This document shows, in pieces, positions 1 to 44,013 of a stretch of DNA of 44,013 nucleotides. Source of the DNA: Bacteroidales bacterium (GTDB taxonomy: Bacteria > Bacteroidota > Bacteroidia > Bacteroidales > UBA932). Position 1 is the stretch's first letter; every line of letters begins with the position of its first letter. Location of the stretch: assembly GCA_024401925.1 (NCBI GenBank), contig JAKSKD010000014.1:1-44013 (forward strand), written 5' to 3'. The position numbers were made by a program, and so were the translations under genes. The notes beneath the pieces are model-generated. The model had not been told where the DNA came from and made no database searches. It saw only the letters and a program-made list of their open reading frames with translations.

Positions 1-556
1 GGATCATACCGATAACGGTACCAAGGAATCCGAGAGAAGGTGCGATAGCGATGAAAAGTCCGATCCAAGAAAGACCGTTCTCCATGTTGCTCATCTGAAC
101 TGAACCGTAAGAAACGACTGTCTTCTCAACTACGTCAAGACCCTGGTCGTAACGGAGGAGTCCCTGATAGAAGATAGAAGCGACAGGACCGCGTGTTTCA
201 CGGCAAACGTCCTTTGCAGCCTCGATTCCACCCTGTGCAAGAGCTTCTTCAACCTTAGCTACAAGAGCCTTTGCGTTGGTCTTTGAGAATGTCAAATAAA
301 GGATTCTTTCGATTGAAAGAGCGAGACCGATGATCAAGCAGATGATGATGAGAGCCATAAAGCCTGCACCACCCTCGATGAATTTGGTCTTGAGAGCCTG
401 ATGAAGAGGAACTTCTGATTTAACGTCGAAAGGATTTACCTCAGCAGAAGATACGACTTCCTCGGCCTGAGCCGGCTGCTCGTCCTGAGCAGATGCGATG
501 TTAGCAGAAACAAACAGAAGGGATGCTGCTGCAAACAACATGAAAAACTTTTTCAT
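1..556 (-). CDS. MotA/TolQ/ExbB proton channel family protein (3' end outside window)
   Basis: Only the first 185 codons lie in the window. ExbB/TolQ-type proteins form the proton-conducting part of inner-membrane energy-transducing complexes (TonB-ExbB-ExbD or Tol-Pal). The product opens with a cleavable signal peptide ending near VSANIASAQ, then an acidic linker, then a membrane helix (FMALIIICLIIGLALSIERI). Further on come the cytoplasmic segment with the family-typical GPVASIFYQGLL stretch and the start of the next helix (LFIAIAPSLGFLGTVIGMI), which matches the conserved ExbB core. A signal peptide before helix 1 is common for ExbB proteins of Bacteroidota. Codon use is strongly biased, suggesting high expression. 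ExbB, TolQ or MotA identity cannot be separated without the neighbouring genes. Confidence 0.9.
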   Translation of the reverse strand, partial: MKKFFMLFAAASLLFVSANIASAQDEQPAQAEEVVSSAEVNPFDVKSEVPLHQALKTKFIEGGAGFMALIIICLIIGLALSIERILYLTFSKTNAKALVAKVEEALAQGGIEAAKDVCRETRGPVASIFYQGLLRYDQGLDVVEKTVVSYGSVQMSNMENGLSWIGLFIAIAPSLGFLGTVIGMI

Positions 557-618
557 ACTCGTTTTTGTGTGATTTAATTAATAATGTATTAAATAGTTAT
601 AAATTTTTGCGCCAAAAA

Positions 619-649
619 GTGCATTATGCACCGACTATAAAACGGTGCA
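619..649. promoter_or_regulatory. Overlapping palindromes upstream of the ExbB-like gene
   Basis: The 124-base gap between ansA and the ExbB-like start holds a perfect palindrome GTGCATtATGCAC (619-631). It overlaps a second inverted repeat TGCACCG-9 nt-CGGTGCA (627-649), so one TGCA-type half-site appears three times in 31 bases. The element lies 60 to 90 bases upstream of the minus-strand start codon, just upstream of a possible TTTG -33 element (613-616). An operator is the simplest reading; a leader hairpin is also possible. No good TAnnTTTG box was found for this gene. Confidence 0.4.
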
Positions 650-680
650 ATTTAGTAAAAAATATTGACTTATCAATTAT

Positions 681-1730
681 TTATTTGGAGATTTCACCCC
701 TCAATGAATTATTCAACATCAGTTTAACCCAGGCGTTGTCGGAGCTTGCTCCCATCAGGTAAAAAAGTTTCGCCAGGGCACTCTCTGTCGTCGAGTCATA
801 TCCTGAAACAACCCCCGCATCCTGAAGGGGCTTTCCAGTTGCATACAGGCTCATGTTGACGCTGCCGCTGAAACATTGGGTCACATTGAGAAGGATTTTG
901 TCCAGGGCGACCGCCTCGCGGACGATATCGATAAACCAGTCCTTTGTAAGTGCGTTCCCTGAACCGTATGTTTCAAGTATGACCGCCCTTGTCTCGGCCC
1001 CGCACAGGATGTTGCGGACCACCTGCGGCGTGATTCCCGGGTGAATTTTGAGAATGGAGACTCTTGTGTCCAGTTCGGTGTGGATTTCCAGCGGGCAGGA
1101 CCTGTCGGAAGGGTAATGGATGTATCTTGTATTGTACTTTATGTTGATTCCGGCCTCTGCGAGTGGAGGGAAATTGCCGGATGAAAATGCGTTGAAATTT
1201 TCGGAATTGACTTTGGTGGCCCTGTTGCCTCTGTACAGGTGACTGTCAAAGCAAATGCACACTTCGGGCACTACTGCGTTGCCGTCTTTATCTTTTGCGG
1301 CGGCTATTTCGACGGAGGAGATAAGGTTCTCTTTGCCGTCCGTCCGAGGGCTGCCAATCGGCAACTGGCTCCCGGTGAAGATGACAGGCTTTGAAAGGTG
1401 TTCCAACATGAAACTGAGGGCGGAAGCTGAATATGCCATAGTGTCCGTACCGTGCAGGATGACGAAGCCGTCATAGGACTGGTAATTATCTCTGATCAGT
1501 TCGGCAAGTGATTGCCAGAGACCGGGTTCGACATCGGATGAGTCTATCAGCGGATTGAAGGTCCACGAGTCCAGCCTGCATGCGAATTTTCCCAACTCCG
1601 GGACCGCATCCAGAATCTGGCTGAAATCGAAGGGTTTGAGAGTCTGGTCCTCCGGGTCTTCCTTCATTCCTATCGTACCTCCCGTGTAAATCAGTAGAAT
1701 GGAGGCTTTCGTCTTGGTCTGGTCTATCAT
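681..1730 (-). CDS. ansA: Type I (cytoplasmic) L-asparaginase
   Basis: Hydrolyses L-asparagine to aspartate and ammonia. The 349-residue product has both asparaginase signatures: YTGGTIG with the nucleophilic Thr near residue 16, and HGTDTM (residues 93-98) with the second catalytic Thr-Asp pair, plus the Lys of RGNRATK (about 173). Length matches cytoplasmic AnsA and there is no signal peptide, unlike periplasmic type II enzymes. The start is set at 1730 because its ATG overlaps the tatD stop as ATGA; an upstream in-frame start at 1790 would add 20 unrelated residues buried in tatD. It is the last gene of a dprA-tatD-ansA unit. Confidence 0.93.
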   Translation of the reverse strand: MIDQTKTKASILLIYTGGTIGMKEDPEDQTLKPFDFSQILDAVPELGKFACRLDSWTFNPLIDSSDVEPGLWQSLAELIRDNYQSYDGFVILHGTDTMAYSASALSFMLEHLSKPVIFTGSQLPIGSPRTDGKENLISSVEIAAAKDKDGNAVVPEVCICFDSHLYRGNRATKVNSENFNAFSSGNFPPLAEAGINIKYNTRYIHYPSDRSCPLEIHTELDTRVSILKIHPGITPQVVRNILCGAETRAVILETYGSGNALTKDWFIDIVREAVALDKILLNVTQCFSGSVNMSLYATGKPLQDAGVVSGYDSTTESALAKLFYLMGASSDNAWVKLMLNNSLRGEISK

Positions 1731-2497
1731 ATTCTGAATAGTTTCCTTGCGTTTTCCGTGGTAGTTCGTGCCACTTCTTCTATGCTGCAAGCTTTCAATT
1801 CTGCAATCTTTTGTGCGATTATCGGTATGTTGGCGCTTTCATTCGTCGTTCCCCGCAGTGGGGTCGGGGCCAGATATGGAGAATCGGTTTCCAGAAGAAT
1901 GCGGGAAAGCGGTATCTCCTTAACGGTTTCAGCGAGTGAAGCCTTTTTGAAGGTGACCACGCCGCCTATGCCGACACTCCAGTCCCCGAGTTTCTGCAGT
2001 TCCCGGAAAGTCTCGATACTCTCGCTGAAAGCGTGGAGGTTGCCTCTCAATCCCAGATGCCTGCAATCCCGAATGATCTGCATAAAATCGCCCGTGGCAT
2101 CCCTCAGATGGATATTTACCGGAAGATCCATTGACGCGGCCATTTCAAGCTGCACTCTCAGGGCTTCTTTCTGTTCTTTCTTGAATTCGACGGAAAAATG
2201 ATAGTCAAGACCAATTTCCCCGATGGCAATGATGTCTCTCGATTTATACCTTTCCAGTGCGTCAATTTCTGCTCTCCAATCCTTGCCGACAGAGCCGGGA
2301 TATAGGCCGAGCATTGCTTTGAGATGGCTCGGATGACGGTTTACTATGTCCCACATCCTGTCCCTTTCCGCAGAACTGATATCAGCCTGCAACAGCCATT
2401 CCACACCGGCTCCGACAGCCCGTGCGATGACGGCATCCTGCTCTTCCAAAGGATAAGCCTCATCGTAATTGTGAGTGTGTGTATCAATGTAAACCAT
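1727..2497 (-). CDS. TatD family metal-dependent hydrolase
   Basis: TatD proteins are TIM-barrel metallohydrolases with 3'-5' exonuclease activity on DNA or RNA. The 256-residue product shows the metal ligands in order: DTHTH at residues 5-9, AIGEIGLDYHF with the metal-bridging Glu, PVNIHLR, NLHAFS, and ETDSPYLAP near the C-terminus. Length is typical. It follows dprA by 9 bases and overlaps ansA by 4, so the three are probably co-transcribed. The paralogue (TatD, YcfH or YjjV type) cannot be decided here. Confidence 0.92.
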   Translation of the reverse strand: MVYIDTHTHNYDEAYPLEEQDAVIARAVGAGVEWLLQADISSAERDRMWDIVNRHPSHLKAMLGLYPGSVGKDWRAEIDALERYKSRDIIAIGEIGLDYHFSVEFKKEQKEALRVQLEMAASMDLPVNIHLRDATGDFMQIIRDCRHLGLRGNLHAFSESIETFRELQKLGDWSVGIGGVVTFKKASLAETVKEIPLSRILLETDSPYLAPTPLRGTTNESANIPIIAQKIAELKACSIEEVARTTTENARKLFRI

Positions 2498-2506
2498 CTC
2501 ACAAAT

Positions 2507-3670
2507 TTAGTCTTTTTTCACATTAATGGAACATCTTTGAAGCAGGTCCACAGAGATAATACCATCATTTTCCAGCATTCCGACGGCATAGGTTATATCG
2601 CGCCAATTCATATTCCCGAGATTACATAATTCCTCAAGAGTGGCTCCGCGGTATCTTTTGATAAGTGATGCAGTGTTCCTTATTAGGATAAGGAGCCCGT
2701 CATCCAGGGCATTCCCATATTTTTCGAGTATTTCCGTATCCAGATCCTTAACTGTGCGGCGGGACCAGGCTCCGAGTCCCAGGGAGTTTACGAAATTGTC
2801 AAGATCTGTGACGGGTTCTGCTATCTTTCCTCTTATCAGACGGTTGCATCCCTGTGATCGCACGTCATCGATTCTGCCGGGAAGTGCATACACTTCTCTG
2901 TTATAGGAACTTGCAATGTCGGCAGTCACCATTCCACCTCCTTTTTCCTTCGACTCAATCAGGATGGTGGCAGTGCTGAGTCCTGCGATTATCCTGTTCC
3001 TCCTCAGGAAATTTACTGCGACTGGCGCTGTGCAGGGCGGGTAGTCGGAAATGAGGGCGCACCCACGGGTTTGCTCCATTCTCAATGCGAATCCTCTGTG
3101 CCTGGCCGGATATACGGCATCGACTCCGGTGGCCATAACTGCTATGGTTGCCAGCCCATTGTCGAGGGCCGCCTCGTGGGCAGTGATATCGACTCCGATT
3201 GCCAACCCGCTGACAATGACAGGCTTTATCTGAGCTGTTGCCATCGCTCCGACAATCCTTCTGCACCATTCCGCCCCATAAGGTGAAATGTCCCTTGTTC
3301 CCACTACGGAAATGCACGGAGTAGTATTGAATATTTTATCGATTTCCGTTCCTGAACGGACATACAGCCCCATCGGTGCATCATCACATTCTTTCAAAAG
3401 AAGGGGATAGTCTCCGGATCCGTATGGAACGAACGAATAGCCGTCCTTTTTTAGCGATTCAAGTTCCTTCACACTGATTTCAAGTTCCTTGTCGCTGATT
3501 TTGTCAGTGTACTTCGAAAATGGGCCAAGTATTCCGAACAGTTCTTCACGGCTCATGCGGAAAACAGCGCCGGCCCCTCCATAGAAATCCACCAGCCTGC
3601 GGGCTATTGCGGGTTCGAACCCGAAAATTCTGTTCAAGCTGCAGCAGCATATTGTCTCAAAGTCTTCCAT
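2507..3670 (-). CDS. dprA: DNA-processing protein DprA (Smf)
   Basis: DprA binds incoming single-stranded DNA and loads RecA during transformation. The 387-residue protein has an N-terminal helix-hairpin-helix region (FGFEPAIARRLVDFYGG) and then the Rossmann-like DprA domain: VVGTRDISPYG, SGLAIGVDITAHEAAL, ATGVDAVYP, RNRIIAGLS and KGGGMVTA. A C-terminal winged-helix-like region ends the protein (ATLEELCNLGNMNWRDITYAVGMLENDG shortened here to its ends). The start at 3670 was chosen because the family N-terminus begins at MEDFET; an upstream start at 3700 adds ten non-conserved residues. It is the first gene of dprA-tatD-ansA, separated from queA by a terminator. Confidence 0.93.
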   Translation of the reverse strand: MEDFETICCCSLNRIFGFEPAIARRLVDFYGGAGAVFRMSREELFGILGPFSKYTDKISDKELEISVKELESLKKDGYSFVPYGSGDYPLLLKECDDAPMGLYVRSGTEIDKIFNTTPCISVVGTRDISPYGAEWCRRIVGAMATAQIKPVIVSGLAIGVDITAHEAALDNGLATIAVMATGVDAVYPARHRGFALRMEQTRGCALISDYPPCTAPVAVNFLRRNRIIAGLSTATILIESKEKGGGMVTADIASSYNREVYALPGRIDDVRSQGCNRLIRGKIAEPVTDLDNFVNSLGLGAWSRRTVKDLDTEILEKYGNALDDGLLILIRNTASLIKRYRGATLEELCNLGNMNWRDITYAVGMLENDGIISVDLLQRCSINVKKD

Positions 3671-3711
3671 AGTTGTTTTTCCGTAAAAGTACTGCCGCAA
3701 AACATAAAAAA

Positions 3712-3740
3712 ACCACCGGAAACTTATATTTTCCGATGGT
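3712..3740 (-). terminator. Rho-independent terminator after queA
   Basis: An 11-pair stem (3712-3722 with 3730-3740) with a 7-nt loop is flanked by T-runs on both strands. The single non-Watson-Crick position is C/A when read on plus but a G-U wobble in minus-strand RNA, which supports termination of queA transcripts before dprA. Confidence 0.85.
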
Positions 3741-3762
3741 CTTTTTTTTATGAAGGTTAAAA

Positions 3763-4812
3763 TTAGATGATCAGCATTGCATCTCCGTACGGCCCGAAGC
3801 GATATCCTTCTTCCAAGGCTACCTCATATGCGTGCATAACGTTCTCGAAGCCTCCGAATGCAGCAACACACATAAGCATTGTCGATTCCGGAGTATGGAA
3901 ATTTGATACTATTGCGTCCGGAACGGCAAAATCATATGGAGGGAAAATGAATTTGTTGGTCCAGATATCATTCGGCTTCACCTCATTGTCTGTAGTGACA
4001 TAGGTCTCGAGGGCGCGAACTGTGGTAACTCCCACGGCAACGATTTTGTGACCGGACTTTTTGGTGGCGTTGATTTCCTCAGCGGCTTTCTCGCTGATGA
4101 TCATTCTCTCGGCATCCATCCTGTGCTTCGAAAGGTCTTCTACATCTACTGAGCGGAAATGCCCGATGCCCATGTGTACCGTGATGAAGGACTTGTTTAT
4201 GTCCTTGAGAATCATTCTGTTGAACAGTTCGCGGCTGAAGTGGAGACCTGCGGCCGGAGCAGCAACGGCACCTTCATTTGCGGCGAAGATGGTCTGGTAA
4301 TTGACTGCGTCTTCCTCTGTTACCTGCGGCTTGACCGAAGGCAGGATAGGAGTCTCTCCCTGTGCGAACAAAGCTTCCTTGAATTCCTCATACGGTCCGT
4401 CATAAAGGAAACGGAGAGTCCTTCCACGCGATGTTGTGTTGTCAATCACTTCGGCAACGAGACTGTCGTCATCGCCGAAATAGAGCTTGTTCCCGATACG
4501 GATCTTCCTGGCCGGGTCCACTACAACGTCCCACAATCTCTGTTCCTTGTTCAACTCGCGGAGCAGGAACACTGTGATGTCGGCACCCGTCTTTTCCTTC
4601 TTGCCGTAGAGCCGGGCAGGAAAAACCTTTGTGTCGTTGAAGACAAAAGTGTCACCTTTTCCGAAATATTCAATGATATCTTTAAAGATACGATGCTCGA
4701 TTTCTCCTGTCTTCCTGTTGAGTACCAGTAATTTACACTCGTCGCGCCATTTAACTGGGTCTTGTGCGATACGGTCCTTGGAAAGATCGAAGTGGAATTG
4801 TGAAAGTTTCAT
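3763..4812 (-). CDS. queA: S-adenosylmethionine:tRNA ribosyltransferase-isomerase
   Basis: QueA transfers and isomerises the ribosyl part of SAM onto 7-aminomethyl-7-deazaguanine in tRNA, giving epoxyqueuosine at the wobble position of His, Tyr, Asp and Asn tRNAs. The 349-residue product is full length. It starts with MKLSQFHFDL and carries the family blocks FVFNDTKVFPARLYG, EGAVAAPAAGLHF, VTVHMGIGHF-like ITVHMGIGHF, and VSNFHTPESTML near the C-terminus. tRNA-Asn(GTT), one of the queuosine substrates, is encoded at 27805-27878 in this window. It appears to be transcribed alone, ending at the terminator at 3712-3740. Confidence 0.95.
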   Translation of the reverse strand: MKLSQFHFDLSKDRIAQDPVKWRDECKLLVLNRKTGEIEHRIFKDIIEYFGKGDTFVFNDTKVFPARLYGKKEKTGADITVFLLRELNKEQRLWDVVVDPARKIRIGNKLYFGDDDSLVAEVIDNTTSRGRTLRFLYDGPYEEFKEALFAQGETPILPSVKPQVTEEDAVNYQTIFAANEGAVAAPAAGLHFSRELFNRMILKDINKSFITVHMGIGHFRSVDVEDLSKHRMDAERMIISEKAAEEINATKKSGHKIVAVGVTTVRALETYVTTDNEVKPNDIWTNKFIFPPYDFAVPDAIVSNFHTPESTMLMCVAAFGGFENVMHAYEVALEEGYRFGPYGDAMLII

Positions 4813-4872
4813 TTTATAAAAAGTGATATCTTTCTATATACGGCAATATGAGGAAAAAAGTTTCATCAAACC

Positions 4873-5493
4873 TTAGATTTTTGCTTCTCTGAAAACCTCA
4901 ATGATTGAAGGAAAGGTGTTTTTCAGGAATGGAGGAAGGCTGGACTTTGCCACCCATGCCGCTTTCGATATGTCTTCCTCGTGCTGCGGAGTCAGATCCA
5001 CAGGGTTTGTGTAGAGCATGCGGTACCACCAGGTGTGCTTGAGGTGCCATATCCCGTCCCTTCTGTAGCAGTGGTCCGTGATGCATATCAGTTCTCCGAG
5101 CTCAAGTTCATCTACCCCCGTTTCCTCCTGCACCTCGCGCAGGGCCGTGATTTCAATATCTTCGCCGGCCTCCTGATGCCCTTTCGGAAGGTCCCAGAGA
5201 CCGTTCCTGCTTATGAGGAGAAAATCGCCCCTCCTGTTGGAAACCAGCCCTCCTGCGGCCGTAACTTCCTTGAACTCGGCACAGAGCCTTTTGTAGGTGC
5301 TTTCCGTATCATTCGAAGGGATATACACTTTCTGAAGTGAGTCGGACAGTTCGAACATCCCGACAAGGGCGTGGATGTCGGTTTTCTCTCCGAGATGGAA
5401 TTCTATCGCATTCGGGTCGGCGAGAGTGAGGTCGCCGTCAGGACATATCAGAATACAACGCTTCTCAAAGTATATTTTATGGATAATCGGCAT
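4873..5493 (-). CDS. NUDIX hydrolase
   Basis: A 206-residue protein with a complete Nudix box in its second half: GHQEAGEDIEI followed by TALREVQEETGV, matching Gx5Ex7REUxEExGU. Such enzymes hydrolyse nucleoside diphosphates linked to another moiety; the substrate here is unknown. About 70 residues precede the catalytic domain (MPIIHKIYFEKRCILICPDG onward) and show no recognised motif. The start at 5493 was chosen because a minus-strand TAnnTTTG box lies just upstream; the frame stays open to 5796, but that extension runs antisense through the next gene and is low-complexity in character. It is transcribed divergently from the SRPBCC gene. Confidence 0.85.
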   Translation of the reverse strand: MPIIHKIYFEKRCILICPDGDLTLADPNAIEFHLGEKTDIHALVGMFELSDSLQKVYIPSNDTESTYKRLCAEFKEVTAAGGLVSNRRGDFLLISRNGLWDLPKGHQEAGEDIEITALREVQEETGVDELELGELICITDHCYRRDGIWHLKHTWWYRMLYTNPVDLTPQHEEDISKAAWVAKSSLPPFLKNTFPSIIEVFREAKI

Positions 5494-5499
5494 AATTAT

Positions 5500-5507
5500 T
5501 ATATTTG
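5500..5507 (+). promoter_or_regulatory. -7 promoter box for the SRPBCC-rsmF operon
   Basis: TATATTTG matches the Bacteroidota consensus TAnnTTTG, 31 bases before the ATG at 5539. A T-rich run at 5475-5478 sits where the -33 TTTG element is expected. It overlaps the divergent promoter of the NUDIX gene. Confidence 0.6.
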
Positions 5508-5514
5508 TAGTTTG

Positions 5515-5522
5515 CAAAAATA
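5515..5522 (-). promoter_or_regulatory. -7 promoter box for the NUDIX gene
   Basis: On the minus strand the sequence reads TATTTTTG, a match to TAnnTTTG, 21 bases before the start codon at 5493. It lies back to back with the plus-strand box at 5500-5507. No clear -33 element is seen. Confidence 0.5.
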
Positions 5523-5538
5523 AAATTTTTATTGAAAA

Positions 5539-5946
5539 ATGGCAGCGGAATACACAAGTAAACACGGTTCTGTCCGTAAGACCAAAGCGGAGCTCTATAT
5601 GGCTTTCGTGGACATGAGGAATTTCGTCCAGATGCTTCCTGAGGACAAGAAAGAGGGAGTGAAGGCCGATTATGACAGCATCGAGGCCACTGTACAGGGC
5701 TTTACGATCGGAGTTCGTGTGGCCCGCAGGGAACCTTATTCTCTCATTGAGTTCAAGGACAATAATGCGCCTTTCGCGTTCAGTGTCATTTTTCATTTTG
5801 ACGACGGCATTTCTCCTGCGTACACGGATTTTTGGATTGAAGTGTCAGCAGAACTGAATATGATGATGAAGATGATGCTTGGAGGGAAGATCAAGGAGGG
5901 CTTGGATAAGATTGTCGATGCAATGGTATGTCAGGCCACGAATTAG
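5539..5946 (+). CDS. SRPBCC-type (START-like) protein, function unknown
   Basis: This 135-residue protein resembles the small SRPBCC/START-fold proteins of Bacteroidota, which have a helix-grip ligand pocket. The N-terminus MAAEYTSKHG, the strand-rich middle (SIEATVQGFTIGVRV, EPYSLIEFKD, FAFSVIFHFDD) and the long C-terminal helix rich in Met and Lys (LNMMMKMMLGGKIKEGLDKIVD) fit that fold. No catalytic residues can be named. It is the first gene of a five-gene plus-strand unit and its last 19 bases overlap the rsmF-like gene. Confidence 0.72.
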   Translation: MAAEYTSKHGSVRKTKAELYMAFVDMRNFVQMLPEDKKEGVKADYDSIEATVQGFTIGVRVARREPYSLIEFKDNNAPFAFSVIFHFDDGISPAYTDFWIEVSAELNMMMKMMLGGKIKEGLDKIVDAMVCQATN

Positions 5947-7103
5947 CTCTATCTACGATGGGCTCGGAAGCATCCGTTTCCGTGAGGCTCAACCCCTTCA
6001 AGACACCGTCTTCGCCCCTATCCATACTTGAAGGCGCCGGGGAGGTGCCGTGGTGCCGGTACGGATATCTTCTGAAAGAACGTCCTGTATTTACTCTGCA
6101 CCCTCTTTTTCATGCAGGTGCCTATTATGTGCAGGATTCTTCAGCCATGTTCGTAGGTCATATTTTCCGCAGGGAACTTGAACGCTATGACAGGCCGGTG
6201 AGGGTATTGGATCTCTGTGCCGCGCCCGGAGGAAAGACAACGGACCTGGCCGCTTCCCTCAGAGAGAAATATGGAGACGGCTTTATGCTTGTAGCAAATG
6301 AGGTGATGAAGCAGAGGGCTGGAATACTTGCCGACAATGTGGCTGTCTGGGGGGACCCTAACGTCATAGTGACAAGCGTGGACCCTAAGGCCTTTGCGGC
6401 GATGGGTTCGTTTTTTGATATGATTGTGGCCGATGTGCCATGCTCCGGGGAAGGGATGTTCCGAAAGGACAGCCGTGCAGTGGAAGAGTGGTCGGAGGAG
6501 AACGTCCGTCTGTGTGCGGCGCGTCAGAGACGCATTCTTGGAGACGTGTGGCCAGCCTTGAGAGAGGGAGGTACTCTGATATATTCCACCTGCACTTTCG
6601 AAGAGGAAGAGAATGACAATAATCTGAAGTGGGCATCCGAGGAACTTGGAGGAAAAATATCTGATCCGGACTGTTCATTCGAGGGAGTCCGTGTTACGGA
6701 ATGCGGCAATATGCTCGTTCCCGGTGAAGTACCTGGAGAAGGGCAGTGGGTTGGCTCTCTGGTCAAGACCGCGACCGCTCCCACAGGACATTCGGATATC
6801 AGCAGGCTGCATCCGATGAGGAACGGGTATGAGAAGGGCTGGAAGAAAGGCAACGATTTCGTGCCGAATCCCGACTGGGCTCTCAGCATAGATTTTGACA
6901 GAAGTCTCTTTCCGGAGGTGGAAGTGGACAAGAACACGGCTCTGAGCTTCCTGCACAGGGATACAATAGTGCTTCCCGAGGCTCCGTTGGGATATCTTGT
7001 GTTGACCTACAGAGGGCTTCCTCTCGGATTCGTCAAGAATCTCGGAAAGAGGTGCAATAACCTGCATCCTCAGGAAAGAAGGATTAGAATGAATATTCAA
7101 TAG
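5928..7103 (+). CDS. RsmF-like rRNA cytosine-C5 methyltransferase (NOL1/NOP2/Sun family)
   Basis: This family methylates cytosine in rRNA or tRNA using SAM. The 391-residue protein shows the SAM-binding motif VLDLCAAPGGKTTDL, the catalytic motif ADVPCSGEGMFRKD and the second conserved cysteine in IYSTCTFEEEEN. The C-terminal third (from about residue 275) resembles the PUA-like RNA-binding extension of RsmF. The N-terminus is short: the conserved SVRLNPFK block starts near residue 17, whereas RsmF usually has a longer helical region before it. An in-frame stop at 5907 rules out a longer start, and the chosen ATG overlaps the previous gene by 19 bases. Confidence 0.88.
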   Translation: MSGHELALSTMGSEASVSVRLNPFKTPSSPLSILEGAGEVPWCRYGYLLKERPVFTLHPLFHAGAYYVQDSSAMFVGHIFRRELERYDRPVRVLDLCAAPGGKTTDLAASLREKYGDGFMLVANEVMKQRAGILADNVAVWGDPNVIVTSVDPKAFAAMGSFFDMIVADVPCSGEGMFRKDSRAVEEWSEENVRLCAARQRRILGDVWPALREGGTLIYSTCTFEEEENDNNLKWASEELGGKISDPDCSFEGVRVTECGNMLVPGEVPGEGQWVGSLVKTATAPTGHSDISRLHPMRNGYEKGWKKGNDFVPNPDWALSIDFDRSLFPEVEVDKNTALSFLHRDTIVLPEAPLGYLVLTYRGLPLGFVKNLGKRCNNLHPQERRIRMNIQ

Positions 7104-7105
7104 TT

Positions 7106-8035
7106 ATGAAGAAGATAATTTTTGCAGTTTTATCCGCACTGCTCGTGTGCACGGTGTGCTTCGGGCAGGAAAAGACAAGTGAGGAATATAAACAGAGATG
7201 CAATCTGCTTGTGGGCAGGTTGGGCATAACCGGTGTCGGTATAGAGACAATCATCAGTCATTGGGAGGAAGATTATCCTGATGATGTCGATATGCTTACT
7301 GCGAAGTTCAATTATTACTTTGCGAAGTCCCAGAGTTCCAAAGTCATCGAAAAGAATCAGAAGAAGTTCCTCGGAGCAGAGCCGACTCTGACCCTCAAGG
7401 ATTCATTAGGAAATCCACGGTCATATTTCGAAGAAATCTTCTATGATGATTCTCTCTTTGCCATAGCATCACAGGCCATAGATAAGGCGATAAGACTCAA
7501 TCCAAGGAGTTTGGAACTCCGTTTTGCAAAGATCACATCCCTGATGGCATATGAGAAGGAAAGTCCGGATATGGCTCTATCTACGTTGAAAAGCCTGATT
7601 GACTATAATTATACGGTGGATCACGTGTGGACATATAGCAATGAATTGGTTGCCAATGACTTATTTGTAGGGGCAGTCCAGGAATACTGCTATTCATTGT
7701 TCAGGATCAACACTCCCGTGTCTCAAGAAGGTTTCAAGGAGATTTCAGAGAAGATGCTCAAATACAATCCTGACAGGACGGAATTCATATCGAACATCGG
7801 CTCGTATTATCTTACCGTCAAAAACGATACTAAATCGGCACTGAAATATTATAATAAGGTGCTGAAATACAATCCGACAGACTATGCCGCAATCAAGAAC
7901 TGCGTCATTATTGCAAAGAAGAACCAGGATGTGAAGCTTGAAAAGAAATACTTGCCTATGCTGGCGAATGTGTCTCCGGATGAATCTGAGAAGGTATCGG
8001 CAAGAGCCCGCCTGGAAATGTTGAATAAAAAATAG
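7106..8035 (+). CDS. Exported tetratricopeptide-repeat protein
   Basis: A 309-residue protein with an N-terminal signal peptide (MKKIIFAVLSALLVCTVCFGQ, likely cleaved after CFG). The C-terminal third holds at least two TPR-like helical pairs, the clearest being around SNIGSYYLTVKNDTKSALKY followed by YNKVLKYNPTDYAAIKN. The middle is helical with weaker repeat character (AIDKAIRLNPRSLELRFAKI). TPRs mediate protein contacts; no enzymatic motif is visible. It starts 2 bases after the rsmF-like stop and precedes a lipoprotein peptidase, so it may act in the periplasm with that neighbour, which is inference. Confidence 0.8.
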   Translation: MKKIIFAVLSALLVCTVCFGQEKTSEEYKQRCNLLVGRLGITGVGIETIISHWEEDYPDDVDMLTAKFNYYFAKSQSSKVIEKNQKKFLGAEPTLTLKDSLGNPRSYFEEIFYDDSLFAIASQAIDKAIRLNPRSLELRFAKITSLMAYEKESPDMALSTLKSLIDYNYTVDHVWTYSNELVANDLFVGAVQEYCYSLFRINTPVSQEGFKEISEKMLKYNPDRTEFISNIGSYYLTVKNDTKSALKYYNKVLKYNPTDYAAIKNCVIIAKKNQDVKLEKKYLPMLANVSPDESEKVSARARLEMLNKK

Positions 8036-8053
8036 TAACATAATAACATTCAA

Positions 8054-10069
8054 ATGAAAAAGACATTGTACTTTATGATCCCTTTGATGATGTTCGCAGC
8101 ATGCGCGCAGAAGGAATCCGTACCTGCCATTGATTTGACAGATTTCGACAACAACGTTTCTCCGAAGGAGGATTTCTTCCGGTATGCCAATGGCGGATGG
8201 ATGGAGAAAAATCCGCTCAAGCCAGAGTATGCAAGATACGGTGCTTTTGATGCACTTGCAGAGAAGACAGAAGAGCAGTTGAAAGTGCTCTTTACTGATA
8301 TGCTTACCTTGAAGACTGTTCCCGGCAGTGTCGAGCAGAAGATTTCAGACCTGTACAAAATGGGACTGGACTCCACCAGACTCAATGCGGAGGGCTGTGC
8401 TCCTCTTAAGAAATATGTTGAGGAAGTATTCGCAGTCACTGACAAATCCGAACTTGCAAGATTGATTGCAAGGATTCATCTCAGCGGTGAGAGCGCATTT
8501 TTCAATATGGGCGTTGATGCAGACCTTATGGATTCTGATAATCAGATTCTATATTTGCAGCAGGGCGGACTCGGGCTCCGAAACAGGGATTATTATCTCG
8601 ATCCTGCCAATGCTGAACTCAAGGCCGGCTATCAGCAGTATTTGAAAAATATTTTCGACATCTCCGCATTTACGGACAGGGGAGAGGACGCTTCTCAGAA
8701 CACAATGAATGTGGAGCAGAAGCTGGCAGAGGTTTCCTGGTCCAGCGTAGAGAATAGGGACTATTCTAAACAGTACAATCCGATGAGCACAGCTGATATC
8801 ATTGCCGCATATCCTGGCTTTGATTTCGCTTCATATTTCGAGGAGACCGGACTTCCTGCCCAGGAGAAGATAGTCGTCAACCAGCTTTCTTTCTTTGAAG
8901 GATTCTCAAAGATTTTTGCAGAGGCCTCCATCGATGAACTTAAGGACTATGTCGCAGCTCATCTTATCTCAGGCGGAGCTTCTTCACTCGGGGATGACCT
9001 GTATGCTGCATATTTCGAGTTCTTCTCTCACCAGATGAGCGGAATAACCGAGCAGAAACCTCGCTGGAAGAGGGCTATGGGTGTTCCGAATGCAATGCTC
9101 GGCGAAGCAGTCGGCCAGATGTATGTTGCAAAATACTTTCCTGAGTCATCAAAGGCGAAGATGAAGGAAATTGTGGACAAACTTAAAGAATCTCTTGGCC
9201 AGCATATTTCCGAACTTGAGTGGATGGGGGAGGACACAAAGGCATATGCTCTTGACAAACTTGCAAGTTTCACAGTAAAGATCGGCTATCCGGACAAGTG
9301 GAAGGAATATGATTTTGAGGTCAATCCTGAATTGAGCTATTATGAGAATCTCCGTGAAGCCGGCAAGTGGTATGTGGCTGACAATCTTTCGAAGATCAAT
9401 AAGCCTGTGGACAGGACCGAGTGGGGCATGTCTCCTCAGACTGTAAATGCATATTACAATCCTACCACGAACGAGATTTGCTTCCCTGCCGCAATCCTCC
9501 AGCCTCCTTTCTTCAATCCGGATGCTGATGATGCTGTAAACTATGGCGCAATCGGCGTGGTAATCGGACACGAGATGACTCACGGATTCGATGACCAGGG
9601 CCGTCTTTTCGACAAGTCCGGAAATATGACCAACTGGTGGACAGAAGAGGATGATGCTGCATTCAAGGAGAAGGCAGAAGTCCTTGCAGCCCAGTATGAT
9701 GCAGTAGAAATTATCCCAGGCAGCGGAGTATTCGCCAACGGCCATCTAAGCCTTGGAGAGAATATTGCCGACCACGGTGGCGTAAGTGTAGCATATACTG
9801 CAATGCTCAACTCCTTCGGTGAGACCCATCCTGAGCCTATCGACGGCTTCACTGCAGAGCAGAGATTCTTCCTCGGATTTGCAAGGGTATGGGCTGGCAA
9901 TATCACAGACGCTGAGAAACTCCGCAGGACTCAGATGGATGTGCACTCCCTCAGTGAAAACAGGGTAAATATGACCTTGCGAAACTTCGATACCTTTTTC
10001 GAGGCCTTTGACATTCAGGAGGGTGACCCTATGTTCCGCCCTGAGAGCGAACGGGTTCATATCTGGTAA
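8054..10069 (+). CDS. M13 family zinc metallopeptidase, lipoprotein
   Basis: Neprilysin/PepO-type endopeptidase of 671 residues. The N-terminus is a lipoprotein signal (MKKTLYFMIPLMMFAACAQK, lipobox FAAC), so the enzyme should be membrane anchored outside the cytoplasm. The zinc motif HEMTH lies at residues 506-510, the third ligand Glu at about 569 in GENIADHGG, and substrate-binding NAYYNP and a final HSLSENRVN block are present, so it looks active. Length is normal for M13. Such enzymes cut peptides of limited size. Its stop overlaps the start of the following permease (TAATG). Confidence 0.95.
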   Translation: MKKTLYFMIPLMMFAACAQKESVPAIDLTDFDNNVSPKEDFFRYANGGWMEKNPLKPEYARYGAFDALAEKTEEQLKVLFTDMLTLKTVPGSVEQKISDLYKMGLDSTRLNAEGCAPLKKYVEEVFAVTDKSELARLIARIHLSGESAFFNMGVDADLMDSDNQILYLQQGGLGLRNRDYYLDPANAELKAGYQQYLKNIFDISAFTDRGEDASQNTMNVEQKLAEVSWSSVENRDYSKQYNPMSTADIIAAYPGFDFASYFEETGLPAQEKIVVNQLSFFEGFSKIFAEASIDELKDYVAAHLISGGASSLGDDLYAAYFEFFSHQMSGITEQKPRWKRAMGVPNAMLGEAVGQMYVAKYFPESSKAKMKEIVDKLKESLGQHISELEWMGEDTKAYALDKLASFTVKIGYPDKWKEYDFEVNPELSYYENLREAGKWYVADNLSKINKPVDRTEWGMSPQTVNAYYNPTTNEICFPAAILQPPFFNPDADDAVNYGAIGVVIGHEMTHGFDDQGRLFDKSGNMTNWWTEEDDAAFKEKAEVLAAQYDAVEIIPGSGVFANGHLSLGENIADHGGVSVAYTAMLNSFGETHPEPIDGFTAEQRFFLGFARVWAGNITDAEKLRRTQMDVHSLSENRVNMTLRNFDTFFEAFDIQEGDPMFRPESERVHIW

Positions 10070-11235
10070 TGGATGCATCCCGTTTCATAGCGAGAAAACT
10101 TCGTTTCAAAGGAAAGATAGCTATGGTTTCCGTAGCTATCTCTTCCTTTGTTATGATACTTGCCGTGAGTGTTTCGGCGGGATACAGACAGGAAATCAGG
10201 CGTGGGGTGTCCGCAGTTTCCGGTGATATACAATTGACATCATATACAAGAAATTACCTTACCGACGAAAATCCTATATCTTCCCATCCGTCATTCCTGG
10301 AAGACATAATGTCGGTGAAAGGTGTAAATAAAATCGAACCGGCAGTATATCGTGCGGGAATCATCAAGAACCGGGATGAGATACACGGGGTGGTGTTCAA
10401 GGGCATTCCTTCCTACTCCGATACTGTATCTCTTGGGGTAAGTATCCCTCAGAGGCTCTCAGACCTTATGGGACTTGAACCGGGATCGGATATGCTGACC
10501 TATTTTGTGGGGGAGAAAGTGAAAGCCCGCCGGTTCAGGGTCTCTTCCATTTATGAAGGAATACTTGATTCCGAACAGAACTTGACCGTCTATGCGTCAA
10601 TGAGTGACCTGCAGCGTTTGAATGAGTGGGATTCATGCCAGGTCTCTGCCATTGAAGTTACATTGGATGATGAATTCAGACAGGCGGCGATGATTGAAGC
10701 GAAAAACTCTGAAATTGGAACGCTTGCACTCCTCAATGCGGATGAAGAGGATGAACCGCTTGTAAGTACGTCTGTCGTTGACAACTACAGCCAGTTATTC
10801 GACTGGCTTAACCTGATAGACTCCAACGTCCTTCTGATTCTTGTCTTGATGACTGTAGTCGGAGGCTTCAATATGGTATCTGGCCTGCTGATACTTCTTT
10901 TCAGGAATATTTCGACAATCGGTATCCTGAAGTCGATGGGTATGGCGGACCGGGCAATAGGAAAATTGTTCCTCAGGGTATCATCCGACCTTGTCTTGAA
11001 GGGAATGGCTGCCGGAAATGTCCTTGCCCTGGCCTTCTGCCTGATTCAAGGCGCTACTCATTTCATAAAACTGAATCCGGAAAACTATTTCGTGTCTTAT
11101 GTGCCGGTAGCTTTGGATGTGCCGATGATTCTTATTGCGGACGTGATAGCATATGTCGCGATAATGCTGCTTCTTCTGCTGCCTTCTATGTTTATTTCAA
11201 AGGTTGATCCGGCTCGGACTGTCCGTTCTGCATAG
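10069..11235 (+). CDS. FtsX-like ABC transporter permease (LolC/LolE or MacB type)
   Basis: A 388-residue permease of the FtsX/MacB-PCD class. It has an N-terminal membrane helix (MVSVAISSFVMILAVSVSAGY), a large periplasmic domain of about 200 residues, and three C-terminal helices, the first within VLLILVLMTVVGGFNMVSGL. The following GILKSMGM motif is typical of LolC/E-type coupling helices. In Bacteroidota such permeases move lipoproteins or other substrates; no ATPase gene is adjacent, so its partner must be encoded elsewhere. The 3' end overlaps the convergent mltF-like gene by 44 bases. Confidence 0.87.
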   Translation: MDASRFIARKLRFKGKIAMVSVAISSFVMILAVSVSAGYRQEIRRGVSAVSGDIQLTSYTRNYLTDENPISSHPSFLEDIMSVKGVNKIEPAVYRAGIIKNRDEIHGVVFKGIPSYSDTVSLGVSIPQRLSDLMGLEPGSDMLTYFVGEKVKARRFRVSSIYEGILDSEQNLTVYASMSDLQRLNEWDSCQVSAIEVTLDDEFRQAAMIEAKNSEIGTLALLNADEEDEPLVSTSVVDNYSQLFDWLNLIDSNVLLILVLMTVVGGFNMVSGLLILLFRNISTIGILKSMGMADRAIGKLFLRVSSDLVLKGMAAGNVLALAFCLIQGATHFIKLNPENYFVSYVPVALDVPMILIADVIAYVAIMLLLLLPSMFISKVDPARTVRSA

Positions 11236-12259
11236 CTTCTTTGCGGTATATTCTGCTGAACGCCCAGTAATAGGAGTAAATCCGTGAGACAAAGAATTGA
11301 GTTTCTTTCCATTTGAATGTCTGCGTAGGCATTATCTCTTTAAGTTCCTGCCAGGTTCGTGCCGGAATTCCGAGAGAATCGGCGTAGCGGATGCATTTCA
11401 GAATGTTGCCTTCGCCCGCATTGTAGGCGGCAAGGGTAAAGCGTTTGAGATCGTCTGGTGTATCTGTATACTTACGGAAGATATTCTGCAGCCTTTCGAG
11501 GTGTGAGACTCCTCCTCTGATATTTTCCTCAGGGTCGAATATGTTGGTTACATTATATCTGTCCGCTGTCGTCGGGATAAGCTGCATCAGACCCTGGGCC
11601 CCCTTGCTTGAATGGGCGTTTATCCTGAATTGGGATTCTTGGTAGATTACTGCCGTGACGAGCCTCCAGTCCCAGCCCAGCTTTTCCGAGTTGTCGATTA
11701 TCAGGCTGTCATAAGGGCTGAGGATGCTTTTCTTTATGCCGGATTTAGCTGTTGCGAAAGGTTCGTACACGTTGTCTATGAACAGACCATGGAGCCTGGA
11801 GCACTCTTCGGAACCGTTGTAGGCTGAGACCCATTCGTCGATTGATTCTATTTCCTTCGGGTATTGCTCTGCTACAGCCCACCTGGTAAGGCTGTCCACC
11901 GGCCCGGATATAAGTATGCTGTCATCCGGGGAAAGACTTGAAACGGGAACAACGAGAATATCTATCAGACCGTTACGGAGCGAATCCGTCCAATTCTCAT
12001 TCTTTGGAGCGCGCAGGATTTCCATCGACAGACCACGGCTTTCCGCATATCGCTGGAGAAGTTCATAATTATATCCGCTGATCAGTCCGTCCGTGGTATC
12101 GTCATAATGCCCCAGAGCAATGGCGCAGCGTAACTCCCTGGTGGGGAAAACCGTGCCCACATGACGTCTCTCCATGAAGATATGAAGTGCAGCAATTCCC
12201 GCAATTGCAAGAGCAAGCACAACGCTTCCAAGAATTACTGACTTTTTACTTTTTTCCAT
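11192..12259 (-). CDS. MltF-like lytic transglycosylase (solute-binding domain plus SLT domain)
   Basis: Lytic transglycosylases cleave the MurNAc-GlcNAc bond of peptidoglycan and leave 1,6-anhydroMurNAc ends. The 355-residue protein has an N-terminal membrane helix (SVVLALAIAGIAALHIF). Next comes a periplasmic binding-protein-like domain, then a C-terminal SLT domain with the catalytic Glu in YQESQF and the conserved GAQGLMQL and AAYNAGEGN motifs. This order matches MltF. It is the last gene of a six-gene minus-strand operon, 3 bases after the porin gene, where it would release the sugars handled by the upstream kinase and uridylyltransferase. The 3' end overlaps the permease gene on the other strand. 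Confidence 0.9.
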   Translation of the reverse strand: MEKSKKSVILGSVVLALAIAGIAALHIFMERRHVGTVFPTRELRCAIALGHYDDTTDGLISGYNYELLQRYAESRGLSMEILRAPKNENWTDSLRNGLIDILVVPVSSLSPDDSILISGPVDSLTRWAVAEQYPKEIESIDEWVSAYNGSEECSRLHGLFIDNVYEPFATAKSGIKKSILSPYDSLIIDNSEKLGWDWRLVTAVIYQESQFRINAHSSKGAQGLMQLIPTTADRYNVTNIFDPEENIRGGVSHLERLQNIFRKYTDTPDDLKRFTLAAYNAGEGNILKCIRYADSLGIPARTWQELKEIMPTQTFKWKETQFFVSRIYSYYWAFSRIYRKEAMQNGQSEPDQPLK

Positions 12260-12262
12260 AGT

Positions 12263-14953
12263 TTATCTGCTGGTGTTCAGACTCCGTCCCGAACCGCCTC
12301 CTGAACTCCTGCCTCCGCTTGAGCTTCTGCCCGAACTGCTTCCGCCGCTTGAATGGTCGTGTCCGGATGATGTACCTCCGGTTTTGAGAGGTTGCGTATA
12401 GAATGGCCAGAAAATACCGAATACAAGCACTCTCTGTGGACTTATGTAGTGGTCTGCACTGAAATAGTCGTATTTTTTCATTGGCCAGCCCTGACCGACA
12501 TTTTCAACTTTCACGAAGAGACAGGCTCTCTTCCATTGCATATTTACGAACGCATCGAGCAGAAGTCCGTTGGTGTATTCTTCATTATTTTGATTGTGGA
12601 ATACTCCCAAGGCCGGATTATAGCCCGGTGCATACCATTTGGTATTATAGAACCCATTGACGCCAATCTGCATCTGGAGAACTTTCTGGATGGTGAACTG
12701 GAAATAATACCTCAGGTTTGCGGACAATAGAGGCAGTGGAACGACCTCCTGATTTGTAGAATGCTGGAAGAGTATCCTGTGGTCGAAGTGCATAGGCCCC
12801 AGTACGAAATCCTGGTCAAGTCTTGCCGAGAATATGCTCATCGGAACAGTGTTCTGCTGTATGATTGACTTTGCGTCGTAGAAGAGGTTGTTGTTGAGGA
12901 GGGAATAACCTGCCGTCAGCTTGAATCTGAACCGCGGTATGGCGATGGAACCCTGAATCTTGGTCGTGGAGATCTTCCCGAACTCGTTTTCCCAGATATA
13001 ATGGTTTGAATAATAGTGCTGCTGATAGAAATCAGGTTCCTTCAGGGAGGTCTCGAAGTGGGCGTTCACGGAAATCGGACTCTTCCTTGCCTTACGGAAA
13101 GGATATATGTTGAATCCGAGATTTGCGTTGACACTGAAGTCGTTAGCTTCATATCCCATAAAATTGTACTTGCCGAGCGCATCCCAGAAAATATATTCAC
13201 TTATCTGCCCTTCTGCCCCGGCGTATGCATATGTAGAATTCCAAACGACGTTCGACGGCTTGTTGAGGAATGTCGGATCCATCTTATAGAAGTTCATAAG
13301 TTTGTCTCCGATGCCGACATCGAGTTTGGATACGACTCCGTCGCTCGACCAAGGCTGCAGTCTCAGGAACACCTTGTTATCCAGCCTCATCACGCGGACT
13401 GAATCGTTCGTGGTGGTGGGGCTGTAGTTGAAAGTGTTGTCGTAGAAATTCCTCCCGGTCTCGTCGGTCAGATTATCATAGTACTTCCTCCATATGGTTG
13501 TATATTCGCTGCTGTGGCCAATGAAAGCTGTAGTTACGTTGTCGTCAAAAGCCTCGATTTGTCCGTCCTTGGCTGATTTTTTCTTCAGGAAGTTGAACGG
13601 GATACGGTATTGCTGGTCCAGGAAGAACGTTTTCTTCTTCACAAGGCTGTTTGCATCCTCAAGATTGATACGGATTTCCTTTGCATCAACGGTGGTGTCC
13701 CTCACCCAGAAATTATCTTGGATTCCTCCGTTCTCTTCGCGCCCGGCCAGATTGTAGATGAATCCGGCGTGCATCATATATTTCTTGCCGAGGTAGTTGG
13801 TGTTGAGCACGAGAGTCTTGTTCCTCGTGGACTCCTTGAGAAGATAACCTTCACCTCCGTAACGGTTGAACTCGAAAGTCACATTCAACTCAGGCGTGAT
13901 GTTCTGTGATGTGAAAATACGGATATTGTCCGTCTCTTTCTTCGGGTCTGCCAGAAGTGATCCCCAGTAGGCAAGTTCGGTGAACGGGGTCTTCGTGTTG
14001 TAGAAATGTACGTTCTCCACACTGTATGTCCAGCTTTCGAGGGCGTCATAGAAGGATACGCCTTCAGAAGATTTCCTTTTGAAGAAATCATAATATTGAA
14101 CAGGCGATCCAGGTACTCCGAGCCAGGTGGCATTCACATCTTCTTTTCTTAATGGCAGATAGTTGAAATGATTGTTGGAAGTTGTGTCTATCTCCTTGAT
14201 TTCAAATTTATGGAAAGAGCGGTCCCTTTGCCAGCTCACAACTCTCTTGTACCACATAGTGTCATTCAGGGCGAAGGTCTCCAGAATACGCGGCGTCGCT
14301 TCCAGCACGCTGTCCTTGTAGGCGCGAATACTGTCCTTCACTTCCATCAGACTGTCGGCGCGGGCCTGTTTGACAAGTATTATCTGTTCGTGGTCATATT
14401 TTCTTCTTTCCTTATCATTCAGACCGGCATACCATTGATCAAATGCCAGTTTAACGGCAGCCAGGGAATCTGCCCGGAAGACAGAGTCAATCATATTCCA
14501 CAAATCCGTCTGGCCTGAGTTCATCAGTGAATCTCGCATCCAGACACGACACAGTGAGTCTGTCAGGACAGCATAATATTGGAATCGGAATGAATCGGTT
14601 TCCGCCAATAATGCAGGAGGGACAATGGTGTCGAAGGCAACCGGGCGGTTTTTTACAATGACAGAATCTCCTTCCTCTTCTTCGTTTTCTTCAGTTATCA
14701 CCAGACTGTCGCTGAAATCGGCCAAACTGTCCGGAACAGAAAACTGTACCTCTTCAAGGAGGTCTTCCTCCCAGCCCTTCTTGTATCCTTTTACCTCATA
14801 TATGACGGTATCCGGGGCCTCGGAGAGGCTTGGAAGCGGACAATCTATCACAATTCTGTCGATATCCACGTTCTTGTCAGAGGCTATGACGCCGGAAGCG
14901 CCCGCCGCAACGACCGCTATCGGAAACCATATCTTTGACAGAAGTGAGTTCAT
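12263..14953 (-). CDS. Large putative outer-membrane porin (Bacteroidota Porin_10 type)
   Basis: An 896-residue exported protein. The N-terminus has a signal-like helix (IWFPIAVVAAGASGVIAS), then an acidic stretch of about 230 residues. From about residue 260 there are repeated amphipathic strands with aromatic girdles (for example PEFNRYGGEGYL-like FEFNRYGGEGYLL, MQIGVNGFYNTKWY, RVLVFGIFWPF). This is the pattern of the Bacteroidetes putative porin family. The barrel appears to end at VFGIFWPFYTQP, but 40 further residues almost entirely of Gly, Ser, His and Arg follow, which is unusual. It sits 3 bases after murU and 3 before mltF, suggesting uptake or release of cell-wall fragments. Confidence 0.82.
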   Translation of the reverse strand: MNSLLSKIWFPIAVVAAGASGVIASDKNVDIDRIVIDCPLPSLSEAPDTVIYEVKGYKKGWEEDLLEEVQFSVPDSLADFSDSLVITEENEEEEGDSVIVKNRPVAFDTIVPPALLAETDSFRFQYYAVLTDSLCRVWMRDSLMNSGQTDLWNMIDSVFRADSLAAVKLAFDQWYAGLNDKERRKYDHEQIILVKQARADSLMEVKDSIRAYKDSVLEATPRILETFALNDTMWYKRVVSWQRDRSFHKFEIKEIDTTSNNHFNYLPLRKEDVNATWLGVPGSPVQYYDFFKRKSSEGVSFYDALESWTYSVENVHFYNTKTPFTELAYWGSLLADPKKETDNIRIFTSQNITPELNVTFEFNRYGGEGYLLKESTRNKTLVLNTNYLGKKYMMHAGFIYNLAGREENGGIQDNFWVRDTTVDAKEIRINLEDANSLVKKKTFFLDQQYRIPFNFLKKKSAKDGQIEAFDDNVTTAFIGHSSEYTTIWRKYYDNLTDETGRNFYDNTFNYSPTTTNDSVRVMRLDNKVFLRLQPWSSDGVVSKLDVGIGDKLMNFYKMDPTFLNKPSNVVWNSTYAYAGAEGQISEYIFWDALGKYNFMGYEANDFSVNANLGFNIYPFRKARKSPISVNAHFETSLKEPDFYQQHYYSNHYIWENEFGKISTTKIQGSIAIPRFRFKLTAGYSLLNNNLFYDAKSIIQQNTVPMSIFSARLDQDFVLGPMHFDHRILFQHSTNQEVVPLPLLSANLRYYFQFTIQKVLQMQIGVNGFYNTKWYAPGYNPALGVFHNQNNEEYTNGLLLDAFVNMQWKRACLFVKVENVGQGWPMKKYDYFSADHYISPQRVLVFGIFWPFYTQPLKTGGTSSGHDHSSGGSSSGRSSSGGRSSGGGSGRSLNTSR

Positions 14954-14956
14954 AAA

Positions 14957-15709
14957 TTACAAAGTTACTGTTTTTTCGTGACAATCCACTATCCCTTCAG
15001 CAACAGATAAGGTTTCAGGCTTTCCTATGTCTATAAGTTTCAGTTTCTGGACTTCGATTCCATAGATGCTGTACTGTGCGGCATTTTTCAGATAAAAATC
15101 GATGATGGAGAATACTTCAGGCTCATTTTCCATAAGCGGGAACACCTTGTTGGAGATAAGATGTATGCCGCTGAATGCTTTCCAGGTACAAGTGTTGGGG
15201 TCCAAGTTCCTGAAAGGGCTTTTTATTTCCCCTGTCTTTGAATTCATCCATCCCTTGAGTTTCATCTCTTCGTCAAACAACAGGTAACGTGAGGATTCCC
15301 GGCTGCTGACAAGCAGCAATGCAAGAGAGCCGTCAGGCAGGTTGTGCGAACAGAATGAGGATATGTCCAGATTTGAAAGGATATCGACATTGTGCACGAG
15401 GAATGTATCTTCATTTTCAAGAAATCTGCGTGCTGCTTTGATACCCCCACCTGTTTCAAACGGGTGGTCCTGCTCTATCGAAAGGTCTATCCGGCATCCG
15501 AAATTGTCTTTCTCCTCCAGATGATTGACAATTTGGTCGGAAAAATGATGTGTGTTGATTACAAAGTCCTTGATTCCCGCGTCTTTCAGTTTCAGGATTA
15601 CCCGGTCCAGCATAGGCACGCCTCCGACGGGCACAAGAGCCTTGGGCATTGTGTCGGTCAGAGGACGCAGGCGTGTGCCGAGTCCCGCGGCGAAAATCAT
15701 TGCTTTCAT
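14957..15709 (-). CDS. MurU-like sugar-1-phosphate uridylyltransferase
   Basis: A nucleotidyltransferase of 250 residues. It has the N-terminal nucleotide-binding signature AAGLGTRLRPLTDTMPKAL, then VPVGGVPMLDRVI, NTHHFSDQI and the acidic VHNVDILS motif expected for metal binding. MurU makes UDP-MurNAc from MurNAc-1-phosphate in the anabolic recycling route described in Pseudomonas and others; the protein is close to MurU in size and motifs. It overlaps the AmgK-like kinase gene by 4 bases (ATGA), the same pairing as amgK-murU, which is the main reason for preferring MurU over a generic sugar nucleotidyltransferase. Substrate specificity is inferred. Confidence 0.8.
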   Translation of the reverse strand: MKAMIFAAGLGTRLRPLTDTMPKALVPVGGVPMLDRVILKLKDAGIKDFVINTHHFSDQIVNHLEEKDNFGCRIDLSIEQDHPFETGGGIKAARRFLENEDTFLVHNVDILSNLDISSFCSHNLPDGSLALLLVSSRESSRYLLFDEEMKLKGWMNSKTGEIKSPFRNLDPNTCTWKAFSGIHLISNKVFPLMENEPEVFSIIDFYLKNAAQYSIYGIEVQKLKLIDIGKPETLSVAEGIVDCHEKTVTL

Positions 15710-17064
15710 TCCGAAAGGGCTGCGTGTTTCAGGATTATCCGTGCTTCGGCAAACCGCTCTTTCAGATGTGCGGCAGTTTTCTCAGCACAATAGACAGAAC
15801 GATGTTGCCCCCCGGTACATCCGAAACTGATCTGGAGGTGGGTGAAACCGCGTTCCATATACGTTGCTACGTGATTGTCCACAAGGGCAAAAACATTCCC
15901 GAGATATTCCGCTACATTGCTTTGGGCCTCGAGAAAATCAATCACTTCTTTATCCCTTCCGCACAAATGCTTGTACTCCGGATATCTTCCCGGGTTGTGG
16001 ATGCTCCTGCAGTCGAATACATATCCTCCTCCGTTGCCGGATTCGTCGACCGGCACGCCGGCGCGGTATGAAAAACTTTGTACAAGCACTTCCAATATGC
16101 CTTTTTCCTCTGTGGCATCGGATTTTTCGCGGCATAATTCAGCCAGAATCTCACAGAGATACGGATACTCTCCGAACGGAGTCTCAAGAAGTTCCCTGAC
16201 ATTGTCCAGAGCGAAAGGAATGCTTGATATGAAGTAAGGTTTCTTCTCGAAGCGCCCCCTGAACCCATACGCTCCCAGTACCTGAAGGGTACGGAAGAGA
16301 ACGAATATCCTCAGTTTGCGGTTGAAGAACTTGCGGTCTATATTTTCATACGCACAGAGTGCGTTGTAGTAGGTGTCGACCAGCTTTTCCTTAAGTGCGG
16401 ACGGATATCTGGCGCTTGCCTGCCATACGAATGAGGCAACATCATAATATACAGGGCCCCTGCGTCCTCCCTGAAAATCAATGAACCACGGCTCTCCGTT
16501 CTTTACCATTACGTTCCTTGATTGGAAGTCCCTGTACATAAAGGTATTGCCAATATCGTCCATAAGATCGTGCTTCAGAGTGTCGAAGTCGTCCTGAAGC
16601 CTGATTTCGTTGAAATTGATTCCGGAAGTCTTGAGGAAGCAGTACTTGAAATAGTTCAAGTCAAAGTCCACCATCCTTTCGTTGAACTCCCTGTCGGGAA
16701 AACATATCCCGTAGTCCAGGTCCTGAGCTCCGATAAACTGTATTTTGGGTAATTGTGTAATTGTCTTGCAGAGCATTTCCTGCTCAGCTTCGCTGTAAGT
16801 CCCACTTGCTCTGCCGCTGCTGACGAACTGGTAGAGGCTCTCGTCTCCGAGATCCTCCTGCTCATAACTCATCAGGTCCCCGCTGACTTCATAGATTTCA
16901 GGTACGTTGATCCCCTTGTTCCTGAAGTGTCGGGCCAGGGTGATGAAGGCGCGGTTCTCAAGGGCATCGGTCCCGGCGACCTTTATCCGGCTCCGGTCTC
17001 CATCCTGAATCCTGAAATATTTCCGCGAACTTCCGGATGCACGTAATTCCTTGATACTTTCCAT
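15706..17064 (-). CDS. AmgK-like sugar kinase fused to RapZ C-terminal domain
   Basis: A 452-residue two-domain protein. Residues 1-310 are an aminoglycoside-phosphotransferase-type kinase of the AmgK group, with a glycine-rich start (RASGSSRKYFRI), catalytic loop FMYRDFQSRNVM (Asp179, Asn184) and the metal-binding WFIDFQGG (Asp196). Residues 325-448 match the C-terminal domain of RapZ (FDCRSIHNPGRYPEYKHLCG and FGCTGGQHRSVYCAEKTA). In E. coli that domain binds glucosamine-6-phosphate and controls glmS through RNA. The N-terminal P-loop domain of RapZ is absent. AmgK phosphorylates MurNAc/GlcNAc at C1, feeding the adjacent MurU. A sugar-phosphate-sensing kinase is a reasonable inference. Confidence 0.88.
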   Translation of the reverse strand: MESIKELRASGSSRKYFRIQDGDRSRIKVAGTDALENRAFITLARHFRNKGINVPEIYEVSGDLMSYEQEDLGDESLYQFVSSGRASGTYSEAEQEMLCKTITQLPKIQFIGAQDLDYGICFPDREFNERMVDFDLNYFKYCFLKTSGINFNEIRLQDDFDTLKHDLMDDIGNTFMYRDFQSRNVMVKNGEPWFIDFQGGRRGPVYYDVASFVWQASARYPSALKEKLVDTYYNALCAYENIDRKFFNRKLRIFVLFRTLQVLGAYGFRGRFEKKPYFISSIPFALDNVRELLETPFGEYPYLCEILAELCREKSDATEEKGILEVLVQSFSYRAGVPVDESGNGGGYVFDCRSIHNPGRYPEYKHLCGRDKEVIDFLEAQSNVAEYLGNVFALVDNHVATYMERGFTHLQISFGCTGGQHRSVYCAEKTAAHLKERFAEARIILKHAALSE

Positions 17065-17969
17065 TATTCCGTCACGCTGATCAGATCGCTGTTACCCTGT
17101 CTGTCAGGGGTCTCAATCCTGCTGACCACCCTCAGCGTAAGCACAAGGAATATGAAGCAGGCTGTGAAGATTGTCCAGTATTGGGTCGGCTGGGTGAAGA
17201 CTTCTCTCCACGAATCTGAGACTTCCAGCCCCGGAATGTGTGAGACAACCAGGGAAATGGTATTGTTGGTAAAGTGCATAAGCATGGTAAGCTTGAGGGA
17301 GCCTGTCTTGTAGTAGACGAATCCGAAAAGGCAGCCTGCAGCAAATGCAATAAGTCCCTGCCAGATATTTCCGTGGATGATTGCAAAGAATGCGGCGGAA
17401 ATGACAATGGCCCATACCGGGTTCATCCCTCTGCCGCTGTCCTTGCGCTTGAAATTGAGCAGCCCTCTGAGAACCATACCTCTGCACAGCCACTCCTCAA
17501 AGAACGGGGCGAAGAGCGATACGGTTATGAAGTTGATTATGAAATTTCCTCCGACCATATCTTCCATCAGCTTAGTGAACCACTCCGGCGGCTCAGGAAG
17601 TTGTGTGGTTATGAAGTCGAAGACAAAGCCGCAACAGAATGTGGCAATGACCAGAATCAATGCAAGCAGAAGACCTCCTGTCTTGCCGAAATGGGCGCTG
17701 TCCATAGCCCTTCCGGATTCGAAGAATGAGTTCTTCTTGCTGGCAAGGCTTGCGTACATCATTGGAGGCAGGAACATCACGGCATATGCAATCATCGTTG
17801 CGAGTTCCATGCTCCCGTCTCCCAATGCCAGCGCTGCCACCAGCGAGACAACATTTCCAAGCAGAACTCCTACAATGAACCATACGAAAATTATCCCCAG
17901 TCCCTTAGGCCCCGGAACGAAGAATGAGAAAGACTTGAACAGGTCGAAATTGGAATGTCTATTTTTCAT
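17064..17969 (-). CDS. CPBP family intramembrane metalloprotease
   Basis: CPBP (Abi, CAAX-type) proteins are intramembrane glutamic/metallo proteases. The 301-residue product has about eight hydrophobic helices and the three motif blocks: EEWLCRGMVLRG, FAIIHGNIWQGLIAFAAG and MLMHFTNN. The start at 17969 (MKNRHSNFDLF) overlaps the previous gene by 11 bases; an upstream alternative at 18002 lies deeper in that gene. The stop and the next start share one base (TAATG). Its role in this cell-wall operon is unknown; processing of a membrane or lipid-linked substrate is possible. Confidence 0.88.
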   Translation of the reverse strand: MKNRHSNFDLFKSFSFFVPGPKGLGIIFVWFIVGVLLGNVVSLVAALALGDGSMELATMIAYAVMFLPPMMYASLASKKNSFFESGRAMDSAHFGKTGGLLLALILVIATFCCGFVFDFITTQLPEPPEWFTKLMEDMVGGNFIINFITVSLFAPFFEEWLCRGMVLRGLLNFKRKDSGRGMNPVWAIVISAAFFAIIHGNIWQGLIAFAAGCLFGFVYYKTGSLKLTMLMHFTNNTISLVVSHIPGLEVSDSWREVFTQPTQYWTIFTACFIFLVLTLRVVSRIETPDRQGNSDLISVTE

Positions 17970-18894
17970 AAAGCGGGCTTGGGTAAGTGTTGTTGTCTGC
18001 AAGTTCCTGGAATTTTGCCACTACTGCCGGACGGTCTTCCTTGAAAGTGACTCCGAACCAGTGTGACGGGGTGGAGAGTACTTCGCACTCGGCATCGCCC
18101 TCCTTTATCATGCAATCAACTGCAAACGGTATGTAATATTCTTTTTTGAGCTCGTTGCTGTTCTCTCTCAGGAAATTCTCGAAAATACGGTCGCTCTTCT
18201 CGAAATAATCGGGCGTGAATCCCCACATATTCATTGAGCACAGGTCAGCTCCGTGGATTCCGACCCTTTTCCCGTCGGATGAATTGTCTCCGCGTATGAC
18301 GCCGTCATCCTCACGGAAGATATTGAGATGTTCGACCACGTCGGTCAGGCGCATTTCACTGTCATAGGAGCAGATACCTCTTGACACTCCGCCCGATTCG
18401 GACAGGGTGTTCTCGAGGGCGAATCCCACAATGCTGAAAACCCCCTCGGTGTTCTCGTGCGAACGGAGCCAGTCGGCCAGTATATGGAAGGAATCCTTGC
18501 CGTAGTAGTCGTCTCCGTTGATGACAGCGAACGGTTCTTTGATGACGTCTTTCGCCATCTGTACGGCGTGAGCTGTACCCCAAGGCTTCACGCGCTCAGG
18601 GTTGACCGGAAATCCCTGTGGAATCTTGTCAAGTTCCTGGGTGACGAACTGGAATTCAAGAGCTTTGCCGTCCGTGCATTTTACATTCCTGTATTTTTCC
18701 CGGACAGTGCTCTCGAACTGCTCGCGGAACGACTCCCGCACAATATAAACAACTTTTCCGAATCCGGCCTGAACCGCATCGAATATGGAATAATCAATGA
18801 TTGTTTCTCCGCATGGACCGACTCCGTCCATCTGCTTAAGCCCGCCGTAACGGCTTCCCATACCGGCGGCCAGAACAAGTAATGTAGGTTTCAT
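17959..18894 (-). CDS. Sugar-phosphate nucleotidyltransferase family protein
   Basis: A 311-residue NTP-transferase with the motif LAAGMGSRYGGLKQMDGVGP and the acidic site AVINGDDYYG, which together define the sugar nucleotidyltransferase fold. The middle (GFALENTLSESGGVSRGICS) and the C-terminal WFGVTFKEDRPAV are family features. The sugar cannot be deduced. It is the first gene of the six-gene minus-strand operon with the kinase-RapZ fusion and the MurU-like enzyme, so the operon has two different sugar nucleotidyltransferases. Confidence 0.88.
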   Translation of the reverse strand: MKPTLLVLAAGMGSRYGGLKQMDGVGPCGETIIDYSIFDAVQAGFGKVVYIVRESFREQFESTVREKYRNVKCTDGKALEFQFVTQELDKIPQGFPVNPERVKPWGTAHAVQMAKDVIKEPFAVINGDDYYGKDSFHILADWLRSHENTEGVFSIVGFALENTLSESGGVSRGICSYDSEMRLTDVVEHLNIFREDDGVIRGDNSSDGKRVGIHGADLCSMNMWGFTPDYFEKSDRIFENFLRENSNELKKEYYIPFAVDCMIKEGDAECEVLSTPSHWFGVTFKEDRPAVVAKFQELADNNTYPSPLYEK

Positions 18895-18925
18895 ATCAAA
18901 TGATTCTAATATCTACAAAAATAGT

Positions 18926-18933
18926 TAATTTTG
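18926..18933 (+). promoter_or_regulatory. -7 promoter box for divIC
   Basis: TAATTTTG fits TAnnTTTG and ends only 5 bases before the ATG at 18939, so the transcript would have almost no 5' leader. No good -33 element is visible. Confidence 0.5.
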
Positions 18934-18938
18934 TGCAA

Positions 18939-19253
18939 ATGTTCGAGAAAATAAAAGATATATGGCATCGCCTCGGGCCGAGGACCCCGATGGGAAAATG
19001 GGTGTTCTGGGCAACGCTTGCTTTCCTTGTCCTGATTTGTGTCAACCGTAAGGGAAACCTCATCCGTTGGGTCGAGGCTGGATTTACCTTGCGTAGGCAG
19101 GAACGTCAGATAGAAAATTATGTCGAACAGAACAGACAGTTGGATGAGAAAATCAGGAACCTCTCAACCGACAGGGATTCTCTCGAAACTTATGCCAGGG
19201 AAAATTTCTATTTTTCCGAGCCTGAAGAGGATGTCTATATTCTAAACGAATAG
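18939..19253 (+). CDS. Septum formation initiator family protein (DivIC/FtsB)
   Basis: A 104-residue bitopic division protein. A short cytoplasmic part is followed by one membrane helix (WVFWATLAFLVLICVN) and a periplasmic coiled coil rich in Gln, Glu and Arg (LRRQERQIENYVEQNRQL). The end is ENFYFSEPEEDVYILNE, where the aromatic-acidic ending is typical of DivIC/FtsB, which bridge FtsL and FtsQ in the divisome. The start MFEKIKDIW at 18939 fits homologue length; an in-frame start at 18900 would lie upstream of the promoter box, and 18990 is possible. The last 12 bases overlap the convergent DoxX-like gene. Confidence 0.88.
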   Translation: MFEKIKDIWHRLGPRTPMGKWVFWATLAFLVLICVNRKGNLIRWVEAGFTLRRQERQIENYVEQNRQLDEKIRNLSTDRDSLETYARENFYFSEPEEDVYILNE

Positions 19254-20318
19254 CATTATCAGGAAGGATATCAGAAAGTATAACTGGAATGAAAGCCGTT
19301 TTTCGGTTTCGGTGGTCATCATCACATCCAGCGGATTCCTCCCCAGAATTTCCCTGAATTCCTTTGCGCCGGGTTGCTGCTTCAAACTCCATTTTGTAAT
19401 GACCCGCCCGTCAGAAAAGTAGGTGAATCCGCCGTTGGAGCGGTTCAGGGTGATGAGGGTCTTGTAGTCTGAGTAGAATACAAGGTCGGAGACTTCGACA
19501 GGGACAGACTCGTGGGAGGCACATAGGATAATAGGGCTCATACCTGACATCTGTGCTTCCTGCAATACGGAACGGACGTCATCCCAGTCTTTTTTATCCA
19601 TCTTCTCCGGCTTGTATATGGAGGCTATCAGCACATCTCCGTCTGCGGCTATCCAGTCCTGGTAGTCGCCTGATATGTCGCTGATAGATAACACATTGAC
19701 TATTTTCTCCGGTAGGTCTTCCCCTTCTTCCTGGAAATCCTCATCCTGAGCGGCCATTATTTCCGTTCCCGGAGCGAAATCAGCGAAATCCACGAGCGGA
19801 ATATTCTTGAGGGAATATATTGCAAATCCTATGATGCCGGCACAGACAATGGCGAACCCAATGTATTTGCTTTTTCTCGGAGATCCGGCGGAGCCCGGAG
19901 GGAAAATCGTGATTGCCCAAAGGAGGACCAGAACAATATTCTTGATGAAGGTCTGGAAGTGTGTAAGCGGAATCGCTTCTCCGAAACACCCGCATTCCAT
20001 TTCCGGATTGAAAATAAGAAGAATCAGGGTCAGGATGGTGAAAGCTATTATGACCGCGCCTGAGAACAGTGCGGTGAACCGTCTGAAGACTCCGAACATC
20101 ATCAGGACTGCGACAGCGGCCTCGATGAAGGCGATGGATGAACCGAGGAAATTGGATAGACCGCCCAGGAAGCCGAGATGGAAGAAATTCAGATATTCTT
20201 TCACGATGAGCCCTGTGCCTACAGGATCCATTAGCTTCAGCATCGCTGACAGCAGAAAGACTGCTCCTATGATGATGGAACAGAAACGTCTGACGCCTCT
20301 GTGGAATTTACCGTTCAT
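19242..20318 (-). CDS. DoxX-like membrane protein with soluble C-terminal domain (BT_3928-like)
   Basis: A 358-residue protein. The first 150 residues hold four hydrophobic helices of the DoxX/MauE type with the conserved MECGCFGEAIPLTHFQTF segment, whose two cysteines suit thiol-disulphide relay. After a fifth membrane helix (YIGFAIVCAGIIGFAIYSL) a soluble domain of about 170 residues follows, and a last hydrophobic segment (LYFLISFLIMLFV) ends it. The arrangement matches a Bacteroidota-specific family exemplified by BT_3928, of unknown biochemical function. The start at 20318 overlaps the tmk stop by 11 bases; the two are probably co-transcribed. Confidence 0.8.
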   Translation of the reverse strand: MNGKFHRGVRRFCSIIIGAVFLLSAMLKLMDPVGTGLIVKEYLNFFHLGFLGGLSNFLGSSIAFIEAAVAVLMMFGVFRRFTALFSGAVIIAFTILTLILLIFNPEMECGCFGEAIPLTHFQTFIKNIVLVLLWAITIFPPGSAGSPRKSKYIGFAIVCAGIIGFAIYSLKNIPLVDFADFAPGTEIMAAQDEDFQEEGEDLPEKIVNVLSISDISGDYQDWIAADGDVLIASIYKPEKMDKKDWDDVRSVLQEAQMSGMSPIILCASHESVPVEVSDLVFYSDYKTLITLNRSNGGFTYFSDGRVITKWSLKQQPGAKEFREILGRNPLDVMMTTETEKRLSFQLYFLISFLIMLFV

Positions 20319-20994
20319 ATATGACCTTATCAACTGCTGCCTTGATTTTTGTGAAAATCCCTTCAATTGAAAGAATCCTACCGTCCGCACCGGAACAGTC
20401 AATGACGATGAAATCAGGGTCCAGTTCTGCCTGGCGCTTGTATATTGCCCTGACTCTTTTCTGAAATTCTATATCGGCCTCGTGGATGTCCCTGCCACCT
20501 TCCAAATATTCCCTTCCTTCCTCCTCGCGCGGGTGCGTGAGGCTGTTCTCGACAAAATCGATAGGAACGTCAAGGAAAATGTTTAGGTCCGGTTTCGGAA
20601 GCTGGAATTCACCGTATTCCGTATCGAATATCCATTGGCGGAGTTCTTCGGCCTCCGCTTTGTCCTGGAGCTTTGCGCACTGGTAGGCTATGTTGGAATA
20701 GACATACCTGTCTAACAGGACAGCACCGCCGTTCTCGAGCTTTTGCCGTATCTGTGCTCCGGCACCGTGTCTGTCTTCGGCGAAGAGCAGGGCCACGAGC
20801 TGGGGATGGACCGTTTCGATGGGCCCGAAAGCCCCTCTGAGGAATTTCCCGATGAGATTCCCATAGACAGGAGCGTCATAGCGGGGAAAATGGGTGTATT
20901 CCAAATCTTTATAGATGCTCTCAAGATATTCTTTGAGCTTCTTCACCTGGGTGGATTTTCCGGCTCCATCCAAACCCTCAAGAACGAATAACAT
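20308..20994 (-). CDS. tmk: Thymidylate kinase
   Basis: Phosphorylates dTMP to dTDP with ATP. The 228-residue product begins MLFVLEGLDGAGKST, whose P-loop GLDGAGKST is diagnostic. It also has the substrate-binding LLDRYVYSN, PDLNIFLDVP, and a lid region with PREEEGREY. Length fits the family. The start at 20994 was chosen from the conserved N-terminus; the open frame extends to 21252 but that part lies upstream of any homology. It is divergent from folP with 42 bases between starts. Confidence 0.94.
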   Translation of the reverse strand: MLFVLEGLDGAGKSTQVKKLKEYLESIYKDLEYTHFPRYDAPVYGNLIGKFLRGAFGPIETVHPQLVALLFAEDRHGAGAQIRQKLENGGAVLLDRYVYSNIAYQCAKLQDKAEAEELRQWIFDTEYGEFQLPKPDLNIFLDVPIDFVENSLTHPREEEGREYLEGGRDIHEADIEFQKRVRAIYKRQAELDPDFIVIDCSGADGRILSIEGIFTKIKAAVDKVIYER

Positions 20995-21022
20995 ATCAGC
21001 ACGAAAATACGCATTTTTTTGA

Positions 21023-21030
21023 TACTTTTG
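21023..21030 (+). promoter_or_regulatory. -7 promoter box for folP
   Basis: TACTTTTG fits TAnnTTTG and ends 6 bases before the folP ATG at 21037, again implying a leaderless or nearly leaderless message. No TTTG is found 19 bases upstream. Confidence 0.5.
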
Positions 21031-21036
21031 CCAAAG

Positions 21037-21738
21037 ATGACAGACGGTATTCAAATAATGGGCATAATAAATGCCACTCCGGACTCTTTTTTCGGGCCCA
21101 GCCGCTACAATATGTCCATTCTGGATGAGGATATCGACATAGTGGATGTCGGAGCTTGCTCCACCCGCCCGGGTTCTGAACCGGTGGGGGAGAAGGAGGA
21201 ATGGGAGAGGCTGGAACCTGTCATAAGGGAGATTCTCAAAAGGGACTACCACCCGGAGATTTCAATAGACACATTCCGCTGCGGTATCGTCAGAAGAGTT
21301 TACGACTTGGCCGGCCCCGTGATGGTGAATGACGTGACGGCCGGTTCGGCAGATCCCGGAATGCTTCCGCTCGTAAGAGAACTGGGACTGAGATATGTCG
21401 CTGTCCATAATGAAGGCGAGATTGCCGGAAGCGATGTCCCGTCCTCGCCGGAGCCTGTCCTGCAGAGAGTGATGTCATTTTTCAAGGAATTCGGGAAAAT
21501 GGCGGAAGGGATCGACTGGATACTTGACCCGGGTTTCGGCTTCGGCAAGACCTATGACGAGAACTGGGAACTGCTCGCCCACCTTGATTCACTGAAATGT
21601 TTCAACCGTCCTATACTCGTCGGAGTATCCCGGAAGAAAATGACAATGGGCACGAAGGATGAAACCATACGTGCCCATAAGATTGCGGTAGAACGTGGCG
21701 CATCGATTCTGCGCGTCCACGAACTGCCTATTCTGTAG
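21037..21738 (+). CDS. folP: Dihydropteroate synthase, compact form
   Basis: Joins 7,8-dihydropterin pyrophosphate and p-aminobenzoate in folate synthesis; target of sulfonamides. The 233-residue protein has IMGIINATPDSFF, VDVGACSTRPGSEP (STRPG substrate loop), ISIDTF, VMVNDVTAG, WILDPGFGFGKT, LVGVSRK and the C-terminal RVHEL, so all core blocks are there. It is 40 to 50 residues shorter than usual. Between the PDSF and DVGACSTRPG motifs there are 18 residues where E. coli FolP has 28, and the usual MHMQG block is replaced by VHNEGEIAG. An upstream TTG at 21019 lies inside the promoter region and was not used. The 3' end overlaps the CofE-like gene by 11 bases. Confidence 0.88.
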   Translation: MTDGIQIMGIINATPDSFFGPSRYNMSILDEDIDIVDVGACSTRPGSEPVGEKEEWERLEPVIREILKRDYHPEISIDTFRCGIVRRVYDLAGPVMVNDVTAGSADPGMLPLVRELGLRYVAVHNEGEIAGSDVPSSPEPVLQRVMSFFKEFGKMAEGIDWILDPGFGFGKTYDENWELLAHLDSLKCFNRPILVGVSRKKMTMGTKDETIRAHKIAVERGASILRVHELPIL

Positions 21739-22933
21739 TGTAATTGTCGAAATATCCCTGCACGAGGACGATAGGGGTTCCCTTGTCCCCTGAGCCAGAG
21801 GTCAGGTCGCAGAGCGATCCGATCAGGTCGGTGAGCTGGCGTGGAGTTGTTCCTTCGGATGCCATCTGTCCCTTCAGGTTGCCGTCTTTCTGCTTTATGC
21901 TTTCAGAAATCGCATTTTTCAAGGCGTCTCCCGAGAGGTTGGCGAAATCGTTGTCTGCCAGATATTTGAGTTTCAACTCATTAGGCGTGCCCCTGAGTCC
22001 TTTGGTGAATGCCGGTGATACGACAGGGTCAGCAAGTTCCCAGATCTTTCCTTTAGGGTCCTTGAACGCACCGTCTCCATAGACCATCACTTCAACATGC
22101 TTTCCTGTGATCTTCAGGATCCTGCCCTGAATGTCTTCTACCAGGGACTGGCAGTGGTGAGGGAAAAGCTTGATTGTGTATTCAGTGGCCTTGTTGGAGC
22201 CCAGCAGCCCGTATTCTTCGTTAAATCCGCTTCCGTCGACTGATTCGCGGAGAATGTCGTCGAGTCCGATTGCAACCCTGGCTCCCTGTTCCTTCAATAT
22301 CCTTTTTGTACGAGCCCTTGTGTGGATATCACAGGTGATGACCGTATCCGTGTACTCAAGTATCGTCCGCGGCCTGTTCGCAAAGATGATTTCCACTTCC
22401 GTGCCGCATTCCCGAATGAGGTCTCCATAATACTGGACATAATCCACACCGGTGAATTCATGAGGGTTGACCCCGAAGAGTTCCCTGTACTTTTCAAGGG
22501 TGAGAACGTCCGAGTAAGGATTCACTCCGGCATTGTCTAACTTGTCCAGGCTGACGAGTTCGTTTCCGACCTCATCGGAAGGATAACTGAGCATGAGAAC
22601 AATCTTCTTGCAGCCCATTGCAATTCCCTTCAGGCATATTGCAAAGCGGTTCCTCGAGAGAATAGGGAAAATGACTCCGACCGTATCTCCCCCGGTCAGT
22701 CTTTTAACGTCGGCAGAGATAGCTGAAACAGGTGCATAGTTGCCTTGTGCACGTGCAACCACGGATTCTGTGATGGATATAACATCGTGATCCCGCAGGC
22801 TGAAATTTTCTTCTGCGGCTGCTTCCAGAATGCTGTCTGTTACTATTCCTGCAAGGTCATCTCCCTCCCTGATTATAGGGCAACGTATTCCACGGGACAC
22901 TGTCCCGACTTTTCTTTCGTGTTCTTTCATCAT
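21728..22933 (-). CDS. Coenzyme F420-0:gamma-glutamyl ligase (CofE/FbiB) family protein
   Basis: A 401-residue protein matching the CofE-like family. Conserved stretches include the N-terminal DHDVISITESVVARAQGNY, the VIFPILSRNRF block, VMVYGDGAFKDP (metal- and GTP-binding aspartate region) and the ADPVVSPAF motif. CofE adds glutamate to coenzyme F420-0 using GTP, but F420 is not known from Bacteroidales, so the real substrate is probably different. It is longer than archaeal CofE (about 250 residues). It begins 6 bases after guaA, placing it in the guaBA operon. Two adjacent ATGs (22933, 22930) could each serve. Confidence 0.85.
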   Translation of the reverse strand: MMKEHERKVGTVSRGIRCPIIREGDDLAGIVTDSILEAAAEENFSLRDHDVISITESVVARAQGNYAPVSAISADVKRLTGGDTVGVIFPILSRNRFAICLKGIAMGCKKIVLMLSYPSDEVGNELVSLDKLDNAGVNPYSDVLTLEKYRELFGVNPHEFTGVDYVQYYGDLIRECGTEVEIIFANRPRTILEYTDTVITCDIHTRARTKRILKEQGARVAIGLDDILRESVDGSGFNEEYGLLGSNKATEYTIKLFPHHCQSLVEDIQGRILKITGKHVEVMVYGDGAFKDPKGKIWELADPVVSPAFTKGLRGTPNELKLKYLADNDFANLSGDALKNAISESIKQKDGNLKGQMASEGTTPRQLTDLIGSLCDLTSGSGDKGTPIVLVQGYFDNYTTE

Positions 22934-22939
22934 TGGATA

Positions 22940-23899
22940 CTATTCCCACTCGATTGTTGATGGCGGTTTCGGAGAGATATCGTAAACAACCCTGTTCACT
23001 CCCTCTACCTGAGCGATGATTGCAGTTGCAACTCTCTGGAGAAAATCGAACGGAAGGTTGATGACATCGGCAGTCACGGCATCAACTGAGTTGACGGCGC
23101 GAAGAGCAATGACGTTTTCGTAAGTACGTCTTCCGTCCTTGATTCCGGTGCTGCGTACAGGAAGCAGGATTGCTGCTGCCTGCCAGATCTGATCATACAG
23201 CCCCTCTTCGCGGAGCATATTGACATACACAGCATCAGCCTCCTGGAGGATATGGATGCGCTCGGGAGTAAGTTCCTCAAGACAGCGGACTCCGAGGCCC
23301 GGGCCCGGGAATGGATGACGGCCGAGGAAATGCTTGTCAAGTCCGAGTTCCTCTCCGACCTCGCGTACTTCGAATTTGTACAGGTACTTCAATGGCTCCA
23401 CGAGACCGAACTTGAGGTCTTCAGGAAGACCGCCGACATTGTGGTGGCTCTTGATTGTGCCTTTGTCGGAATGTGATTCTGCGATGTCCGGCCATATTGT
23501 ACCCTGTGCAAGCCATTTTGCATCCTTCACCTTTCTCGCTTCGTCAGCAAAGACATCGATGAAGGTTTTGCCGATGGCCTTGCGTTTCAGTTCCGGATCG
23601 GTGATTCCCTTGCATGCTGCAAAGAATCTGTCGGCGGCGCGTACGCCTATTACGTTGAGACCCATTCCTTCATAGTGGGCGAGTACGTCTTCAAACTCAT
23701 TTTTGCGGAGAAGACCGTGATCTACGAAAATGCAGACCAGATTATGGCCTATCGCCTTGTCGATAAGAAGCGCTGTTACTGTTGAATCGACGCCTCCGGA
23801 AAGACCGAGAACAACGGTATCTGAACCGACCTGTTCGCGGATTTCCTTGATAGCAGCCTCTACGAACTGCTTTGCTTCGAGTTTCTGTCCGTTATACAT
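22940..23899 (-). CDS. guaA: GMP synthase ATP-pyrophosphatase subunit, without glutamine amidotransferase domain
   Basis: Converts XMP to GMP with ATP. The 319-residue product contains the PP-loop [11 protein letters not shown], the [11 protein letters not shown] and LAQGTIWPD blocks, [14 protein letters not shown], and the dimerisation domain ending [11 protein letters not shown], the normal GuaA C-terminus. The roughly 190-residue N-terminal class I amidotransferase domain of the usual fused enzyme is missing, and its start ([16 protein letters not shown]) is a clean beginning 12 bases after guaB. This is the GuaAb arrangement of archaea. It needs either a separate amidotransferase subunit, not encoded in this window, or free ammonia. 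Confidence 0.93.
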
Positions 23900-23911
23900 A
23901 GTGATATATTG

Positions 23912-25510
<1,599 letters not shown>

Positions 25511-25527
25511 TCAAAATTAATAGGAAG

Positions 25528-26571
25528 ATGAATAAAGAGATTACAAGGCGTAATGCTATCAAAACAATGGGAGCGATTGCCGTCGGAACAGCTGCACTCG
25601 GTGCCCTGAATTCCTGTGATGAAAACAAAGCGGCAGCTGCCCCTTCCGGAGCAAAGGAGAAGAAGGGCGCAGTTGCTCCGGCCATCCCTGTTTTTGCAGG
25701 TGATTCGGACAAGATTACCAGAGAATTTTTCGATTCACTTCTTCTTGAGACCAGGTACATAGATTCGGATATTCCGGATACCACTTTTGAGCTGTTCGGA
25801 CATAAATTTGCTACACCGATAATGACGGCCGCTCTTTCGCATCTATTCAATAATGCGCCGGATGGAATGAATGTCTATGCTGCCGGAGCCGCGAAAAGCA
25901 ATGCTGTGCACTGGGTCGGGATGGGCGAATATGACGAACTGGAGCAGATAATCGCTACGGGCGCCAAGTCCATCAGAATCATCAAGCCCCTTGAAGACAA
26001 CAAGGAGATATTCCGCAAAATCGAGCATGCAGCTAAATCCGGCTGTATCGCAGTTGGAATGGATGTGGACCATTCATTCTCCGGAGACGGTCACTATGAC
26101 AATGTACTTGGCCTGCAGATGAAGTCCAAGAGCTCGGCCGAACTCAGGGAGTTCGTCCAGGCAAGTCCGGTCCCGTTCATAATCAAGGGTATTATGAGCC
26201 CTTCCCAGGCAGAGAAATGCTTGAAGATAGGTGTGGCCGGAATCGTAGTCTCTCATCATCACGGAATGGTCAATTATTCCTGTCCTCCTCTTATGGTATT
26301 GCCTGAAATCAGAAAGGTGGTAGGGGACAAGTATCCTATATTTGTGGACTGCGGATTCGAAAGCGGTATGGACGTCTATAAGGCACTTGCCCTCGGTGCA
26401 ACAGCCGTATCCGTGGGCCGTCATCTGATGCCGTTGCTGAAAGATGGCGCCGGTGCAGTATCTGCAAGGATTGATGCGATGACAGCGGAACTCGCCGGAA
26501 TCATGGCACGGACGGGAGTCAGGGACCTGAAGCATTTCGACCCGACAGTAATACATAAAAGAAACTTTTAA
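25528..26571 (+). CDS. Tat-exported lipoprotein related to FMN-dependent alpha-hydroxy-acid oxidases
   Basis: A 347-residue protein. The N-terminus combines a twin-arginine motif (ITRRNAIK, Arg7-Arg8) with a lipobox ending at Cys30 (GALNSC), predicting folded export with cofactor and lipid anchoring. The rest is an FMN TIM barrel of the lactate/glycolate oxidase family: ATPIMTAALSHL, IIKGIMSP with the FMN-contacting Lys220, and KALALGATAVSVGRHL. The usual active site SNHGxRQ is replaced by SHHHGMVNY (242-250), keeping a His but losing the substrate-binding Arg, and the DGGxRRG region reads DCGFESG. The substrate is therefore unlikely to be a standard alpha-hydroxy acid. It precedes a TSCPD lipoprotein by 8 bases. 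Confidence 0.85.
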   Translation: MNKEITRRNAIKTMGAIAVGTAALGALNSCDENKAAAAPSGAKEKKGAVAPAIPVFAGDSDKITREFFDSLLLETRYIDSDIPDTTFELFGHKFATPIMTAALSHLFNNAPDGMNVYAAGAAKSNAVHWVGMGEYDELEQIIATGAKSIRIIKPLEDNKEIFRKIEHAAKSGCIAVGMDVDHSFSGDGHYDNVLGLQMKSKSSAELREFVQASPVPFIIKGIMSPSQAEKCLKIGVAGIVVSHHHGMVNYSCPPLMVLPEIRKVVGDKYPIFVDCGFESGMDVYKALALGATAVSVGRHLMPLLKDGAGAVSARIDAMTAELAGIMARTGVRDLKHFDPTVIHKRNF

Positions 26572-26579
26572 CGAATGAT

Positions 26580-27053
26580 ATGAAAAAATTAGTTCTACTT
26601 TCAGCCATTGTGCTGGCCATTGTGTCTTGCGTGGGGAAAAATAATGCTTCGAAGCAGTCGGAAGCAGTATTTGACGAACAGATTACTGATACATCACATC
26701 CCGTTCTTCTCTATGAAATGGATAAATTGTTCGAAGAACATCAGAATTCTTCAAGAGATGACTGGGACATCACGGTAGTAAAGGATTTTACTGATGAAGA
26801 CGGAACAAGGATAGTTTATGCTGTGCCTTGTGATAAGGTTTGTTCCGCTATGATTGGGGTTGCCGTCAAAGACGGTGTAATATTGGAAGCATCTTTTGTG
26901 AGAGGATGCCCTGGGAATTCAATTGGTGTGGCTAAACTTGTACAGGATATGACCGTTGAGGAGGCGATATCCAGGCTGAAGGGAATCGACTGCTCTGAAA
27001 GGGGTACAAGCTGCCCTGACCAGCTTGCCAAAGTTCTGGAGAAATGTAAATGA
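26580..27053 (+). CDS. Lipoprotein with C-terminal TSCPD domain
   Basis: A 157-residue protein. Residues 1-17 are a lipoprotein signal (LAIVSC, Cys17). Residues 80-156 match the small TSCPD domain protein family: VPCDKVCSAMIGVAVKDG, RGCPGNSIGVAKLV, AISRLKGIDC and the naming motif TSCPDQLAKVL. Conserved cysteines are at 84, 88, 110, 138, 145 and 156. TSCPD domains occur at the end of some ribonucleotide reductases and as cytoplasmic stand-alone proteins, where the cysteines are thought to bind metal. Fusion to an export signal is unusual. It follows the Tat-exported oxidoreductase and precedes upp by 11 bases. Confidence 0.83.
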   Translation: MKKLVLLSAIVLAIVSCVGKNNASKQSEAVFDEQITDTSHPVLLYEMDKLFEEHQNSSRDDWDITVVKDFTDEDGTRIVYAVPCDKVCSAMIGVAVKDGVILEASFVRGCPGNSIGVAKLVQDMTVEEAISRLKGIDCSERGTSCPDQLAKVLEKCK

Positions 27054-27064
27054 ACTGAAATCAT

Positions 27065-27718
27065 ATGAAAGTAATCAATCTTGGGGAGAACAGCTCCATC
27101 CTTAACAGCATCATTGCGCAGATGCGCGACAAGGAAATCCAGAAAGACAGGGCGAAATTTCGTAATAATCTTTACAGGGTTGGTCAGATTTTCGGTTATG
27201 AGGTCAGTAAGGCCCTTGACCACAAAACGGTTTCCGTGACCACCCCTCTCGGTGTAGCGAAAATCGAAGTCCCTACAGATAAAGTAGTTATCTCAACCAT
27301 ACTCAGGGCGGGACTGCCTCTGCAGCAAGGCGTACTGAGCAATTTCGATAATGCTGACAACGCATTTATCGCAGCATACCGTGCATATGACCAAGATCAG
27401 AATATCCGGGTTATTACAAGTTATTGTGCCGCTCCGCCTCTTGAGGGAAGGACTCTGATTTTGGCCGATACGATGCTGGCTACCGGCACATCGTTGATTG
27501 ACTGCATCAAGGTCATCAAAGAGAAGTGCGGAGAACCTGTGTGCCTGCATCTCATCTGCCCAATTGCCAGTGCTAAGGCAGTCGAGAACCTCCAGAAGGT
27601 CTTTTCGGATGATGTCACCCTATGGGTTGCAACAATCGATCCCGAACTCAATTCGAAATCGTACATCGTCCCCGGCTTGGGCGATGCCGGTGACCTCTGC
27701 TTCGGAGAGAAACTATAG
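27065..27718 (+). CDS. upp: Uracil phosphoribosyltransferase
   Basis: Salvages uracil to UMP using PRPP. The 217-residue product shows the family order: MKVINLGENS, STILRAGLPL, the PRPP-binding loop LILADTMLATGTSL and the uracil-binding C-terminus YIVPGLGDAGDL. Length and ending are normal. It is the last gene before a bidirectional terminator shared with tRNA-Asn. Confidence 0.94.
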   Translation: MKVINLGENSSILNSIIAQMRDKEIQKDRAKFRNNLYRVGQIFGYEVSKALDHKTVSVTTPLGVAKIEVPTDKVVISTILRAGLPLQQGVLSNFDNADNAFIAAYRAYDQDQNIRVITSYCAAPPLEGRTLILADTMLATGTSLIDCIKVIKEKCGEPVCLHLICPIASAKAVENLQKVFSDDVTLWVATIDPELNSKSYIVPGLGDAGDLCFGEKL

Positions 27719-27767
27719 TTGACGGGAAAGTTTTTTAATTTTTTTGCAACTTGACATATAAAAAGAA

Positions 27768-27798
27768 AAAATCAGCAACCTTGTAAGTTGCTGATTTT
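27768..27798. terminator. Bidirectional terminator between upp and tRNA-Asn
   Basis: A perfect 12-pair stem (27768-27779 with 27787-27798) with a 7-nt loop. On plus it ends in a short T-run after upp; on minus it is followed by a long T-rich stretch, suitable for ending tRNA-Asn transcripts. Confidence 0.85.
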
Positions 27799-27804
27799 CA
27801 GTTG

Positions 27805-27878
27805 CTCCCCTTCTAGGACTTGAACCTAGGACCCCCTGATTAACAGTCAGGTGCTCTAACCAACTGAGCTAAAGAGGA
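27805..27878 (-). tRNA. tRNA-Asn (anticodon GTT)
   Basis: A 74-nt cloverleaf on the minus strand. The acceptor is TCCTCTT paired with AAGGGGA (one G-T), the D arm GCTC/GAGC, the anticodon stem CCTGA/TCAGG around loop CTGTTAA, and the T arm CTAGG/CCTAG with TTCAAGT. The discriminator is G, as usual for Asn. CCA is not encoded. GTT is a queuosine target of the queA pathway in this window. Confidence 0.96.
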
Positions 27879-27887
27879 ATGGGACAG

Positions 27888-27918
27888 CAAAGGTACTGCA
27901 TAAATTGATAAATGCAAA
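27888..27918 (-). promoter_or_regulatory. Promoter of tRNA-Asn
   Basis: The clearest Bacteroidota promoter in the window: on the minus strand TTTG (27915-27918), 19 bases, then TACCTTTG (27888-27895). Both elements match the consensus, and the box ends 9 bases before the tRNA 5' end. Confidence 0.8.
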
Positions 27919-27928
27919 TTTTTTTTCA

Positions 27929-27936
27929 TATTTTTG
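27929..27936 (+). promoter_or_regulatory. -7 promoter box for the HU-NUDIX-DUF4922-ampG-namZ operon
   Basis: TATTTTTG fits TAnnTTTG, 29 bases before the ATG at 27966. A TTG at 27905-27907 is at roughly -33 spacing. It lies back to back with the tRNA-Asn promoter. Confidence 0.55.
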
Positions 27937-27965
27937 CACTGCAAAATTGAATTCTATACGGATAT

Positions 27966-28739
27966 ATGGATATCGACCAGCTTACAAAATTTATTTCCGA
28001 CATCATTCTGACAAGGGACGAAGTGACCTTGCCGGGGCTTGGAAGTTTTGTGGCTGAGGAAGTTGCGGCATCTTTCTCCGACAAGGGATATACCATCAAC
28101 CCTCCGTACCGCCGGCTTTCTTTCCGTCCGTACCAGGGAAAAGATAATTCGCTCGCAGAGGCATTTGCAAAGTCTGAAAATATCAGTGTAGAGGATGCCT
28201 TAGCGCAACTGAAGGACTTCCTTGGGAAGTTGAAAGAGGTGCTGAAACAGCGCAAGTCTATCATTTTCCCTGGCCTTGGACACCTTAGGGCCACGAAGGA
28301 GAATAATTTCTTCTTTGTGTGTGATGAGGAGATTATGATTTATCCCGAAGGCTTCGGCCTCCATCCTGTTTCCCTGAAATCACGTGTCCACGAACCTGTC
28401 GAACTTGAAAAGCAGGCTCAGTCCGAAGCTATTTCCCGGCTGCAGAAGCAGGAGGCCGTTCAAGAACAGCCTAAAACGGAACAACCGGACCAGTCTTTGA
28501 TGGAGGCAACTGCAATGCAGAAAGAAGAAACGTCTGAAACCGCGCTATCTGTGGAAAGACAGGATGAAGCTGCTGTGGAAAGTCCGAAAAAGAAGCATAC
28601 TTTCCTGAAAGTGCTTCTAACAGTAGTCATTCTTGCCGTAATTGCCGTAGCCGCCCTGTTACTGCTGGCCCGTTTCGCCCCGGAACTTCTGGATAAGATA
28701 CTTTATTCGGAAGAGGAATTGAAGATTTTATATTATTAG
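27966..28739 (+). CDS. HU-type (CCDC81-like) domain protein with one membrane helix
   Basis: A 257-residue protein. The first 140 residues hold two small HU-like domains of the bacterial CCDC81 type: SDIILTRDEVTLPGLGSFVA with INPPYRRLSFRPY, then QRKSIIFPGLGHLRAT. A charged Gln/Glu-rich linker follows (about 145-210), then one membrane helix (FLKVLLTVVILAVIAVAALL) and a short tail. In Bacteroidota such proteins usually carry a C-terminal SPOR peptidoglycan-binding domain; here only about 20 residues follow the helix. The domain faces the cytoplasm, so it could tie DNA or protein to the membrane. It is the first gene of the operon that includes ampG and namZ. Confidence 0.8.
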   Translation: MDIDQLTKFISDIILTRDEVTLPGLGSFVAEEVAASFSDKGYTINPPYRRLSFRPYQGKDNSLAEAFAKSENISVEDALAQLKDFLGKLKEVLKQRKSIIFPGLGHLRATKENNFFFVCDEEIMIYPEGFGLHPVSLKSRVHEPVELEKQAQSEAISRLQKQEAVQEQPKTEQPDQSLMEATAMQKEETSETALSVERQDEAAVESPKKKHTFLKVLLTVVILAVIAVAALLLLARFAPELLDKILYSEEELKILYY

Positions 28740-28742
28740 ACA

Positions 28743-29333
28743 ATGCTGGAACTCTTGTATCCATCCGGCCATGCGCCTGTAATCCCTTCTCCGAGATCAT
28801 ATCTGGCAGACCAGAATATTGTAGCAGATGATGAGATTCTCCCAGTTGTGGAGCCTTCCGGTGTCGTCATAGGCCAGTCTTCACGCCAATATGTACATAC
28901 AGTGGGAAATCTGATGCATCCTGTGGCGCATATGCACATCATTGACCGTGACGGCAGCCTGTATTTGCAAAAACGTGCCGCCTCGAAATCCCTTTATCCC
29001 GGGATGTGGGACATTGCAGTGGGGGGACACGTCAGTTACGGAGAGAATATTGAAGAGACTCTTGCCAGAGAAGCTTCGGAGGAGCTGAATTTCCGTGATT
29101 TCAACCCTGTCGAGATAGGAACTTTCAAATACGAATCCGGCAATGATGTCGAACTTGTTTGCCTGTTCGCAACGGTTGGCCATTTCGACATCAATCCTAT
29201 CAGTCTTGAGGTGGATGATGGCAGGTATTGGACCAGAAAGGAAATAGAAGAAAATTTGGGCAAGTCCGTATTTACTCCTACCTTTGAATATGAGTACCGG
29301 CAGTATTATGGAATGCTGGAGGCTCTTCTGTAG
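28743..29333 (+). CDS. NUDIX hydrolase (YfcD/isopentenyl-diphosphate isomerase-like)
   Basis: A 196-residue Nudix protein. The box reads GHVSYGENIEETLAREASEE, matching Gx5Ex7REUxEE, with LNF in place of the final xGU. The stretch VAHMHIIDRDGSLYLQKRA before it and the YPGMWDIAVGGH block match the YfcD group, related to IPP isomerases. The first 45 residues are not recognised. It starts 3 bases after the HU-like gene and ends 3 bases before the DUF4922-SpoIID gene. The substrate is unknown; a sugar-nucleotide role would fit the neighbours but is speculative. Confidence 0.86.
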   Translation: MLELLYPSGHAPVIPSPRSYLADQNIVADDEILPVVEPSGVVIGQSSRQYVHTVGNLMHPVAHMHIIDRDGSLYLQKRAASKSLYPGMWDIAVGGHVSYGENIEETLAREASEELNFRDFNPVEIGTFKYESGNDVELVCLFATVGHFDINPISLEVDDGRYWTRKEIEENLGKSVFTPTFEYEYRQYYGMLEALL

Positions 29334-29336
29334 GAT

Positions 29337-31439
29337 ATGAAAGAGAACCGACTCTCAAAGTTCATCAATGACCAGTTGTCTGTCTGGCCTCTGGCGTCTG
29401 CCAATTTCAGGGCGCTAAAATCCGCTGAGGTCAAGACATTGGAAGTGAACGGACTTCAGGCGTACATCCAGCACAATCCTGAACGGATCAAATCCACGAC
29501 GGCTGAAATAGACCAGGAGACACTTGCATCCCGACCGTGCTTCCTTTGCGCGGAGAACCGTCCTCCGGAGCAGTTCCACGTGAAGTTCGAAGGGAGGAAG
29601 GGCAGGAAATACAATATCCAACTGAATCCTTATCCGATATTCCCGGCACATCTGGTGATTGCCAGCGAGGAACATACTCCGCAGACGATATGGCGCAGGT
29701 ACGCGGATATGATGGACCTGGCACAGAAATATGCTGGCTACACGGTTTTCTACAACGGACCGTTTTCAGGGGCTTCCGCTCCGGACCATATGCATTTTCA
29801 GGCTTGCCCGAGCGGACTTATGCCGCTGGAACGGTATGTCGATGATTTTTTTGAAAGCGGGGATGATCCGGCTTTTGAGTATCTGGCGGATGTTCGTGAG
29901 GCGGTCTGCTATCATTGCAAGAAATTCTCACGCGGAATCCTTGCCCTAAAGGCGAAGACCCCGAAATCCATAACCAAGCTTTTCTATAGAATACTTGATG
30001 CCGCGCCGGTGATGCCGGGAGAGGAGGAACCACGCTTCAATATGTTTGTGTGGGCCAAGAACAATGAGATAAGGTCCCTGATAGTCCTCCGCTCGGAAAT
30101 CAGGTCTCACCATTACTTCCTGGAGGCCGGTGACGCAGACCATCTGACGGTGAGCCCCGGCTGTGCCGATGTTTGCGGCTTTTTCGTCGCCCCTCACGAG
30201 GAGGATTTCTTGAAAGCGGATTCCCGTCTGCTTGGTGAGATGATGTCGGAGGTGACGCTGTCGGAGGAAGAGGAGGAGAAGGTCCTCTGGAAACTCACTC
30301 GCAAGCAGAGGAAGATTGAGGTCGGAATCATGTCCGGCAATGAGATACATTTTGAGATTATTTCGGACGGGGCAGGCCCGCAGAAAGTCAGTTTCCGCGA
30401 TGGCCGGATTGATTATAACGGAGTCCTTTATGATGAGCTATTTTTCGACGCAATGACCCTTTCATCCGTCTTTGCGGAGCCTTCCTTCATACTAAAGGAT
30501 GTGACGATAGGTGTCGATTTCCACTGGCAGAGGCTCCGTGACCTGAAATATGCGGGCTCGCTTAAATTCATTGTGGAGAATGGAAGGATTACCGCCATAA
30601 ATGTGGTTGGACTGGAGGATTATCTCCTTAGCGTCATTTCTTCCGAGATGAAGGCCACCGCCGACATCGAATTTCTGAAGGCTCACGCCATCATATCCCG
30701 TTCGTGGGTCCTGCGCAATCTGGGTACACACGAGCATTTTGATGTGTGCGCCGATGACCATTGCCAGCGTTACCAGGGACTAGGTATGGCGGTAGGCCGG
30801 AATGTGCGGAATGCGATAGACGAAACCTGGGGACAGGTGCTGGTCTGTGACGGTCAGATGTGCGACGCCAGATATTCCAAGTGTTGCGGGGGCCGTACGG
30901 AGGTCTTCAGTACCTGCTGGGAGGGGGAAGATCTGCCGTATCTCCAGTCTTTTCCGGACAGCGACGGAAGCGGAGACCCATTCTGCGACACTTCTGATGA
31001 GGCTGTGCTTTCCAAGGTCCTCAATGATTACGACCTTGAGACAAAGGATTTTTTCAAATGGGAAGTGAGGATGTCGCGCAGTGACCTGTCCGAGCTTTTG
31101 CAACGCAGGACAGGCATCGATTTCGGAACGATAAGGTCTCTCGAAGCCTTGGAAAGAGGGCCTTCGGGAAGGATATACAGTTTAAGAATTACCGGGGATA
31201 AATGCTCGGAGGTGATTGGCAAGGAACTGGCGATTCGCCACGCCCTTTCAGAATCGCATCTGAAAAGTTCCGCCTTTGAAATCAGCTGGGATGGCGATAC
31301 ACTGGTCCTTGAGGGAAAAGGATGGGGACACGGTGTCGGCCTGTGCCAGATAGGTGCGGCAGTTATGGCGCACAAGGGGTATGATGCCGGGCAGATACTT
31401 CTGCACTATTATCCTGGAACAAAATTGGAAAGAATATGA
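29337..31439 (+). CDS. DUF4922 (HIT-like) and SpoIID/LytB fusion protein
   Basis: A 700-residue two-part protein without a signal peptide. Residues 1-320 match DUF4922, related to the GalT/GDP-sugar phosphorylase branch of the HIT superfamily. This part has CFLC (68-71), SGASAPDHMHFQ with the His-x-His-x-Gln catalytic motif at 151-155, and HLVIASEEH. Residues 325-700 match SpoIID/LytB, a lytic transglycosylase acting on denuded glycan strands: GLEDYLLSVISSEM with catalytic Glu437, DVCADDHCQRYQG with the zinc cysteines 471 and 476, KCCGGRTE, and GWGHGVGLCQIGA. Both active sites look intact. It overlaps ampG by 4 bases. Confidence 0.87.
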   Translation: MKENRLSKFINDQLSVWPLASANFRALKSAEVKTLEVNGLQAYIQHNPERIKSTTAEIDQETLASRPCFLCAENRPPEQFHVKFEGRKGRKYNIQLNPYPIFPAHLVIASEEHTPQTIWRRYADMMDLAQKYAGYTVFYNGPFSGASAPDHMHFQACPSGLMPLERYVDDFFESGDDPAFEYLADVREAVCYHCKKFSRGILALKAKTPKSITKLFYRILDAAPVMPGEEEPRFNMFVWAKNNEIRSLIVLRSEIRSHHYFLEAGDADHLTVSPGCADVCGFFVAPHEEDFLKADSRLLGEMMSEVTLSEEEEEKVLWKLTRKQRKIEVGIMSGNEIHFEIISDGAGPQKVSFRDGRIDYNGVLYDELFFDAMTLSSVFAEPSFILKDVTIGVDFHWQRLRDLKYAGSLKFIVENGRITAINVVGLEDYLLSVISSEMKATADIEFLKAHAIISRSWVLRNLGTHEHFDVCADDHCQRYQGLGMAVGRNVRNAIDETWGQVLVCDGQMCDARYSKCCGGRTEVFSTCWEGEDLPYLQSFPDSDGSGDPFCDTSDEAVLSKVLNDYDLETKDFFKWEVRMSRSDLSELLQRRTGIDFGTIRSLEALERGPSGRIYSLRITGDKCSEVIGKELAIRHALSESHLKSSAFEISWDGDTLVLEGKGWGHGVGLCQIGAAVMAHKGYDAGQILLHYYPGTKLERI

Positions 31440-32740
31440 GCAGAAAAAGTCCGTGGATGTGGATTCCTACCCTGTATTTTGCGGAAGGACTCCCTTATTT
31501 CATTGTCAATGTCATTTCTGTAACAATGTTCAAGCGTCTCGGAATGTCCAATGCCGACCTTGCCCTGTACACTAGTCTCCTGTATCTTCCCTGGACGATA
31601 AAGCCGCTCTGGAGCCCGTTTGTGGACATTATTCGAAGTAAGCGCTGGTGGATTCTCCTGATGCAGGTAATTATGGCCGCATCCATCTTTGCTCTGGCAC
31701 TTGTCCTGCCGCATCCTTCCGCTGAGCAGATTGCAGGCGGGGGAATCGGAGTCTCGCCTTTTATTCTGACACTTATTATATTCTATATCACTGCATTTGC
31801 TTCCGCGACCCACGACATAGCTGCCGACGGATATTATATGTTGGAACTGGACAGGCACAGGCAGTCCCTTTTCGTGGGCGTGAGGAATACGTTCTATCGT
31901 ATTGGATCCGTGTTCGGACAGGGAGTTATTGTGGTTATCGCCGGTGCTCTGGAGACTCGTCTCGGAGACATCCCCATGGCCTGGACAATCACTCTTGTGA
32001 TAAGCGCCCTGATTTTTTCTGCCATCACAATCTATCATATCTTCGTCCTGCCACATCCTAAGGATGATGCCGAAAAACAGAACAGAAGTGCAGGCGATAT
32101 CTTCAAGGAGTTCGGGCGTACATTTGCGACATTCTTCCGCAAGAAAGGTGTTTGGATGGCAATAATATTTATGCTGCTCTACCGTCTCCCGGAGGCCTTC
32201 TCCGTAAAGATGCTGACTCCGTTCATGCTAGACCCTGCCGGGAAGGGCGGGCTTGGACTGTCCACGGCACAGTCCGGTCTCGTCTATGGCACTGTGGGCG
32301 TGATTGCACTTCTTGCTGGGGGAATCCTCGGAGGGCTCGCGGCAGGGAAGTGGGGATTGAAGAAATGCCTGTGGCCTATGGCCCTCAGCCTGGCCCTGCC
32401 TTGCTCGGTCTATCTTTATATGGCGCTGGCGCAGCCTGAACATATCTGGATCATCTACGCCTGCGTGGCATTCGACCAGTTTGGATACGGTTTCGGATTC
32501 ACGGCATACACCTTGTATATGATGTATTTCGCGGACGGAGAGTACAAGACGGCGCATTATGCCCTCTGCACGGCTTTCATGGCTTTGAGCATGATGGTGC
32601 CGGGAATGTTTGCCGGAATGCTGCAGGAGTCTCTCGGCTATACGGACTTCTTCTGGATGGTGATGGTATGCTGCCTTGTGACTGTGGCCGTCACATTTAT
32701 TGTGAGGAAAAAGATTGATGCATCATATGGGAAGAACTAG
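31436..32740 (+). CDS. AmpG-like muropeptide permease (MFS)
   Basis: A 434-residue membrane protein with about 12 hydrophobic helices. The N-terminus WIPTLYFAEGLPYFIVNVIS and then LGMSNADLALYTSLLYLPWTIKPLWSPFVD (shown in part) match the AmpG/SLC33 signature, where the motif around LPWTIKPLWSP is the strongest sign. ATHDIAADGYYM in helix 4 and the GVRNTFYRIG loop agree. AmpG imports anhydro-muropeptides (GlcNAc-anhMurNAc peptides) into the cytoplasm. It overlaps the upstream SpoIID fusion gene (ATGA) and the following namZ, which supports a cell-wall recycling role. Confidence 0.88.
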   Translation: MSRKSPWMWIPTLYFAEGLPYFIVNVISVTMFKRLGMSNADLALYTSLLYLPWTIKPLWSPFVDIIRSKRWWILLMQVIMAASIFALALVLPHPSAEQIAGGGIGVSPFILTLIIFYITAFASATHDIAADGYYMLELDRHRQSLFVGVRNTFYRIGSVFGQGVIVVIAGALETRLGDIPMAWTITLVISALIFSAITIYHIFVLPHPKDDAEKQNRSAGDIFKEFGRTFATFFRKKGVWMAIIFMLLYRLPEAFSVKMLTPFMLDPAGKGGLGLSTAQSGLVYGTVGVIALLAGGILGGLAAGKWGLKKCLWPMALSLALPCSVYLYMALAQPEHIWIIYACVAFDQFGYGFGFTAYTLYMMYFADGEYKTAHYALCTAFMALSMMVPGMFAGMLQESLGYTDFFWMVMVCCLVTVAVTFIVRKKIDASYGKN

Positions 32741-33977
32741 AATCGTACTTCTGCTGGTAGCACTTGTGCTGGGATTCCAGACACTTGCGTATGCCCAGCC
32801 GGCCGTCAAAACCGGCATAGAAGTTCTCAGGGACAACGGTTTCAAGGGCCTTGAAGGCAAGAAAGTAGGGCTCCTGACCAACCCTTCCGGGGTTGACAGG
32901 AATCTCGTTTCTACTATAGATATCCTTAATGAGGCTGTTGATCTAGTCGCCATTTTCGCCCCTGAGCATGGCGCCCGCGGGGATGTCTATGCCGGGGACA
33001 AAGTGTCCGATTCACGGGATTCCCGCACCGGCCTTCCTGTCTATTCCGTCTATGGGGCCACAAGGAAACCTACTCCGGAGATGCTGGAGGGTCTGGACAT
33101 CGTAGTCTATGATATTCAGGATGTAGGTTCCCGCTCGTACACTTTCATCAGTTCACTCGGACTTATGATGAGGGCCTGCGCCGAGCAGGGGATAGAGGTG
33201 ATGGTGCTCGACAGACCGAATCCTCTCGGAGGCACGAAGGTCGAAGGAGCTTATCCGGTGGACGGATTCTATTCATTTGTGGGTGAGTTCAGGATTCCGT
33301 ATGTGTACGGTCTGACTGTCGGTGAGCTGGCGCAGCTCATCAATGAGGAGGGCCTGAACAGGGGCCAGCAGGGGAAAGAAGCCCCTTTGAAGTGCAAGCT
33401 TACCGTCATACCGATGGAGGGATGGACCAGGGAAATGCTGTTCAATGACACCGGCCTTCCGTGGGTGCTTCCGTCGCCCAACATCCCATATCCGCAGAGC
33501 GCAATCAATTATCCTTGCGCCGGTCTTGCCGGGGAGTTTTCCAACTATCTCAACATCGGTATCGGCTACACCCTTCCTTTCGGGACGTTCGCGGCCGAAT
33601 GGATAGATGCCGACAAACTGAAAGACAGATTGGACAGTTACGGGATAAAAGGGATGGAGTTCAGGACCATTCATTACAAGCCTATCGCCGGCAGTTCGTC
33701 GGGCAAGCTGATACACGGCGTGCAATATTTTATTACCGATTATGATGCCGCATACCTGACATTGACGCAATTCTATGTGATGCAGGCCGTGCACGAACTC
33801 TATCCATCCGTCAATCCTTTCGGAACGGGACGCAATGAGATGTTCGACAAGGTGACGGGCTCCGATTATGTTCGCACCCGATTCGGGGCCTCATACAAGG
33901 TCCGCGACATAATCCAGTATTGGAACAAGGATGTTGAGGATTTCAAGACCCTCTCGGCAAAGTATTATCTATACTAA
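32718..33977 (+). CDS. NamZ-like exo-beta-N-acetylmuramidase (DUF1343)
   Basis: DUF1343 proteins include NamZ, which removes MurNAc from the non-reducing ends of peptidoglycan fragments. The 419-residue protein has a signal peptide (IVLLLVALVLGFQTLAYAQ) and conserved blocks KVGLLTNPSGVDR, FAPEHGARGD, YDIQDVGSRSYTFI, VLDRPNPLGG and SPNIPYPQSA. It is therefore probably periplasmic, upstream of AmpG import. The ATG at 32718 is preferred because a GAGGAAA site precedes it; 32727 is possible. It overlaps ampG by 23 bases and its 3' end overlaps asnA on the other strand by 9. Confidence 0.9.
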   Translation: MHHMGRTRIVLLLVALVLGFQTLAYAQPAVKTGIEVLRDNGFKGLEGKKVGLLTNPSGVDRNLVSTIDILNEAVDLVAIFAPEHGARGDVYAGDKVSDSRDSRTGLPVYSVYGATRKPTPEMLEGLDIVVYDIQDVGSRSYTFISSLGLMMRACAEQGIEVMVLDRPNPLGGTKVEGAYPVDGFYSFVGEFRIPYVYGLTVGELAQLINEEGLNRGQQGKEAPLKCKLTVIPMEGWTREMLFNDTGLPWVLPSPNIPYPQSAINYPCAGLAGEFSNYLNIGIGYTLPFGTFAAEWIDADKLKDRLDSYGIKGMEFRTIHYKPIAGSSSGKLIHGVQYFITDYDAAYLTLTQFYVMQAVHELYPSVNPFGTGRNEMFDKVTGSDYVRTRFGASYKVRDIIQYWNKDVEDFKTLSAKYYLY

Positions 33978-34979
33978 TTTTATTCCGGCTTCCCTGCAGG
34001 CTTCCCTCATATCTTCCGGCCAGATGCTACTCTGTATCTCGCCGATATGGGCTTTTCTGAGCAGGAACATACAGAGTCTGGACTGACCTATTCCTCCGCC
34101 GATTGTGTGCGGAAGTTCGCCGGCAAGAAGTTTCTTGTGGTAGTAGAGGTCTGCCTTGTATTCCTGGGCGCGTTCGCGCAGCTGCCTCATCATAGATTCG
34201 GCATTCACTCTGATACCCATACTTGACACTTCGAACGCTCTGTCCAGTACTGAATTCCAGAGGAGGATGTCGCCGTTAAGGTCCCAGTCGTCATAGTCGG
34301 CGGCTCTTCCGTCGTGCGGCTCACCGTTTGAAAGCTTTCCTCCAATGCCAATGATAAAAACGGCCTTGTGCTCCTTTGTGATGGCGTTTTCTCTCTCTTT
34401 TGCATTCATTTCCGGATAGCGTTGCAGAAGTTCTTCCGAATCGATGAAGAAAATATCATCCGGAAGTTCCGGCCTGATCTGAGGGAATTCCACATAAAGC
34501 TTGTTTTCCGTGACTTTTATTGCCTCATATATTCTGCGTACGGTTTTCTTCAGGAATTCTATGTTGCGGTCCTTTTCGGAAATGACCTTTTCCCAGTCCC
34601 ACTGGTCCACATATATTGAGTGGATGTTGTCCAAATCTTCGTCCGGGCGCAACGCATTCATATCGGTATAGATGCCCCTGCCTTCCTCAAGCTTCATCTC
34701 CGCGAGCTTCAGCCTCTTCCATTTTGCGAGAGAGTGAACTACCTCTGCCTTCTGCTCGCCCATATCCTTGATAGGGAAGCGTACTGGCCTCTCTATGCTG
34801 TTCAAATCGTCATTGATTCCGGTCCCGGAGAGCACCACCATCGGAGCTGTCACTCTGAGTAGTGCCAGCTGCGCCGAAAGATTGCTCTGAAACATATCCT
34901 TTACGGCTTTTATCGCTTTTTCGGTATTTTCTTCGCTACCGAGCAGATTGGTGTAGTTATTTGGCAGATATAGTCCCAT
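33969..34979 (-). CDS. asnA: Aspartate-ammonia ligase (ammonia-dependent asparagine synthetase A)
   Basis: Makes asparagine from aspartate, ammonia and ATP. The 336-residue enzyme has the AsnA pattern: an N-terminal QSNLSAQLALLRVTAP, the GTGINDDLNSIERPV block, IYVDQWDWEKVI, the EIRVNAES-like GIRVNAESM, and the ATP-binding GGGIGQSRLCMFLL typical of class II synthetase folds. Length matches. It follows murI with a 23-base overlap. Together with ansA at 681-1730 it would make a futile cycle unless the two are regulated separately. Confidence 0.95.
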   Translation of the reverse strand: MGLYLPNNYTNLLGSEENTEKAIKAVKDMFQSNLSAQLALLRVTAPMVVLSGTGINDDLNSIERPVRFPIKDMGEQKAEVVHSLAKWKRLKLAEMKLEEGRGIYTDMNALRPDEDLDNIHSIYVDQWDWEKVISEKDRNIEFLKKTVRRIYEAIKVTENKLYVEFPQIRPELPDDIFFIDSEELLQRYPEMNAKERENAITKEHKAVFIIGIGGKLSNGEPHDGRAADYDDWDLNGDILLWNSVLDRAFEVSSMGIRVNAESMMRQLRERAQEYKADLYYHKKLLAGELPHTIGGGIGQSRLCMFLLRKAHIGEIQSSIWPEDMREACREAGIKLV

Positions 34980-35736
34980 ATAGCTTGTGTAAAACTGTTC
35001 CGTCTCCGGATGAATGTAGTATGATTTTCCCTTCCTTCCCGTGCCTGATTCCTTCAGCCTCCATAACCTTGGCCAGCTGTCTTACAACGGCCGGTGCCGG
35101 GTCTATCAGCTCGATTTCGTAATCGGTATGATGTTTCGTACGGAAATCCTCAATTATTTTGAGCATTGTGGCTTCGAGGAAAGGGTAGTGGGTGCATCCG
35201 AGCACTATCCTGTCTGCCTTTTCCTCAAGAATCGGAAGCAGAACCTGCCCGACAACCTCGCGCGAATGCGGGCTTTCCAAGTCTCCGTTTTCGACAAGTT
35301 CCACGAATCCCTGTCCTACTCTTTCAACAATCCGGGTATCGTTTCCGAAGCGGCCTTTCGTATCCTTGTACTTGTCGGCTGCGAGTGTGCCGGTTGTGGC
35401 GAGGACGCCTATGACGCCCGTCGAGGTGTTCTCCGCGGCTAGTTTCACGGCCGGCTCCATGCCTATGAACTTGATGGGGAATTCAGCACGGAGGGTGCTG
35501 ATGGCGGCGGCGGTGGCAGTGTTGCAGGCCACAACAATGATGTCGCAACCCTCACCGATAAGGAAACGGGAGATTTCCCGGGCTCTGTCGATGATGAAAT
35601 TGCGGTCTCTGGTGCCGTAGGGACAGTTTGCGTTGTCGGCGAAATAGATGCAGTCATCCCCGGGGAGGACTTTCCTGATCTCCCGCAGGACGGACAGCCC
35701 GCCGACCCCCGAATCAAATATTCCGATTTTTGCCAT
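34957..35736 (-). CDS. murI: Glutamate racemase
   Basis: Makes D-glutamate for the peptidoglycan stem peptide. The 259-residue protein has IGIFDSGVGGLSVL, YFADNANCPYGTR, VACNTATAAA with the first catalytic Cys and VLGCTHYPFL with the second, so it should be active. The start MAKIGIFDSG at 35736 fits homology; the frame stays open to 35838, which would cross the prfB promoter and start. It is divergent from prfB and co-transcribed with asnA. Confidence 0.95.
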   Translation of the reverse strand: MAKIGIFDSGVGGLSVLREIRKVLPGDDCIYFADNANCPYGTRDRNFIIDRAREISRFLIGEGCDIIVVACNTATAAAISTLRAEFPIKFIGMEPAVKLAAENTSTGVIGVLATTGTLAADKYKDTKGRFGNDTRIVERVGQGFVELVENGDLESPHSREVVGQVLLPILEEKADRIVLGCTHYPFLEATMLKIIEDFRTKHHTDYEIELIDPAPAVVRQLAKVMEAEGIRHGKEGKIILHSSGDGTVLHKLYGTISAK

Positions 35737-35787
35737 AGATATCTGATGCGAATTTAACAAATATTGAAAGAATATGCGTAAAATTCG

Positions 35788-35795
35788 TAAATTTG
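35788..35795 (+). promoter_or_regulatory. -7 promoter box for prfB
   Basis: TAAATTTG fits TAnnTTTG and ends 7 bases before the prfB ATG at 35803. An ATTG at 35763-35766 is near the -33 distance. The predicted leader is only a few bases. Confidence 0.6.
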
Positions 35796-35802
35796 CCTTG
35801 AT

Positions 35803-36873
35803 ATGGTGATTCAAGAACAAATCAGAGACCTGAAACAAAGGGTGGAGACGCTGTGCCGCTGTCTCAGGATTGAGGAACGCAGGGAGGAAGTGTCCTCATT
35901 GCAGGCGCAGACCGAAGCCCCGGATTTCTGGGACGACCCCAAGGCTGCGGAAGCATTTATGAAGAAAATGAACGGTGTAAAGTGGTGGGTAGCAGCTTTC
36001 GACACCGTGCGCAGCAGCGTTGACGACCTTGATGTCCTTCTTGAACTTGCTCCTGAATCCGAAGAACTGGACCAGGCGTTTGCTGAGGCTACTGCGGCAG
36101 TGGAGAATCTGGAGATGAAGAATATGCTCGGAGCTGAAGGTGACAATCTGGGCGCAGTCCTGACTATCAATTCCGGTGCCGGTGGCACTGAGGCGAATGA
36201 CTGGAGCGCGATGCTGATGAGGATGTATATGCGTTGGGGCGAAAGGAACGGCTACCGAACGAGCGTCAGCGAACAGGTGGAGGGAGATGAAACCGGAATA
36301 AAATCTACAACAATAGAATTCGAAGGGGATTACGCCTATGGCTATCTGAAGGCCGAATCCGGAGTCCACAGACTTGTGAGGATATCTCCGTTCAATGCCC
36401 AGGGCAAGCGTCAGACCACATTCAGCTCCGTGTTCGTATATCCTCTGGTTGACGACAGCATCAATATCGAGATAAAGGATTCGGACCTCCAGTGGGACAC
36501 TTTCCGAAGTGGTGGTCACGGCGGGCAGAATGTGAACAAGGTGGAGACCGGCGTGCGCGTGAAGCATATCCCGACCGGGATCGTCGTGGAGAATACGGAA
36601 GGACGTACTCAGATAGGTAACAAGGAAAATGCTCTCCGTATCCTGAAATCCCGCCTGTATGACCTTGAGTTGAAGAAAAGACAGGAGAAACAGGCCGAAC
36701 TTGAGGGTCAGAAACTCAAGATTGAATGGGGCTCGCAGATACGTTCCTATGTTCTCCATCCGTACAAGATGGTCAAGGACCTTAGGACAGGGTTTGAGAC
36801 TGCAGACACCCAGGGAGTCCTTGACGGCGACCTGAATGCTTTTATGAAAGAATTTTTAATGAACAATAAATAA
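35803..36873 (+). CDS. prfB: Peptide chain release factor 2
   Basis: Terminates translation at UGA and UAA. The 356-residue protein has the RF2-type stop-codon motif in [14 protein letters not shown] (SPF tripeptide) and the GGQ motif in [11 protein letters not shown], with the flanking [10 protein letters not shown] block. It is uninterrupted: at the point where most prfB genes have the programmed frameshift (CTT TGA C), this gene reads CTC AGG at 35863-35868, so no frameshift is needed. The start at 35803 gives normal length. It heads a plus-strand unit with the fumarase, AsmA-like and serB genes. Confidence 0.95.
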
Positions 36874-36878
36874 ACGAT

Positions 36879-38501
36879 ATGGTTGAATTCAAGTATGCCC
36901 CAATGTTCCAATTGGGCAGTGATACCACTGAGTATTACAAGATTCCTGGCTCCGAACAGTATGTGGAGACATCTGATTTCGAGGGCAATAAAATATTGAA
37001 GGTCAAGAAAGAGGGCCTTACGGTGATGGCCAATACGGCATTTCATGACGTGAGCTTCATGCTTCGTAAGGAGCACAACAGACAGGTCGCATTGGTCCTC
37101 AGCGATCCGGAGGCTTCTGACAATGACAAGTATGTAGCGTTGACTTTCCTCCGCAATGCTGAGATTGCCTGCAAGGGCAAATTGCCTTTCTGCCAGGATA
37201 CAGGTACCGCAATCATCCACGGAGAAAAGGGCCAGCAGGTATGGACCGGATATTGTGACGAAGAAGCTCTGTCCCTCGGAGTGTTCAAGACATATACTGA
37301 AAATGCCCTCAGGTATTCCCAGAATGCTCCTCTTGATATGTACAAAGAGGTGAATACTAAGTGCAACCTTCCTGCCCAGATAGATATTGAAGCTACCGAA
37401 GGTGCGGAATACCGTTTCCTTTGCGTCACAAAGGGCGGCGGTTCTGCCAACAAGACATATCTTTATCAAGAGACAAAGGCTATCCTGAATCCGGGTACCC
37501 TCGTGAACTACCTGCTCACGAAGATGAAAACTCTCGGTACTGCCGCTTGTCCTCCATACCATATCGCATTCGTAATCGGAGGCACTTCTGCCGAAAAGAA
37601 TCTTCTCACCGTGAAATTGGCCAGCACACATTATTATGACGCGCTGCCTACTTGCGGAGATGAGACAGGACGGGCTTTCAGGGATGTGGAACTGGAGAAG
37701 ACCCTTCTTGACGAGGCTCATAAGATTGGGCTTGGAGCCCAGTTCGGAGGCAAATATTTTGCTCACGATGTCAGAGTCATCCGTCTGCCGCGTCACGGTG
37801 CAAGCTGCCCTGTAGGTCTGGGCGTAAGCTGCTCTGCTGACAGAAATATCAAGACAAAGATCAATGCTGACGGTATTTGGATTGAGAAACTGGACGATAA
37901 TCCGGGACTGCTCATTCCTGAAGAGCTCAGGCAGGCGGGAGAAGGCAATGCCGTGAAGATCGACCTTGACCAGCCTATGGAGAATATCCTCAAGGAACTT
38001 ACGAAATATCCGGTAAGTACGCGTCTGAGCCTTAACGGAACCATCATAGTTGCCCGTGACATCGCTCACGCCAAGCTTAAGGAGCGTCTGGACAATGGTG
38101 AGGAACTTCCTCAGTATTTCAAGGACCATCCTGTCTATTATGCTGGACCAGCAAAGACTCCGGAGGGATATGCGTGCGGCTCAATGGGACCTACAACTGC
38201 CAACCGTATGGATCCGTATGTGGATCTGTTCCAAAGCCACGGCGGCTCTATGATAATGCTTGCAAAGGGCAACAGAACGCAGGCGGTTACAGATGCCTGC
38301 AAGGCTCACGGAGGCTTCTATCTCGGAAGTATCGGAGGCCCTGCTGCAATCCTTGCACAGAATAATATCAAGTCCATCGAGTGCTTGGAGTATCCGGAGC
38401 TCGGAATGGAGGCGATATGGAAAATCCGCGTTGAAGACTTCCCTGCATTCATCCTCGTAGATGACAAGGGAAATGATTTCTTCAAACAGCTGGGTCTGTA
38501 A
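36879..38501 (+). CDS. Class I (iron-sulphur) fumarate hydratase
   Basis: Interconverts fumarate and malate. The 540-residue protein is the fused alpha-beta form. It carries cysteines for a [4Fe-4S] cluster in [10 protein letters not shown] (Cys105), TAACPPYH and [12 protein letters not shown], and the C-terminal domain has [13 protein letters not shown] and KGNRTQAV. The oxygen-labile cluster type fits an anaerobe that reduces fumarate. It starts 5 bases after prfB and its stop directly abuts the next start codon. Confidence 0.95.
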
Positions 38502-40601
38502 TTGAAGACGGCAAAAAAAATATTCAGATGGGTGGCGGGAGTAGTGGCTGTACTGCTCCTGCTCCTCATTGTTGCCATATACTTCATCATTTCAGACAGG
38601 ACGCTTACCAGAATAGCCAACCGATTCACCGATGAGTGCGTGACCGTGGATTCCAATATCGGGAATGTGCATCTGGAACTCCTCAAGAGTTTCCCGATAT
38701 CCCGTTTCTCCATACGGAACGTATATGTGAAGAACGGGGCGGATACACTGGCCGCCATTGACCACGTCGAGGCCTCCGTAAATGCCAGGCAGCTGCTCAG
38801 GGGCTATTATATTGTTCCTGAGGTGACGATTGACGGAGTGCGTGCCAATCTGGAGTTCTATCAGGACGGGAGTTCGAACATAGATGTGTTCCGGCTCCCG
38901 ACATCCAAGAATAAGTCTGAAAAGAAGTCATCCGGAATTGAGAATTTCCAATTGGGCTCTGCGCGTCTGACCGGCAACAACAGAATCAACTACAGGGATT
39001 ATCGCTCCGGTACGATTGCGTCCATAGATGGAGTGGAGGCGGAGGTCTCTGCAAGCAAAGGCGCGGCTGACGGCAGGAGGATACGTCGGCGCAAACCTGT
39101 GGATATGAGCAAGTTCAAGCTTGACAGTATCCCTGATTTCCTGTCGGAGGTAGATTTTCGCAAGAACGACATTTCGCTTAATATCGACAGTTCCATTACT
39201 AATTTCATACGTGAATGGCATCCGAAGGGAAAGATAAGGGTGGAGAAGGGTTCGTTTGTGATTCCTGCCTATCCTTTGCGCAACAATATTGCGGCGCTCG
39301 ATGCCAGCTTTGACGGAAATGTGTTCGATCTGCACAGCCTGGGAGTCAAGTCGGGTTCGTCCCAGTTTATCCTCAGCGGAAAGCTGAATAATGTTTTCAG
39401 ACTTTTTTCGCGTTCTCACAGCTCTGTGAATCTGGATCTTATGATGAATGCAAAACGCTTGAACATCAATGAGATAATGGCGGCATTGCAGGTCGGGGAG
39501 AAAAAGGAGACAGTGCCTGTCGATACTGTGGCTATGGACAGTTTGAGCCATCAGCAGTACGAAGAGAGCATAGTTGTGGATCTTGAGGATGCGGAGCCTG
39601 AGCTTAGGACGCCCCTGATAGTGGTTCCGGCCAATGTCATTGCCAATGTTGCCATCAGCGCATCCCAGGTCAATATTTCATCGTTTGATATCGACAGCCT
39701 TGCGGCAAAGATAAGGGTTCAGGAAAGAACCATTCAGATTTCGGATGTTGCGGCCTCATCCCCTATGGGAGACATTGCTTTGGACGCGTATTATGCGTCA
39801 CGTACCAAGCAGGACATATCCGCAGGTTTCGACCTCGCGCTCCGCAAGGTTACGGCCGAAAAGATTATCGACCTTATCCCTGCGGTCGGTGAAATGCTGC
39901 CTATGCTTCGCTCATTCTCGGGAAAATTGGAATGTGACATCACTGCGACCACGAAGATAGACACCACGATGCGCTTCATCACACCGTCCCTTGACGGGGT
40001 ATTCAATATCCGCGGCCAGAACCTCAGACTGGATGATTTCGGCAAGTTGAAGCCGATCGTGCAGTTCCTTTTGTTCGGCAGGCGGGATTTCAAGCATGTG
40101 GACGAATTGAATGTGATGGGAAATGTCAAGGACAGCCGCATAGAGGTGTATCCTTTCCAGATGACCATCGACAAATATACGATGGCCTTGGCCGGTACCC
40201 AGAACTTCGACAAGAGTTTCACATATCACGTGTCTATGCTCAAGTCCCCGATTCCTTTCCGCTTCGGAGTCAAACTGTTCGGCGATGATTTCAAGAAAAT
40301 CCGCTTCAGACTGGGGCACTCGATGTTTAGGAAGAAGGATGTAATTCCGGACTACAGTGAAGACGTAAATATGTTCCGTGAGGATCTTATGATGGCCATC
40401 GACAATGTGTTCCACGACAATTTCCGTCTCCCGAACACGGATGGGATGCGGGCTTACAGGCTCAAGGAAGAACCGGAAGAGGAGCTGACATACGAAGAGA
40501 TAAATGAGATTGAGCTGATGCTGATCGAGATGGAGATAGCGGAACAGAACGAGGCTATGGATGCCGAGATAGACGCACTTATTGCAAATATGGAAATATG
40601 A
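38502..40601 (+). CDS. AsmA-like family protein (TTG start)
   Basis: A 699-residue protein with one N-terminal membrane helix (WVAGVVAVLLLLLIVAIYFII) and a long repeat-like beta-rich body typical of AsmA-like proteins: SFPISRFSIRNVYVKNG, DHVEASVNARQLLRGYYIVP, PEVTIDGVRANLEF, and a C-terminal AsmA_2-type part around FSGKLECDITATTKIDTTM. A Glu-rich tail follows. AsmA-like proteins lie between the membranes and are linked to phospholipid transport. The start is TTG with no spacing after the fumarase TAA; no ATG lies near the helix, so TTG is supported. It overlaps serB by 4 bases (ATGA). Confidence 0.8.
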   Translation: MKTAKKIFRWVAGVVAVLLLLLIVAIYFIISDRTLTRIANRFTDECVTVDSNIGNVHLELLKSFPISRFSIRNVYVKNGADTLAAIDHVEASVNARQLLRGYYIVPEVTIDGVRANLEFYQDGSSNIDVFRLPTSKNKSEKKSSGIENFQLGSARLTGNNRINYRDYRSGTIASIDGVEAEVSASKGAADGRRIRRRKPVDMSKFKLDSIPDFLSEVDFRKNDISLNIDSSITNFIREWHPKGKIRVEKGSFVIPAYPLRNNIAALDASFDGNVFDLHSLGVKSGSSQFILSGKLNNVFRLFSRSHSSVNLDLMMNAKRLNINEIMAALQVGEKKETVPVDTVAMDSLSHQQYEESIVVDLEDAEPELRTPLIVVPANVIANVAISASQVNISSFDIDSLAAKIRVQERTIQISDVAASSPMGDIALDAYYASRTKQDISAGFDLALRKVTAEKIIDLIPAVGEMLPMLRSFSGKLECDITATTKIDTTMRFITPSLDGVFNIRGQNLRLDDFGKLKPIVQFLLFGRRDFKHVDELNVMGNVKDSRIEVYPFQMTIDKYTMALAGTQNFDKSFTYHVSMLKSPIPFRFGVKLFGDDFKKIRFRLGHSMFRKKDVIPDYSEDVNMFREDLMMAIDNVFHDNFRLPNTDGMRAYRLKEEPEEELTYEEINEIELMLIEMEIAEQNEAMDAEIDALIANMEI

Positions 40602-41818
40602 AAGAGATAGAGATTATTCAAATTAACATTAGCGGCGATGACCGTCCCGGACTTACTTCAGAGTTGACCGGAATTCTGGCCAATTATGATGCATTCATAC
40701 TGGACATAGGTCAGGCCAACATACACCAGTCACTGACTCTTGGTATTCTGATAAAGACCACTCCGGACAAGGCTGGGTTTCTTATGAAGGATCTGCTCTT
40801 CAAGGCATCGGAATGGGGAGTCAGGATAAGGTTCACGCCGATTGGCGAAGAACATTACAACAACTGGGTGGCTCGGCAGGGAAAGAACCGCTATATTGTC
40901 ACGCTCCTTGGACGGCAGATAACTGCGAGACAGATTGCCGATGTGACCGGCGTCATTTCCGGTCATGGTCTGAATATCGACGACATCAAACGTCTGACGG
41001 GACGTATCCCTCTTGACGAGAGTTCTATGCTGAACAAATCTTCCATCGAGTTCTCAATCAGAGGATCCCTCACGGATGAGGCCAGGGCCGATATGCAGAA
41101 GGCATTCGTGGGACTTTGCACCAACGGACTGGACATCTCCTTCCAGAAAGATGACATCTACAGACGCAGCCGCAGGCTGATTTGCTTCGACATGGATTCC
41201 ACCCTTATCGGCACCGAGGTCATCGATGAACTCGCAATGAGAGCCGGAGTGGGTGATGAGGTCAAGGCTATCACAGAGAGCGCGATGCGCGGAGAGATTG
41301 ACTTCAAGGAGAGTTTCACGAGGAGAGTGTCGCTGCTGAAGGGTCTCGATGAATCCGTGATGGAGGACATCGCTAAGAACCTCCCATATAATGAAGGTTT
41401 GGAGAGGATGATGACGATATTGAAGAGGGTAGGATACAAGACCGCCATACTTTCAGGAGGCTTCACGTATTTCGGAAAATACCTCCAGATGAAGTTCGGA
41501 TTTGATTATGTCTATGCCAACGACCTTGAGATTGTGGATGGAAAGCTGACAGGAAAGTACCTCGGTGAGATTGTGGACGGAAAGAGGAAGGCGGAACTTC
41601 TCAGGCTGCTCTGCCAGGTGGAGAACATCAATCTCGAGCAGGCTGTAGCAGTAGGGGATGGCGCGAACGACCTTCCTATGCTGAACCTAGCCGGGCTTGG
41701 AATTGCCTACCACGCAAAACCAAAGGTCGTAGCAGGCGCCCAGCAGGCAATTTCACGAGTAGGCCTCGACGGACTGCTGTATTTCCTCGGATTGAAAGAT
41801 TCGAAGATAGACCCTTAG
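40598..41818 (+). CDS. serB: Phosphoserine phosphatase with tandem ACT-like domains
   Basis: Removes phosphate from phosphoserine, the last step of serine synthesis. The 406-residue protein has about 185 N-terminal residues with two ACT-like regulatory domains (IQINISGDDRPGLTSELTG and NRYIVTLLGRQITARQIA). A HAD phosphatase domain follows: FDMDSTLI with nucleophile Asp198, LSGGFTYF and VGDGANDLPM. The extended ACT form allows serine feedback. It is the last gene of the prfB unit; the tRNA-Leu promoter follows. Confidence 0.93.
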   Translation: MKEIEIIQINISGDDRPGLTSELTGILANYDAFILDIGQANIHQSLTLGILIKTTPDKAGFLMKDLLFKASEWGVRIRFTPIGEEHYNNWVARQGKNRYIVTLLGRQITARQIADVTGVISGHGLNIDDIKRLTGRIPLDESSMLNKSSIEFSIRGSLTDEARADMQKAFVGLCTNGLDISFQKDDIYRRSRRLICFDMDSTLIGTEVIDELAMRAGVGDEVKAITESAMRGEIDFKESFTRRVSLLKGLDESVMEDIAKNLPYNEGLERMMTILKRVGYKTAILSGGFTYFGKYLQMKFGFDYVYANDLEIVDGKLTGKYLGEIVDGKRKAELLRLLCQVENINLEQAVAVGDGANDLPMLNLAGLGIAYHAKPKVVAGAQQAISRVGLDGLLYFLGLKDSKIDP

Positions 41819-41828
41819 GAATTTTTAT

Positions 41829-41836
41829 TATATTTG
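41829..41836 (+). promoter_or_regulatory. -7 promoter box for tRNA-Leu
   Basis: TATATTTG fits TAnnTTTG, 67 bases before the tRNA 5' end and 10 after the serB stop. The interval 41837-41903 holds no gene and presumably forms a 5' leader removed by RNase P. Confidence 0.5.
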
Positions 41837-41903
41837 CACTGCGGAAATGAGAAAGTCCGGCAGGATTCCGTCCGTTCGGGCCTCGGCTCCGCAGACATAA
41901 ATA

Positions 41904-41985
41904 GCGGGCGTGTTGTAATTGGTAGCCAAGCTAGACTTAGGATCTAGTGCCTTCGCGCGTATGGGTTCGAGTCCCTTCGCCCGCA
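41904..41985 (+). tRNA. tRNA-Leu (anticodon TAG)
   Basis: An 82-nt class II tRNA. Acceptor GCGGGCG pairs with CGCCCGC, discriminator A as expected for Leu. The anticodon stem CTAGA/TCTAG surrounds loop CTTAGGA, with an extra variable arm (TGCCTTCGCGCGTA) and T arm GGG-TTCGAGT-CCC. CCA is not encoded. tRNA-Leu genes are common integration targets, and a recombinase gene follows. Confidence 0.96.
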
Positions 41986-41988
41986 CTC

Positions 41989-42020
41989 GAGAAGCTTCAA
42001 GCTGACGCTTGAGGCTTCTC
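41989..42020 (+). terminator. Hairpin downstream of tRNA-Leu
   Basis: A 14-pair stem (41989-42002 with 42007-42020, one T-G pair) with a TGAC loop, starting 4 bases after the tRNA. The following T-run is short, so it may end or process tRNA transcripts rather than being a strong terminator. Confidence 0.55.
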
Positions 42021-42028
42021 TCGTTCTT

Positions 42029-42142
42029 AGGGGGCTCTGCCCCCTTATCCGCCGCTATTGCGGCTACCCCCGCGGCTCCCGAGCTACCGACATCGCACTT
42101 CGTGCTCCGTCCCGCTCTCCGCCGGGCGCTCTGAGGAGCGCC
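42029..42142. repeat. Array of short GC-rich hairpins
   Basis: Four further perfect stem-loops follow in 114 bases: 42029-42045 (7 pairs, loop TCT), 42051-42064 (GCCGC/GCGGC), 42095-42105 (GCAC/GTGC) and 42125-42142 (GGCGCTC/GAGCGCC). The last is followed by a T-rich stretch and resembles a terminator. No open reading frame is credible here. Their function is unknown; such GC-rich debris often marks mobile-element ends. Confidence 0.6.
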
Positions 42143-42241
42143 TTGTTATCTTCTCACTTCCCGGCGTTGGGAGGGCCGCAAATTTTCTCTTATTCTTTTC
42201 TAAAATTGGCGACTTTTTGGCGAGATAAATAGGGCTTTAAC

Positions 42242-42260
42242 TGGTTAGTGACGCTAACCA
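42242..42260. repeat. Inverted repeat TGGTTAG-5-CTAACCA
   Basis: A perfect 7-base inverted repeat with a 5-base spacer in the AT-rich gap between tRNA-Leu and the recombinase gene. It is shaped like a tyrosine-recombinase core site, with short arms around a small spacer, but this is only a geometric resemblance. Confidence 0.4.
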
Positions 42261-42362
42261 CTAAGAGGGTATTTACAATCCGGCCGTTCTATCTTTTGCT
42301 CAATTACATATTTTATCATAGCAATCGGTATGTATCTATCGCTCACTTTGGAGAAAATGCAT

Positions 42363-42399
42363 GATATCCCTCAGATTTGCAGAGATACTGAGGGATATC
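42363..42399 (-). terminator. 12-bp inverted repeat after the recombinase gene
   Basis: GATATCCCTCAG (42363-42374) and CTGAGGGATATC (42388-42399) form a perfect 12-base inverted repeat with a 13-base spacer, 9 bases beyond the recombinase stop. An alternative 7-base pairing (42379-42385 with 42402-42408) overlaps it. It is probably a transcription end for the recombinase, though the T-run on the minus strand is weak. Confidence 0.5.
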
Positions 42400-42408
42400 T
42401 GTCTCTGC

Positions 42409-43332
42409 CTATTTCATGAATCTGAACGCCTTGTCGATACACTTTTTCTTTTGCTCTAGATTCGGGTGCACATACAGATTGAGTGTTGTCCCGATATTCG
42501 AGTGGCCGAGCAGTACGCTGACAGTCTTGTAATCGCAGTTGCTCTCGATGCAGCGCGTCGCAAAACTATGGCGCAGGCCGTGAAATTTCATCGCAGGGAT
42601 GCCTATTTCGGCCATCAACGCCTTGTAATAGTTCCGGTAAGTTCTGGGTTCGATAGGTTTAACATCATTGCTCAGCACGAAATAGTCATCATTGACAACC
42701 TTCCTTACGGGCTTTAGCATCCTCATCAATTCTCTTGAAATAGGAATATCCCGGATTGAATTCTGAGTTTTCGGAGCACCAATCATCAATTCGGTATGGC
42801 GTTCATCCTCATCCATCACATACACTCTCTCGATGGTCTTCCGGATTCGGATGACTCCTTCGTCAATGTCAATGTCAGACCAGGTAAGCGCACACACCTC
42901 ACCGATACGGAGGCCGCAGGAAAGGCAGACGTAGATACCAAGATTCCGGAACGTGAAATTCTCCTTGACATACTGCATCACTTTCCTGTGGCTCTCGATA
43001 CTGAGAACTTCCAGTTCCGGCTTTTGTTGTACCGATGGAAACTTGATATCCCAATCTGTTTTCCAATCGCAGCCCTGCTTTGCACCGAAGCGGACAATCA
43101 TCTTCAAGACGATGAGCATATCCCGAACTGTTTTCTGGGCAAGACCGTCATTCAGGGACGCAATGATGAATTCCTGTACTTCGCTTTCGCTGATGGTAGT
43201 CCGGTTGCCGAATGCCGGCAGAATGTGATTCTCAAGAATGAGAACGTAGGCTGCGTATGTCGATACCTTGACATACTGTTTCTTGTCCCTCCTCCAGAGG
43301 TCAGAAACTTCTTTGATTGTTTTCTCTTTCAT
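42409..43332 (-). CDS. Tyrosine-type site-specific recombinase
   Basis: A 307-residue recombinase with an N-terminal SAM-like core-binding domain (STYAAYVLILENHILPAFG) and a C-terminal catalytic domain. All expected catalytic residues are visible: Arg142 in CGLRIGE, Lys188 in APKTQNS, His251 and Arg254 in HGLRHSF, His277 in LLGHSN and the nucleophile Tyr287 in TLNLYVHP. It lacks the extra N-terminal arm-binding domain of large phage integrases. It is divergent from an hsdS fragment 50 bases away, the arrangement of recombinases that invert hsdS genes in Bacteroidales. A tRNA-Leu integrase is the alternative. Confidence 0.9.
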   Translation of the reverse strand: MKEKTIKEVSDLWRRDKKQYVKVSTYAAYVLILENHILPAFGNRTTISESEVQEFIIASLNDGLAQKTVRDMLIVLKMIVRFGAKQGCDWKTDWDIKFPSVQQKPELEVLSIESHRKVMQYVKENFTFRNLGIYVCLSCGLRIGEVCALTWSDIDIDEGVIRIRKTIERVYVMDEDERHTELMIGAPKTQNSIRDIPISRELMRMLKPVRKVVNDDYFVLSNDVKPIEPRTYRNYYKALMAEIGIPAMKFHGLRHSFATRCIESNCDYKTVSVLLGHSNIGTTLNLYVHPNLEQKKKCIDKAFRFMK

Positions 43333-43381
43333 AGAATGAATGTTTTATGTCAGAGAAATATACTACCTGAGTCCGGCGTAA

Positions 43382-44013
43382 CTCCCAAAGGTCCCAGCTT
43401 TGAGATTCCCGGAGTTCAGCGGAGAGTGGGTAAAATCGAAGCTAGGCAACATTGCTGAATTCAGTAAAGGTACCGGAATATCCAAGGAGCAGCGTTCAGA
43501 GACAGGAATGCCGTGCATATTGTACGGAGAATTATATACGAGATACAAGTCAGAGGTTATCAAGAATGTAATCAGTAAGACAGACTTACCCGATGCTGAT
43601 CTTGTCAAGAGCCGGTCTAATGATATAATCATTCCTGCATCTGGAGAAACGGCCGAAGATATCGCAACTGCCAGGTGCGTACCATTCGATAATGTCCTCC
43701 TTGGCGGTGATTTGAATATCATCCGACTAAAGAATCAAGATGGTCGATTCTTCAGTTACCAATTGAACGGTGTTAGAAAATACGATATTGCTACTGTCGC
43801 GCAAGGAGTTTCTGTTGTTCATCTTCATGCCGGAGATTTGAAAGGGATAATGGTTAAATATCCATCAGACATAGTAGAACAACGGAAAATTTCTGAAATG
43901 ATTTCCCTCATTGACGACAGGATCGAAACCCAAAGCAAGATAATTGAGGAACAGGAAGCCTTATTGAAGTCGCTTGCGGATTCTTCTATCAAAGCTTTAT
44001 GCGATGGCCAATG
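43382..44013 (+). pseudogene. Type I restriction-modification specificity subunit (HsdS), 5' end disrupted, 3' end outside window
   Basis: An open frame of at least 210 codons reads PKVPALRFPEFSGEW, then a target-recognition domain (EFSKGTGISKEQ, MPCILYGELYTRY, LLGGDLNIIRLKN). It continues into the helical conserved region (QRKISEMISLIDDRIE) that leads to the second recognition domain. HsdS chooses the DNA sequence methylated or cut by the type I complex. A TAA at 43379 closes the frame upstream and no ATG precedes the conserved start. MSEK (from 43347) and ILPESGVTPK (from 43360), likely N-terminal pieces, fall in the other two frames. It is either a frame-shifted gene or a silent cassette waiting for recombination. 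Confidence 0.72.

Follow-up and report, generated by a model that had tools for sequence, protein, structure and literature searches.

An earlier note on the stretch of DNA analysed here, 44,013 nucleotides from a Bacteroidales bacterium (hereafter the window), had read one of its genes as a DUF4922 domain fused to a SpoIID domain without an export signal. SpoIID-type enzymes are known as wall cutters that work outside the cytoplasmic membrane. The note proposed a cytoplasmic enzyme that cuts imported muropeptides and handles the sugar product, which would be a new combination.

Two domains in one reading frame

The gene is an open reading frame of 700 residues, found where it had been reported, and both of its domains score above their Pfam or NCBIfam cut-offs (Table 1). 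The N-terminal half matches Pfam DUF4922 (PF16269) over residues 9-157, with 189.9 bits against a gathering cut-off of 23.6 (2.9e-56), and runs on past the Pfam region to about residue 320. The His-x-His-x-Gln site that the earlier note saw in this half is H151/H153/Q155. H151 and H153 are found in all 31 fused proteins and in 47/47 stand-alone DUF4922 proteins, and Q155 in 31/31 and 46/47; the pair C68-x-x-C71, which we take to have a putative zinc role of the GalT type, is likewise complete in the fused proteins, and in the stand-alone ones C68 is kept in 47/47 and C71 in 45/47. Taken together, C68, C71, H113, H151, H153 and Q155 are each invariant among the 31 fused proteins, and each is kept by 45 to 47 of the 47 stand-alone ones, in counts that leave out two stand-alone DUF4922 ORFs of more than 400 amino acids.

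A profile built from 21 DUF4922 sequences matches the yeast-type Ap4A phosphorylase 2 of known structure (4i5t, E 7.9e-6) over the His-x-His-x-Gln region. This sequence relation, together with the motif itself, places DUF4922 in the HIT/GalT superfamily. The likeness to particular members is faint, however: the Ap4A phosphorylase model (Ap4A_phos_N, PF19327) gives 20.8 bits, below its gathering cut-off of 23.1, and the UDP-glucose--hexose-1-phosphate uridylyltransferase model (TIGR01239) gives 21.3 bits, below its cut-off of 650.15. We therefore reject the reading of this half as a plain Ap4A phosphorylase or GalT.

The C-terminal half matches the NCBIfam model SpoIID_LytB (TIGR02669) over residues 419-699 of the fusion, with 191.2 bits against a cut-off of 83.3 (3.3e-56), and Pfam SpoIID (PF08486) over residues 415-503, with 83.2 bits against 23. 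It also aligns, by phmmer, with three solved SpoIID chains (4rwr, 5i1t and 5txu). The equivalog for stage II sporulation protein D (TIGR02870) is reached with 140.7 bits, below its cut-off of 234.75, which rules out the sporulation SpoIID itself.

The SpoIID of C. difficile is a proven lytic transglycosylase, whose catalytic E101 and zinc residues H134, C140, H145 and C146 are named in the passages on this enzyme in PMC6221140. When the pairings are counted by eye along the phmmer alignment with 5txu, E437 of the fusion falls on E101, and H465, C471, H475 and C476 fall on H134, C140, H145 and C146; the catalytic Glu437 and the zinc cysteines described in the earlier note are thus where they were said to be. 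E437 is kept in 29/29 fused, 50/51 stand-alone and 20/20 exported SpoIIDs, the 51st stand-alone entry being a gene fragment without the E437 region. Every fused (29/29) and every stand-alone (51/51) protein has the four zinc ligands; in the exported Bacteroidota paralogues H465, C471, H475 and C476 are found in 0, 1, 0 and 3 of 20, respectively. (Two fused ORFs whose SpoIID part is short were left out of these residue counts.) The loss of key residues in homologues that would have indicated an inactive protein was not seen, and since the catalytic and ligand residues are invariant in the relatives we also reject the idea of a decayed enzyme.

In its match over residues 419-699, its catalytic Glu and its four zinc ligands, the fusion is therefore like the SpoIID of C. 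difficile. It differs from this SpoIID/LytB family in having no export signal, in sitting behind DUF4922, and in residues specific to its clade, D510, R512 and K515 among others. These three are invariant in the cytosolic SpoIID clade and missing from 20/20 exported SpoIIDs, and ordinary lytic transglycosylase chemistry is for this reason not to be assumed.

Table 1. Features of the fusion gene and of related genes in the window.
Feature	Position in window	Strand	Basis
MurU-like nucleotidyltransferase	14957-15709	-	NF045761 1e-36, below cut-off
AmgK-like kinase joined to RapZ C-terminal domain	15706-17064	-	NF045759 3.9e-15, below cut-off
NUDIX hydrolase, directly upstream of fusion	28743..29333	+	conserved in fused clade
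DUF4922-SpoIID fusion, 700 aa, without export signal	29337..31439	+	ORF, profile matches, N-terminus scan
Pfam DUF4922 region, HIT/GalT-type	29361..29807	+	residues 9-157; genome search gives same bases
C68-x-x-C71 conserved pair	29538..29549	+	conservation in relatives
H151-x-H153-x-Q155 active-site motif	29787..29801	+	conserved in fused and stand-alone DUF4922
SpoIID/LytB half, residues 321-700	30297..31436	+	TIGR02669; alignment with 4rwr, 5i1t, 5txu
E437, catalytic Glu equivalent	30645..30647	+	on E101 of C. difficile SpoIID 5txu
H465, C471, H475, C476, zinc-ligand equivalents	30729..30764	+	alignment with 5txu
AmpG-like MFS transporter	31436..32740	+	TIGR00901 181 bits, below 350 cut-off
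NamZ exo-beta-N-acetylmuramidase, signal-peptide-like N-terminus	32715..33977	+	Pfam NamZ_N 1.8e-82, NamZ_C 1.1e-33

Export signals and the origin of the fusion

The export to the wall that goes with the SpoIID/LytB family has no counterpart here, the N-terminus of the fusion being unlike a signal. Its maximum mean Kyte-Doolittle hydropathy over 12 residues is 0.73 within the first 60 residues, and no signal peptide or transmembrane segment was found by this simple scan and by reading the N-terminus, as distinct from a signal-peptide program. The NUDIX gene ends three bases 5' of the fusion, and an in-frame TAG lies two codons 5' of the fusion's ATG.

We then compared the fusion with its relatives, namely 30 fused relatives from the loci retrieved (a count that omits the window's own copies), 51 distinct stand-alone orthologous SpoIIDs, and an exported set of 20 places chosen from weaker SpoIID matches. 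By the hydropathy threshold an export signal is present in 0/31 fused proteins, in 1/51 stand-alone SpoIIDs and in 16/21 rows of the exported set, where the 21st row is a misfiled fragment of a cytosolic gene. The sole stand-alone SpoIID above the threshold (L024) is an ORF begun too early, 5' of the usual start. Of the four true exported rows below it, three look signal-like by eye and one probably has a wrong ORF start. N-termini were also read by eye for 40 proteins, of which L071 has unread bases at its N-terminus. Moreover, DUF4922 directly precedes SpoIID in 19 stand-alone loci, and in 10 of these the two ORFs overlap by four bases, which leaves no space for a signal peptide. A hidden or late signal peptide in the fusion is thus ruled out by the in-frame 5' stop and by the absence of such signals across the family, so that the claim of a protein without a signal peptide is borne out. 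One stand-alone SpoIID gene (G188; L142 7590-8915) reads as two ORF pieces.

The 30 fused relatives also rule out a unique or chimeric gene, whether by chance or by a fault of assembly. The claim of a new combination is less exact, for the pairing is not confined to this protein: DUF4922 and SpoIID are separate, adjoining genes in many Bacteroidota, and the lytB gene of T. forsythia adjoins ampG in a co-transcribed operon, as far as the operon is described in PMC5388701.

In a maximum-likelihood tree, built quickly from 101 rows with the window entered twice (SH-aLRT support only, midpoint root), the exported SpoIIDs separate from the cytosolic clade with support 99. The fused proteins make up one side of a branch inside the cytosolic clade, with an SH-aLRT of 100. 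This placement points to a single origin: the fusion appears to have arisen once, from an older pair of adjoining genes.

Partners of the fusion within and across genomes

The AmpG-like and NamZ genes lie directly 3' of the fusion, in the manner of a murein salvage operon, and the ATG of the AmpG-like gene overlaps the fusion's stop codon. Among the fused relatives with room to tell, AmpG is directly downstream in 25/28. Around the 51 stand-alone SpoIIDs, DUF4922 is directly upstream in 19, AmpG directly downstream in 19, and both are present in 18; for about 32/51, neither was seen adjoining in the DNA examined. The module also recurs next to genes for NamZ, a GT2 glycosyltransferase (36 loci), BadF-type kinases, GNAT proteins and GH3/beta-lactamase proteins; in 20 loci from other families, SpoIID adjoins a GT4 glycosyltransferase. 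GT4 is often the next gene where a cytosolic SpoIID lies away from DUF4922 and AmpG, as in several of L116-L143 (e.g. L080:4818-5930).

Several other genes border this region of the window. An HU-CCDC81-type protein at 27966-28739 (+) has a hydrophobic stretch near its C-terminus, and its gene is a conserved neighbour in the fused clade, ahead of the NUDIX gene and the fusion. The opposite strand next to the operon encodes glutamate racemase (34957-35838, -), which belongs to murein precursor synthesis, and the asparagine synthetase AsnA (33969-34979, -).

The GT2 gene takes several positions. The window genome has it on another contig (C22:83-1351), and some fused-clade members (L045, L053, L057, L066) have it near the fusion. 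In two loci GT2 is itself fused to DUF4922 (L072:1126-3525 and L077:3683-6163), a second fusion within the module. In a locus from the window's taxonomic order (L115) the run GT2-DUF4922-SpoIID-AmpG-NamZ continues with genes for a NagX/HGSNAT-like membrane protein, a BadF kinase and MurQ. A Fibrobacterota MAG (Chitinispirillaceae; L074) has GT2-DUF4922-SpoIID, with AmpG not in view.

Such linkage has a counterpart in which genomes carry the genes at all. The number of genomes drawn varied slightly between searches (296, 292, 289, 286, 281 and 267), and we set N at 286; the genome sets were read by hand among the matches listed, with genomes without a match only partly listed, and the SpoIID set was hand-picked as the high-identity matches. 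We left out weak DUF4922 matches (G027, G136, G160), weak AmpG matches (G004, G018, G172, G196), and genomes falling outside one of the draws: G294, which has SpoIID and DUF4922 (later draws), G285, which has AmpG (AnmK draw), and G267 (MurQ draw).

DUF4922 was counted in 40 genomes and the module-type SpoIID in 40 (including G294); 39 genomes share the two, and one (G223) has DUF4922 only. GT2 orthologues occur in 39 genomes at E <1e-125, the best match in any other genome being 1.5e-12. For DUF4922 and GT2 the table of both, first only, second only and neither is 39/1/0/246 (N=286), with G156 the one DUF4922-only genome. The three genes co-occur even when unlinked; in G184, for example, they are far apart on one contig. 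GT2 is thus a third constant partner, beyond those of the earlier note, and GT2-DUF4922-SpoIID is a module spread across Bacteroidota, of which the window's fusion is one clade's form. For DUF4922 and AmpG the table is 40/0/47/199. AmpG is present in 40/40 DUF4922 genomes and, without the module, in another 47.

A probable role in murein salvage, and its alternatives

We think it probable that the fusion is a cytosolic two-domain enzyme of murein salvage, with its SpoIID half acting on imported saccharides and its DUF4922 half on a sugar of the same pathway. The cytosolic place, which the earlier note had suggested, is supported by the family-wide absence of export signals and by the adjoining AmpG importer, and the handling of imported muropeptides fits the AmpG/NamZ linkage and the co-occurrence. 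In this pathway AmpG would bring murein saccharides into the cytosol, those of T. forsythia being GlcNAc-anhMurNAc and GlcNAc-MurNAc. Using its catalytic Glu and a loop stiffened by zinc, the SpoIID half would act on a glycosidic bond of the MurNAc type or on a 1,6-anhydro bond of these saccharides; the DUF4922 half would catalyse phosphate or nucleotidyl transfer with a sugar of this pathway as its substrate; and GT2, encoded elsewhere in the window genome, would be the third constant partner. The order of these steps is one that we infer, and the fusion may couple two consecutive ones. The presence of DUF4922 and GT2 suggests that the pathway involves a sugar phosphate and a nucleotide sugar. 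Several facts count against salvage: the roughly 32/51 stand-alone SpoIIDs away from AmpG and DUF4922, many with an adjoining GT4, which could mean a role in making glycan and not in breaking it; the 47 AmpG genomes without the module, and L074, with the module and no AmpG in view; the score of the window's AmpG-like protein below the TIGR00901 cut-off; and the clade's D510, R512 and K515, which the exported SpoIIDs lack.

In T. forsythia a similar set of genes has been described. The account of its operon Tanf_08345-08385 (gtf, gtf, lytB, ampG, ybbC, murTKQ), which is co-transcribed, places lytB directly before ampG and ybbC, of the NamZ family, as in the SpoIID-AmpG-NamZ order here (PMC5388701). 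It has a gene run like that of L115, which includes two genes not named in that account, and unlike the window's fusion its SpoIID gene is separate. From the gene order we infer that the second 'gtf' is DUF4922. According to the passages of PMC7670621 on this organism, T. forsythia AmpG takes up GlcNAc-anhMurNAc and GlcNAc-MurNAc, GlcNAc-anhMurNAc supports growth of the cells and anhMurNAc does so poorly, the genome has no predicted AnmK orthologue, and the authors leave open how the imported fragments are processed. In the open-licence PMC literature we found no publication on a cytosolic DUF4922/SpoIID enzyme.

The distribution of AnmK bears on what the module might do. AnmK is the anhydro-MurNAc kinase, which opens anhydro-MurNAc, and the action of a lytic transglycosylase on a MurNAc bond produces a 1,6-anhydro ring. 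AnmK is found in 196/281 genomes. It is present in 46/46 searched AmpG genomes without the module versus 17/40 with it (Fisher 1.9e-10), and so is missing from 23/40 module genomes, the window's genome among them. Because related genomes are not independent, we repeated the contrast by family: 8/9 families with the module have an AmpG genome lacking AnmK, versus 0/10 families without it (p 1.2e-4), with family f15 on both sides. The contrast is much smaller for MurQ, found in 31/39 module versus 44/46 non-module genomes (p 0.04).

If the module opened the anhydro ring, one would expect AnmK to be lost only alongside the module, as is observed among the AmpG genomes. We put forward, tentatively and as a rather doubtful extension, an AnmK-independent route in which opening of the 1,6-anhydro ring falls to the SpoIID half, while DUF4922 and GT2 deal with the sugar phosphate and nucleotide sugar of that cycle. 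On chemical reasoning, the ring could be opened by transglycosylase chemistry run in reverse or by its hydrolytic form, with an acceptor sugar or water. AnmK and the module would be alike in serving cells in which AmpG imports murein saccharides. The persistence of AnmK in 17 module genomes means that the two are not simply interchangeable. In the window genome, where one SpoIID was found, searches for AnmK, MurQ and a BadF kinase found none, absences that are provisional in a genome 89% complete. There the opened MurNAc might pass to two enzymes, AmgK-like and MurU-like, whose genes are found 11 kb upstream within the window. Their genes overlap, and the pair is possibly a salvage path from MurNAc to UDP-MurNAc with a built-in amino-sugar sensor. 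Near this pair, at 11192-12259 (-), is a protein with an MltF-like lytic transglycosylase domain.

A plainer account stands short of an even chance, and is a serious one: the protein may be an ordinary cytosolic lytic transglycosylase or muramidase that merely trims imported oligomers, the anti-correlation with AnmK having some other cause. The match of E437 and the zinc ligands to a proven lytic transglycosylase fits this account, as does AnmK in the 17 module genomes that keep it, and the chlamydial SpoIID is described as a transglycosylase on murein and a muramidase on peptide-free glycan (PMC6635528, in the passages on its activity). Disaccharides, however, are given as the main products in T. 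forsythia cell extracts and in the ampG mutant (PMC7670621, in its passages on these products), and the disaccharide GlcNAc-MurNAc contains no internal MurNAc-GlcNAc bond that could be cut. The D510, R512 and K515 of the clade, unlike the residues of exported SpoIIDs, also count against mere trimming.

It is improbable, in our judgement, that the module instead makes or edits a glycan, with GT2 or GT4 building a saccharide, DUF4922 supplying or recovering the nucleotide sugar, SpoIID trimming the product, and the link to AmpG being indirect. GT2 is as constant a partner as DUF4922 (39/40 genomes), is fused to it in L072 and L077, and has chondroitin synthase as its best solved relative, and the 20 loci with GT4 beside SpoIID point the same way. 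Yet AmpG accompanies DUF4922 in every one of its 40 genomes, NamZ and BadF-type sugar kinases recur next to the module, and the SpoIIDs of known activity act on murein glycan in the accounts of PMC6635528 and PMC6221140. Export of the SpoIID half by some unknown route, with its activity in the periplasm, we regard as scarcely credible, for although the other SpoIIDs of published activity are exported in those same accounts (PMC6635528, PMC6221140), here the domain is the C-terminal part of a fusion, behind a domain of cytosolic type, with no signal-like stretch in 31/31 fused proteins and a stop codon upstream in the window.

Returning to murein salvage, the gene neighbours and relatives suggest that imported wall fragments are recycled, possibly by a previously unidentified step. 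The module becomes a named candidate for the way in which T. forsythia, with no predicted AnmK, uses GlcNAc-anhMurNAc and, poorly, anhMurNAc, and for the processing of the fragments that its AmpG imports (PMC7670621, as that report describes them). If true, a conserved SpoIID clade that stays in the cytosol next to an importer of muropeptides would give SpoIID chemistry a new site, and perhaps a new direction.
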